The position numbers and the translations under genes were made by a program. From assembly GCF_003945595.2 (NCBI RefSeq), contig NW_024104502.1, positions 186,001-250,000 on the forward strand: a DNA stretch of 64,000 bases, given 5' to 3'. Below are positions 1-64,000 of the stretch, one piece after another; the stretch's first letter is position 1; each line of letters begins with the position of its first letter. A model generated the notes under the pieces. That model was not told where the DNA came from and did not search any database. It saw only the letters and a program-made list of their open reading frames with translations. Origin of the DNA: Pipra filicauda. Taxonomy: Eukaryota; Chordata; Aves; Passeriformes; Pipridae.

Positions 1-167
1 TCCTGCTGCTCCAGCCCCTTCCCCAGCTCCCTTCCCTTCCCTGCACACGCTCCAGCCCCTCAATGTCTGTCTTGGAGTGAGGGGCCCAGAACTGGACACA
101 GGACTTGAAATGTGTCTCCACCAGTGCCTAGCACAGAGGGACAATCACTGCTCTGGTCCTGCTGCCA
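1..167 (-). repeat. CR1 LINE fragment, internal 3' part
   Basis: The stretch reads, in antisense, as the CR1 region with 'gaggggcccagaactggacacaggactt' type wording and then the 'gcacagagggacaatcac' block, which matches the avian CR1 reverse-transcriptase/3' flank seen in many bird loci. It is cut by the window edge on the left and ends near 167, before the AT-rich unique sequence. It is 5'- and 3'-incomplete, with no open frame of interest. Confidence 0.75.
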
Positions 168-2499
168 AACGATTTTTGATACAGAAATCAAATAATTAAC
201 AATTATCATCTGTTTTGATACTGCCTGATCTTTTTTTTAATATTATTTTTATGGTGATATGCTGGAAACATTGAGGACGGTTTCTTCTGATTGCCTTTGA
301 TGTGGATTGAAGGTCAGGGTTTGGCAGGCAAACACCAGGTCAGGAGGTCCCACCATCAGCTCAATCTGGCTGGATGTCCCAGGGCTGGTTACAGCAGCCC
401 TTCCCCTCTCTCTGAGGTGGCCCTAACTTTTTCACAGCTCCAGGTATAGCAAAAGCACCACTGGCTTCAAGAACTGGGTGGGTAATTTGTAATGAATAAT
501 TTATGTGAGTATTGCTGCTTTTATTCCAGCATGCGAGTTGTGTGTATGAAAAGGTTGGATTTTTCCCAGAGAAACTTGTTATTTGGAAGCCCTTTTTTTT
601 TAATAATTCCTGAAAAGACAGAAAATCTTGGTCTGTAGCTTATTATTGAGTTGTTTGTTGTGAGTATTTGATAGCCCAAATGCAGATTGCCTTGCATGCA
701 TGCACACAGCTCACATGGGCCTGATTATAGTCTGTCTAAAACCAGAGGGAGCCTTCCCACTGGCATTGCCAGGTCCTCCTGGTTGGAAGGGTGCAGGAAA
801 CACTCAGGAATAGGTTTCTCCCATGTTTTCACCTGGCTGCAGATATCCATCACTCTTGCTGAGACTCTTCAATATTGGCTTAACATTTTCAGTTCAGGGA
901 ACAAATCTATCCAGTAACTCCTCTGGCAAGAAGCCTGAGTGATCTTTGGGCAGCATCCTTGTAAGTTCAGAATTTAGCAAGAGATTTTTTAATAGGTTTT
1001 GTGAAAACAACTTCTTGGGTAGAGGAGAGAAGACAGCCTGGTATTTAAAGGACTAGAATTATGTGGGATGAATTTTTTGAAAATACCTTTCCAATTTCCA
1101 AACCCAATTCCCACTTTCTTTTTATTCTCTTGCATCAGTTCTGCCCATTCCAGCTCTTGTTGCTGGCTTTATTCTTGACTCCTAAACCTTGGCAGTACCA
1201 GGCTGCCCATCTCTCCACCAGAGCAACCACAAGTCTGGGTGGGCCACAGGTCCCACCTGGTGCAGTGAGGTGCTGGGACTTGCTGGGAGTGGAGCTCCTG
1301 GGACATCCAGTCCTGTGTGTGCTACCGTTAGTTTCAAGGCCTAGAAACCCATCTATGAACTCCCAGCTGGAGCTTTCCTGTATCTTTAGGGACCTTTGAA
1401 AGTCTAGTTCTGCAACGTGAATTCCTTCAGCTGTTCCCAGAAGCACTGAGGGACTTTAAAAATCCTCCTCATTCCCATAACTTTGTCTGGTGGGGCTTCA
1501 GTGGATGGAGCATGTCAAGCCCATAACACAATTGCAGTAACATTTGATATCTTCTTAGAGTTTAGAACGAGAGCGAGAGTGGTCAAAGCTGCTTCTTGAA
1601 ACCGTGTAAGCACTGGAAAAACAAACTGCTCTCTGAGGGAGGAAACCAAGAAGGTTCAGTGGCTGGTTCAGTGCTTGCATAAGTCCCTTCTGGTTCCCAA
1701 TCTTTCCATTTCCTCTGAGGCTTGGTTGTGAGTCTGGTCCCCACCACAGTCATTGATTCCTGATTCTTTTGTGAGTGTTCTGGGTTGCTCTCGTGATGCA
1801 AACTCTGCCATTGCTGCTGCACCCACTGCAACTTTCTCCAGCAAAGCCTGTCCCTTGCTCCCCAGAGAGCTGCACGCTTTCCCTTTCTCCAAAGTGGTTC
1901 CACTGACCAGGAGCACAGGAGCCAGGATTCAGCCTTTGCCTAACATCAGACTGAGGGTTTGCCCTGCTTTCCACAGCACCTCTTGGAATCCAAACCCCAA
2001 ACCATCCATCCTGTATGCCTGTCAAACTCTTCCAGAGCCCAGCTTTTGTCTCCTTCCAGGCTTGTCTGTAAGTAAAAGAGAGAGAAGGGATGAAGAGGGG
2101 GCAGAATGGATGATTTCTTTTAAAACAGAAAGAGGTGATTTTTTTTTTTTTGAGTTAATGCATAAATATCCAAGAAGGGACTGAAAAATAGGAAAGGAAA
2201 AGAGCCCAGCCTACATAGCTGTGCGGATAACCATGGGTTAGCCAGCACGGAGCAAGAACACTAAGCCATGACAGGAGGCTGGCGTAGCATCATCTCAAAT
2301 TATTAGTGCCTCTTGTTTTATAAGCGAAGTTCTGGGGGAGGAAATATGTACTGAAGTGAAACTGGTGATTGTACAGGCATGCCAGCGATTAAGGTTGCAG
2401 TGGGTGGGCAGTCTGTGGGGGCTGGTGTGTTAACTCCAGCCAAGGAGAGGCACATGCTTTCCAATCTATGCTATCTCAGTTTCAGGGCTGCAGACAACC

Positions 2500-2720
2500 C
2501 ATCAGGGTGTCATTAACAAGCAGTTACTCCGCTCTCCTTGCTGCGTGCTAAGGAAATATGTCAAAGGCATTTCTGGTGAGCGAGGGCTCGGCGCGATCAG
2601 ATTGCTCTAGCCTTCTCACAGCATTCCATTCAGATTATAATACACAATAGTTCAGACCCTGCTGTGTCCCATTACTCAATTATGAAATTGCTTTAGAAGC
2701 TGGAGCTTACTGATTGGCTC
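2500..2720. other. Candidate conserved noncoding element
   Basis: This block is repeat-free and stop-rich in all frames. It contains several homeodomain-like TAAT/ATTA cores and a few retained CpG-containing words around 2585-2600 (cgagggctcggcgcgatcag). That pattern, AT-rich words next to preserved CpGs in a non-genic region, is what vertebrate conserved elements often look like. No alignment was possible, so conservation is inferred only. Confidence 0.2.
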
Positions 2721-3126
2721 TGAATGATTTCATACCCATCATATTTCTGCGTGTTTGTGCTCTTGGGCTGATTGCTCCGTCTGGTTGGTTCAAGCCATTT
2801 CATTCTTCTGGTCTATGCACTGGGATATATTTCATACCTGTCTGCATCATTAACAATATGTTTTGCATCTTCACATCAGGCTGTGAAAGTGCAAATGACC
2901 TTTGATGTCCATTGTTGTGGGTACGGAGCCTTCATGCTATTGGCCAAGAGCTCGGAGAGGTGGGAAGGTGTAGTGAACCAAAGTACAGGCCCACAGTGCA
3001 GAACTCTTCTGCCTTCCCTGCCTGGGAGATGTGAGGGAGCAAATTGGGGAGAGTATGCTGGGATGGCAACTGGATTTATTTGTGCAGTTTCCACCACTCA
3101 GACTGAATCCTAAAGCATCTGTCCTC

Positions 3127-3196
3127 TAAGCATCACAGCCATTTAAACCACTAAGCATCATAACCATTTAGTCCACTACACATCACAACCAGTCTC
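3127..3196. repeat. Three-unit imperfect 25-bp tandem repeat
   Basis: Units begin at 3127 (taagcatcacagccatttaa...), 3152 (taagcatcataaccattta...) and 3177 (tacacatcacaaccagtc...). The first two share the same 25-bp length and about 20 positions; the third is more decayed and shorter. It is a small local minisatellite with no other visible role. Confidence 0.75.
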
Positions 3197-6100
3197 TATA
3201 AAATTTAACTTTGTTTATGAATTACATACAAGAGGCAAGGAAAAAGTGCTATTGATAGTTGGTGCAGATATGACCTACTTTCGTGTATCAACTCTTTATG
3301 CAGCTGTTTGCCTTCATGGGGTAAACATTTCTCAGTGGAGGAAGCCTTGATGGAGAGAAGCAGTGCTACTTTATGTTAAAGCAGGAATTTTACACCTCTT
3401 GGAAATAAACCCCGTGAAACCTGAATGGATGTGGTTTGATTCTACTGAATGATCCATTTTATCCCATTCTCCATAAAAGGAGAGCGAACAAGAATGAAGT
3501 CAGAAGGACTCAGCATGTGCATCTTTAAAACAATCAGTCCTGTTCGAATCCACTCACTGAAGCAAGGTCCTGTTCTAAATTAAAATAACATTACGTGCTC
3601 TAGTTTGGAGAGCCAAAACAAACTTGGGCTTTGAACTTTTCTAAAATTACTGCAAGTATCATTTTGAGCACCTATTGTTAATAGCAGCATTGATTTTCAG
3701 TAACATTTTGTACCACCCAAAGCAAAAGAGCAGAGGCTGATAAACTGATAGTACCATGCATTGCTGAAGCCTATTAGAATCAAATTGTTGACATCTTCTA
3801 GGGAGATGCTGAGATTACAAAAAAATTCGGTGTAAAAATGTCCTTGGTGTGCAATTAATATTCTCCCTTCTCTGTCAATAAAAAAATGTGATTCAGAGTC
3901 AGAGTGAACTGCTCAGGGGGTTGGATGTGTTTAGAAGCCTGTGGATGTGGCTGAGGAACTGGATGACATTGACCTCATGCCCAAACCCTTCAATTTGCTG
4001 TTCAAAGGGGAGAGAATTCTTAATAAAAAGTCTGAATTCTGGTGGTCCCTCAAGAGTTTCTCTGGGGTCAAATCCTAAAATCCTCCCCAAGTTTAGACTT
4101 CTAGATTTATGCACAAATTAAAATTAATTCAGGACACTGGATCCATCTGGCTTGTTTTTAAGGAATAATTTCTTTCCCAGAATCAGCATTTAGCATTTTT
4201 TTCTTCCTCTCATTCAGATTAGACCACCAGCAGGTTTGTTTCACCCTCTAGGTGTTATTAGGGAATTACTGGAAAGCAGCATGACTTTCTGTACCTTTGA
4301 TGCTTTTAAAATGATAGTCCCTTCTGCCTACACAGGGAGGTAGCTAGAAGGTCTTTGAAAGTTTTCAGTGTACCTTTCCAAGATGAGTTAAAGCTTTGGC
4401 AATGGCAACAGGATTCTCTCACCTGCCAGCAGATAAAGATCATTATGAATGTTCCCCATTCTGGGTTATGCTGTTCAGTCAATTGAATACTCAAAAAAAA
4501 TCCAGCACTGTGCCATCTAAATTTTTCCCTTTCAGACTTTCCACTGGATGTGATCGTTCTGACAATCTGCCATTCCACTAGCACAGAGTTGCTTATCTTG
4601 CAAAGTTTTTTTATGTATTTATTAACTCATTGTGTTTACTTATTTAAATATTCTCTGCAGATGAGACATATGGCAATTGCTGGCCAGCTTAGTCTCAGCT
4701 GCTTCACAGATCCAGCTGCTAATATCATTTCATAACTTGGCTTGTGCAGTTCAGATCTGTACCAAAAGACTCTGTTTTGAATTACCATTATATTTGATAT
4801 TAATACTAAGCATACTCACAGCTGTCCTACATTGCTGTTTCCACCCTCCCTGGAATTCGGCTCTCAGACAGAGGACATAACACTCTTGTATGTCTGCCTC
4901 TCAAGCTTTTAGATCTGTCCTGGACTCGCAGTGTATTGTCTAAGATGTGCTAATTGCCACTGCAGCATTCTCAGCTTCTGAGCTTGATGGCTTTTTCAAG
5001 GTCAGACCTAATTCAGACCTAACCTGGAAAGTTTTCCAGCATTGCAATAGTGACCTTCAACTGGGCAACCCAGGAAAAATTATGTGCAGCCCATCCGAGG
5101 TCTCAGAGGGTGTTTGGGATGGGATTTCAGAAGTATTTAGTCACCTAAAGATGAGGAATGGTATCTAGCAGTATTTTCCAAACCACCTGGGCCCCGATCC
5201 TCAGTGGTGTTATGTGTCTTTGCCTCAGGAAGGCAGTGGGAGTTAAGCACTGAAGCACGTCTGCATGCCCTTGGACACATCTGCATCTGTAGGAGCACCA
5301 GCACCTCTTTGAGCCTGGTGATGCTGAGCCCCAGCCAGAGGCTGAGCCCGTGGCTTCCCCAGCTCCTGGGGAATGGTCCCACCTCCGGACCTCTGTCTTG
5401 CAGACGTGCTGAGATGAAACATCCCAGTTTGCCTGCCCTCAGCTGCTGTCTGGGGAGCCCATGCCCACCCTTGGCTCACGTGTGGAGGATGCCTAGGACA
5501 GGCATTTCCAGCTTGCTCTACCAGCTGAGGCTGCACAACCACCCCTCATCCATGGAAATGGCACTTGGGGCAGCTGTGTGACCCAAAGATTTTATTTTTC
5601 CCACAGACGTAGAGTTATTAGGGAGCGGGAAAACATCAAGCAGGCAGATTATTTGTGCTCTCTGGATCCTGGATGAGTGACACTCAGGTCACTGAGTGAC
5701 ACCTTTTTGTCCACAGCTGCTGCTGAGCCCAGAGCACTGTTTCTTTAGTACAAGAGCAGAATGTGGCCTTCTGCTAATGAACAGGTCAGCTCTTTCTAGA
5801 GAGACAGGGTCTTCCACCTGTACTCTCTAAAGCTAGATATTTCTGTTGGTGGACAAGCTAACGTGTCATCTTTTATAGATTAAAATAGAGAAAAGATGTG
5901 CATCCAAATGTAAATCCTACCCTCAGCAAGCCCTCTGGGAACAAAAGGCTAGAAAGCATCTTGGTCGACTTTCAGGTCTGCAGCACATTGGCAGCCTTGG
6001 CACGAGCACACAGAGATCCACGGGGTTGCAGCAGGAGCAAATCTGGCCCCAGGAGTGAAGCACCCTGGTCAGCCGTGGGTTTGAGGCGCACCTCACCTGG

Positions 6101-9100
6101 GTGTTCTCCAAGGTACACTGAGATACACACCGTGAAGCTGAGAGTCAGCTCCTCTCTCTCCATCTTCTTTCTCCTCAGAGAGGATTCAAGTTTATTTAAT
6201 CTCAGATTTCTTGCTGAAAAACGCTCAGTGAGCATGAAATGCCTTTGAACTCTGGGTGTATTGCTACTGCCTGTAACAAGGCTGGGGAGCAGAGACAGCC
6301 GCTTCCGTGGCTGTTACAGACACATCTGCCCCGCGTGAGGCAGGCCCCCCCCAGTGCCTCCACAGCCTTGCACACTCTGGGAGCACCTTGGGAAATGTGG
6401 AGGGCACGGCTTGTGACCCTCATGCCCCACTCACCAGCCTGCACACAAAATGCAATGGGGGAAAAGGGGTGAGCTTAAAATTAAAGTATTTCCAACCCAG
6501 ACAACAAAGAGCTGCAAGGGACTTGGAATACGTTAGAAAGTGGATAGCCAGGAAACCCTTTCCATGAAGTGAAGAGAGGATTTAGTTGCTGAGTGCTGCA
6601 AAGATGCATACGTTTTCCTAAAAAAACATTCGTGGTGCCAACATGAAGATTCAGTGCATTGTCAAAACAAGCCAAGATTCTTATTAAAACCAATTGCTTT
6701 GGTTTGTTAGGCTACTTTGCTGTGGTGCCTCTAAGCCAGCATATGTATTTGGGTTTAGGAGTGCTGTTTCAGCCAAACCTTAGGTGGCTAGAAATGACTG
6801 TGAACTGAGCAGATGCAGGGTATCATTTGCCCGCTGCTGTCCTTGGGAGGCTGTGCCATGGTACGTGGCTCGTGGTGTGTCAGATGTTGGCTGTCTCTGA
6901 GAGCAGATGGGCTTGTGAGGAGGCTGCACACCATAACCACTCGAGAGCCACAGGCAATGCTGTGGGGAATCATAGGTGCTCCCCATTTCCAGACACAGTA
7001 ATGCAATAGAAGAAAATGAGACAAAAACATGTGCTATTTACTGTAATCTCCATTTCATTTGACTGAATGTCATGAATAACAAGGACCGTTTTGAAGAGAG
7101 AGGTAATACCTTTTATTAGGCTAACTGTGACAACACCAGGAAAGCAGAGGAAGCCCTCATACTCTTGAAAGTTTGTCTGTTTTTCCAGCTATATTGTTCT
7201 AACAAAAGCCGCTCATGGCTCCAGTAATACTACTGCCAGTATAAGAAATAAATGGTGTGTGCCTCTGACGCGCAGTTCTGCTCTTCATGGTATCAGGGTT
7301 GTTCCACCCTGGCTGATGAAGACAGGTGGGGTAAATGAAATTGAACTAGGCCTGTCTCTGATGGATGTGCTGATACAAATATTCATTTACTACCTAAGCA
7401 AACAAAGAATCCCTAGAATCCCTTCAAAAATCTGTTGAATCTACTTGAAGCTTGAATTTTTAATTTCTGCTTTTTTCAGAATATGGCATTGGAAGATTGG
7501 CTCTGTTTTAACAGTGCAAGCCAGACAAAGGTTAGGACTTTCAGTGGGAAGTGTAGAGATTGGAATTCCAATAGTAAAATGCATCAAAAATCAGGAAGCT
7601 GAGAAATAGGAATTCTTTTCCTGTTTCTTTGTTGAACCTTTTAGTTCCTCCCAGCTCACATCTCTCTCAAGTCACTGTGAATGTGCTCCCTGAGACACTG
7701 CAGTTTCTGTGCCAGAGCTGCTGTTGCTCTCACCATGGTAGACACCGAAGGAAACCTGAAAGCCTGTGTTTGGGAAAGAGACTGGTGAAAGCAGAAGGTT
7801 ATTTGGTTTTTCAAAACCAGCAAGATGAGAATCAGAAACAACAGGTAAAAAAACATTCAGCCTCTGTGGAACTCCATCTCCACAGCCTCTGTCTGTGAGT
7901 TTGGCTCCTGACTCTCCCTTTTACGTGCTTTGTGACCCTGATGCATCACTTGGTGCTGAGTACCTATTTCCTAAAAGGATTTCACAAGCCAGTGATGTAA
8001 TGAGTTGCCTGGAGGTGCAATCATCTGTGCTGGGTAATGGCTCTGGTTGCTCGGTGCTGTCCCATGGTCAGCAGTTTGGGAGTGCTTCATTTCCAAGTGT
8101 CTGAAGTGGATCTGAGAATCCCAAGGAGAAGATGTGTTTTAGAGCATGGAAGCATTTGTAGGCTGCAAAATAGTGACTCTGTGCTTGGTGTCCTTGATGT
8201 GTCCACATGTGCTGTGAGACATGAAAGACCTGACACCAGCCCTGTGGGTGTTCCTCCATCTCCAGAGAGCACTGGAGGTCAGTACCTGCTGTTCCCATGG
8301 GATGCTGAGTGGCATTCAGCTTTTTAAAGGCAAGTACCTTCAGGAAGTCCTAGATTCCTATGATCTGAGCGAAACCTCAGACTCTGTCTGCCTTCTGTGA
8401 GCCGTATTCTCTCATCTGAGCCCCAAGGCAAGCTCTCAGCCTAACTATCAGACTCTTGGCAGCAATTTCCCCACCGGTTTGTTGTATTTGGACTTGAGAT
8501 CCCCCCTTGACCCCAAAAGTCACACTAAAATGCTAAAAGTATTTTCTTTACTTGCTAAAGAAAACACAGAGGGCTTTATTTAGTTATTCAGAACTCCTCA
8601 GCCATTCTTCAGTCACTTCATGATTTCCAGAGATGGTATCTGTGCTGTTGTCTCCCGGTTCGGGTCGCTCAGAGCAGCTCAGAGGGGAAGGAAAGCTGTT
8701 ACATTTCATTGTCCTCAAAAGAGGGGAGAAAAATCCGACTCGTGCTCCCAACCCAAACAACTCTGCTGCCTCACGCATTCTTGACAGCCAGGAAGACTCC
8801 CTTGAAACTGCCTGTAGCCTTTAACTCCCTTCTAACAAGTTGGCCATTTCCATAGAGAAGATTTTTTCTCCCCTGATTTATGAGCTTTAATTTATATGCA
8901 AGCCTGGAATACTTGCTTTGGGAAGAGTTCTGTCTCCAGCCAAGTGAGTGCTGAGGTGCACAGCACTGTGCGTGGTATGTTCGGTATTTTCTTGGCACAG
9001 TCTGTAGCAGCCCCAAACACCCCAGTTTGGGAGCAAGGCTGGTTGGAAGTGGTGCCCAGCACTCTCCCTCCAAGCCTGGCTGGGCCGCAGAGTTACATTG

Positions 9101-9754
9101 CTGAATTGGGTGGATTTAAGAGGTTTGAGAAGCCTCTGCGTGACCCAGGCAGAAACAGCCTGTGAGTGCAGATGCACTGCTGTAACCTGGGCTTCTGTGC
9201 AGCCCATAAATGATCTAGGACAGAGTTTAATGATGTTTCAAAGGGTGGTAATGGGATTTTCCAATCTGGAGTTGACTTGTTGGAGCCTGGGTGTAGGCAG
9301 GATTGTACTGACCCTGCTGTTCCCTTTGGAAGCAATGGAGAGCATTTGGCCTTTCTTTGCATCAGGTCAGGAACTCCTGACTGACTTATGACGACTGGTG
9401 ATCTGCATCCTGAGGTGTGGTAGCATCCCATGTTGCTTTGTGTTTGTACCTGCTACTGCAGGTACTGCAGTTTGCTGCTACTGCATCTCAGCTGAAGGTT
9501 GGTACCTTCTACCTGCAGGGTGGTGAATTTTAACTATTCATTACTAACTTCATCACATGCAATGTAGGAACAACATATTTTTCATCCATTGGTTTGCTAT
9601 CACCACTTGTTACTCTGTGCTTTATATGCACATGTAGGGATTGGTTTCTGTACTCTTAAATTCTGAGGGGCCATGTTAAAATCTGTGGAGTCTGGTGGAG
9701 CAAGGAATCACACGTTTCACTCATCCCTTCCTGCTCTCTGTAGTATAAGTTGTT

Positions 9755-9941
9755 CTAGTATAGAATGAATCATAAGATGGTTTGGGTTGTAAGGGAACTT
9801 AGGGTTCATCCAGTTCCACCCCCTACCATGGGCAGGGACCCTTTCCATTTTCCCAGGTTGCTCCAAGCCCCGTCCAACCTGGCCTGGAACACTTCCAAGG
9901 ATGGGGCAGCCACAGTTTCTCTGGGCAACCTGTGTCAGGGC
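9755..9941 (-). repeat. CR1 LINE 3'-end fragment
   Basis: Read in antisense, this begins with a decayed 'atagaat..atcataa' CR1 terminus. It continues through 'tggtttgggttgtaagggaac', 'ccaccccctaccatgggcagggacc' type wording and 'ctctgggcaacctgtgtcagggcctc'. These are the hallmark blocks of the avian CR1 3' UTR. The copy is 5'-truncated at about 9941, the usual product of incomplete reverse transcription. Confidence 0.92.
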
Positions 9942-10412
9942 CTCAGCAGGAAAAGTGCCCTATGGAATAGTGTTCCATGGGTAGTCGTGTTGCTTCCATG
10001 AGAAGAGAGGTGTTTCATGCTATGTCAGGAGGAGTAGGCTCAGCCTGGAGGTAGTTGGAGTGGCTGAGACCTCCCTAGGCAGCTCTCATTGTAGGGAAAG
10101 GACCAGCAGATTTCATTGTGCCAAGCAGAAATTGGGAGGCAGTACAGTCTCTTGGGAGTGCCTTCCATCAGCCAGGTGAGCAGGGTAACCATGGTTGCAA
10201 CCCCATGACTGCTCAGCCATATACAAGCTCTACAAGCCCTCGTAACCATACCCCAGAGGAGTCATGGTGACCCAGGTTGACCCACAAGGAGTTCCTGAGC
10301 GGGTCAGGAATGTGAACCTTGGCAGCAAGTCCCCAGGCACCCCTCGGGGCAGAGACATGTGAAGTTACTGTGGTTTGACAGGCTGTGACAGTCATCTCAG
10401 GCCTTGGGCAAG
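9942..10412. other. Noncoding spacer between CR1 and ERVL-like LTR
   Basis: About 470 bp with no recognisable gene or repeat. The last five bases (gcaag, 10408-10412) form the left half of an imperfect target duplication for the LTR that follows. Confidence 0.5.
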
Positions 10413-11469
10413 TGTGGTGGTTTGGCCTTGGCTGGGTGCCAGATGCCCAAGAAAGCTGCTCTATCACTGCCCTCCTCAACTGGACAGGGAAGAGAAAATA
10501 CACCAAAAGGCTCATGAGTTGAGATAAGGGCAGGGAGAGGTCACTCCCCAGTTACCATCATGGGCAAAACAGACTGAACTTGGGGGAAATTAATTGAATT
10601 TATTACCAATCAAAATCAGAATAGGATAATGAAAAGTATAAAAAACCCTTAAAAACCTTTCCCACATCCCTCCCTCCTTCTCAGGCTTAATTTTATTCGT
10701 GATTCTCTACCTCCTCCCCGTCATCAGAGCAGGTAGATGAGGAATGGGGGTTATAGTAAGTTCATCACATGTTTCTACCACTGCTTCCCCCTCAGCCCCT
10801 GCTCCAGCCTGCGGTCCCTCCCATGGGAGACAGTCCTCCATGAACCTCTCTAACATAAGTCTTTCCTATGTGCTGCAGTTCTTCACGCACTGCTCCAGTG
10901 GAGGTCTCTCCCACAGGGTCAGTCCTTCAGGAATAGGTTGCTCCAACATGGGTCCTTCCACAGGTTCACAAGTCCTACCAGGAAACCTGCTCCTCTCTCC
11001 ATAGCTCCACAGGTCCCTGCTCCATCCTGGGTTTCTCATGGGGTCACAACCTTTTTCTGAGCATCCCCCTGCTCTGGGGTGGGCTCCTTCATGGGCTGCA
11101 GGTGGATCTCTTCTCCTCTGTGGACCTTTGTGGGCTGCAGGGGCACCTCAGCTCTGGTGCCTGGAGCACCTCCTCTCCCTCCCTCTGCGCTGCCCTGGGG
11201 GTCTGCAGGGCTGTTCCTCTCACGTATTCTCACTCCTCTCTTCACTGCCCACAATTACTTCCATGCAATAACATTTCTTTTATTTCTTACCTATGTTATC
11301 ACAGAGGTGTTACCACCACCTCTGCTGCACTTGGCCTTGGCCAGCAGCGAGTCCATCCAGGGGTTGACTGGCATTGGCTCTGCAGGACATGGGGAAAGCT
11401 TCCAGCACCTTCTAGAAGCTTCCCTGTAGCCCCACCCCTACCAAAACCTTTCCACACAAACCCAGTACA
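10413..11469 (-). mobile_element. Solo LTR, avian ERVL-type
   Basis: On the plus strand the block opens with tgtggtggtttggccttgg and closes with caaacccagtaca, so it has TG...CA ends in both readings. The wording (ctgctctatcactgccctcctc; the repeated 'ctgctccaacatgggtcc' and 'cacaggttcacaagtcc' modules at about 10870-11060; ccaccacctctgctgc) is that of a long LTR family common in bird ERVL elements. An AATAAA on the minus strand (TTTATT at 10599-10604) about 190 bp from the left end supports minus orientation. Flanks are gcaag and ggaag, a 4/5 match consistent with the 5-bp duplications of ERVL. No gag, pol or second LTR is in the window, so it is a solo LTR left by recombination. Family name was assigned from memory of bird LTR wording. 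Confidence 0.85.
10599..10604 (-). promoter_or_regulatory. LTR polyadenylation signal AATAAA
   Basis: TTTATT on the plus strand gives AATAAA in the minus orientation of the ERVL-like LTR, at the distance from the CA end expected for an R/U5 boundary. Function is inferred. Confidence 0.45.
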
Positions 11470-14400
11470 GGAAGGTAATTAGAGCTGAGGAGTTTGGGTT
11501 TACCTCTGAGTGCACATGAGTTCCTCAGAGAACTTGTTGTCTGCATTAACAGACCGTGGCCCCCAAGGGCTTGGTCCAACAGCACAGCCAGAAGCCCTGC
11601 AGAAAATCACTTAACTGCCTGGGTAAGTCCTTTTACACTTACCGACATGTTGACAGGGAAACATCTTTAAATGTTTCTATAAACACTGTGGCCTTAGACC
11701 AGGGTACTCAACGGGATTTGGCTCAGTGACTCCCACTGATTGCACTAAATATCTACAGAGGCTTGAGGCTCGACTGTGGTGTAATGAGGCACATGAAGGT
11801 CCGTAGGTTGGATTCACTGACTTAGCTCTGCATGGTGATGCTTGCACATCCTGGAGATAGAGACCTGTTGACCTGGTGGGTCACAGAGCTGTGAGCTTGC
11901 AGCAGCAACGTGTTTACATTGTTGTGGTTGTCGAATCTTGACTGTATCATTCATTTACACCAACTCTCTCACAAGCCTCAAAATGTTCATCTAGCACATT
12001 GAGGTCAGGGTGTTACTACCAGCTGTTACGCACCTCCAGCTGTGTACAGGAGTAAGGAGACAGTGCTCTAAGGTATGCTCTGCTTTAGAGAAAACCAGGA
12101 GGGGTTGGGATGGATGGGGAGAACTGTTGTCTTCACAGATGAAATGATGAGTTCACGCAACAGTGTTTGGTTCTTTGCAGTGGGTTTGGTCTGCTCAATG
12201 CCCAACAACTGGACAATGCCTGGGTCACCACTGTCCTAAGGTGATGGAATTAATAATTTATCAGTAACTAGATCTGAAGTTTGGAAGGATCCTGCTACAC
12301 TTGAGGGCCTCCTTTCATCGTTAGATAGCTTCTCTGATTATTTAGCTCACGGAAGCCCACTGGGTTACCACTGACTGTGGAGAGACTCTCCGAAGTACAC
12401 CTAGAAGGCCTCCTATGGAAAGTGGTGTGAGGTTTATGGAACAGCACATAGTGGGAATACGTTCAAGTTCTGAGGATGCATGTAGATCTGAATGGAATAG
12501 CGTGACGGACATCCCAGGAGGCTGGGAGTGTGAATTTGGATCCAGGCACCAAGGCTTACTCACACCCTTATGATAAGATGGCTTGGGGGAGAGGCAGCGG
12601 ATTATTTATCTATTTGGCTGTAGACAAGGCAATAAAAGGTGATCTTTTAGAAAGTTCAGAGTAAGGAAACCTGAGTCAGAGAGAACCTCAGCCTCCTTCA
12701 CTGTTATCTGTGTTGCACCTAACAGGATAATTCATTGCTCTCTCTGGTTTTTATAAAATTGCACTCTTGGATGTGACCTCCCTCACGAGACCCACTCCAC
12801 CCACCAGTACCTCCCTGACCTCATCTCCCCTCTCCCTTCTCCACCCGGCATCTCCCCTGCAATGCCTCTCCTCTCTCCATCCCTGCTGTCAGCCCTCGCA
12901 GCAGGGGCGAGGTCCTCGCTCTTACCAGGTTGGTCTCTTGTGTGGTTTTTTGTCTCCGCCCAGGAGTCCCCTCCCCTCACCAGCTCTCACCTTACACCTG
13001 CCTTCCAGCTTTCCCTCTCCACTGCTTCCTGATCCTCCCTCTAAAAATAGGCGCTGTGGTTTGGGAGTTTCCAAACAAACAAACAACCAAACAAAAGCCA
13101 GCGGAAGGTTGTGGTTTCTGCTGATTTTCTTTCACTTACCTGGAGTGAGAAACCACCTTTTGCACAAAGTCATGGTTGAGCATAACCCAGACCTAAGCCA
13201 GTGAAGCACCCAGCAGGGCGTGTACATTGGCACAGCCATGGCTGTGTGTCAGCTGAAATGGCCCTTGCAGGACAGTCTGTGTAAAGCCTCTGCTTCTCCA
13301 CGATCCAGAGTTACAGCAGGACATGAACTCTGTTACTGGGAGAGAACACAAATCCCGGACGTGATCATCAGAGGAGCTTCTTTATCCTGTGAGGAACATT
13401 ATTCTCCACCAACTAAATCAGCACGGCAAGAATTGAGCACTCCGGGTTGCATTTGCTGTTGGAAAGCAGATAAAACATTCATTGACACCTCCAGGAACTA
13501 AAGCTGTCTTTAGGTATGACACCTCTGGTGTTTGATCAACTGCTGTCTGGGGAAAAGGTCTCAAAAACAACAGCAGCAAAAAAATCTAAACATATCAGCA
13601 TGTATATAAATATACATACATTATACCTGAGGAATATAACTTGTCTGATATTAAAATCCCATAACCTGGCTTCTGGCAGGATCTATTCTGGAAGGTTTCT
13701 GTCTCTCTGCCTCTGGGTGAAGTGAGGAAATGTGGGTGTCTCAAGGACTGTACTGGCATGCCAAAGTGCCACCTCCGCTGCGTGTCTGGAAGCTTTCATG
13801 CAGGAGGCAAGCAGTGATGGCCTCACTGAACAGACCAAATCCCACTCACCTTATCAGTACCCTGCGTGAAGAAAAATCTGGCTGAATATATTGCTTTGGA
13901 GTTACTGTCTGATCATGATTCACTATCTGGCTGCCCCAGTTATTAGGTTGTTTCTGCCATCTTTTGTTTTTCTTTACAAGTTCCACAACACTTTAACTTC
14001 CTCCTTCCTTTAACCTTTTGCTTCAGGTCTGGTCTGGCAGGGATGGATTCAGGTACTTAACTGTGCTGTGCTGGTGCTCCCTTGATTGGGTTATCAAACC
14101 CTATGGGCATTGCTGCCATTCCATGCTCTGCTCAAGTGCTTTCCTTGAGGAATCTGCAGTCCATACTGTGCTAGAAAATTTGATGAGCATGAGTATGCTA
14201 AGTGTGTGTTTGTGCACTGCAGTAATTATCCCAGTGCAATGCTCAGGGCTGGCACAGTCAGACTGGTGCTCCTGTGCTTTTTCCAATGTTGGTTGATCCC
14301 TTGCCCAACGTGCCCAAACTCTTTGTACCAATAAACCCAAAGACCCAGAGCCATTCGTGGTGTGAGTTTTCTGCATGAATTACAAAGATTTCAAACATAA

Positions 14401-15829
14401 ACCAGGCTGCAGATCCTTGGAGAGAACAGGTGCTACAGGCTGCCTCCCTTTGTGGGTTTTCCTCTGCTCCTTGTGTTGATGTTCCCTTACAGGAAGAAGT
14501 GTTTGAACTGGAAGGACATGTTTGCTTTTTGAGCAAGGGGAAAGAGCAAGAAATCCCCTGTCCTAAAGCATTAACAGTTGTGTTCCCATCACAGTGGGCT
14601 GAGGGAATAAAACCCCAAACTTTTCAGACAGAAGTAGTATCTTACATAGCTGTCCACTAGACCCAAAGGCTTAGCAGGTTGTTTTCATCTACATCAGTTT
14701 ATCTGGTAGAATATACCACCTTTATCTCTGCTAAATTTTCTTTCTAGAAAGGTACACTGCACAATATCTATAATTTCTGTAGATTAGGAGATTAATGGAG
14801 CAATCCCCGACCTTCGATTTTTGGGAAACCAGCAAGGTATTGCAATGCCCCTCGTTACATCCTTGGTGTTTCAGGGAGGAGGTTGCTATATACCCTGTAC
14901 ATCATCCTCTGTGTCCGTGTTCCTTCTTTGCAGCTCCTGAAGTCACAGAGCTGCATGTCCTGGATTTCTTTGCATTTTGCAGCAGGAAGAAAAAAAAAAC
15001 CAAAGACTACATTCAAGAAAACTGCATCCATCCCTTCCTTCATCTTGGTGTCAGGGCTCTGATTTCCCGCTCTACCATGGGAGCTGAGTTGTGTCAGTGA
15101 CTGAAGCAGCTCTGTGAGCTGATAGTCAATGATCAGTATTTATGGGGCACTTCACAGTGAAATGCCAAAAGAAAGGAACTAGAGAAAGGCAGAAACGATA
15201 AAGAGTCACGTCAGGATTTTTTTTTTCTTGAGATCTAGCACAAGTCTGGTTCAGCTAGAATATCATGTTTCTTAAAAAATCACTTTCACTAAGATAGGGA
15301 AAATACATGCCAGGCTTGTCCATGCCAGGCTTGTCCCTGCGTTAAATTTTGCCCCTTGATAACTAAGTAACAGGAATGATCTGAGATGAGTTTGCCAGTG
15401 TTCAATATCTTATCAAGCTCTGAACTACACTGGCTTTACATCCTAACCGTGAAAATGAAACATATTGAGCTAGAAATTGGTTAATTTTCCACCAAATTGG
15501 AACATACTGGAGCACGCGTACCCCAGTCATATTGTGATGGAACGTCCTGAATGATTCACGGCTTTGAGGAGCTCGTTTGCATACACAGTTAAAGCAAACC
15601 AATTTTATTTTCTGCAATACATTATTATAGTGTTTTTAGCCATTGGAGACGATGCTCTGTTTCAGGGCAGGAGGCAGCAATGGTGTATGGCCATAACCGT
15701 GTAAGTACAGAGAAAGGAAACATAAAACAAAAACTTTCCCTGTTTCAGAGAGAGGAAACATAAAATGAAACTGCAAGGCAAACTGGGAAAGAAAAGGGTT
15801 AACCATTTAAAGGGTTGAGTAAAACAAAA
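11470..15829. other. Noncoding stretch with a pyrimidine tract
   Basis: No gene or recognisable transposon was seen. The segment at 12774-12900 is strongly C/T-rich on the plus strand. A (CAAA)n-like run sits at 13073-13097, and 15306-15335 is a perfect 15-bp tandem duplication. The 145-codon frame over 12767-13204 is a by-product of the stop-poor pyrimidine tract, with no domain-like composition. Confidence 0.55.
15306..15335. repeat. Perfect 15-bp tandem duplication
   Basis: catgccaggcttgtc occurs twice head to tail (15306-15320 and 15321-15335) without mismatch, which suggests a recent slippage or repair duplication. Confidence 0.9.
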
Positions 15830-16005
15830 TATATCTGTGAAAGAGGCTCCCCAAGGAAGTGGCTGAGACCGCATCGCTTGGATCATTTAAAATTGGACTG
15901 TACAAAGCAATACAGAAAATCCTGCAGGGAACAATCCTTCACTGGCAGGTGGGATGGACTCAATGACCTAATAGGTCTTTTCCATTTCTAAGTCTACAAG
16001 ATGAG
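15830..16005 (+). repeat. Old CR1 LINE 3'-end fragment
   Basis: The segment contains gaggctccccaaggaagtgg and 'tggatcatttaaaattggactg', then 'gatggactcaatgacctaataggtcttttcca'. These are the diverged sense counterparts of the CR1 terminal region (pressing toward 'ggtcccttccaaccct'). It is more decayed than the other copies and lacks a clean terminal octamer, so it probably belongs to an older subfamily. Confidence 0.8.
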
Positions 16006-19000
16006 CCTATAACTAGTGCAATATGGTTTTGCCCAGAGTTCCCATGTGTTGGCTATGAACAGAGGCAAGCTGCACCCAACTGTGTCTTGTTTAAGTTAAC
16101 TATTTATGCGGTTCTTTTACTCCACTCTGGTTCCTTTTTTAGCAGAATTCCTCCCCAGACAGATGATTCTTTTATACTCACTTCATCTTTTAGTAGGTAA
16201 AGCATGTTAAACCACATGTTGTATCATATATTGTCCTTAAAATAGAGCAAAAGGGCAGGAAAAGAATCCCTTTCTCTTCCATTTCCGCAAGTGACCCAAC
16301 TCTCATCTTGGGAAGGATTTGGACCGCCCAGTTGCCCATCTCATCAAGCTCGTGGCAGAGGAATGCCCCTTTTCCTACACATCTAATGTGGCACCAGCTG
16401 GAGTCCTGCATGTCCTGTGTGGCACAGGGTCGCCCTGCCTGGATACTGATGCTTTGGGGGCTTAGAGTTCAAAGTGCATTTTCTTTTGCTCTCAAGAGAT
16501 TGAGTCTTGCTGGATGAACTCAAAGTCTGTGTTGTCTGTTCTCTGCACAAATCCCTCAAATTCACGAAGGGAAATGCACTGCAAATGTCCAAATGGCAAA
16601 TTTTGGACTTGTCAGCATTTCTGCAGGGAGGGGATTCAGCCGTGTTTGGACTGGGGGGGAGCTTTAGGGTCTCTCTACCCCTCCAAGATCTTCTGTGGAG
16701 AAGCCTGTGGCCATGGCCAGCCCTGTCTGGCAGAGGGCTGCTCCGATTCCCACAGGAAAGCAAGTGCTCCAGCCATTGTATTTGGCTCCAGGGTTTTTTC
16801 CCTCTCCACCCCAAAGTGTATTGGCAGAGTGCAGGCAGTGAGTTTGGATGGGCTGTGAGGTGATGGAATGGACACACGTGACCAAAGGGTCACTGCTGCA
16901 GATCCTGTGGCTGAATTTGGCTTCCTGCTGCTCCACGTGCCAGCCCTGGCTGGGAGAGGTTTGGGCTCTCATGTCCTTCCCTCATGTTCCATAAGAGGCA
17001 GTGAGAAACTGCCCTTAAGCAGAGAAATTATGTTAAGCCATGATAGAATTGGATGTCTTCAGGTACTCACCGGAAGGGGAGGCAGGCATGGAGCTTATCA
17101 AAGACTCCTTTCTCCTGTGGATCTCAGTTCCTTGAAGCCTCATCCCATCCCAAGAAGATAAAGTAAGCTTCTCCTGATGTGCCAGGCGGCTTCCTTTGGG
17201 AAGAGGTAAGAAGATGTGACCTTTTTCCAGAGGTCTGACATATCCAAATGCCTTACAGTGCCTGCTGTTCCTGCCACGGGAAAGTACCTTCACCTCATAA
17301 ACCTGAAGAAGCTGAGGGTTAGTTTGATTTTTAAAGGTAACCAGGACCCAAGGTCCTTCTCATTTCAGTGAGTTGGAGCATGGTGAAGGCCCACCTGAAC
17401 CCCTGTGCATACTGTTGGTTAAGGTTTCTCTGAGAGTTTAGAACCAGCTGAAGTGAAATACCTAAGTCTTTCATATATAGTATAAATGTAAGTGGTAGCC
17501 AGGTGCCAGTGGTAGCCATGTTTAAAAGGCTAGTTCTAACTGCTGGGTGAGAGATCTCCAGGGACTTAAAGGTCAGTCAGGGAAACCATTTTTCTCTGGA
17601 TCCCGGGATGGGGTTAGAACCAACCAAGCTGCCTGGGCAGGCTGTGGCACAGTTTGCCCCGAGGAAGGGCAGCTGAAATGCAGACCTGGAGATGCTGCTC
17701 CAGTATGAGCCTGGAGTCCTCCTTCCTCCTCCTTGCTCTGAGGCAAGAGGAGCTGGGTTAAATCAACAGCAATGTGTTATGTGCTTAGATGCAGCAGGAA
17801 ATGGGAGCAGAAGATAAACTACAACCTCCTCAAATTCCCCACTCCTCCTCACCTATCTGACTAGAAAAGCAATTCAGACAAAATATGCAATTGCTTCTTG
17901 TCTAGACCTAAGGTCAGGGTAGCTGGTGTGGGGCAGGGAGCCGTGCGTGGGCCAATGTGGTGAGCGTGGACTCCATGTACCCTCCCGACCTGCACAGCTC
18001 AGTGAGGTCTTGGGAGCACAGCCATGGGGAGGAATTCATCCTAGCAGGATATGCCATGCAGGAGCACACTCCCCTTCCCAGAGATTGGGGATTCCCTTAG
18101 TCCCACACAGGGACCAGGCAGAGCTCACTGCCGAGGAGGAGACGCTTTCCATGGACATTGTGGTCACTGGAAGAGGCTGTGGTGAGCAACACTAGATACT
18201 CCCAGGCTGCCTATGCTGCCTTCAACACTCACATTATTTATTTCTCCTGGTTGCTCAGACATGGAGCTATTTTCATTTATATCATCCCCAAGCCAGTAAA
18301 GACCCCTGCTCCCTGCCGGGGCAGCCTTGCTGCTTGGCCTTTCGCTCTCGTGCTGCGTGTTTCCAGGTCTGCTCTAGGAGGGGGTGGAAAGCTCGTCTTT
18401 CACTGCTGAGCAAGCAGCTCTTTCTAGAACTGCTGCCTGCACCAACATCTCATCCTACTGTAGCCTCTCTGCCACAACAGATGCTCCTGCGAGGGTTTCC
18501 ACAGAGGTGGGAGGATCCAGGTAGCGAGCGATGAATCAGGCTCATTTTCTGATGCTCCCCACACAGGGACACCTCTCTCTAACCCCTGTAATTCATGATC
18601 TTGGGTATGATTTAGCAGAAGGTGCTCTGTGGCTCTTCAGGGAAGGAGAATTTACCCCTGGATGCAGTAACCCTGCATACATAATTGCTAGATGGCAATG
18701 ATTGTTGGCCCTTTGCAATGTCCATGAACATAGAAGTGAGCTCACACAAGGAGGTTTAGCCCAGTGGGCCAAAGAAGGGTTTGGACTGTTTGGAGTCAGG
18801 GATACAAAACTGATTTGGCATCACGAATTGACTCTTTGGATGTTTCAAGTTTATACTTTGGGACAGTGCCACAACCCACATAACCTGATTCCCCAAGGCT
18901 GTGAGGACCCCTTGACCCCTTCTCCACCAGGGATATGTCCTTACCATGAGGTTTTTAAGGGTTGTTGTCTTCTGTGCCCATCCCTAGGAAAAAGTAGGTA

Positions 19001-22000
19001 TCCTTTATGCTTTTAGGCTCTAGTAAATACATACACAATGGAAACCTGGTAAGGATAAAGGTGTTGGTGTTACCCAATTGGCCAAACCAATCTTTGGTTT
19101 CTACCTGATCCAATGCGTGTGTTGGGCAGAGGGATGCAGAGGATGTCTCCATCCACCTTGTCTGAAGCCCAGTGCTGGGACAGAAATGACTCAACTGTCC
19201 CTTTCATTACTGCTGCACTGCTCTCAGGCCTTGAGCAACAAAACTTCTACCCTCTGCTTGTTGTTGTCGTTTTATAGGTTTTATTGGAGGAAAAAACTTC
19301 CCTCCCATCTAGAGGCAGAGCTGAGGGAGGGATTGCAGTGACTGGAGTACACAGAGCACAAGGAACGGGCCAGTGGTTGGAAAGGGCTCGACAACAGGAT
19401 GAGGAAAGTACCAAAATCTCCATATCCTGTCTCCCTACTCCAGTTCATGCCATGATTGCAAAAAACCCACGGTTGTGTGAAGTGTCTCCAAGGTGAGTCA
19501 TTCATGGCAGAGCTCTGTTGTGCACGGAGCACGCAAGTCACAGGGCTCTCCTAGGAAAGAAAATTTCCCTTCACATCTTTTTAGACCTTTTAAATATTTG
19601 TTGTGATTGCTGTACTAATTAAATTCAGCTGTTACAGGTAATATAACTCCTGACAGCTTTTTTTTTTTTTTTTAAGTTATTTTCTCCCTTTTAAAGGGCA
19701 AGTGAGCAGCACTTAAAGGTATATGGTCTGTCCGTGGGGACGGCTGCTGGCAGAAAAGCAGAGCTTTGACTGAACTCTGAAATCATCATTTTAAACTGTG
19801 CCAGTTTGCCTTCACCTTGAACAGGGAGGGACGCAGGGCTGTGACAGGAGGGCACAGACCACCAACTGTCTGCATTTTCCCTTTGCATCTGGTACACTGG
19901 AAGACAGTGCATAAGATGGGAAGGGAGGGCGTCCATGGTCTGAGCTCTTCCTTAGCTTGCTTTGGGTCTTTCTGGACCTCAGCACCATCGCTTCAGCACT
20001 TGCTGAAGCAGGCTGTACAAAACAGAGCTCCCCTGCCACCTTCCTTCAGAAGGGTTATCCAGCATCTAAACCTTCAGCAACATGGTTCAGATTTGCTGGC
20101 AAATTGTACAGATGAAAAGTCAGTGTCTTACAAGAAAACTGCATTTTTGTGGTCTTGTTCTGATGCTGTGCTGCACCATGTGTGGGGTTCAGGGCTCCCT
20201 GGTGCTCACCTTTCAGGTTGTCAAGGAGAATTTCTGCTTGTCAAAAATGATTCGAAGCGCCCTCCCTGTGTGTCCTCCAATGTTTTGAATTTTAAAGAGT
20301 AGCCCCGGGGCAGTATATTTAAAACATGATCTCAGGGAAACTGGTTCATTGCATTTGTAAGCCTAAAGAGCAAGAATGACAACGATAAATAGACATTAGG
20401 GTTTGTGGAGTCACACCGAGGTCAGGCTCTCCCCCCTCCCATCCCCTCCCTGCCCCATCCCCCATGATTTGGGCAAGTATTGCATTTCCTAATTCAAACC
20501 CAAGCCTGTTTCTTTGTGCTTTACAAGTGCTTATCCCACCAGCTCGTCCACCACAGGCACAGTGGCTCCTCCTGTTGCAGAAGGCTCGTGCCAGGGTGTT
20601 GAGGCCCTGGTGCCCTGAGCTGGGCACAGGGTTGTATTTACCCATCTGTGCAGATCTCCTTGATCTTCAGAAGGCTGGAGCACCTGCAAGCCCCATTGCT
20701 GCTTGTGGGACCTGTGAGCACTCCTCAGCCTTTGAAAAAATCAACCCACTGCGTTAGAGACTAGAGATTGGGATGATAGTGGGTGATTGAGTTATTGCAA
20801 CTTAATGAGTTGCTGCTCATCTGCCAAGCCACAGCAACCCTGTGTGTGTGCATGCACGCACGCTCCCATTCATCTCACTCTGGGATTTGAACTAAAATAG
20901 TTCCTGTGGATTTGCACTGGTTTGGCAGCAATCCTGAGGCCAGTTACCAGACACTGCTGATATGTCTTAACCAGTGCAGTTTAGAGCACTTGAGTTTGAA
21001 CATCCCCGATTGAAACACTGTGAGGAATTTTGCGCTCCCAAGAGCAGACCTAAGATATGAGGATGGAGAGTGGGTGCAACTCATATCTCTGTTAAGTGGT
21101 CTGGTTCCTGGTTTGTTATGAGTTTTGCTCAGAGAGAGATAGAGTTCCTCTGGAAATGCGAGTGGAACTGCATTTTCATTTAACAAAGTGCCAAACTGCC
21201 CTAGCAAATCCCACTGGGTATTTGAATGCCCATGAACTGCAACCTCAAGGCTTCCTTCAGGTGCTCCCAATGCTTAGGTTTGCCCTCAGAGTGTTAATAC
21301 ACCAGTGAGGAGTGGGAAGACTTTTGTGAGAGTTGATCCTGGCTCCTTATTCCAATTTACCTTCAAAATGGCTCTTAGCTTTTGGTTAAAGCCCATCCAC
21401 TAGTGAAATTGTAAGAAAAAAAAGCATTCTGGACTTGCTTTCAGGTCCCTGCAGCGTTCCGGTCTCCAGAAGTGGTCTGTGATTTAACCATCACCCAAAG
21501 AGTCAGAGATAGAAGAACCTGTCTGGATAATAAGCCATCAGTTTATCCCATGCTTCAAAGAAGTTTTTTGTGCTCTTAAGTGTCCAAATAATATTTTTCC
21601 CCATTTTTTTTTTTTAACTTTGGGCACCTTTGCAAATGACTCTTCTGGCTGGAATGGAGCCCCAGAATGCCAGAACACCATGGGAAGAGGCTGCTCTGTG
21701 ATACTGCCAACCTGAGGAGGAGGAGGAAACGCTGGAAATCCCCTAAGCACGCCTGTTTTCTTGAGATTCCCAACTCAATTTTGCAAACTCAGAAGATTTT
21801 ATATAATTTGGTTTAGTCAGTTCAGAGGTTTAAGGCACTTGGCTACACATCTGGATTGCATCTTGGGGGTGGGTTATCCAAAAAAGAACTCAGGCAGAGC
21901 AGCTGGAAATTCAGCCATTGCTAGAAAAACCAAAGGAAAAGAAGAGCATGGGAAGGGAGTTTCTTCTTTGCTGCTTGGTGTGCTGGACTCTGGATTTAAA

Positions 22001-24956
22001 CCCATGGTCTGTCTCTGTACTTGTTTGAACCATCGGGAAGTGGAGGAAAGGCAGGGAGTCCTTGAGGCAGCTACATGTGCCACAAGCCACCACCATCTAA
22101 TCTGATACACTGGTTCGTGCCAGTGAAGGGAACTGAAACACCCTCTCTGATGAACTGTCTGTGCCACCTGAGGATCTTTAGAGCAAGAAGAACAAATTGA
22201 TATATAATTTCTAAATGTGCAAATAACTCTCTCGTCAGAAGTGCAAACGGAACAATCACAGCTTCCTGCCATGGTGGTTTCTGCACGAGCGCCCAAGGGC
22301 TTTATTCAGGCTTCCCAGTCTGCAACTGCTGGCCTTAAAAAGCCCCTAAATTAAATGTTTCAAGTTGAAAAGTCCAAGTCAGTTCAAAATAGAAACAAAG
22401 AAAGTTAATTTTAAAAGTCCTTTAATTTTTAGCCCATAAAAGCCAAGAAAGTTTTGTATTGACGAGAGAGTGCCTCAAGACAAATGAAATACAGCTCAGC
22501 ACCCTGCTGCGGGTGTTGACTATCCTCAGGTCTCCTTGTCTTCAAGAGCTGATAGAGATCAGCACCTCCCAGGTCTGAACCTTTAACCATTTGCCATGTT
22601 TTGCCTCACAGGCAGCTGCATTTCAGCGGTGGGTGAAACGATTCCTCTTTGTCTGAAAGGGCAAATTCTTCCCGTTAGATGTTTGTGCTCACCTCCCATT
22701 AACTTTGGTGTGAGCTGAGCTCATGCTTCCAAGAGCAAAATTTGGCTTATAATTTGTGCATGCTTCGGGACCCTTTGGGTACCATATAAATGTAAGATAT
22801 CGTGATTCAGTGCTAAAGAGCAGAGAGAATGCAAACCCCCAGAAGACACTGTAAGAGAAAATCACGTAGAACTTTTTTTTTAAACAAAAAAGAAAAAAAG
22901 GGGAAAGATTAAGAGAAACAATTGAGGTTCATTCCCAAGATGATTTCATTGCAAACCAAGGACTAGAGTGCACATCTCTCACGTGGTCAGTTCTTTGACT
23001 CCAGTGCGTTCAGGGCCGCCAGATCAGGCCGCAGGTTTGAAGCATTATTGCAAACGCCTTACCTCCTCTATTTCCTGGGTTTTAATCAAACTCACTGCAC
23101 TGCCAGAGGTGTTTCATTTACCAGGAGAGGGGTCAGCAAGACAGCCCCAAGCAGCAGGAAATAGCAAATGCAGAACAGTTCCTCAATGCTTGGAAGCTCT
23201 CCGAGGGCAAACAGTGCTTGGATGTTCATTATTATCTACCTTTGTTGCCCTCCTCACAAATCTGGGGCACCCTGCTGTCTCCTCTGGGGGGCAAGTGGTG
23301 GATGGGGGGGAATCAGAGGTTGCTGGGTTTGGGAGTTTTGGTTATTGTCTTCTGATTTCACCGACCAGCTCTGTGCCAGTGAGAAGAGCTAACAATGCAT
23401 ATATTTTATAATTTTATTTTCTATCTGCTGCCATTTTATAGTTTCTTGGCTTGTTACTACTGTCATAAAATTACTTTATTATATTTTCCCATCTGTTACA
23501 TTTTCCCCTCTTTACAGGGGGACATTGCATGATGCACATGGGCTAATTTAGCTTTAAAATTATTATATGACTGTTGTTTATGGAAAACGAATGCTGTATT
23601 TGTGGAACAACATGTGGCTTCTCTGTAGCACCGAGGAGAACGTATGAAGCCTGTAGACACAAATGTCAGCAAATGGACATGGCTGCCCCCTTCTCTCCTA
23701 CTCCAGCTCCTTTGCTTTTATTTGTGATCTCATCCACCTTAGTTAGAGCTGTAATTGCTCAGTAACTTAGTTCTCCACTCTGCCCTCCCAGTGCCCAACC
23801 GAGGGGTTGCCCTCTCCCCTGGAGAAGTGCAGTGGTTTGCTGGCAGTGGAGCCATTCAAGCTCTGGGTGCAAACCAGCCTTAGAAGAACTGATTTCACAC
23901 ACATACACACACAAAAAAGGATAGGTGAATAACTACATGGATTCAATCTCCCTACCTTGCCTATCTTCTGTTGTCTTTGTTTCTTCTGTTTCTTCTGTTC
24001 AGCTTGGTCAAAGCCTCTTGGTCTGACCATTCTTTCTCATACCAAGTATCTGTTGGGAAGGATGAGCCACCCCCAGTCTTCTGCTCCCCCTAGGAAAACT
24101 GGGCTGTGACACCATGGTCTGGGTAGCAGAAAGGCCTGGGAATGCTCCAAGCACACACTGGGGTTTTAACAAGGCTTTCCAAAACTTCTCCTCTAAGTTT
24201 TTTTGCCTTTTAATCCCCACTTTTTATTGCAATTTGCACTGTCACTGATGGCACCATCAGGCCATGTTTTTCCATGTATATGAGATGTATATTAAAGACT
24301 AGGTACTGTTGAATTATATATATTATTAGATGAAATTGGCTGTTTAAACTGAGAGCTTGGTAATCCCAAGGGGTTTCTGAATACACAAAATCTTGTTTTA
24401 AGAAAAAAATAAATTGTGATATTTAAAAGTCCTATTTATGTAAAATCCACCCGTCCTTTTCCTCTCCTTCCTGCCCCCAGGTATAATACATTATACTTTT
24501 TAAACATAATTTTATCTACAAGAGAGGAAACGGTAGTTACTGTAAACAGTGGGCAGAGACCTTTCCCATCAAACCAATGACCGGTGGCTTCACTGGAAGG
24601 CAGGAGAGTGTTTATGGAAGGTACCTTTTCAAGTTTGCACTGAAAGGCTTCAAGCAGTGATGTGAGCGTCCTGTCTCTACCAGGACTTGTGAGTAACACA
24701 GAATGCCTTTTGCGTGTGATTTGATCCATAGCTGTAAAACGTGTGGACGTAGCAATTACCTGTGTCAGTTAGTCAGTAGTTAGCTATGTTTGGACTACAA
24801 GTGTTTAACTGGAAAGTCTGGGTGCATTTTCAGTCTTTACAGTTGCCCAAGTAATTAATGGCAAGAGTTTCGGAAAAGGAACTCCAGGTTTCCCATTTAG
24901 AATAATGTTCATCTGTTGCTTGTGATAAAAAGCTTAAAAAACCATCAGAGAAGATC
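16006..24956. other. Noncoding single-copy stretch
   Basis: Nine kilobases without a gene, RNA or transposon that I can recognise. Open frames of up to 164 codons are present on both strands around 16383-16972 and overlap each other, as expected in a GC-richer noncoding patch. A T run lies at 19660-19675. The AT-rich blocks at about 22190-22460 and 23400-23520 look like slowly evolving noncoding DNA, judged from texture alone. Confidence 0.55.
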
Positions 24957-25050
24957 TCACAGAATCATAGAATATGCTGAATTGAAAGGGATCATCGAGT
25001 CCAACCCTTAGCCCTGCACAGGCCCATCCCCGGGGGCCAGGACACCTCAC
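24957..25050 (-). repeat. CR1 LINE 3'-end fragment
   Basis: The antisense CR1 terminus is clear: cagaatcatagaatatgctg, then gggatcatcgagtccaaccc and 'ccctgcacaggcccatcccc'. This variant ('atcatcgagtccaac') belongs to a CR1 subfamily different from the 'ccaccccctgccatgggcag' copies elsewhere in the window. Similarity fades near 25050. Confidence 0.85.
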
Positions 25051-25254
25051 CATCTGCCTGAGATGTCAGTACTAGGTCTGACTAGAGCAGCACTAGATCC
25101 CTCTGTGCTCCCTCTCCGTGGCTCCCTTTGGCAGTAGGTGCTTCTCTGCTGGATGTCCCGCAGCTTAGGAAAGGGAACAAACAGAATTACACACAAAATC
25201 ACTGCTCATGCTGGAATTTAGCTTGATGAAGACCTCAGACTGAACTGGCAAGGG

Positions 25255-25490
25255 GGTTTTGTTTGAACCCTGCAACCCCTATGCTCAATTCTTTATTAAC
25301 TTTTTCAATATGTTCTATTGCAGTCAGGCAACAATGTGGGAGCTATCTTGCAGCTAATTTAACACCTGTAAATTCCCATGGCTGTTAATGAAACATTGTA
25401 TAGACTAGCGGGTGAAGCCCTCGCTTCATATATCAAAGGTCATTAGTTCAGTGTTTGTTAACACTGTAGCTTTTATTAAATTTTTTTCCC
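25255..25490. other. Candidate conserved enhancer-like element with nuclear-receptor site
   Basis: This is a low-complexity-free AT-rich block with preserved CpGs in the 25409-25426 words (agcgggtgaagccctcgc). It also has TCAAAGGTCA at 25433-25442, which fits a nuclear-receptor half-site of the HNF4/COUP type, and several ATTAA and TTAAT cores. No gene sits next to it. Conservation and activity are inferred from texture. Confidence 0.25.
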
Positions 25491-27039
25491 AGCTTTTTTT
25501 TGCACCAGTGTACTTACAGCCTGATTAATTCTTCTGCTTCCCGAAGTTAAATACAAAAAAATGAGTATCATCTGACCCAGAACATTGGAGCTAAATTCTT
25601 TGTTGAAATCTTGAATTAGCCTGCTGGAAATGATACTTCCAAAGCTCCTCAGACATTTAGTGACATGCAGATTGGGAGGCAGTGAGAGGACAGGGGAGGA
25701 GAGCAGGGGGGCATCGTTCTTGCTGGCCTGGCTCCCCTGGGAGAAGGGCAGGTAACAGCTGTGCCCAGCTCAGCACTTATATCAACTTCAGACCAGAGAA
25801 CCTTGTGGGTTTCTGTATCTGAACTAGTAGTCTCCACTTAGTTGACACAACTCCTTTTGTGCCCAAAGCTTGGTGCTCAGCTGGCTGAGGTCCCAGCGGG
25901 TGCCACCTCAGCAGCAAGCAGCAATGGCTTTACGTAATTTGTGTGCCTCCTGACATTTAAATTAATTCTCTTTGTGGCATATTCAATAAATAGACACCTC
26001 TCTACTATCACAGATATATTTATTTCCTGACTTTCCCATTTTTGCTTATTTTTTGTTATGGTAGGTTACAGTTTTGGGCTATTTGGAGGCAATTCTTGGG
26101 AGACAGAAGGTGGTGAAGAGGAGACACAGCCCACCACAACCAAACCAAAACATCTGGCAGTAAGTGATGCCTCCCTCAGTGTCCTTGGACACACTGCCTG
26201 GTGCTGGATGGGGGTACGACTGCTCCTGATTTAGGGATGGTCTCCACTCCCTTTGGTCAGGCTGGTTGGTCACAGTTACACGTCACATCACTGTCTTACC
26301 CTGTGCTGCTGGTGAAAGCACTATTTCCCTCTGCTGAGTGTGCTGTGTCATCGCTGCTGCACTGCCTGTGCTAAAAAGAGCTGACACAGTGAGCTCTGAG
26401 CCCCACAGCTGGTTTTTCTGGATGTTTTGTATCTAAACTGACCCTTTCTCAACCCTGTCATGGGTTGGATCCACCACAGTAGCCAACTTTTCAAAACATA
26501 ACCAGCACAAACCAACATTATAATGAAACCAAGCAGCTTCTGAAGACGAAAGCACATGGACTCTGCATCCAAATGCGATGCTGCAGCTTCTGGGAAGTGC
26601 TGAGCATGCGCTTCTTCACCTGGAAAGGTCTTGGCATGTGTGCTGTTTATCAAAATAACAACTCATTGAAATACAGCTGAAAGTATTGCCAGAAACACTG
26701 AATGAACCACTGTTGTTTCCAGACTACCGTGGTCTCTACTGGCTTTTCCAGAGAAGGGAAATCAGTGGGCTCAGAGAATGAACTCTGAATACAAGCTCTC
26801 ACCCAGCTGTCTCTCGTTCACCTGCCGTGCTGACTCATCTCACAGACCTTCCACAGAGCTCAGATCCTGCAGTTCACTGCAAGAGGGGCACCTCCTCCTC
26901 CAGCCACCTTGACAGGGATTCTGGATTCTACATTCAACAGTAGGTGCCACTCATCAAGGGTCCCCTCCCAGGACATGCCACTTAATGCTCCTGGTTATCA
27001 ATAGAGAAAAGAAATTCTGGATGCATTCCTGAGACTCCC

Positions 27040-27300
27040 TATTAATTTCATCTGAAATAAACTGTGCTTTTTATTAACATCATTATGCTGCAGCATTTTG
27101 TAGGATATTGGGTTCTTTGTAAGACACACATGCTGTTTATAGTCTTATCTGTGTCTGCCTCAGAGGTGGCTTCATGATGCAATTCATTAATTCATGACTG
27201 AAATGTCTCTCTCATTCTACACCATTTAGATGCCAGATATTTTCTACAAAGCTTATTAAAGCATGTTTTGTACTTCAACATTCACTGTACTACCAAACAG
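27040..27300. other. Candidate conserved noncoding element
   Basis: AT-rich, repeat-free sequence with dense homeodomain-like cores (ttcattaattcatgac near 27183, ttattaacatcattatg near 27071) and a paired 'cttattaaagcatg' word. Frames are closed by stops on both strands. Regulatory identity is inferred only. Confidence 0.2.
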
Positions 27301-27913
27301 TCACATCGAGTGTGACTGAGGCACACATGTATTTTAGACAAAGGAAAAGATAATTGTTAGCACGCCAGAGGTGCTCCAAAATTATCAGCAGCTTCTGTCT
27401 GTATTCTGAATAATAAATATGATTTGAAACATGCACAGATAATATCAAACAACCTATGTTCAAATAGGAAGCATCATTCTAGAAACATAACTAATAAACC
27501 CACTTCCATGGCAAGTAGCAATAAAGAGTATTTGGGTGAGGGGCTCAGCTTTTTGCTGGTGTGGGCTACTGCACCTCTCAGCTTTGGAATGGCTGCCCTG
27601 GGCCCCTTGGCTGCCCTACCACCCTTGCCAGGGTCAGATGTGTCAGAGCTCGCACCGGCAGCCTCAGCAACCTTGACTGTTGCAGCAGCAACAGCTGTGC
27701 AGAGACTTGGCTACTGAGTGCACCCTTGGTGTGTGCTTGCTTCAGACACGGCCATCCCCACCTCCTCCTCTCCTCTCTTCCTCTGGTGTCACATTCAAAT
27801 GCTGGACACCATGATCCAAACTCCCTACAGCTGCAGAGGGGAAGTTTGAGTGTCTGAACACCTCCTGCCCTGCCCAATGGGCTCAGCAGGGCATGGGAAG
27901 GGAGGAAGCAAGA

Positions 27914-27948
27914 GATGTGTGTATGTATGTGTGTATGTGTATGGGCAT
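27914..27948. repeat. TG/TATG simple repeat, left flank of a CR1
   Basis: The run gatgtgtgtatgtatgtgtg and its continuation is a TG-rich microsatellite that directly abuts the 5'-truncated start of the CR1 copy at about 27949. Confidence 0.85.
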
Positions 27949-28170
27949 GTGCCAGGGGAGGTTCAGGTGTGGCATCAGGAAGATTTCTTCATGGAAAGGG
28001 TGGTTGAGCATTGGAAGGGGCTGCCCACGGAGGTGGAGTCCCCATCCCTGGAACTGTTCAAGAAATGACTGGACATAGCACTCAGTGCTCTGGGCTGGGT
28101 GACAAGGTGGGGTTCAGTCAAAGTTTGGACTTAATGATCCTGGAGATCTTTTCCAACCGTAATGCTTCTG
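27949..28170 (+). repeat. CR1 LINE 3'-end fragment between TG repeats
   Basis: The sense CR1 end is readable: ccaggggaggttcaggtgtg, gaagatttcttcatggaaag, ggtggttgagcattggaagg, then 'tgatcctggagatcttttccaaccgtaatg'. It is truncated at its 5' side where the TG repeat at 27914-27948 ends. Its 3' terminus runs straight into a much longer TG array, so it is flanked by the same kind of simple repeat on both sides. Confidence 0.93.
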
Positions 28171-28331
28171 TGTGTGCACATGTGTGTACGTGCGTGTGGG
28201 TATGTGTATGTGTGTACATGTATGTGTACTTACGGGTACATGTGTGTGCACGTGTGTACATGTGTGTGTACTTATGTGTACATGTGTGTTCACGTGTGTG
28301 CACATGTGTGCACATGTGTGTGTGTACTCCT
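28171..28331. repeat. Alternating purine-pyrimidine TG/CA array
   Basis: About 160 bp of almost strictly alternating purine and pyrimidine bases: TG, TA, CG and CA dinucleotides such as tgtgtgtgcacatgtgtgta. It contains many self-complementary acatgt, gcac/gtgc and gtac words. Such DNA can adopt Z-form or cruciform structure. It begins at the CR1 3' end. The open frames that cross it on both strands are simple-repeat artefacts. Confidence 0.92.
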
Positions 28332-31300
28332 GGCCGCGGGGGCACAGAAGAGCTTCTGTGCTGGCAACAGGCAGCTGAAGACACTGATTGGCAACAGGGA
28401 GCTGAAGCACAAGTGGACATTATCCTTGAGTTGTGCACAGACCAGCCCCAAATGCCCAGACTCCCCCACAGTGGCAGCCCCCAGGCCTGGGTACCAGGCA
28501 AAGCACACTGGAATGTGCTTGGGAGGAAAAGGCTGGACTCAAATCCTGACCAGCCATGATCATATCTTGCTTTGTCAGGGTGCCATTCTCCGTTCCCCTA
28601 GCCACATGAAGGAAAGATGCTGGGGGCAGCACTGGTAGCACCAAGGCTGTTGGCTTGACCAGCAAGCAGCAACTCACCCCCAGAGCAGCAGGATCACGCT
28701 CTTCCAACCGCAGCCACAGTGAATGGTGATTTGAGGTTCCTTTTAATTGAGTTAACATTGCTTTTGTTGCAATTTCCCCATCTGTGTTATAAAAAGGCCT
28801 GAAATGATACAGGCCAGTCCTGCCACCCAGTGCTGTGCCAGGGCTGGTCTGAGCATCCCGCTGGATTCAGGCAGTGCCTCCCCCTGTGAAGCTTTGATGT
28901 GCAGTTTTCAAAGCATTTAAACCAAGATAGAAAGCTCATATTTGACAATGTTTCTGTCTGCTTGACTGAACTTCTCAAATCTCTCCATTTTTCTTCGGAC
29001 GTAGAGAACTCGTGAGAGAAAAGCCAAGCTTTTTCCACAGCTTATGTTCCTGTAAAAACAGCTCCAAGTACACACATTCTGCTCCTCGCTCCAGTTGGGG
29101 CTCTGCATGCCAAGTCAAGTATTTATTTTCATTACTTTTGAGACCACCAAAATTAATGTATCTTTCAGACAGGAAGAATTTTATTTATTATGGTGGATTT
29201 GAATCCAAGAGATGAAAGAAGAGCAGCATGCATCTCGAAAGCAACCGAGGCTGGGAGCAGGAGGAGATGGCCCGACCTGAGCTACCCTCCTTCTCTGGCA
29301 CCAGCCTCCATCAGCCCCCATGTGTTTCCATATGGATGGACCACAGATCCGTGAGTCCTTCCAAAACAACACTGTAAATCCTGCCACAGTTACAGTAGCA
29401 AGGGCAAATATCAATTTTTTAATGATTTCCCCATTTTCCAAAGTCGCTGGTGTAGTAGTTGATGGTACAGGTTGGGTGGGATGGGAGGCTGCTGGAGAAA
29501 ATCTGCTTGTCCCTGGGGAGCATCATTCAAAGAGAAAAGAGATTATTTTTTCCCTTTTTCATGTACTGATCCCTGAACTCTACACCCTGAGGTGATATAT
29601 GAAATGAGGTGAAATGGCCAAGTCAAGCCACGTCTTTTTGGTGCTGTCCTTTGATAAGCTTCACTCAAACTGCTTAAATTGGGATTTCAGCATCAATCTG
29701 TGATGCTGAAGGAGGATGCGTGATGGCCCAGCTGTTGGAATGAATCCAGGTTCTGTTAAGGTGGTGGACCTGAACATGTGTTTCATGGGTTATTTTGAAC
29801 CCAACCTGCTCCACCTGCTCTGGGCTGTCCTGCAGTGTCTCTGTCTCTCCAGGCTGGCTACATATATCTGGGTGTTTTGTCTGTATTAGGCTTTGTTTAC
29901 AAGAGGAAAACATCACTTTTTACTTGGGATGGATTGCTGCGCTTTACAGAAACAAACGAATTATAAAAAACAGACAAAATTTGGGCTTGCTCAAGCATTT
30001 CAGCTAAGAGCTTGGAGGCAATTTGTGTTTTATACATTCTGAGAGAAATCTCCACTGAAAATAAGAAGCTCCCTGGCTCATGCTAACAAGTCATGTACTT
30101 TGAGGGTCCTGGTCCCAGCTTTTGGGTCCCAGCTGGCTTTTCATCTCCACTCTCCTTTTATTTCAGCACTTTGGTGTGCTCCACTAATGGGATTTCCCAG
30201 CTTTCTCCTCCTAGGAGCTTCCCCTCCTCCTGCTGCTCACTGAATGAGTCTCACCTGTGTTATACAGGTGGTGTCTAATATTTTTTGCTGTTTGTGATAG
30301 TACTGTCCTTTGTGCTCTCCTCATCAAACCCACCCCAGCATTGTGGCTCTGGGAACTTCTTGGTGCGAAAGAGTGAGAAGCTGTACCCTTGGACCTGAGC
30401 ACTGTGCTCTCCAGTTTGCTTTCATCAGGAAATCCATACCCTGAAGGATTTTTCCTCTATTACTTAATTGTTTTGCTATGGATTTCGGCATGAGCTTCTT
30501 TGAAAGTGTAGAAATGAAATCCTGGTTTGTTAAAGAAAACAATGCTGCTGCTGTTCCTTTCTAATGTGCCTGGAGTTCCACCAAGATGTTGCCGAAGTCA
30601 TCTTGCCCATTAGGAAGAAAGTGGATTACATCTCTGTAACAACCGTTTAGAAAACACCACTTCACTTCTAGACCAGAGCCAGTCTAAAGATGGATTGGGC
30701 AGGTCACTAACACTGGTAATGTTTTGGTAAAAATACCCTACTGAGAAACCTCATTAATGCCACTGCACTCAAGGCTCTCCTACAGAGGGAGGCGTCTGGG
30801 TTATGTCATGGAGATGAGAGGAAGCTGTAGTGGGACCAAAGGGAAGGCCAAATCCATGAGAAAATAGGCTGAGAAGTTCAACATCTCATACAATGACTTG
30901 CTGCTTCTTCCATGGAGCTCACTGAAGCTTCAGACATGCCCTAATGTGTTAACAAGGCACCCGGCCCCCGATGTCCTGCTGGAAATAACCCCAGTTTGGA
31001 AGTCCTCGAGATCCTGGACCATTAGACAGCGTCAGATCCCTTCCAGGCTGTATTTGATATAATTTCTCATTGCAAAACCTTAAGTGGAACTGTAACGTTT
31101 AGTTGCTTTCATCATCTCTGATAACACCTCAAGCCTGGGTCCCAGTTCTTTAAGAGCACAAAGAAAAAAAACAATGTATTGGACACCCAATAAAAGAGAA
31201 TTTGTGTTATCCAAAGTTAGTTTGAATTTAACTTAATTGTTTATTACTCTGAGGTCTCTGAAGGATAAAGAATATAGAATAAAATATTTCTATCACCTCA

Positions 31301-32549
31301 GCCTTTGTAAAAACATTCACAACCTGTTAAACACCGGGGTCACTAACTCTGAAATGATCTCACAATTTGATTTCATTATATTTTAATTGCAAATGATATA
31401 TTGCAGGGTTCATGGAGGGTGAGAAGCTGGGACTAAGGGAACACTAAACCCCTGCTTTTTTTAAATTCTCCAGCCAGATGTACTGCAGGCAGGTGCAACA
31501 CAGAGTCCCAAATACCCTGCAAACGTAACGAAAGCCTGACCTAGAGGGACCAATGTGAACGGGCTTTTCAGCCTCGTGCTTATTGAGTTCTGTCTGTGGA
31601 AAGGCTGCCAACGGGGGACGTGCTGCCAGAAGCATGGTGGTTTTTTTAATGCAAAGTTGCAAAACCACAAAACTCATTTTTACTAGTGACCTTTTTACCA
31701 CTAATTGTCGGGGTACTTTAAAAAAAAAAGAGAAAAAAAAGAAGCAAAAAAAAAAGAAGCCCATTTGGTCAGGGCTGAATTGACACCCCAGAAACGCTGC
31801 CCCAGCAGCTGCTCCCACACCCAACTGCTGTTTTCCCAGTGTTTGCATCCAAACTAGACTGGGTCCTACTTGGATGAGTCAGACAGCTTTTTGGGTTGTT
31901 GTTTTATTTTTTTTCTTGAAAAGCAGCTTTTGATTGTGAAATAGATTACCAAAAAAATAGCTGGAGTGTTGGAAAGAGGGAGGAAAGAGTCAGGGGTGGG
32001 GGTACAGACAAGGAGGGCTCCAGGGCCATGTCTGCACCAAATGCTGTGTTAAGGTAGTCGCTTCTTTCCCCTTGCTTTTGCTATTTATTTTCTCTTTAAG
32101 AACACATAGGACTATTTTATTTTATTTTATTTCTAAAGTTTTTTTACACATGGACTAGTCAGTAGCTACAGCTGGACTCGCTGTCCCTATGAGAGTTCAA
32201 CCAAGTTTTGATCTCCTTTGCCCAGGTTTTAATACTGGTTCATTCCCTAATTTCATTAGAACTGGCGACATGTAAGAGGTGTATTTGTGAGCAGAGATTG
32301 ACCTACTTTTCTACCTCCTCTGCTGAGCATTTTATAAAGGCACGAAGCCGATGCTCAGCTGGGGGCAGTGGGACTCTCAGCCAGGTGACCTTAAAGCCCA
32401 TCCAGTTCTGCACTCTCCATACACCTTCACAGAGAATCCCAACTGCAAATGAAAAAAAGCAGACCGGTCAACTTTAACAAGTTCCAATAAATTATAAGAA
32501 CTTAATGTTCTTGGGCTGCTTTATTTATAATTTTTACCATGTTGCAGTT
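28332..32549. other. Noncoding stretch with A-rich and TTTTA repeats
   Basis: No gene or transposon was recognised. There is an imperfect 27-bp duplication near 28362-28415 (ggcaacaggcagctgaagac and ggcaacagggagctgaagca), an A-rich tract with interspersed G at 31718-31760, and a (TTTTA)n run at 32113-32132. The A-rich tract creates a Phe/Lys-rich frame in antisense that is not a gene. Confidence 0.55.
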
Positions 32550-32990
32550 TTATAGAATTATAAGGGTTGGGAGGGACTATAAAAATCACTTTTGTTCTAC
32601 CCCCTGCCATGGGCAGGGACACCTTTCACTATCCCAGATTGCTCCAAGCCCCGTCCAACCTGACCTTGGACACTTCCAGGGATCCAGGGGCAGCCACAGC
32701 TTCTCTGGGCAACCTGTGCCAGGGCCTCCCCACCCTCACAGCCAACAATTTCTTCCTAATGTCTAATCTAAACCTACCTTCTTTCAGCTTAAAGCCATTC
32801 TCCCTTGCCCTGTCACTCCATGTCCTTGTTCCAAGTCCCTCTTCAGCTCTCTTAGAGCCCCTTTAGGCACTGGAAGAGGCTCTAAGGTCTCCCCGGGACC
32901 TTCTCTTCTCCAGGCTGACCAATCCCAATTCTCTCAGCCTGGCTCGAGTCTTTTCTCCTGCCACTGTCAAAGGGCCCAGATTGTCACACT
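32550..32990 (-). repeat. CR1 LINE 3'-end fragment, about 440 bp
   Basis: In antisense it starts with a decayed terminus (tatagaattataagggttgg). It then keeps the blocks ctgccatgggcagggacacc, ccaagccccgtccaacctga, cttctctgggcaacctgtgc, 'cctaatgtctaatctaaacct' and 'ccctgtcactccatgtccttgttccaagtccct', reaching the 'ctctcagcctggctcgagtc' part near 32950. It is 5'-truncated at about 32990. Confidence 0.93.
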
Positions 32991-35989
32991 GGGTATCTGT
33001 TGTTGCTTTTACAGATAGAAAATAGAGAAATTTCCAGCTTAAATGATAAAGAACCAGAATTTGCAATAAAGGGGCTGATGAATAAAGGTTTGGGGATTGT
33101 GCTTGGTCACGTTTATGTGATGAAGGAAATCTCCCTTCTACCAAGGGTTTCTGTTATTGCTGGGTCTGTTTGTTAATTTTAGTCTTTATCTCCCTAAGGT
33201 GATTTCCTCTCCCACTCTAAAGCCACATCTTCCTCGAGTGCAGCAAGCACCTTGGGACAGCTTGGTTGTAAACATGGGGTGGAAGCATTTTCTTCTGGTT
33301 TTTCCTTCTATTGGCACATGACAATTTTCTTTTTCTGTTTTGTTTCTCACTTCCCAGTATTTATCTTCTCTAGGAAATATTCTTGGCCTCTAACATGCCA
33401 GGGCTGGTTTATAGCAGTACTTAATGCTCAAAACCAACCCTCTTGACTGGCCAGTGGCTGGGTCACACAGCAGCACCCTGAGGGCTGAGCCCAGCATGGT
33501 TTAACGGAGCACAAAACCACCCGCCAAAGCAGCTGCTGAGGTAGCACTGGAATACCTCAATGGGAGGTGCTGGAGGGACAGCACTGCTCCTGAGGGGCAG
33601 GACTGGTACTGGAGGGGCAGGACCAGCCGTGCAAGCACATCTACCTCCTGGCTGATTTCATCTCCGTGCCCATCACACCGTGTTGCATCTTTGTGCACTT
33701 GCTTTTGAAAGCTCTTTACTTTAGGGCACACGATTTCAGCAGGAAACAGTTTATGGAGTTATTTACAGCTCAATTTACTGAGCATCCCACTGGAACACTG
33801 GTGGAGTGCTGAGGCGTGCATTGTCTGTTGAGTGTGGGCACAGGAGAGGAGTTTCCTTGGAGTTTTTTAATGCATTTTGAACCCCTCTCCTTCCTCTGCT
33901 CCCAAAGCATCTAACCAGTACCAATGCAAACCTTACCAATGAGAAAACTGAAACTAGAAAATGACAGGAATTACAGAAATGCAACAAAAGAAATCACAGA
34001 TTTCTATGGGGTAGCTGACAATTTTCAGGGTTCTTTTTTTTTTTAATTATCCCAAAGGATCTTTACTTGAGCTCTGCCAGAAGCCTGAGTAGGCTGGCAA
34101 TTTGTTACTCCATGCCACCACTGTTGAGTTCAGAGGGAGATGATGACAGTGCAGGCTCCTCATCCCGCACCAACAGTTGTATTTGCTTGGATTGGATTTT
34201 GAGTTTCACTTTTATTACCTTTATGCTGATATTTTTCAAGGAAGCCCCCAAAATCTTTGAAATTTTGCTCTCATTTGAAGGCAGGGAAAGTTTTACCCTC
34301 AATTCACTAGTACAGAGATGAGAGCCCAAGGCAGTTTGGAAACATGGAGTTGAGGATGTCTCCTATGATCTCTGCCACAGAATGGGGCTGCTCAGAATTT
34401 CCTGGAGAACTCTATTAATCTGAGGCTTAATTTGTTAACATTCAGTCTGTTGAACTCCTTAACTGAAAGCATCCAGAATAGTGCAGAAGGTTCTGCCTTA
34501 ACAAAGTACCAGTTGTGTCAGCAGTAAAATTGGAGATGGCTTTCCAGGGAGCATCTCTAAAAGTGAGTTCTCCAAAGCTGCAGCAGTACCATGGTCTCAC
34601 TTGTGGTTTGGGGCTCCTCTAGGTTTTGTACTAGGCACACTGACTTTGTACCCCAGGAAAAGGGACTGCTGCCCCATAAAGACACATGGCCCAGAGCAGC
34701 CTCTCCAAAGCATGCCTGAGGTTTCTCAGACCTCAGACCTAGTTGAACAGGTGTTGTCTAGATGGTGTGAAAGGCCCCCCAAATCCCATGCCAGAGAGAT
34801 GTGGCTGGGCTGGGTGAATTTGCAGGGAAAGTCCTTCAGGCAGGATGAAAGCCCAGGGCTGGCTGCAGAGCGCTGGGGCAGCCCTGTGCCAGCTCCACGC
34901 TCCAGGCACAGCTTGAAGCCCAACAAGGGCAGACACAGGGCGCTGGCACAGCAGCTGAGGAGCAGCAACAGCCAAATGTATGAGGTCTTTAGGCTCCCTG
35001 CAGCTGCAGCCACCCAGGTTCTGCTGGCTGTCCTTGCCCTGGGAGGGGACGCGGTGACGTTCAGCGGCTGCGTTTGCTGCACATTGTCAGATCAGCGCAG
35101 GAGACTCGGGGACTTCTGTTCCTTCTCAAACCCATCTCACTGCTCAACTCAGAAAAGGCTGTTGCTCTGCCCAGCTCTGCCTGGATCATGGCACAACCTG
35201 CCAATGACACCAGGAAAGTCTGGCACCCACTGTGCACACACAGCCTGCCAGAGTCCACCCAGCTGCTCCACATGTGTCTGACTCCTGCGATGCTCTCGGA
35301 GACCGATGCCATCCCGGGCGTTACAGAGCCAGGCACAAGCATCAGCCCACCCCCAGTTGGGCTAGGACCAGGCATCACTGACGTTAACGGGGTTGCATCA
35401 GATTTTGCCAGCTGTGGATACCACCCACAGCTGTTGTGTGCGACCTCTCCTCCCTACACCATCTGAATTTGTGGGCTTTGAGCAAGCATGTACTCATATA
35501 AACAAAACCAGATACAGGAGGAGAGGAACCTGTTTGAGATTTGAGATGACAACTCTGCCCTCAGTTACACTTTCTTGAACAAGAGCAGATTTGGTTAGTA
35601 ACAAGATACAGACCTAATTCTCAGTATTTTTACACCAGCAAAGCCCATGACTCTGGGAGAAGGAGAAGTGCTTTACACTGGCACTGGTGCAACACCAAGC
35701 TCCGCTGCTGTTTAGTGCCCTGGATATTTTCTCTGCAATATGGTTTCAAACACTTGTGAGAGATGAAAACAAAGAAATTAAATACCAGCCTTGTGCAGAC
35801 TTTAAAACAAAAAATAAAATGTCCAGGAAATCCCTCCAAGGTTTTGGACTGAACAGGAAGATACATTACAGAACTTTTTCAACCTTTTTTGTTTTTTTTC
35901 AACTTCCAAGCAGCAGAATGCCAAAATGCTAACAGGCAGGGCAAATTGAGCAAAAACAAAATATTCTGTGGACTGGGTTAGAAAGTAAG

Positions 35990-36310
35990 GCAGTGTTTAT
36001 TTTTTTATGCTTTACACTTTGGCGAGCATTTATCCCGAATGAAGACAGCAAATGTTATTAGATTTCATGGAATGTAAATAAACAGTTATTGGTAAATACA
36101 TTTTGGTGGTCTGCTTGTTACACTGCATGTCAGGAAAACTATAGGGAACTGGCAGGAGTTCAGACATCTTCAAGGAACACAGAAAACAGACATATTTTAC
36201 TAATTATAGCTAACAAAAACACTCTGAGATTACAGTTAAATTACATTAAAACATAACTTGTTGGCAAAGGCTGTGAGCATAATGCTTTGCCTATATCTTT
36301 CTGTATAATG
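35990..36310. other. Candidate conserved element with forkhead-type sites
   Basis: AT-rich unique block containing gtaaataaaca at 36074-36084, a match to the forkhead consensus, and a second gtaaataca at 36092-36100. It also has several TAATT cores (ctaattatagctaac near 36200). Forkhead-site clustering in non-genic DNA suggests a cis-regulatory role; conservation was not tested. Confidence 0.22.
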
Positions 36311-38989
36311 TTTCATCAGAATGGAGCAGGAACATCAGGAAACCCTGGCACAGCCTACTGGGGTTGGGCCACCTGGTCACTTTGGGTCCTGCAACAGTTT
36401 CCGTAGGTCCAGTGGGATTTCCAAGAGGGCAATGGTCTGGGTTTGTCTGAAGCAGGTACTGCACAGGCATGACCTGATGCCTTCCCTGTCATCTGCAGGA
36501 GGGGAGGGAAGGAAAAAGAGGCACTTGCTAAGCAGCCCTGGGGAGGGCTGGGTGGGCAGAAGCAGTGGGATGTAGGGGCTGCATGGCTGTGTCTCCCCAG
36601 AGGAGCTTCTGTACCTGCACCACCTTACCTGGATGGACGGAGCTGCCTCCAGCCAAGTCCTCTCCGAGCTGTGAGCTGGGTGCCATGGCAGCACAGCACT
36701 GCCCTGTACACCCTGTGCTTCTGTCTTCTGACTCTTTTCTGCAGCACATCTCTGGGACAAGGAGAGAAAGAAGTGATGGCTCTGGTACAGAGCATGCTTT
36801 GGCTGTGTCAGTGTGCAGGGACAGAAAGAAACACACCTTGACCCAAGCCAGGAACTCCCACATTTCAATCTCCCTCCTTACGGAACTGTGCCAGCCATTG
36901 CCACACAGCCCATGCCCAGGCAGTGTTTGTGGCATGGCTGTGAAGGACTCTGGGGACAGTCTTTGGCTGTGCATACCCTCATTGCTCCCCAAAAATCCCC
37001 TCCTGCTACCAGACCCAGCCCATGGTACTACTGCCCCATCAGCAACGCAAACCATTTCTGCAGGAGCAGGAGCAGAGCACAGGCTGAAAGCGAGGCCCTT
37101 TTGCAGAAATTATTATGTTTTAACGGCACCCAGAGTATTCACAACAAATGAGCTGTTGGGAATGCTGTGCCTCCATGCACCCACAGCAACAACCCACTGT
37201 GTGGGGCTTACATGGAAATCAACTGCAGGGATGCTTTCACTACAGTGAATTAGATTATGAACTATTAGCTTTATTTTTGAAGCACAGTTTGCATGAATTA
37301 ATTAAGAAAGATGCTCTGAAGCGTTGCATGTGAGCAGCATTCAGGACACAAAATCTCAGGTGAAACATGTTGTGCTGTTCTCCCGTGGTTGTACATCAGG
37401 AGGTGACCTTATTGTTGCTTTACAAAAAGTCTCCAAACCAGAAAAATTTCCTTCCTTCTGCTGGTGGGATATTAATACTGAGTAGTCTCTAGCAGGGCGA
37501 TGCAGTGGGGTGGGAGGCTCGGCTGTGCCACAATGGTTATCCCTTTTAAAACCAGGTAAATCCAGGTAGTCATTAATCTGATCCCGGTTTCGACTACGAG
37601 AAAAACAGGAATCATTTTGTCTGCCATGTAAATGAAAGGGGAATATACAGGCTAATCTCCCCAGAATATTAATAACAGTCCTGCCACTGCACACCACTTC
37701 AGAAATGCACAGTTCCCGTGGCTTGGGTTATTCTTGCATCCCTGCCCGCGTGTAAAGAAATCCTGTAATGAAATCATGCTTCACGATTACCCCATGGTAA
37801 TCTCTTCACTTGAACTGTCTTTATGTCACATTTATAGCCCGTTCTTTGCTGGGAAGATTTTTAAAGGGGATCTGAAGTTTAAAAGAAGACAGATGACAAG
37901 CTGTGATGGTGAGGAAGAGAGGCTCACCATATGGAAATAGAAAGCCCTGGCTCCCTCCTCTATCCCTCCCCCCCCTTCCCCTGCTGAGTTTCTGTACTTC
38001 ACATGATGCTATTGGGATTTGAAGATCAGAATACAAATTAAATTATTAAATGAGGAACAAAAAAAAAAACAAACTTGGGCCTTTCCTCTCCATCCTTCCA
38101 TGTGATCAGTAATTAAAAATCAAAGTGGGGAAAACAACCCCGCTGGAAGCTGGCATTTGGGATATAGCCCAGTTGCCTACAGAAGGATATAATGCTCAGG
38201 CGACATGTTTGTGCCTTTGCATGCTATGGGGGTTCAAGTATGAACTGGTTCTATAGCTAGGAAATTATTTTAGTGGCAGACTTATTCACAGGGCGTATTT
38301 ATTGCTTTATTTATTATTTACTTACTGGGAAAAGCAGAAGCACCACTTCTCAATCCAGTGTGTGTGTCTCCAGCACTGGACTCCTAGTCACCAAAAACCA
38401 CACAGTGTCCCAAAAACCAGGACAGGTGAACCTGCATCAGATGTTTTTTAGCCATTAGTCCCTACAACCTTAATGTGCGGCAGGCAGCAACCCCTTAAAA
38501 CCTGGACAGTCAAAGAGGAACAAATGAATCCATTTCAGCTGGACAGTAGCAGTTTGAGAGTTTATTTTGATGTGTCAAATTTTAGATGAGTTGGTGCTCT
38601 GGCCACGCTCCATCCATCGAGGGTGCCTGACTCAGATCAGCACAGTTGGGGCTGGGACAGCAGGGACAGCACCCAGGGTGAGCCCAGCCTGGGGCAGGAG
38701 ACACGCTGTGAGCCCAGGCGGGACTTGCTGATCACAGCCCTCCCACCTGCACCCCCAGGGAGCTACCAGGGATTTTCCGTTTTTGAAAAACCCCAAGCAC
38801 ACACTGCAGGCCCTGAGTTTTGTAAAATTCGGCCCCATTTTCAACACTGGCTTCGCGAGGCTTGGGCTCAGCTGCTGGCCTCAGTAGCCAGATTTACAAA
38901 ATAAGCACTTAGTCCCCTTAGTGCAGATTTGGGCTATGGACATCCCATTTAGGCACCCATGTTTGAACACTGGTTCCCTGTAGCCAAAA

Positions 38990-39300
38990 TAAATAGTTGA
39001 ATCAATGCTACATAGAGTTTAATCTAAACACGTAATGGAGTCGAACTCAGATATCCACTGTATTCCATCGGCAGGTCCTGGAGATGGCAAACTGAAGCCT
39101 GCTTTTATAATGTGCCAGCACAGGGACCTGTTCCCAATTTGCAGATTTGGCCTGTTGCATTCTAAAAGATGTTTAATATACTCGATGCCTGTTTGTGTTA
39201 ATGTTTACCATTGAAGTTTTTCATTATTTGATGTTATATTTGGCCATAGTATTAAAATTCCATTGGACCGACTAAAATCTAGTGTCAAATCAAAGCCAAA
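38990..39300. other. Candidate conserved noncoding element
   Basis: Repeat-free AT-rich block with retained CpG words (acacgtaatggagtcgaact near 39029; ttccatcggcaggtcc near 39063; tggaccgactaaaatc near 39264). All frames are closed by stops. It resembles vertebrate conserved noncoding DNA by texture only. Confidence 0.2.
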
Positions 39301-39698
39301 GCAGCATCTTTGTGATAGACTTTCAGCTCCCATCCAACCACATTAAAAAAAAATCTATTGTAGGTGGGGATTTTGTAGCTTTTCTTCCTTTTGCCAGAGA
39401 AACAGCAAACACTTTATTTATTAGCTGGTTTTTTATTTGCACAGCTCTGGAAGAGCTGAGCCCAATGCCATGGACTGGCAGGGAAGTACAAGCTGCTGTG
39501 CCAGGAGGGTACAGCTCCATCCTGTGCCATGAGAGGGAAGATGTCTGTCACCCCCTTCGAGCCTTCTCCAGGCCTCATAATTTGCAATAACAGGATTACC
39601 TACAGCCCTTCATACTTAAAATTTGATTCACCTTGGGGATAGTTGGTGGACTGCACCAATTTTTCTACCGCTTGCAAGTGGCTAATTGTTGTTTGGAA

Positions 39699-39900
39699 CA
39701 TAGAATCATGAAATCACAGAATGCTTTGTGTTGGAAGGGACCTTAAAGATCATCTTGTTCCACCCCCTGCCATGGACACCTCTCACTGTCCCAGGTTGCT
39801 CCAAGCCCCGTCCGACCTGGCCTTGGACACTTCCAGGGATGGGGCAGCCACAGCTTCTCTGGGCAACCAGAGCCTCCCCACCCTCATGTGGTCAACCTTT
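39699..39900 (-). repeat. CR1 LINE 3'-end fragment
   Basis: A clean antisense CR1 terminus: tagaatcatgaaatcacaga, ttggaagggaccttaaagat, 'ccaccccctgccatgg' (with a small deletion of the gcaggg word), ccaagccccgtccgacctgg and ttctctgggcaacc. It is 5'-truncated at about 39900. Confidence 0.94.
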
Positions 39901-42225
39901 GAAGCCCAAACAAAAACCCATATCCCTCTGTGCCAGACCCCAGAGCTGCAGAGAGAGCAGGTCTATCCTGGGAAGCCTAAAGCCTTGACTCACAAACTGC
40001 TTAAGCACGTCTAAAATGAGTCACTTGCCCTGGGACACACTTAAAATGAGGCGTCTGCATTAGCTCTACACTTAACGAGGGAGCTTGACCTGAGCTCCGC
40101 CTCTCCCTCCTGTCCTCCCTTCCACTCACAGGCTGAGGGTGGGATATTTTCGTGGAAACTCAGTGATAAAGGATCAGGAGTTCATCCCCACGTGTTGTGG
40201 GGAGTCACAAGCCCTTGGGGCATGCCAAGGACTCTTGGTACTCACAGCCTTGGAGCCTGCAAGTCACACACCTGCTCATGAGACCCCTGGTGTGGCTCAG
40301 TGAGGCCAGAGTGAAAATAAATGAAGGCTTGCCTAAGTCCAGATGTTTCTGGATTCAAAGGGACTTGGAAAATATGAAGGCCTGAATGAAAAACTGGGAA
40401 TCAACATTTAAACATAAAGCTGTGGGGGTAGGTTTGAGAAGCAGTGAGCAGATATTCTCTCAGCCAGTTAAAAGGGTAACTCTGTGAATAGCCCATTCTC
40501 CAGTTCACCAAAGAACTGCCAAAGGAAGAAGGATGTCTCAAACTGTGCCCCCTTTCCAGAATATTTGCTTCAAATTTTTTATCAAAATTAAGATACTTCA
40601 CATTTCAGCAAACTTTTTCTTTTTTCAGGATTGCGTTTTTCGGTTTTAAAGATATAAATTAAATTCTGTAAATGTCATCTCAGTACATATGAACATCTAT
40701 TTTGACAGTATTAAATGGCATATTTTGATTAATGAAGAGTTCCCACTTTAATCCAGGCTGGATTTCTTTCTGAAATGGGAAGAAATATCCTCTGCCTGCA
40801 AAGCTTTGTTCAGCTTTACATAAATGCTGAGACACTAAGAAGAGAAGATCTGCAGCATTACACTGAAATACGTGTTATATGCTTATATTGTAGAGCAGCA
40901 GATCTGAAAATCATGCTCAGCCCTGGGATTACTCACATGCAAATGTTCTCTTTTAGAGGTATACAAGAAGTTGGACATTTTGGAAAAATGAAACCACATT
41001 CCTAAGAAGCCCCAATGGCCTGAGGCCACAAAGATGAGCCTTGTTAGGGTCAGACTGAGATTTCAGCTTGCAGCCCCGACTTATTCAACTGTATATATGT
41101 CTTCATATAGATCTGTTAATCCTGCATGGCATCATAATGTATCATTCTCGAAGGATCTGATTTAGTAAAAGCCTCTGAGATCCCTGTGTTACTGGCTGCG
41201 ATGTTACACACTACTGGTGCAAAAGTGAAGAAAACCAACTTTCTCCAGCATTAGCACTGATTGTAGTGAGCTGGTCAGGGTGGTTTTACCAGATCTTCCC
41301 ACATCATCATCCAATTTATTATATTTCTGCTAAAATATATTGTCCAATGGGATGAATAGGTTAAGGATTCCTTTGTGACTTTGTTGCTGTTGTGGCTATG
41401 TGCAGGTAAAAATATCTTAGGATTTGAAAGTTCAGTAAATTGCACTCTTTAGAAAAAAAAATCTTTGACGCCGTACTTAATGCAGGTGCAGAGCTGCTAC
41501 TGCTAGTGTTGGTGCTCAGGGAGAAGCTTCTCCTCTCACCATCACTTCTGTCAGTGATGACAGTGATACCTGTCCTCATGACAGGTATCTCATTTATGGC
41601 ATCTCATGCCTAGAGCTGAAGCCCTGATTTCACCTCTGGTGTCACCCACTGGCTTTTAATGCCATCCTCTGGTATAGCTGGTGCCACCACTTGGTTTAGG
41701 GGGTGATCACTTGCAGTCAGGTGTGTTTGAAACCACCAGGCACCATTTTCCTCTTGTTCCCTCTGTATCTGCCCGGCGTTGGTTTCAGTGCCAGCAGACA
41801 CTGTCCTGTAGGACAAGGCAAGGACAGCTTGCCTATACTAGACAGCCTGATGTAACAGACTGTCCACTTTCCATTAGACTTAGGGAAAACAGAGTGAAGG
41901 GAAGGGCATGTCAAGCAACAAGATGTCCTTACTCTCTGCTAATGTAAATCCATTTTGTAAAAGCACAGGCTGCGTGGGATGGGCACACAAGTTCTTCAGC
42001 AAACAGCCTTGGCCACTGCCGACTACATCATCTTCTGCACTCCTGAGCTGGAAAGCCCATCTCTCAACCAGCTCTGACCTCAAGAGCTGTTCCTTGCTTG
42101 ATGCAGGCAAGAAGAGAAGGCATATACTGCTTTTCAAGTAGAAGGTCCTTCTTTCCCCCCACTAGTAAAAGAACTACTGTCCTTGCAAGGGGTTTGAAGC
42201 AGCTTCTTGCTTAAGTCAATAAAAT
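39901..42225. other. Noncoding stretch
   Basis: Nothing recognisable as a gene, RNA or transposon. Open frames are all under 90 codons and lack domain-like composition. Confidence 0.55.
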
Positions 42226-42625
42226 CAAAGAATCATAGAATTGTACAATCATTAAGGTTGGAAAAGACTTCCAAGATCATTCAGTCCACCCTGTGCCTGA
42301 CCCCCACCTTGTCCCCCAGCCCAGATCACTCAGTGCCATGTCCAGTCCTTCCCTGGATACCTCCAGGGATGGGGACTCCACCACCTCCCTGGGCAGCCCC
42401 TTCCAAGGCTTGATCACCCTTTCCACAAGGAATTCTTTCTGATGTCCAGCCTGAACCTCCCCTGGCACAGCTTGGGGCCATTTCCTCTTGTCCTGTCACT
42501 GGTTCCCTGGGAGAAGAGGCTGAACCCCACCTTGCTGCAACCTCCTATTAGGTAGTTGCAGAGTGACATGGTCTCCCCTGAGCCTCTTTTCAGACAGAAG
42601 GATTTGGATCTGGCCATTCCAACAG
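42226..42625 (-). repeat. CR1 LINE 3'-end fragment, different subfamily
   Basis: In antisense: aaagaatcatagaattgtac, aaggttggaaaagacttcca, 'agatcattcagtccacc', then 'ccatgtccagtccttccctggatacctccagggatgg' and 'cccctgggagaagaggctgaaccccacc'. The 'aagatcattcagtccacc' wording marks a CR1 subfamily other than that at 32550 or 53112. The copy reaches about 400 bp before truncation. Confidence 0.93.
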
Positions 42626-43998
42626 CTGAGCCAGGCTCGTATGTGGAAATTGGATTGTTCCATTGGCTCCATTGAGCAAACCCTTTTTTTATTAGCAGAG
42701 GACCATAATCTCAGCGCTTGCTGCACTGTCCCAAGTCACATCAGTGATGAATCTGGCCTCCAGACACAGTTGTCACATCTGCACTTCTGAATGAAATGGG
42801 CTCGTATCACTGAAATGGCATCAGAGGAAACTTGTAGCAAATCCAATATGTTAAACATTAACCACAATGCTCACAGTCCTAGAAAGGTCTGATAAGCCAT
42901 GATTAAACTTAATTATGGATTATTTTATATTACCTACCTCCAAGCACTGTGGAAAATTGCTTCCTTTTAACTGCTTTGGCGGCTTTCTCTGACCAGGAAC
43001 ATGCTGGGGGATATTTTCCCATGATTGATGTATTTGTTTACCAAGCTCCTTGGTCAAATACAGGCCTATTCTCCCTTTAATCAGAGGTGTGAACACCTTA
43101 ATAGTTGTCAGAGCCCACATTAACCTCTTGATTAAAAGACATGCTCACACTTACCAATAAAGAAATACATGAAACGCATCAAATTTGTATTCTCAATATA
43201 AAACTCAGAATTATTTGATGTTCAATTATTTGATGTTCATTTACTTGCCCCATTGGTATTTCATCAAGTTGTGTCTTACAACAGAAATGTTTTTTTCTTT
43301 TTTTCTTTCCCCCTTCTTTTACCAATGAGTAGACAGAAGGGTTTTGGTGGGTTGGGTTCTTATTTTGCCTTTGCCTAAGGGCAAAAAGCTCCATGAACAT
43401 CAGTTTTCACTTGACTTCCTTTGACTGCTTATCTACACTGGTTATTACGCTCTTTCACTACAGCAGTATTACCAATAAAATAAACATGTCAAAATTCAGA
43501 AGCATAAACAAGTTCATCTGTGACACTAATTTTGCCTGGCAAATAATTCTCCTTGTTTCTATAAGGGCTTCAATTTCTTGTGGATTCAAAGCAAATTCAG
43601 CTTAAATTTGATGCCTCAGTCTTATTTTTCTTTCCCAATCTCATTAGAGTAAAAATAGCAAGGATATCCATATGATTAAAGACTTCATGTGCAAGAAAGC
43701 AATCTGGTCATAGTGCTCCTTAGCTTTATGTACTTCTTTCTATTTGACAACATTAATTTGCCATCTGTCAGCTCAGTTACATAGTTTACTTGCTGCTTGC
43801 TTGGCGTTCACCTCCCCCTTTTTCATTGTCAGCTGTTTGTAATAGTTTGGTCTCCTTGAGTGGGCCATTTATGCAGATTTGAAACAGGAGAAATCCTAAA
43901 AACTGACCATATGGGAACCCACTTTGTACTCCCCAGGCTGACATAGCCATGCACAGGCATCATTTCCCCAGCACTTAAAAGATCAGAATTTTCAATAC
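42626..43998. other. Noncoding stretch with a 15-bp duplication
   Basis: No gene was recognised. A perfect 15-bp head-to-tail duplication (aattatttgatgttc) lies at 43209-43223 and 43224-43238. The region at its right end lies downstream, in the minus direction, of the candidate exon at 43999-44257. Confidence 0.5.
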
Positions 43999-44257
43999 CT
44001 GCATAGCACCTTCCCTCTGGGGGACTCCAGATCATCCCATCACGGTTACAAACAGCCATATTTTGCTCTCTTGGGCAGGTCAGCTGAACTGTACAAGATT
44101 TCCTGGGAGTTACATTCAGCCCTAAACATGCAATCAAATAAATGGAAGAGATCGTTAAGATCACAAAGAAAGGCTGCCAGAACAAAACAAGCTTGGTCAC
44201 ACAAGCATTAACACAGCCCCCTGGCCCCATGTTCCTTTTTGTCTGAAAGTATTAATT
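43999..44257 (-). other. Candidate signal-peptide exon of an unidentified secreted protein
   Basis: A minus-strand frame opens with a true ATG at 44230-44228 in a good Kozak context (aac before, G after). A pyrimidine-rich acceptor (tttatttttttctag, ending at 44258) lies 27 bases upstream. The frame encodes a short N-terminus, a hydrophobic segment of about 24 residues (roughly 14-39), then a segment with four cysteines spaced C-x5-C-x8-C-x13-C. A consensus-like donor (tgcag then gtattg, GT at 43998-43997) would end the exon in phase 1, as is usual for signal-peptide exons. The CPR...VCNRDG...W wording vaguely recalls Kazal or sushi modules, but the cysteine spacing fits neither. I do not recognise the protein, found no partner exon, and a chance frame is more likely than not. 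Confidence 0.15.
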
Positions 44258-44277
44258 CTAGAAAAAAATAAATAATC

Positions 44278-44424
44278 AGGTTGCCCAGAGAAGTCATGGG
44301 TGCCCCAACCCTGGGAGAGTTCAAGGCCTGGTCAGGGGAAGGACCCCTGCCCATGACTGGGTTTGGAATTAGGTAGTCTTTAATGTCCCTTCAAATCCAA
44401 ACCATTCTGTGACGGTTCTGTGAA
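44278..44424 (+). repeat. CR1 LINE 3'-end fragment
   Basis: The sense CR1 end reads ggttgcccagagaagtcatg, 'ttcaaggcctggtcaggggaa', 'tgcccatgactgggtttggaatta', then 'atgtcccttcaaatccaaaccattctgtga'. The order matches the antisense copies elsewhere. It is truncated to about 147 bp, and its 5' side abuts the acceptor of the candidate exon. Confidence 0.92.
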
Positions 44425-47400
44425 AAAAGCAAACTGGGAGATGCTGAGGAGAACTGGGAGAGGGTGTTTTGCCACTGAAATAAATGGTGTTTGGGAGAGG
44501 AGTGGGAGTGTCTAATTCCCAACTTTCACCTCCTTCCAGACACCCAGTAGAGTGACAGAATAACAGGAGACTTTTGTCAGGAAAATCTAATTTTTCAGAA
44601 ATTCTCCCCAAAGCTCTAAAATTTTCAGCATCTTCTGTCAGGGTTAATACTTTGTCATTATTACTGTCCATTTAATATGTGTTGTCTCTGAAAAGGTGTG
44701 CTTTGTATAGCATCTTTAAAGACACATATCTTGCAAACAGTTAAGCTTGTCTATAAAACTTTTTTGTTATAATTAATATCTTCTGTCTTACAAAATCCAT
44801 CACAGAGATTGGAGCTCAGTGGGCAGTGGTTCAGCCTTTGTGTGAACAATTGTATTTCCCATTTGATAAGGCTGAGAAGGTAAAAGCTGAACACTCTTCC
44901 TTCTCTTGGGAATGCCCTTGTTTTTGGGACAGGAGGCTTTTAGACCAGAGCATCTGGGACAAGGGACTGATGTGGGAGGTGAGCCTGGCCATCAGATTGG
45001 CAGGATTTCATTAGCAGGCACACTTTTTTCCAAATCCCAAACATTTACATCTTCAAAACTCTTACCTGAAGTTAAGAATTATGCTTATGCAAGGAGATAC
45101 GTTAGCTTATACATCTGAAATCACACTAATTTGTTTGGATGTGCACTAAAAAAATTATATCCATTTTTTCTCATGTCTTTTTTCTGCCAGTTGAAGAGAT
45201 TCAGAATACTCACAGGCACTGAAATAAACTTTCCTCCTGAGCAGAAAGCCAATATGAAGATTGATTATTGCTTAATTCAAAGGGGAAAATAGAGCTGTGC
45301 ACACAGCCAGTACTGTGGTCCAGGGCTCCATGGCTCATTTGGGATGGGGAGCACAAGCGCTGCCCTTTGCTGCTCAGAGTGGCCTGTACTCTGCCTTCTC
45401 CAGCTGACCTGTGCAGGGGGAGCATACTTAAAAGGGTTTTCATCCTCAGCGGTAGCTAAATCACCTGGAAATAAGTGAATTAACTGTTTTGTATTAACAC
45501 GAGAATTCATTAGTCTGCTTTAATAATGCCCCATTCCAGGAAAAAGTGACATTATCGGGGCTAGTGACTAGTTTGCACTGGTGGTTTGCTGGTTTTTTTC
45601 CTGGTTGCCTTTTCAAAAATTAATTTTTGAGTGATTAGAGAAAACTGTAAAAGCTTAAAAACTTTTAAAAGACAGTAGCAGCAGTAGAACAGTATCTCAG
45701 GTCTAGAGAATTTAAACATGAAGGGTCTGGATTTGTCTTCATGAGTGTGCGGGGAGGGCGGGAGGTTGGGAGGAGATGTCAGTCTGGGCGACCTTCACTT
45801 GCTTTGAGCCTCTTTGCTAAGGTCAGTCCACTATCCAGCACAAGGGTTGGACAAGGTCAGAAGAGGTTGTCTGACCTCAGGTGGCACCTGGAGATCAGCT
45901 GAATGTGTGTTTGCTGGTTTTCATCCACACCCTGGGCAGACAAAGAGGCAGCACTGGGGCAGGTCCTTGTCAAGGAATCCTAAAGAGAGCTGCTGGTGAT
46001 GGGGAGAGAAGGGTGACCCTACCTGGGGCAGGTTGGCCAGAGAATTCAGGCATGGTGGCTGACAACACTTTACATCAGGATTAGTCTTTCCAGCAAAGGA
46101 AAGATGGAAATTGTTTCCCAGCTCTGATAGCCCGAGCCCTGTACAAGCATCTGTGAGAAGATCACCCCAGTAAAGGGAAGTCTGACTGTGAGACAGAGCC
46201 AAAGTAGCACCTCCAGGCCTTATCCCCTGATGGGAGCCCAGCCAGATGTGTTCCTGCCTCTGGGACTGGAGCAGTCCTGTAATTTAGAAGAGTCTCCAGG
46301 CTGCTCTCATTTATGCTGGGGGCCAGTGCACAGCTCTCTGCAGACAGAGTTCAAAGGCTGCCCCGAGCTGCTCTGCGCGTGGGCTGGCACACAGGTCAGT
46401 AGCTGGCACTGTCCACTCGCCACATTCGCCTCCCAGCCCCAGGGCTGGTGAGCACCTGGCTGCTTTAATGGGCTGCCCAAAGGTCCATCACACCTCCTGC
46501 AGGTACCCCAGCAAGTTCTGCTTTGCATCTCCTCTCTCTAATGTACAGATATGCCCAGATCTATAGGTGCAAAAATGCAGTCCTGCAGAGATGTCCCAAC
46601 ATGGGGATGGCATGTTGGCAAAGCTCATCCCATCACTGTGTGCCAAGACACTTAAACTTGGTACCAAAGGCAGCATTTTATAATTCTGAAACATAATCAC
46701 TGCTCCAAACATTTCCCAGTATATATGTTGGATTCAGATATCCAAGTATTTAAGAGTATTTTTTGGGGCACCATTGGCCAAACCCTGCCTTGTGTAGGCA
46801 ACATGCTGCTATAGATGATAGAAGCTATAATGGCAAGACAAATCCATCAACATTTTGACCCAAACAGAAATAATGGAAAAAAAGAGAACATCAACATGAT
46901 ATTGTTGGCAAAATGTGTCTGAAATGTTCAGTTTAAGGAAGCTGAGCCACTTACACTTACAATGAGACCTGACAGCTTTCAGGACCCACTGTCTTTACAG
47001 AGAAGCTCATTAATTTGTACGGGGTTAAGTGAATCAACCAGACCTCCTCCTTCTCCTCTCTGAGAAGACTCATTAGCTACAGAGAAACTCAGTGTGAACG
47101 GGACGTAAGTGTGAGGTATGGATAATTACACAAGCACCCCTGAAATAAATCACAAACCCACTTTTGATATGACTGCAAACCTGGAACTGATCCTCATTTT
47201 AGCCTGGGAGAAGGTCTTCAGCAACACTATAAACTACAAAGAAAAGGAAATTGACTTTAAAAGCAACATTTTAATAAGACTGAGGTGTTGACAAAACCCT
47301 CAGAGAGCAAAGAAGCTCCATCACACAGGATGGACTCACTGCTTGGGAAGTGGCTCCTGGCATCTGCTTGGAGCTTTGCAGTGACAGTATTTCACTAGCT

Positions 47401-48769
47401 GAGTGACCACTGCTGTCCCCTGTGTCTGGAGAGGATGCTGGGGTGGCAAACAGGCTGCAGGGATATGTACTGGCTAGGACACTGACTGTCTCAAAATTCT
47501 GCTGCCTAGAGGGAGCGATGCCAGAGGCAGGACCATCCTCACTCAAATGGGCGGCTGCCGAAGCAGGGTGCTCCCAGCTTCGTGAGATGTGACGGGAGGT
47601 CAGAGCTGGTATATTGCTTTATAGGGAATCCCAGTGGGAATTGGGAGTTAGCCACACGTGCCTGGGGTGGAAACAGGAGCAGAAACTGCAGATCTGCCAT
47701 AGTACACAGACTTTGGGTCCTTAACATCAGGGGTGCACCAGCCTGGTGGTGTGTGCACTGCACTGCTCAGTGCTGCATGCAGAGACTATTTACCCTGGAA
47801 ATATATAAGCCAGACTCATGGTCACACTTTGCATATCCCAAAATACACTCCAAGTCCCCTTCTGGATTTCAGCAGGCCACCTGACATCCAGATATGTACA
47901 GAAGCAATGCAGTACCAGTGCCAATAGGGGCACAGTGATGCTGGTGGAAAGGATGGACCTGTGAAATTCCCCCTGGTTACACCAAAATGACTCAAAACCG
48001 GGAGGTTCAGGATGCTCTTCTGAAGTCTTGGTTACATTAATTCAGTGCCCAGAGAACATCTGAGCTAGACCCAACTGTAGGAGCCATACTTTCTCAAAAA
48101 CCTCAGCTATTTCTAGGGCTCTCTTCTCTTGCCTTAGACTGGGACAATAGTTTAGACTTTGCCTTTTCAGCAGTGGTGCTCTCTGACACTGGAGACATAC
48201 AATGTCTCAGCCAGCAGATCTGCAATCTTTACAGAAGCCAGGCTGAGAGCAATGTAACAATAATCATATTGATGCGGTGCTAGACTATGATGCTGAGCGC
48301 TCACATTGATACGCTGGTCTCTGCACAAGACCCGCTGTGAAGATCCCAAAGCACGAGGGAGAAGCCTTGGGAGTCGCAAAGTGAAAACCTGTGCAGTGCA
48401 ATAAAAAAGCCACAGAAAACCTCAACAGAACAAAGCAGGCCAGGGTCACAGCCCTGCTACTTGACTGGTTTTGATATAATTATGCTGTTTCCAGCCAGTT
48501 GAAAGTCACACTCTGGTCTGTGGCTCAGACAGGGGCCTTAAAGGAGCACAACAATCCCAGTCATTGCACCAAGAAGAGCTGCTGAGCTGAGACACTGAGG
48601 GAAGGGGACAGGCAGCCATGGCTCCAGGTAGCCACCTCACCATTTGTCATGCCAGTCATGCTCAGATGGCTTAGGAATTAGTTTTCCATTTAATTTGGGA
48701 ATTATTTCCAGACTCCTGAATATAGATAAGAGTTGCTTACAAAATACTTTATTGTACTTGGCTGCCTAT
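44425..48769. other. Noncoding stretch
   Basis: No gene, RNA or transposon was recognised over 4.3 kb. Frames are all 100 codons or fewer. The segment 46860-47200 is AT-rich and unique, without clear features. Confidence 0.55.
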
Positions 48770-49259
48770 GAGGTTTCACAAGGACAAGTGCCAGATTCTG
48801 CACTGGGGACAGGGACAGACTGGGGAATGAGAGACTGGAGAGCAGTGACCTGGGAAGGGCCCTGGGGGTCCAGCTGGATGCCCAGTTGGCCCTGAGTCAG
48901 CAGTGCCCTGGCAGCCAGGAGGGCCAACCCTGTCCTGGGGCATCAGGGAGGGGATTGTCCCACTCTGCTCTGCCCTGGGGCGGCCTCACCTTGAGTCCTG
49001 GGGGCAGTTTTGGGTGCCACAATATCAAAAAGATCTAAAGCTGTTAGAAAATGTCCAAAGGAGGGACAGGAGGATGGTGAAGGGCCTGGAGGGGCCATAC
49101 CAGGAGCTTTTGAGGGCACTTGACGTGTTTAGACTGGAGGAGACTGAGGTCAGATCTCACCAGGGTCTGCAGCTTCCTCACGAGGGGTAGTTCTGATCTG
49201 TGCTTTGTGTGAGCAGTGACAGGACATGGGGGAACAGCTGGAGCTGTGTCAGAGGAGTG
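48770..49259 (+). repeat. CR1 LINE, 5' part of an interrupted copy
   Basis: The sense CR1 sequence starts near ttcacaaggacaagtgccag and continues through 'gggaagggccctgggggtccagctgg', 'ctctgctctgccctggggcggcctcacc', 'ggagggacaggaggatggtgaagggcctgga' and 'gaacagctggagctgtgtcagagg'. It is interrupted at 49260 by a solo LTR and resumes at 49776, so the two parts are one original insertion of about 700 bp. Confidence 0.93.
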
Positions 49260-49265
49260 TTAGGC
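49260..49265. repeat. Left target-site duplication of the nested LTR
   Basis: ttaggc occurs here and again at 49770-49775, flanking the LTR. Six-base duplications fit endogenous retrovirus integration. Confidence 0.75.
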
Positions 49266-49769
49266 TGCCACGCCCGAGGGAATAAAGGGTAGGGACGCAG
49301 CACTACACAAAGGGTTCAGACGCAGCTGACAGGTCTGGGTGCAATGCCCCTTTATTGAGAGAACACAGGAACTTAGACAGGGTAAGTCTGAGGGGAGGAT
49401 TCAGAACTGGGGAGGAGCATGGGACTGACAACTCAGGGTAAGACAGGATTGGGAGACAGGGGAAAGTTGGGTGTAACTTCTGGGTATCCAGGGGAAGGGA
49501 CCAATGGCAGCTCACTCTGCACTGCGGCAAACCTCAACCGATCAGTGACAGAGGAGCGGGAAAGCAGGGGAGAACAAGGTGGTAAACAACTTTTGGCGGG
49601 AAAATCTGAGGGATAGAGGGGAATAATATGGGGGTACATTAAACTTGATATAAAACCAATGATAAACTGGGGAATAACAGTCACTCCAATAAGTTAATAG
49701 TCCATTTAAGCTCTATAGATGTCCCTCCATGCTTGGAATCTTTCCCAATCGGACTTCTCATTCTCCTAA
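49266..49769 (-). mobile_element. Solo LTR nested in a CR1 copy
   Basis: A 504-bp block breaks a CR1 copy and is framed by ttaggc on both sides. In the minus reading it ends in ...gtggca (CA end at 49266) and carries AATAAA (TTTATT on the plus strand at 49351-49356) about 85 bp before that end, as an R/U5 segment would. The other end reads ttaggaga, so the initial TG appears to have decayed or the duplication boundary is shifted by a base or two. No internal retroviral genes are present. Family not identified; size and layout suit a bird endogenous retrovirus LTR. Since it sits inside CR1, it is younger than that copy. Confidence 0.75.
49351..49356 (-). promoter_or_regulatory. LTR polyadenylation signal AATAAA
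   Basis: TTTATT on the plus strand is AATAAA in the sense of the nested LTR, correctly placed upstream of its CA end. Confidence 0.6.
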
Positions 49770-49775
49770 TTAGGC
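49770..49775. repeat. Right target-site duplication of the nested LTR
   Basis: ttaggc matches 49260-49265. CR1 sequence resumes directly after it (tggatatcacaaaaaggttc). Confidence 0.75.
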
Positions 49776-49986
49776 TGGATATCACAAAAAGGTTCTTCCC
49801 TCAGAGGCTGGTTGGGCACTGACCAGGCTCCCCAGGGCAGTGGGCACAGCCCCAAGGCTGCCAGAGCTCCAGGAGGGTTTGCTCTCAGGGACAGGGTGGG
49901 ATTGTTGAGGTGTCTGGGCAGGGCCAGGGGTTGGATTTTGATGATCCTGTGGGTCCCTTCCAACTCAGGACATGCTATGATTCTAC
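49776..49986 (+). repeat. CR1 LINE, 3' part of the interrupted copy
   Basis: CR1 resumes with tggatatcacaaaaaggttc, 'ctcagaggctggttgggcactg' and 'ggctccccagggcagtgggcacagcccc', and ends with 'gtcccttccaactcaggacatgctatgattctac' at the normal CR1 terminus. It completes the copy begun at 48770. Confidence 0.93.
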
Positions 49987-50524
49987 CTTTGGGCCCAGCA
50001 GTGAGTCAAACGCATGGCTGCTGGGCAGACCAGCCCAGTTCATTGGTGCTGCAGACACCTTTTTGAATTGTCCTGCAGCCAGCCAAGAGTTCAGCCTGCA
50101 AGGAGCCAAATGGGGTGGAGGTCTTCTGTAGGGGTCTGCTAGTTAGTGTCATGTGTTCTAATCTGAACCCTTTTGCTAGGCACCAGACTCTTTGATCGTA
50201 GGCTATCAGGTGTTTACAAACTGTATTGGTATTAGTCAAGGAAGAAACCACTGCAGACACAGCTTGTCTTGTGGGCAGTGTGATGCTGGTGTGCACTGCT
50301 GCACTCTGCAACCTCAGGGCACTCATTCCTGTAAGGGCAGTAGAGATTTTTGTCTTAGCAGAAATGTGACTTCAGATCTTGCAGTATAATAGATCAGATC
50401 ATAATCTATCAGCTGATGTCACATTTTAATTCAGTCTCTAGAGTCACTGTATATGGAGTGGACTATGACCAAGCCATAATGCAATTTATTTGTTGCAGAC
50501 AAGCCAGGTTGTGCAATGGATAGA
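49987..50524. other. Short noncoding spacer between two CR1 copies
   Basis: About 540 bp with nothing recognisable. Confidence 0.5.
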
Positions 50525-51205
50525 TGCCAGTAATCTCAGAGTGGTTCAGGCTCGAAGGGACCACAGTGGATCACCTGTCCAACCTCCCTGCTCCAGCAGG
50601 GCCATCCCACAGCACATGGCACAGGGTTGTGTCCACACAGCTCTGCAAGATCTCCAGTCAGGAGACTCCACACCCTCTCTGCTCTCTCTCCAGGGCTGGG
50701 TCACTGCCCAGCAAAGAAGTTCTTCCTCCTGTCCAGCTGCAACTTCCCGGGCATCAGTTCCTGCCCGTTCCTCTTGGGCCATTGCTGGGCCCCCCGAGCA
50801 GAGCCTGCTCCAGCCTCTGCCCCCTCCCTGCAGCCCCTGACACACCCTGGGGAGGGCCCCTCTCAGGCTCTGCTCTGGAGGCTGAACAGCCCCAGCTCCC
50901 TCAGCCTTTGCTGCTCCCAGAGCTGCTCCAGCCCTTGGGCATCTCCGCAGCCTGCGCTGGCCCCGCTGCAGGAGCTCCCTGGCCCTGCTGTGCTGAGGAG
51001 CCCCAGCTGGGCCCAGCCCTGCAGATGTGCCTGCCCAGGGCTGGCCAGAGGGGCAGGATCCCCTCCCTGCCCTGCTCCAAGGCTCTTCCTGATGCCCCCA
51101 GGATCCCATTGGTCTCCTTGGCCCCCAGGACACACGGCTGGGCAGGGACAGCTGGTTGTCCCCCAGGACCCCCAGGGCCTTCTCCCAGTAGGTCACCCCC
51201 CAGCC
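50525..51205 (-). repeat. CR1 LINE 3' fragment, about 680 bp
   Basis: Antisense CR1 blocks in order: gtggttcaggctcgaaggga, 'ggatcacctgtccaacctccc', 'gcaaagaagttcttcctcctg', 'ctgctccagcctctgccccctcc', 'ggctgaacagccccagctccctcagcc', 'ggctcttcctgatgcccccaggatccc' and 'ggttgtcccccaggacccccagggcc'. The GC-rich CR1 sequence keeps all six frames largely open, so frames of 228-246 codons here are repeat artefacts rather than genes. It is 5'-truncated near 51205. Confidence 0.92.
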
Positions 51206-53111
51206 TTTGATGGTAATGAAGAATTTTGTGTGGGTGATGAGGATATCAGTGGTGGTGCAGCCTTTGTGGTTTGTAGCTTTTGGCAACCAGATGCATTAAT
51301 TCCTTCAGCCCCTCAAACATCCCTAGTCCAGTAAAATATATCAGAAATGTTTCACACTTGCATGTCCTGTTGTAATACCACAAGTGCCTCTGCTCAATTC
51401 TCTCCAGCTATGATCCACCACCAGGTGCAGCACCAGACACCTTCCAGTCCCTGACCTCCCCCTCTCCCCACCTGAGTAACATCCACACCACCAGGCCTCA
51501 CTTTGTTTTAAATGCAGGGAAAAAGGACTAGCACTTACATATATTTTGGTCATGGCCTGGTATTTCAACCTAAAAGGAAACGCAAACCCCTTAAATAACC
51601 GAGTTCTACAGATCTTCCTGTCCTTAATGTGTGCTGCTGTTCTGGGTCACCTGCAGAGCGAGGTCCTGGCTGGGACTGCAGGAGAGAGGGGTGTGAGGCA
51701 GCCCAGCCCAGCAGTGCTCCTGTACTCTGCTCCTCACTGCCTGACTTCACTCCCTTGTCTGCCTCTCAGCTTTGCTTTCCTTAAAATCTTTGAAGCTTCT
51801 TTTGCATTGTGGTTGGTTTTCAGATGCACTATAAAAAAGCACGTGCTGGGAATACTGTGGTTAAGACACGGGAATGCAAACATTGTGGAAATAACTTGGC
51901 TTTTGTTTTTCTTTTCCTTCTCCTTTTTCCCCTTCCATAAACCAACTTTTCCACTTCTTCAGTATGTTGGCACTTAGAACTTGCTTGGCCTGTTAATAGA
52001 AACAAGGACTGAAGGGGTCACATAAATGATCTGTTTTGAGAAATGAGCAGACGTCTGTTGCAAGCTCTCAGCCAGGACTCCAGCAGGTAATTCCATGTGG
52101 AAGGACATGCACATCTCAGCATTCAGCTGCTGGGAGCTCAGGTGACTGTGACTCATGACCCTCCCTCCCCCAGCCTGGCTGGCACTGCCCTCACACCCTG
52201 TTTGTTCCCCAGTCCCTGCCTGCCCATTCCTTCCCCCACAAGCTTGCTCTCACCCATCTCTGACCTCTCCTGTGACTTTTGTCTGGCTCTTGTCCATGGG
52301 CCCTCTCCAGGCCTTCCCATGTCACTCTCTTCTCCCAGTTTTGAGATGAACATTAGCTCTTATTGCTGCCCACAGCCTTATCCTCCAAGGCACTCACTGC
52401 CCTCTCCCTGCGTGGCTGATGCTGTACCTGCTTTTGCATCCCAACAGCTCACCTGAACAACCCCTGGACAGTCACAGCTGCTGTGGATCTCCACACAGGT
52501 AGAGACACTGCCAGTATCATCACAGTGAACTTCAACCCAGCCCACTCAACACTGAAGGCTTATGGTAGAACGAACAAACTCACGGTATTGGCTCCACAGC
52601 AGCTTGGCCTTCACCACTGCATCTGCTGTGCTCTCTGAAAAAAACCACAAATATTTTAATGTCATTAGAGTTTGAGTTTTTTTCAGTGGTTCTGCATTGA
52701 AAAGACAAAAAGCATTCTCTTTCTTACATCAATGGCTTCTATAATGTCGTTATTAACCACTGCACTATTTCAGCCCACCACACCCTGCTTCTATCTTCAC
52801 ATGTCAAAAGAAGTAAAGGTTAATATTCCAATCTTATCACCTGGACATCTAAGATTCAGAGAGCCTGCAGAGAGTCCATGAGAGGTTTTACAGGACAGCA
52901 TGCACTGCAAAGGGCCAAGCCAACTCCCCAGCCTCTTGCCTTCTCCCAAAGTCTCACTCTTCTTCCTAAGAAGTAGCATTTTTCAGAGCACAGTACTTTT
53001 CCAGTAAGGAAAACATTCCCGTGGTTTTCAAAAAAAAAACTCAAAAGAAAAAAACTTTTTTTTTTATGATCTTGACCTGTATCTCCTGAACATTTTGGTT
53101 AGGTTGGACTA
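51206..53111. other. Noncoding stretch with a pyrimidine-rich patch
   Basis: No gene or transposon was recognised. The segment 52155-52350 is strongly C/T-rich and stop-poor. A/T homopolymer runs lie at 53029-53067, just left of the next CR1. Confidence 0.55.
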
Positions 53112-53545
53112 TCATAGAATCATACTATCACAGAAGGATTTGGGCTGGAAGGAACCTTAAAGATCATCTAGATCTAATCCCCTCCTGCCATGGGCAGGGA
53201 CACCTTCCACTAGCCCAGGTTACTCCAGGCCCCATCCAACCTGGCCTTGGACACTTCCAGGGATCCAGGGGCAGCCACAGCTTCTCTGGGCAACCTGTAC
53301 CAGGGCCTCCCCACCCTCACAGGGAAGGATTTCTTCCCAATATCCAATCTAACCCTGCCCTCTGGCAGTGGGAAGCCATTCCCCCTGTGTCCTGTCCCTC
53401 CATCCCTTGCTCCAAGTCCCTCTCCAGCTCTCCTGGAGCCCCTTTAGGCCCTGGAAGGGGGTCTCAGGTCTCCCTGGAGTTTTCTCTCCTCCAGGTTGAA
53501 CAACCCCCAGCTCTCCCAGCCTGACTCCAGAGCAGAGGGGCTCCA
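53112..53545 (-). repeat. CR1 LINE 3'-end fragment, about 430 bp
   Basis: The antisense terminus atcatagaatcatactatca is followed by gggctggaaggaaccttaaa, 'cctcctgccatgggcagggacacc', 'ccccatccaacctggccttgg', 'ttctctgggcaacctgtaccagggcctcc' and 'ctcccagcctgactccagagcagagg'. It is one of the less diverged copies in the window. Confidence 0.94.
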
Positions 53546-56039
53546 GTCACTTCTCAGTTTTTCACTCTTCATCAATGTATCGAAGACATCTTTGTGCAGC
53601 CTATTTCTGAAGTGCTTTGGACACTGATGTCTATTCCAAAATACTTCTCGAAAGCAGAATAACACAAGGGTGATTTGAGCTCCTTGTCTCTGGCCTATTG
53701 CAAAGTGGCTGGGGAAGAGCTGTTGTAGGCAGATCATAATTAATAATTAGTGTTATTTATAGTGGGGCCTGCAGAACAGAATTGAAAGTGTCATCAGATT
53801 TTACATCCAAAATATTGTCTAAGTGAGCCCTTTCTAATTCCCAGGCATTGCTGTGGGAAGATACAATTGCACATGTAAATACTTTCCCATGCCTCCACAC
53901 CATGTGCCGACCCCGCATGTGCAGAGCAGATGGGAATGTGCGTAGGGCCTCGTTGGAAATGTAGTGTGTGTGTGTAAATTGCTGCTTGTCTACATCTGTG
54001 TATCTAATTGCATGTGAAAATCACTACTTTAGTTGCATCAATGAAATACAACTTTTTGAAAATATAGCTTGCATGTGTTTCTCATTCATTTTAGTGAGGC
54101 ACAAGATGATCCAGTTGAAAAACAGTAGCTAAGACCAGATGTTCTTCTGTTCCTACAGCGTGAGAGAAGCAGCTCAGCCTTAAGAAACTCAAAGCTGCTT
54201 AGCTTGTGATACTTGCAGTATCATGGGAGAGAAAGATCATCTCCTCCAGTGGCCTCCCTTCCCAAGGACTCAGACCTGCTGCCAAACGAAAATGGCAGGA
54301 GTTCCCCTTTGATTCCAGGAATTTAGAATCAAGCACCAAGTCTTCTTCAAGAGCTGATGAGCAATGGCAGCAAAGGCTGTGCTGTGATCATTTCGTGGGT
54401 TTGGAGGCAACCAGGGACCACTCCAGGGGACACTCCTGGCCAGTTAAGCCTGGACATATGGCAAAGGTTTAATAAAATATATGATGGGAAGGGTAACTCA
54501 CTCAGCTTTGCCAAAATGTCATTTTTAAACTATGTGCCTAATTTCTAAACAATTGAGTTTTAAAGATTTAGTAACTCCTTGAATTTTTCCACAGCTCTGC
54601 TGCTGCTGTGGTCATATTTCCAAATTCAATGTACCTCTTACTCTTCCACTTAAAACATTCACTTTTCATTTAAACCTGCAGGAAAAACAAAATCTGGATT
54701 CGTTTCAAATTATTGGCCAAGCTCAAAGAGACATCCCAGACCTTTATGGGGTGCAGATAAAAGAGCTCATAGTCCCTGCTCTGCCAGGAAAAATGTTCAC
54801 TTTCTGTGAAAAACATTAGGAAATCAAATGAAGAGCTTATTAAACTTTTAGATGCATGAATTTGTGAATTGGACAACGATGCATATATATGTCAGACCCT
54901 TGAGATGAGATGGAGCCTGTCATAAACTGCTGCTGGATGCGTAAATAACACTCACTGTACTCTCCCCCAGCTGTGGAGTACTGAAGTAGGAGCTCAGCCT
55001 GAAAGCACTCTTTGTGAGGATCAGCTCCAAAGACTTATGTGGAGGAACCTTTCCTTTATTTGCCAGCTTGCTGAGACTGACAAAGTATTTGATAGCTTGG
55101 AGCCTTCAGCCTGAGAGCTTGGCTTGTGAGAATATCTGTCAGTGATTGTACCTGCTTTGCTGTTTATTTTTCAGTGCCCCAACTCGTACATGTCCTCCTG
55201 TCCTGTTGATGAAGGACCTGAAGTGAAAGAATCTGCTCCATACTCTCTTCCCTTCCACCTCTTACAAAACCCTCAAATAAACCCATTTTGGGTGCTTTAT
55301 TCCAAGACACATGAACTTAATCCTCCACTTTTCAAAGAAGCATTAGATATTTAATAGTTATTCCAAAGTATTAGATATTCTTCTGAAGAGAGGTGTTTTA
55401 GTTGGCAGAGGTGCTCACTGGTCATTGCAGGTGTTGGAAGTGTAGTAGTACCCAAGGGAATGATGACTATTAAGAAGTGCTCCTTCTTACCCATCAGCTC
55501 TCTGAGGCTATTTTCACAAACAATTCCAGGCTGTACAGGGAAGTCAAGTTACATCTGTTCTTATCAACCCCATTGACCTTTATTGCTGCTACTGGTAAGT
55601 GTATGAGCAGCTGTAAGCCCACTGAGTTTTCAGAGTCATCAGCTACAAAAAGCTTTTCCCTTCTTTCTAGTGTACTTACTGCATTTATTCTGTAAATGGA
55701 GACAGAACAATATCTTAATTTATAAAAAAAATATGTGAATAGGGCTGCTGCAAATAAGGGTGGGTGTGACCCCAGGTTTACATCTGAAGATGCAGCAGAC
55801 ATCTGCCAAGTTCCCTGAGAGCCGTGTGAGAAAAGCAGTTTGGATTTTTGCCTTGTTCAGGCAAATGCAAGACGTGCACAGCTAGGTGATATTAAAAATA
55901 AATATATGTTTGTATTTCTTCCTAAATGACCACATTAAACAGAGATCATGAGTAAAGATTTGTGTGATGGTTCATATTGTTTGTCCTCAAAGTTAGGTGC
56001 ATGGGTAGGAAAACTGAGAGACCACTTCTCTCGTGGTAT
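53546..56039. other. Noncoding stretch left of the LINE insertion
   Basis: No gene or repeat was recognised. Its right edge at 56039 is the pre-integration flank of the retrotransposon that follows. Confidence 0.55.
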
Positions 56040-56051
56040 GCTGCTTGTGAT
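56040..56051. repeat. Target-site duplication, 3' side of the LINE
   Basis: gctgcttgtgat is repeated without mismatch at 60727-60738. The two copies bracket the whole element. Confidence 0.9.
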
Positions 56052-56063
56052 CATCATCATCAT
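56052..56063 (-). repeat. (ATG)4 3' tail of the LINE
   Basis: Four ATG units (catcatcatcat on the plus strand) end the element just before the duplication. A short simple-repeat tail, instead of poly(A), is usual for RTE-type elements. Confidence 0.85.
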
Positions 56064-56070
56064 GGCTAGG

Positions 56071-56084
56071 CTTCGCGAACGAAG
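56071..56084 (-). other. Perfect hairpin in the LINE 3' UTR
   Basis: In the sense (minus) strand the 14 bases cttcgttcgcgaag pair as a 5-bp stem (CTTCG with CGAAG) around a TTCG loop. It lies 13 bases downstream of the stop codon and 7 bases before the ATG tail. Reverse transcriptases of several non-LTR elements recognise a 3' stem-loop; that role here is inferred. Confidence 0.6.
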
Positions 56085-56097
56085 ATTTGGGAAGGCT

Positions 56098-59000
56098 CTA
56101 TCCACATTTGCTGCAGGCACGCTGGTGGCTTATGAGGCCAATACGTGACAGACAAATCCGATTGCAAAAGGCACAGCAGAAAGACTCCTTAGATGGTGTA
56201 TTCTGCAATACACGGTTCTTTCTGCGTTGCCTTTTTTCCTCGAGGGTGATCCTGCGTGTGTTCTCAAAGGAGACAGCTGCGTTATAGATGGTGTGTCTCC
56301 AGGCCTCCCGATTGGAGGCCAGAGTAGACCAGTGATGAAGATCAATATGGCCAAGGCTGAGATGTTGTTTCAGGGAGTCCTTGTATCTTTTCTTCGGGGC
56401 TCCTCTCATGCGGCAGCCAGTGGCAAGTTCACCGTAAAGCAAGATCTTAGGGAGGCGGTGGTCCTTCATCCTGGAGACGTGCCCTGCCCAACGCAGCTGT
56501 GTTCTCATCAGCATGGCCTCGATACTTGTGATAGCTGCTTGCTCTAGAACAGATGTATTGGTCACATAGTCTGACCAGTGGATGTTTAGAATTGTACGGA
56601 GGCAGCGTTGATGGAAGCGTTCTAAGAGACGCAGGTGGTGGCGGTAGATGACCCATGATTCAGATCCATATAAGAGAGTAGACAACACAATGGCTCTGTA
56701 AACACTGATCTTGGTGCTTTTCTTCAAGTGTTTATTACGCCATACTCTTTTATGGAGTTTTCCAAAAGCACTATATGCCTTTGCTAATCTGTTGTCTATC
56801 TCTCCGTCAATCTTACCATCTGAGGAGATGAGGCTACCGAGGTAATTAAACTGTTGGACTGATTTGAGCTCTGATTGACCAATGGTGATGTGGGGATGAT
56901 GGGGGACATCCTGAGGTGCAGGCTGATGGAGGACCTCTGTCTTCTTTAAGCTGACCTCCAGACCAAAGAGCTCAGCAGCATCTGCAAAGCAGGATGTTAA
57001 ACGCTGCAGAGCTGCTTCTGTGTGGGCAACAAGGGCGGCGTCATCAGCATAAAGCAGCTCCCGGACAAGATGGTTTAAGGTCTTAGTGTGGGCCTTCAGT
57101 CGCCTTAGATTGAATAGACTTCCATCAGTACGGTATCGAATGTAGATACCGTCCTGATCATTGAGGTCTGCTGTGGCCCTTTGGAGCATCATGCTAAAGA
57201 AGACGGTGAATAGGGTAGGAGCGAGAACGCAGCCTTGTTTCACACCATTCTTAATTAAAAAGGGCTCAGAAAGTGCATTGCCATATCTGACTTGGCCATG
57301 CTGATCCTCATGGAGTGAGATAATCATTTTGAGGAATTTAGGGGGACAACCTAAACGTTCCAAAATCTGCCACAGACCTTTTCTGCTCACAGTGTCAAAA
57401 GCCTTGGTGAGGTCGACAAAGGTTACATAGAGACCTTTGTTCTGTTCCCTACACTTCTCTTGCAGTTGTCTGAGGACAAATACCATGTCTGTGGTGCTCC
57501 TGTTGGCTCTGAAACCACACTGACTTTCAGGAAGGATACCTTCTGCTATAGTGGGTATTAGTCTGTTCAAGAGTATTCTTGCCAGGATTTTGCCAGCAAT
57601 GGAGAGTAGAGTAATACCACGATAGTTTGAGCAGTCAGATTTAATTCCTTTCTTCTTATACAAGGTGATGATGACTGCATCACGAAGGTCAGATGGTAGT
57701 TCGCCGAGTTCCCAACAGCGCACCACGAACTCATGGAATTTGGTGTGGAGTGCAGGGCCCCCATGTTTCCAGATTTCAGGTGGAATTCCATCAATCCCAG
57801 CTGCCTTGCCGATTTTCACCTGCTGTATGGCCTTGAGGGTTTCTCCTAAAGTGGGGGCAGTATCCAATTCATATTTTACTGGTTGTTGTGTGATGGACTG
57901 AATTGCTGAGTCTTGGACTGTGCGGTTGGTACTGAATAGAGTCTGAAAGTGTTCAGACCATCGATTCAGAATGGAGGTTTTATCTGTCAGAAGTGTTTGA
58001 CCATCAGCGCTGAGTAGAGGGCTTTGTACCTGGTATGTAGGCCCGTATGCTGTTTTCAAGGCCTCATAGAAACCTCTGTGATCACCTGTGTCTGCACATA
58101 ATTGAGTTTTTTCAGCTAGATCAATCCACCATTTGTTCTGGATGTCACGGAGTTTCTGTTGGAGTTTGCTGCACGCAAGACGAAAGGCTGTTTTTCTTGC
58201 GTGACAGGATGGCAGTGCAAGGTGTGCTTGGTGGGCGGTTCTCTTCTTCCTCAACAAGTCTTGGATTTCTTGGTTGTTTTCGTCAAACCAATCCTTGTTC
58301 TTCTTGAGGGAGAACCCTAAGGATTCTTCGGAGGATTGCAGGATGCTGTTTTTAATATGATGCCAGATTGTTTCAGGAGAGGAATCTGCAGAAACTGTGG
58401 GAATGTTTTCGAGCCTAGTTTGAAGGTTTGTCTGGAAACTGTCTCTTACTGTGGCTGATTGGAGATTGTTAACTTGGAGTTTTCTCCTTGGGATGCTGCC
58501 CCTTTTTGGTTTGATTTTGATCTTGAAATTGAGTTTACAGCGCACCAGCCGATGGTCTGTTTGGCATTCTGCGCTGGGCATCACGCGGGTATGGTGGACA
58601 TCGCGGACATCTCTCCGTCGCACCAGGACATAATCGATGAGGTGCCAATGCTTAGAACGGGGGTGCATCCAGGTTGTCTTCAGACTATCTTTCTGCTGAA
58701 AGATAGTATTAGTGATGGTGAGTTGTTGCTCTGCACAGAATTCTAGCAGAAGTCGACCATTATCATTGCAGTTTCCAACACCATGCTTGCCTAATACACC
58801 TTTCCATGCTTCAAAATTCTTACCTACTCTGGCGTTGAAATCACCAAGGATAATGATCTTATCGTCTGCAGGGACCTTTTGGGTAAGGAGGCGCAGGTCA
58901 GTGTAAAATTTATCTTTTTCAGCAGGGTCAGCTTGGAGAGTTGGGGCATATATACTAAAGATGACAACATGTTGTTTGTTGTTTAGTGGAAGGCGTAGGG

Positions 59001-59394
59001 AGATAATGCGGTCAGAGTGACCTGTCGGCAGATTTTCGAGTTTAGGAACAATAGAGTTTTTGATCATGAAGCCGACTCCTGAGAGGTGTTTTTCGGTTCT
59101 GGGCTTGCCTGACCAAAAGAGTGTGTAACCGGCACCATGTTCTCTGAGGCTGCCTTCTTCATGAAGGCGAACTTCACTGAGAGCGGCAATGTCGATGTTG
59201 AGACGAGCCAGCTCATGGGCAATTAGGGCAGACCGACGCTCAGGACGTCCGCTATCTGCAGAATCGAGCATGGTTCTGATGTTCCAACATGCTAGAGTTA
59301 ATTTAGGTACACCTTTGGAGGCAGGTGCGTGCCTTTGACTTTTCTTTGTGCGACCGCATTGGAGGAAGATGCCCGTTGGCCTGCGGTTAACCAA
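56098..59394 (-). CDS. Endonuclease-reverse transcriptase of the RTE-like LINE
   Basis: The protein that would nick the target and copy the element RNA into DNA. Residues are counted from a nominal UUG at 59394. The apurinic-type endonuclease (about 35-290) shows WNIRT (N38), SEVR (E74), SIYAP, GDFN (184-187), IDYVLV and TDH (279-281). The reverse transcriptase (about 520-900) shows GIDGIPPE, QCGFR, FVDLTKAFD (659-667, D661), GVKQGC, YADD (782-785) and a YLGS motif. A C2HC finger closes the protein: C1074, C1077, H1090, C1094. No RNase H domain is visible. All catalytic motifs and the TAG stop at 56100-56098 are intact. Odd point: the frame is open from a stop at 59424-59422, but its first Met (residue 42) lies inside the endonuclease core, so no usable AUG precedes it. 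It resembles proteins often labelled 'craniofacial development protein 2-like' or 'endonuclease-reverse transcriptase'. Confidence 0.93.
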   Translation of the reverse strand: MVNRRPTGIFLQCGRTKKSQRHAPASKGVPKLTLACWNIRTMLDSADSGRPERRSALIAHELARLNIDIAALSEVRLHEEGSLREHGAGYTLFWSGKPRTEKHLSGVGFMIKNSIVPKLENLPTGHSDRIISLRLPLNNKQHVVIFSIYAPTLQADPAEKDKFYTDLRLLTQKVPADDKIIILGDFNARVGKNFEAWKGVLGKHGVGNCNDNGRLLLEFCAEQQLTITNTIFQQKDSLKTTWMHPRSKHWHLIDYVLVRRRDVRDVHHTRVMPSAECQTDHRLVRCKLNFKIKIKPKRGSIPRRKLQVNNLQSATVRDSFQTNLQTRLENIPTVSADSSPETIWHHIKNSILQSSEESLGFSLKKNKDWFDENNQEIQDLLRKKRTAHQAHLALPSCHARKTAFRLACSKLQQKLRDIQNKWWIDLAEKTQLCADTGDHRGFYEALKTAYGPTYQVQSPLLSADGQTLLTDKTSILNRWSEHFQTLFSTNRTVQDSAIQSITQQPVKYELDTAPTLGETLKAIQQVKIGKAAGIDGIPPEIWKHGGPALHTKFHEFVVRCWELGELPSDLRDAVIITLYKKKGIKSDCSNYRGITLLSIAGKILARILLNRLIPTIAEGILPESQCGFRANRSTTDMVFVLRQLQEKCREQNKGLYVTFVDLTKAFDTVSRKGLWQILERLGCPPKFLKMIISLHEDQHGQVRYGNALSEPFLIKNGVKQGCVLAPTLFTVFFSMMLQRATADLNDQDGIYIRYRTDGSLFNLRRLKAHTKTLNHLVRELLYADDAALVAHTEAALQRLTSCFADAAELFGLEVSLKKTEVLHQPAPQDVPHHPHITIGQSELKSVQQFNYLGSLISSDGKIDGEIDNRLAKAYSAFGKLHKRVWRNKHLKKSTKISVYRAIVLSTLLYGSESWVIYRHHLRLLERFHQRCLRTILNIHWSDYVTNTSVLEQAAITSIEAMLMRTQLRWAGHVSRMKDHRLPKILLYGELATGCRMRGAPKKRYKDSLKQHLSLGHIDLHHWSTLASNREAWRHTIYNAAVSFENTRRITLEEKRQRRKNRVLQNTPSKESFCCAFCNRICLSRIGLISHQRACSKCG

Positions 59395-60570
59395 CCGGGT
59401 GAAAGTGGAGATGAGCTTTGTTTAGGCCACCTTTTCTAGGCCCCTCTCCGAGTGGAGCAAGCAGTGCTGTCCTTGGAAAGGCTGCTTGGTCGTTCAGGGT
59501 GCTGCCTCAAGAGACTGTCATCTCCGGTCAGTCTCAAATGACCAATATCCTGAACCGCCTGCATGCAGGGTTGAGTCTGCGGCTCCCAGTGCATCTTTCA
59601 CCTGCCGTTTCGACCCTCGCCCGTCGCTACAGGACTTTTTGCATGTGGGTAAAGCCTTCAAGCCTGCGCAATGGATTTTTTAGGTGAGATGCAGTATGCG
59701 CGGAACTGAACCCACCCTTTAATCCCGAGGTTCATCTGCCAGGGCCGAGCGAGCTTGGACGGTGGCAGTGAGGTCCTCAGGACGTAGGTTTGATTAGAGT
59801 GACCTTCTCTTAGATGGATGGCCTTACAGGGCTAAGCGAGCTCCATCAGCCCGGGTTTGGAATTAGAGTTGACCTTCTCCTAGGATGACTGCCAGAAGGC
59901 TAATGAGCTCATCCTGCCCACAGATTTGTTGTATCCGACCCTGTAGTTTTGACCTGTCTGGCATGGGTGACCCTACTGAAGGCATGTACCATCGCCAGCG
60001 TAGCTCGCAACCACATAGGGGTATACAGGTTGCATTCTTACTATTAAAAATGATTAGGCCAAGTCTTACACTACCTAGGTTTCTGCCATCTGTCTATATT
60101 CAATCCCAGGGAAGCACCCAGGAACAGCCCTTTGTCCTGACCAACCTTACAGTATGTAACAGATAAATCCAGGACATACCAAACCTGGGCAGTAGCCACG
60201 GGTGAACCAAAAACAAACAAACGAGCGAAACTGTTCTGGCCACCGTACCCATCTAGGGCTCGAGGCCCTCTCTAGGCCCCAGTCCGACCAAGAACTCCAA
60301 GCCCCAGAGGAAACTATTAACCACTCTGATCTTGTCCTCCCCCCACCGTGTTTCCTCATATCTTCCCACGCACTACTTACCTGACCACCCTCCAGTCCGA
60401 GGACCCCCACAGCCTGCCTGGTACCCCACCCCCCTCCCCAAACCAGACCGGCAAACCTCTGTGTATTCCGAGGCTTCAATTCTCCTCTCTCTCCTTTCTC
60501 ACGAGGGCACAAGGTCACGCCGGCGAAGCTCCCTCTATCCTTTCCCGCTGGGGGGGGAGGGGACCGGGGG
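59395..60570 (-). other. 5' leader of the LINE
   Basis: Non-coding in the sense orientation: apart from a frame that is open through the GC-rich array to 60147 and has no early ATG, stops are frequent and no ORF1-like protein is visible. It holds the 67-bp duplication and, at 60310-60540, a stretch that is purine-rich in the sense strand. Presumed to carry promoter and translation signals. Confidence 0.6.
59787..59921. repeat. Imperfect 67-bp tandem duplication in the LINE leader
   Basis: Unit A (59787-59852) and unit B (59854-59921) share ggtttg..attagag.tgacctt, then ctcYtag, then 'ggctaa.cgagctc' and 'atc..gccc'. Several indels show it is older than this insertion, so it is probably a standing feature of the family. 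Confidence 0.7.
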
Positions 60571-60726
60571 CGGCCCCGCGCGGGACCCCGGGGCGGCCCC
60601 GCGCGGGACCCCGGGGCGGCCCCGCGCGGGACCCCGGGGCGGCCCCGCGCGGGACCCCGGGGCGGCCCCGCGCGAGAACCGCGGGGGCAACCCCCGAGGC
60701 CGCGCGAGAACCGCGGGGGCAACCCC
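60571..60726 (-). repeat. GC-rich tandem array at the LINE 5' end, likely promoter
   Basis: Four near-identical 23-bp units (cggccccgcgcgggaccccg plus ggg) start at 60571, 60594, 60617 and 60640; a fifth begins at 60663 and changes into two roughly 32-bp units starting at 60668 and 60700 (ccgcgcgagaaccgcggggg...). The array ends exactly at the target-site duplication. Nearly every unit carries several CpGs, none visibly deaminated. Tandem promoter monomers at the 5' end are known from other LINEs such as mouse L1; the promoter role here is inferred. Peptide-like frames across it (Arg/Gly/Pro-rich on both strands) come from base composition. Confidence 0.85.
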
Positions 60727-60738
60727 GCTGCTTGTGAT
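60727..60738. repeat. Target-site duplication, 5' side of the LINE
   Basis: gctgcttgtgat is identical to 56040-56051. Normal AT-rich genomic sequence follows at once (actgcatactttattcttac). Confidence 0.9.
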
Positions 60739-63700
60739 ACTGCATACTTTATTCTTACTTTGTCCTAGCAAGATCATATGCAGCTTAGTGATGAATTCTA
60801 TGCTAATTATAACTTACACAGTGCATTTGAAAAATTTGGAAACTTTAACTGCATATTTGTGCATGTATTTTTGCTCCACATTGATTTTACCTAGTACACA
60901 GGCAGCAAGTTTGAACAAGTAAGATATTAAAATGATTGATCAGAGCTTGGGGATCTCAAACACTCTATGACCACCTGCTATGAACCCTAAAACATCATGG
61001 ATCAGTCTGCTCCATTCCTATCAAACTCATGCACCTGTGGAGTCAGTGAGGCTCCTCTCAGCCTGGTGGGTCCTGCTTTGCTGAGAGCTCCTGGAGTCCC
61101 AGGGGCTCTTTGGAACAGGCTGCTGTCCTTCCCATCCCATCCCTCACAGCCCTGCTGAACGAGATGTCTGGGGACAAGAGTCTCATCTTTGCTCAAGGAC
61201 TTTCCATCTGACACATTCCTCAAGGCAGCCCCGAGCCCTGAACTCTGCAGCCTGGACCATCTCTGCTGGGTTAGAGAGCAGGGTGCCAGGGAAGGCTTGT
61301 GCCAGGGAGCTGCCCAGAGCAGCCTGGAAAAGAGATCTGTTTTGATGCCCCCATGTGATCTCTTTAGGCACCTCTAGGTATCCTCTGAGAACATGGAAGA
61401 GATCTCAAAGCACAACACTTCCAGACTGCAGGCAATAGGATTTTAGTGTTTCCCTCATCTGGCTCATTTCCCTCATCTCCTTTGCAAGAAGAGTGGCACT
61501 GGGATCCAGCAGATGGACATGTGTTAAGCCTCCATGTTTCTACCTCTCATCTGAGTGTTTTGCCATATATTTCTTTTCCCAGTTTTACATGGCAGTTCAT
61601 ATGACCTAAAATCATCTTTAAATGTCCTGGGACATTTTCTGCTTGGTGTGGGTGACTCAGCAAATCTCCCCACCTTGAAAATCTGTTTACTCCAGTTGCC
61701 CACCTGGCTGACTCGATCTCTCTACTGCCTCAGGTGATAGAATGTGAACCTGATGATGCCACACACCTCAAAACAGTGAATTAGTTTATTTCAAAGTGAT
61801 TCCCTAAGACTCAGCAGTCTTTAACCAAGAACCAAGTAGGCTCTGGTAGAATGGTGGTCAGAATCTCCCTCCACTCATTCAGAACATACTATTGCTGGTG
61901 CGGGAAGCAAATCCAGCCAACCAGTAATGCCTGCTTCCAAAGAAAACACTCGCTTTACTGTATCTGGTGTTTTGAAATGTATGAAAATAAATTATTAATT
62001 ATCATGACTTTTGGGCTGAACCTGTTTATATGGGCTTGCATCTGCCTGATCTGAAGACTGAGTCACTGACTGACAGACACCCTCTTGGCTTGTCCAGTTA
62101 CTCACATTATATCCATACTGTTCCAACAGCTTAAATAAAAATAGCAAGCTTGAAACTTCCCCTCTGTTGGCATTTCTTCATAGAGACGGGGTGTTGCTTA
62201 AAGAAACATCAAATCACTCTTAAAGAGGTCAGATCTGCAGGGTGAAATGGCAGAATTAATGGTGAGACTCCCTGGCTGCAGTTTTCCAGACCAGTTTTAG
62301 ACCCCTGAGCAGGATCCCAAGAGGATGGGTGAGGAGGTTTGGACGCTGTGTGAATGGTTTTAGAGCTTCCTGCAAAATATCAGTCAATGAGAATTAAAAA
62401 CCTGCTCCAGTCCAAAACTTGCAGCCCTTCTGCCCCTGCCAACCACTTCCACACCTGGCAGCTGGGGCAAACTCCAGAGCAGTATTTCCACTGACACCAA
62501 GTTAATTCTTTTTCATCCTTTTCACTTTGTTCCCCCTCAGACTGGTGAAGACTGAAGTGAGACCTACAGATGAGCCTCTTGGAGAGGGAGCACGGGGGAG
62601 AGGTGGACTGCAGCAGAAGTCTCCTATCCCTGTGGCAAGGCCTTTCTGTTGTATCATATGGAGAAAACTGACTCAATAGAAATACAATGTTCTTCACTAT
62701 CCCATCCAGCAAGGTGCAAATATCTCTCAGTGCAGAACAAGGGAACTCCAGGCTGAATTTGGGTAGTTACAGACTTGCAGACATCTAAGGTTTTATGCCA
62801 TCAGTGTCATTTTCAGATTTCCTGACTTTCCATTAGTTTGTAACCTTTAAATGTACATTTCCTGAATTTATTTTTAATTTCAGCATTGCATCACCAATGT
62901 TACATGAAATAATTTGACACTTGTGCAGATCTTCAGATGTAAGCTAAAGAATGGGCAGAGGCAGGTAAAAAGGCTTGAGGCAACAAATGAAATGTTGGTC
63001 CTCCTCCTCATTTGCTTGATTAAGTAGGAACTGAAAGTGGCTGACAACAAATGCTATGTCCTATAAACAAGCAAAAAATCCTGGCAGAACTGGCAGACAG
63101 CATTTCCATGGGGCCTGAGCCCCCAGATGGCTTTTCTGGGATATACTACTACCATAAAAGCTGCAAAATCCTACCAGTGTAGCAGCCAGCAGTGAGTAAG
63201 CACAAAGAGCCTTGGATATCCTGAAGGTCAGAGGCAATAACACCCCTGCAGTGCATAGTTATGGTGTGAAGGAGAATTGGGCACATCATGGCCTCTTCCT
63301 GGAGACTCTACTACACATATTAGTGATAGCATGGTACGAAAGGGATCGTCCTACAACTCTAGTGAGCCTTCTACCTCTCTAAACACCGTGAAGGCTCCAA
63401 TTCTTTACCTGGCATGTCCTTTTGACAACTGCTTTGCAATACCTGGAGAACACAAAGAATTAGTCACACATATTTATGCTGCAATACACACCAGAGGGTC
63501 TGTCTGCCAGGCACCGAGAAAAAATCCAAACCATGGTCATGCCTTACTATTACTGGTTTGAATTGTTCAGCATTTTCCTTTGAAACACTCTGATCAGGAT
63601 TAGGAGCCCAAACATCTCAGATGGTCTGTAGGGAACACTGTGAATTGCCTTTGTCCCAGAATAACTCTTAACTCGGTGAGTACATCACTGCTGGGCTAGA

Positions 63701-64000
63701 TTTACAGGTGATCAGCCAGGGCCTTTCCACCTGATACTCATTTTTATGTATCTGAAGCAAGTGTCTAATCACCATTTTCCCCTTGATTTCATAGATGAGA
63801 GGAAGCAACTCAGTACAGTCTGGACTTCAGACTGGATGAAGAGGATCACACACCTTAGAGCTGCAGCCAATATCTAAGTGAAGTATAACATTCTCCACTC
63901 ATTCTGCATTTGCAAGCATGGAAGACCTTGAGTAGGATGTGCGTTTGTGGTTGAGGAGGTATGCAAGCTATTTTCTGTGTGGATGGAATATGCCTGGTGC
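60739..64000. other. Noncoding stretch right of the LINE
   Basis: No gene, RNA or recognisable transposon was seen in these 3.3 kb. Frames are all 110 codons or fewer. The sequence at 60739 onward should join directly to that before 56040 in genomes lacking the insertion. Confidence 0.55.

What the first reader, a model, noticed from the sequence alone, without database searches (positions are those of the whole stretch)
56040..60738. Intact, full-length non-CR1 LINE in a bird genome
The element has both ends defined by a perfect 12-bp duplication, an uninterrupted endonuclease-RT frame with every catalytic motif, an undecayed CpG-rich 5' array and a short-repeat tail. Bird genomes are dominated by CR1, nearly always 5'-truncated and broken. 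An RTE-like element in this state suggests a young, perhaps still active lineage. Patchy RTE elements in birds have been attributed to horizontal transfer with nematodes (AviRTE); whether this is that family, or another, cannot be told from the window.
Basis: partly seen in the sequence, partly recalled or inferred. Interest (0 to 1): 0.9.

Follow-up and report, generated by a model that had tools for sequence, protein, structure and literature searches.

The report
Young intact AviRTE in suboscine bird
This is a freshly inserted, undamaged copy of AviRTE, a jumping gene that birds are thought to have caught from another animal, in a bird genome that holds dozens of nearly identical undamaged copies, a state that its discoverers did not find.

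Summary
In detail: a 4,675-bp LINE on the minus strand (56052-60726) between perfect 12-bp target-site duplications, with one open EN-RT frame of 1107 codons. It is AviRTE, the horizontally transferred RTE of tropical birds and filarial nematodes (Suh et al. 2016): 9 of 10 published primers match in order, and the diagnostic amplicon is exactly 126 bp. The protein tree puts it with manakins inside a suboscine clade. Suh et al. found only broken full-length copies. Here 33 of 42 scored ORF matches in this genome have no stop; 35 of 42 are at least 98% identical. The top 21 by protein score differ by 0.76% on average (minimum 0.16%) and show purifying selection on inherited variants (31 synonymous: 9 nonsynonymous). 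Copies have independent TSDs, a variable GC-rich 32-bp/23-bp 5' array, and the 'Tn-TA' insertion signature (T|A junction, T-tract at -14 to -12), reported for BovB and called unresolved for birds. So: a known family in an unreported state, a very young, probably active lineage. Translation start is unexplained: the first in-frame AUG follows the first endonuclease strand. Horizontal transfer was not retested.

The parts
56040..56051 (.). target-site duplication, copy at the element's 3' side
   Evidence: perfect 12/12 match to 60727-60738
56052..56063 (-). (ATG)4 tail
   Evidence: sequence; the published AviRTE 4R primer covers this junction with 1 mismatch
56064..56097 (-). 3' UTR, 34 nt (46 nt with the tail; AviRTE is given as ~40 bp)
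56098..59421 (-). single open frame, 1107 codons plus stop; EN, RT, C-terminal Cys/His motif
   Evidence: model mean pLDDT 74.9, pTM 0.55; best PDB fold matches LINE-1 ORF2p, TM-score about 0.4
58597..59286 (-). AP-like endonuclease domain (PF03372)
   Evidence: E 3.7e-14
56836..57657 (-). reverse transcriptase domain (PF00078), YADD at 57040-57051
   Evidence: E 1.2e-34; Y for the family's F is shared with the Manacus copy P0351
56113..56175 (-). C-terminal Cys/His zinc-finger-like motif (CAFCNRIC..SHQRAC)
   Evidence: four Cys and one His column at least 90% conserved in 41 aligned sequences
59269..59271 (-). first in-frame ATG (codon 51), after endonuclease strand 1 (residues 41-50) and Asn47 (catalytic by recall)
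59372..59725 (-). 5' UTR stretch conserved at nucleotide level in related RTEs (a carp, a ray, five records without organism), read there in different frames
   Evidence: tblastn, 7 of 9 queries at E <= 1e-3, best 1e-10, three frames; reversed and flank controls 0, Markov controls 1 hit in 30 shuffles
59656..59781 (-). diagnostic AviRTE amplicon, exactly 126 bp
   Evidence: published primers AviRTEint-F/R, 2 mismatches each
60560..60726 (-). GC-rich 5' array: 23-bp units (x5.5) then 32-bp-type units; 28.8 32-bp units in another copy (L026)
60727..60738 (.). target-site duplication, copy at the element's 5' side; junction CAGT|A in sense orientation

Best explanation
A recently inserted, structurally intact copy of AviRTE, an autonomous RTE-clade LINE, in a suboscine (probably manakin or near-manakin) genome, from a young source lineage that has produced dozens of intact copies. 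Proposed cycle. (1) RNA is made from a promoter in the variable 32-bp/23-bp GC-rich array; copies start at different array units, 14 of 20 with GG (inferred). (2) The one protein (EN, RT, Cys/His motif) is translated from a non-AUG or otherwise unconventional start upstream of codon 47 (inferred). (3) The endonuclease nicks the complementary strand at a T|A step with a T-tract a little over one helical turn upstream (pattern shown, enzyme action inferred). (4) The freed end primes reverse transcription on the (AUG)n tail, and the second nick leaves 10-18-bp duplications (outcome shown). Recent mobility is shown by very low divergence and independent TSDs; mobility today is inferred.
For: AviRTE identity: 9 of 10 published primer sites in the right order and orientation with 1-5 mismatches, 126-bp amplicon exact, ATGATG tail under primer 4R; ~40-bp 3' UTR, ~3.2-kb ORF and a 13-bp TSD in the paper. 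Host lineage: 15 bird rows (14 fragments plus the window) are one clade at 100/100, window with Manacus and Lepidothrix at 100/99, in a tree of 53 chosen rows. Youth: 33 of 42 scored ORF matches without stop, 35 of 42 at 98% or more; 40 of 40 scored 3' ends at 98% or more; of the 40 places closest in the non-coding 5' UTR, 23 are in the ORF list and 21 of those have no stop; mean pairwise divergence 0.76% over 21 copies; end branches down to 0. Selection: inherited variants 31 syn: 9 nonsyn against neutral nonsyn/syn 2.4-2.7. Integration: T|A 15 of 20, TTT at -14..-12 12 of 20, p about 8e-15 and 6e-12.
Against: Primer 1F (from the published element's 5' side) has no match (best 5 of 18 mismatched), primer 1R with 5 of 22 is matched by one of five random sequences, and the 5' UTR here is longer than the published ~800 bp. 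The fetched copies are mostly the top of a protein-ranked list, so they lean to intact ones; 3 of 3 near-complete copies fetched from outside that list have 1-nt indels. Private changes are also short of nonsynonymous ones (52:55; 11:6 in the three broken copies), and in the 20 copies shared with the 5'-UTR ranking shared and private variants no longer differ (24:9 and 63:49, Fisher 0.11), so part of the selection signal comes from inherited variants that look private in a small sample. The conserved 5' UTR folds no better than shuffles (z 0.01). The window copy itself lacks the T-tract. No expression or polymorphism data.
Confidence: 0.9

Rival explanations
1. A separate RTE family, sister to AviRTE, that reached suboscines independently.
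For: Primer 1F is missing, the 5' end carries an array not in the published text that I read, and the 9 matched primers carry 24 mismatches in 187 nt.
Against: The mismatch level is like the 0.133 distance between the Manacus and Gymnopithys AviRTE consensuses; the 126-bp amplicon, tail, 3' UTR and hosts agree; the 14 named bird fragments form one clade with the window, so no second bird family is seen among them.
Confidence: 0.06
2. A recently dead burst: many young copies, but no longer mobile.
For: The window copy's end branch is 0.0034 and the median is 0.0029, not zero; some near-complete copies are already broken.
Against: Some copies have zero or one strictly private change in 3,707 sites (L010 and L012: 0; L009, L013, L017: 1); 33 of 42 scored frames uninterrupted.
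Confidence: 0.25
3. Contaminant or assembly artefact.
For: Patchy taxonomic distribution; several copies lie on contigs under 100 kb.
Against: The window's left flank is unique and part of a 706-kb contig; copies sit at different sites with their own TSDs, 12 of the 20 on contigs over 1 Mb; CR1-like 3' ends nearby (motif recalled).
Confidence: 0.01
4. Old vertical inheritance in birds rather than horizontal transfer.
For: Not excluded by the data here: no non-suboscine bird or nematode sequence was available.
Against: Among rows that show an organism, the only birds are suboscines; the published AviRTE tree needs nine transfers; the nearest other named relatives are fish, a ray and invertebrates.
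Confidence: 0.05

Closest known systems
AviRTE (Suh et al. 2016, PMC4844689), suboscine subfamily
   Same: Primer sites, 126-bp 5' UTR amplicon, ~3.2-kb ORF, ~40-bp 3' UTR, ATG-type tail, TSD of about 12-13 bp, suboscine host, kinship with RTEs of aquatic animals.
   Different: Intact: the paper states that all full-length copies had frameshifts and stops. Here 33 of 42 scored ORF matches are uninterrupted. Longer 5' end with a GC-rich tandem array; primer 1F site absent.
BovB (RTE clade; PMC13295347 for its insertion signature, passages read)
   Same: RTE-clade LINE with EN and RT, microsatellite-like tail, Tn-TA insertion signature with A as first TSD base.
   Different: AviRTE is described as only distantly related; tail (ATG)n instead of (CAA)n; here the T-tract peaks at -14 to -12, against about -10 in that paper.
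RTEs of amphioxus, carp and mantis shrimp (P0002, P0022, P0034)
   Same: 63-73% protein identity over 98-99% of the query (70-73% in the alignment); the 5' UTR of further carp and ray relatives (P0045, P0125) is conserved at nucleotide level.
   Different: The window departs at five positions that are at least 95% conserved in 40 relatives; four of the five residues occur in named manakin copies, the fifth in P0325, whose organism is not shown.
CR1, the usual bird LINE
   Same: Non-LTR retrotransposon with EN and RT, dispersed by target-primed reverse transcription (recalled).
   Different: Different tail (CR1 has an octamer microsatellite); here an ATG tail and an RTE protein.

Membership tests
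AviRTE | matches the published AviRTE primers in order and orientation | tested here: met
   9 of 10 primers, 1-5 mismatches, each better there than anywhere else in the window; int pair spans exactly 126 bp. Primer 1F not found; 1R (5 mismatches) is at chance level.
AviRTE | 3' UTR ~40 bp ending in ATG repeats | tested here: met
   46 nt with the tail; 4R primer site 1 mismatch
AviRTE | single ORF of ~3.2 kb with EN and RT | tested here: met
   1107 codons, PF03372 and PF00078
AviRTE | 5' UTR ~800 bp | tested here: not met
   1,455 nt from the 5' end to the first in-frame ATG, the extra part including a GC-rich array whose length varies between copies. I treat this as a structural difference, not a defining one.
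AviRTE | sequence distance to AviRTE consensus within the family range | tested here: inconclusive
AviRTE | shared by filarial nematodes and other tropical birds | not testable with these tools
   No such DNA held; no nematode named among the listed hits
RTE clade LINE | AP-endonuclease plus RT protein, no LTRs, short repeat tail, TSDs | tested here: met
RTE clade LINE | Tn-TA insertion signature (as reported for BovB and plant RTEs) | tested here: met
   TTT at -14..-12 in 12 of 20, T|A in 15 of 20. The window copy has T|A but no TTT there.
CR1 | octamer 3' microsatellite | tested here: not met
   tail is (ATG)4; octamer from PMC8665684. The CR1 protein was not compared directly.

The most novel reading that the evidence does not exclude
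A presently mobile AviRTE in a living bird: a horizontally acquired LINE that did not die out but runs as one evolving source lineage, transcribed from a repeat-unit GC promoter array that grows and shrinks between insertions, translated without an AUG, and carrying in its 5' UTR an RNA stretch conserved with RTEs of a carp, a ray and other animals.
Probability: 0.5. Interest if true: 0.78.

Novelty: new member of a known kind. Interest (0 to 1): 0.62.

Why it matters
AviRTE was the first reported transfer of a transposable element involving birds, and that report found no intact copy, so how it works could only be inferred. A genome with dozens of intact, nearly identical copies makes the mechanism and present activity of a transferred LINE directly testable. 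It also supplies a bird example of the Tn-TA insertion signature, which a 2026 paper says remained to be elucidated for birds, and a non-CR1 source of new insertions in a passerine.

Tried and rejected
Scans of viral contigs and genome contigs gave no relative. Rfam gave nothing on the window and only a chance mir-150 match (E 3.2) in the 5' region; a home-made HDV-type ribozyme scan hit only the GC array, and one of four shuffles also gave hits, so a 5' ribozyme is not supported. The conserved 5' UTR is not more stable than shuffles. No other AviRTE or AviRTE-tailed SINE was seen in the rest of the window (best E 0.25). NCBIfam gave only matches below cut-off. An empty-site test inside the assembly was not possible: the left flank has one place only; the right-flank query did not complete. 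Copy number could not be counted: about 40 matches are scored per query, so 42, 40 and 40 are lower bounds.

Dropped rows: 16 of 36 end-fetched copies gave no usable TSD: 12 none found (two of these at a contig end), and 4 chance matches not at the junction (L020, L023, C1398, C1127); the position table printed still holds C1398 and C1127, the tests do not. L029 (older, broken) was left out of the divergence means and variant counts. The tree uses 53 rows that I chose out of the window and 359 listed proteins. L001-L008 repeat copies also fetched as L009-L015 and L030 and were not analysed apart. The T at -1 is favoured a little by construction, because a G there would extend the TSD into the tail; the T-tract is not.

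Papers: PMC4844689, read parts 1-3 of 6, the figure legends and Table 1; PMC13295347, PMC8665684, PMC12651973, PMC6542046, passages only; all others, search listings. That no intact AviRTE is in print rests on the listings in one open-access library, not on all literature. The CR1 tail motif, bird mutation rates, the catalytic role of the Asn, the grouping of the named birds as suboscines and mouse L1 promoter units are recalled.
Full report
What is there. The element lies on the minus strand at 56052-60726 between perfect 12-bp repeats. From 5' to 3': a GC-rich tandem array, a 5' UTR, one open frame of 1107 codons, a 34-nt 3' UTR and an (ATG)4 tail. Pfam finds an AP-type endonuclease (3.7e-14) and a reverse transcriptase (1.2e-34); an AlphaFold model with mean pLDDT 74.9 and pTM 0.55 has human LINE-1 ORF2p as its best PDB matches, at TM-scores near 0.4. 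CpG observed/expected is 0.51 in the frame and 0.93 in the array, against 0.17 and 0.09 in the flanks.

Which organism. CR1-like tails occur in the window (6 matches against 0.43 expected; motif recalled). The best named relatives of the endonuclease piece are birds that I know as suboscines: Manacus, Lepidothrix, Willisornis, Pitangus and Myiozetetes (14 rows). In a tree of 53 chosen endonuclease rows these 14 fragments and the window form one clade (100/100), and the window joins Manacus and Lepidothrix (100/99) with the shortest end branch of the bird rows. Other named relatives, amphioxus, carp, an electric ray, sea urchins, an oyster, a coral, sea slugs and shrimps, are at roughly 63-78%. 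Only named rows can be read this way; most of the 120 rows listed per search show no organism.

Which family. Suh et al. (PMC4844689) print ten AviRTE primers. Nine match the element in order and orientation with 1-5 mismatches, each better than at any other place in the window; eight of them also beat five random sequences, while 1R (5 mismatches) is tied by one. The short diagnostic pair spans exactly 126 bp, as published; primer 4R covers the 3' UTR and ATG tail with one mismatch; primer 1F has no match. ORF size, 3' UTR size and TSD size agree. The mismatch load (24 in 187 nt) is like the 0.133 distance published between the Manacus and Gymnopithys consensuses. I therefore file it as AviRTE. 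The full consensus could not be read.

What is unusual. The paper says that every full-length copy found had frameshifts and stops. The genome holding this window (1.08 Gb, 1549 contigs) gave 42 scored ORF matches: 33 of 42 without an internal stop (six of these with a frame of 1105-1142 instead of 1107 codons), 35 of 42 at 98% identity or more. This list is ranked by protein score and is a lower bound. Two other rankings agree: 40 of 40 scored 3' ends are at least 98% identical, 30 of them at places not in the ORF list, and of the 40 places closest in the non-coding 5' UTR, 23 are in the ORF list and 21 of those have no stop. Of the other 17, three that reach the 3' end were read; each has one or two 1-nt indels in the frame, one also a stop. 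So intact and freshly broken copies coexist.

Age. Twenty-two copies (the 21 best by protein score and the worst of the 42) were aligned over about 3,707 sites. Without the last, older one (L029, 3.5% away) the mean pairwise difference is 0.76%, minimum 0.16%. The window copy has 5 strictly private changes, none a CpG transition; two others have none. Its end branch on the tree is 0.0034, and the tree is ladder-like, as from one evolving source lineage, though only 2 of 19 inner branches are strongly supported. With a recalled bird rate of 2-3e-9 per site and year this is about 0.5-1.7 million years. In a simulation, 13-31% of neutral copies would stay open at 0.3-0.5% divergence and 2% at 1%, so the open frame fits that age without host use.

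Selection. Variants carried by two or more of 21 copies are 31 synonymous to 9 nonsynonymous; the neutral expectation is 2.4-2.7 nonsynonymous per synonymous (p about 1e-10). Private ones are 52:55, closer to neutral (Fisher 0.0025) but also short of nonsynonymous ones. In the 20 fetched copies that are also in the 5'-UTR ranking, three broken ones included, the shared variants are 24:9 (p 3e-7), and the contrast with private ones (63:49) is no longer significant (Fisher 0.11). The simple reading is that the source lineage has been under protein constraint, and that many private variants are inherited from unsampled copies.

Integration. Of 36 copies with both ends fetched, 20 have a usable TSD of 10-18 bp, 17 of them perfect, each at a different site. 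The junction is T|A in 15 of 20, and TTT occupies -14 to -12 in 12 of 20, against 4.5% at T|A sites of the flanks (p about 6e-12); the count is 8, 4 and 4 at the neighbouring offsets -15, -16 and -13, and 0-3 at the others. This is the Tn-TA signature that PMC13295347 describes for BovB and plant RTEs, while saying that fish and bird RTEs remain to be elucidated (passages read). The window copy has CAGT|A but no T-tract.

The 5' end. Other copies carry more of the array: L026 has 28.8 units of 32 bp, then 5.5 units of 23 bp, and is 5,546 bp long with its own 12-bp TSD. Unit number and unit type (GGGGTTGCCCC or GGGGTCGCTCC) differ between copies, and 5' ends fall at several phases. Fourteen of 20 TSD-bounded copies begin with GG (p 5e-6 against the window array's GG frequency), as if from capped RNA starts; this is inference. 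A repeated-unit promoter, as in mouse L1 (recalled), would explain it.

Translation. No ATG lies in frame before codon 51, and 18 other ATGs precede it in the element, none opening this frame. Codons 41-50 form the first endonuclease strand of the model and hold Asn47, the catalytic Asn by recall. Of 40 aligned relatives, 10 extend that far and all 10 have WN[VI]RT; 29 records begin at or after the Met, perhaps only because gene callers ask for ATG, and one is a fused model. An AUG start at codon 51 would remove the strand. So an upstream, non-AUG or otherwise unusual start is likely. Codon 16 is ACG in all 22 copies where the Myiozetetes fragment and P0032 have Met; that is a lead only.

The conserved 5' UTR. 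The 350 nt before the frame match the N-terminal translations of seven of nine relatives tried, including a carp (P0045) and a ray (P0125), in three different frames that overlap on the same bases. Such conservation is of nucleic acid, not protein. It overlaps the part of the 5' UTR that Suh et al. call conserved and used for PCR, and they report that AviRTE SINEs keep a 5' UTR piece. A role in RNA recognition or translation is inferred; single-sequence folding gives no support.

Verdict. Known family, confirmed observation, and a state not found in the library searched: an intact, very young, probably active AviRTE lineage with a readable insertion signature.

Noticed in passing
59372-59725 (-): The same nucleotides match relatives' N-terminal translations in three different frames, so this 5' UTR stretch is conserved as RNA or DNA between this bird element and RTEs of a carp, a ray and others.
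   Followed up: partly
L026 401-1327: A 28.8-copy 32-bp GC-rich array, some units scrambled, at the 5' end of another AviRTE copy; real variation or long-read error is not settled.
   Followed up: partly
about 60375-60385 (-): A splice-donor-like CAG|GTAAGT in the 5' UTR, seen by eye; no splicing was tested.
   Followed up: no
24960, 42220-42241, 49972, 53115, 9767: CR1-like 3' tails (motif recalled).
   Followed up: no
28170-28323: Degenerate GT/AC-rich microsatellite with a 42-bp higher order.
   Followed up: no
L020 (oriented) 344 and 1227, and after its 3' end: Repeated stretches on both sides of this copy suggest insertion into a repeat; its TSD could not be called.
   Followed up: no
P0016 (amphioxus protein record): Ankyrin repeats annotated as fused to a member of this RTE family; perhaps a gene-prediction artefact.
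   Followed up: no
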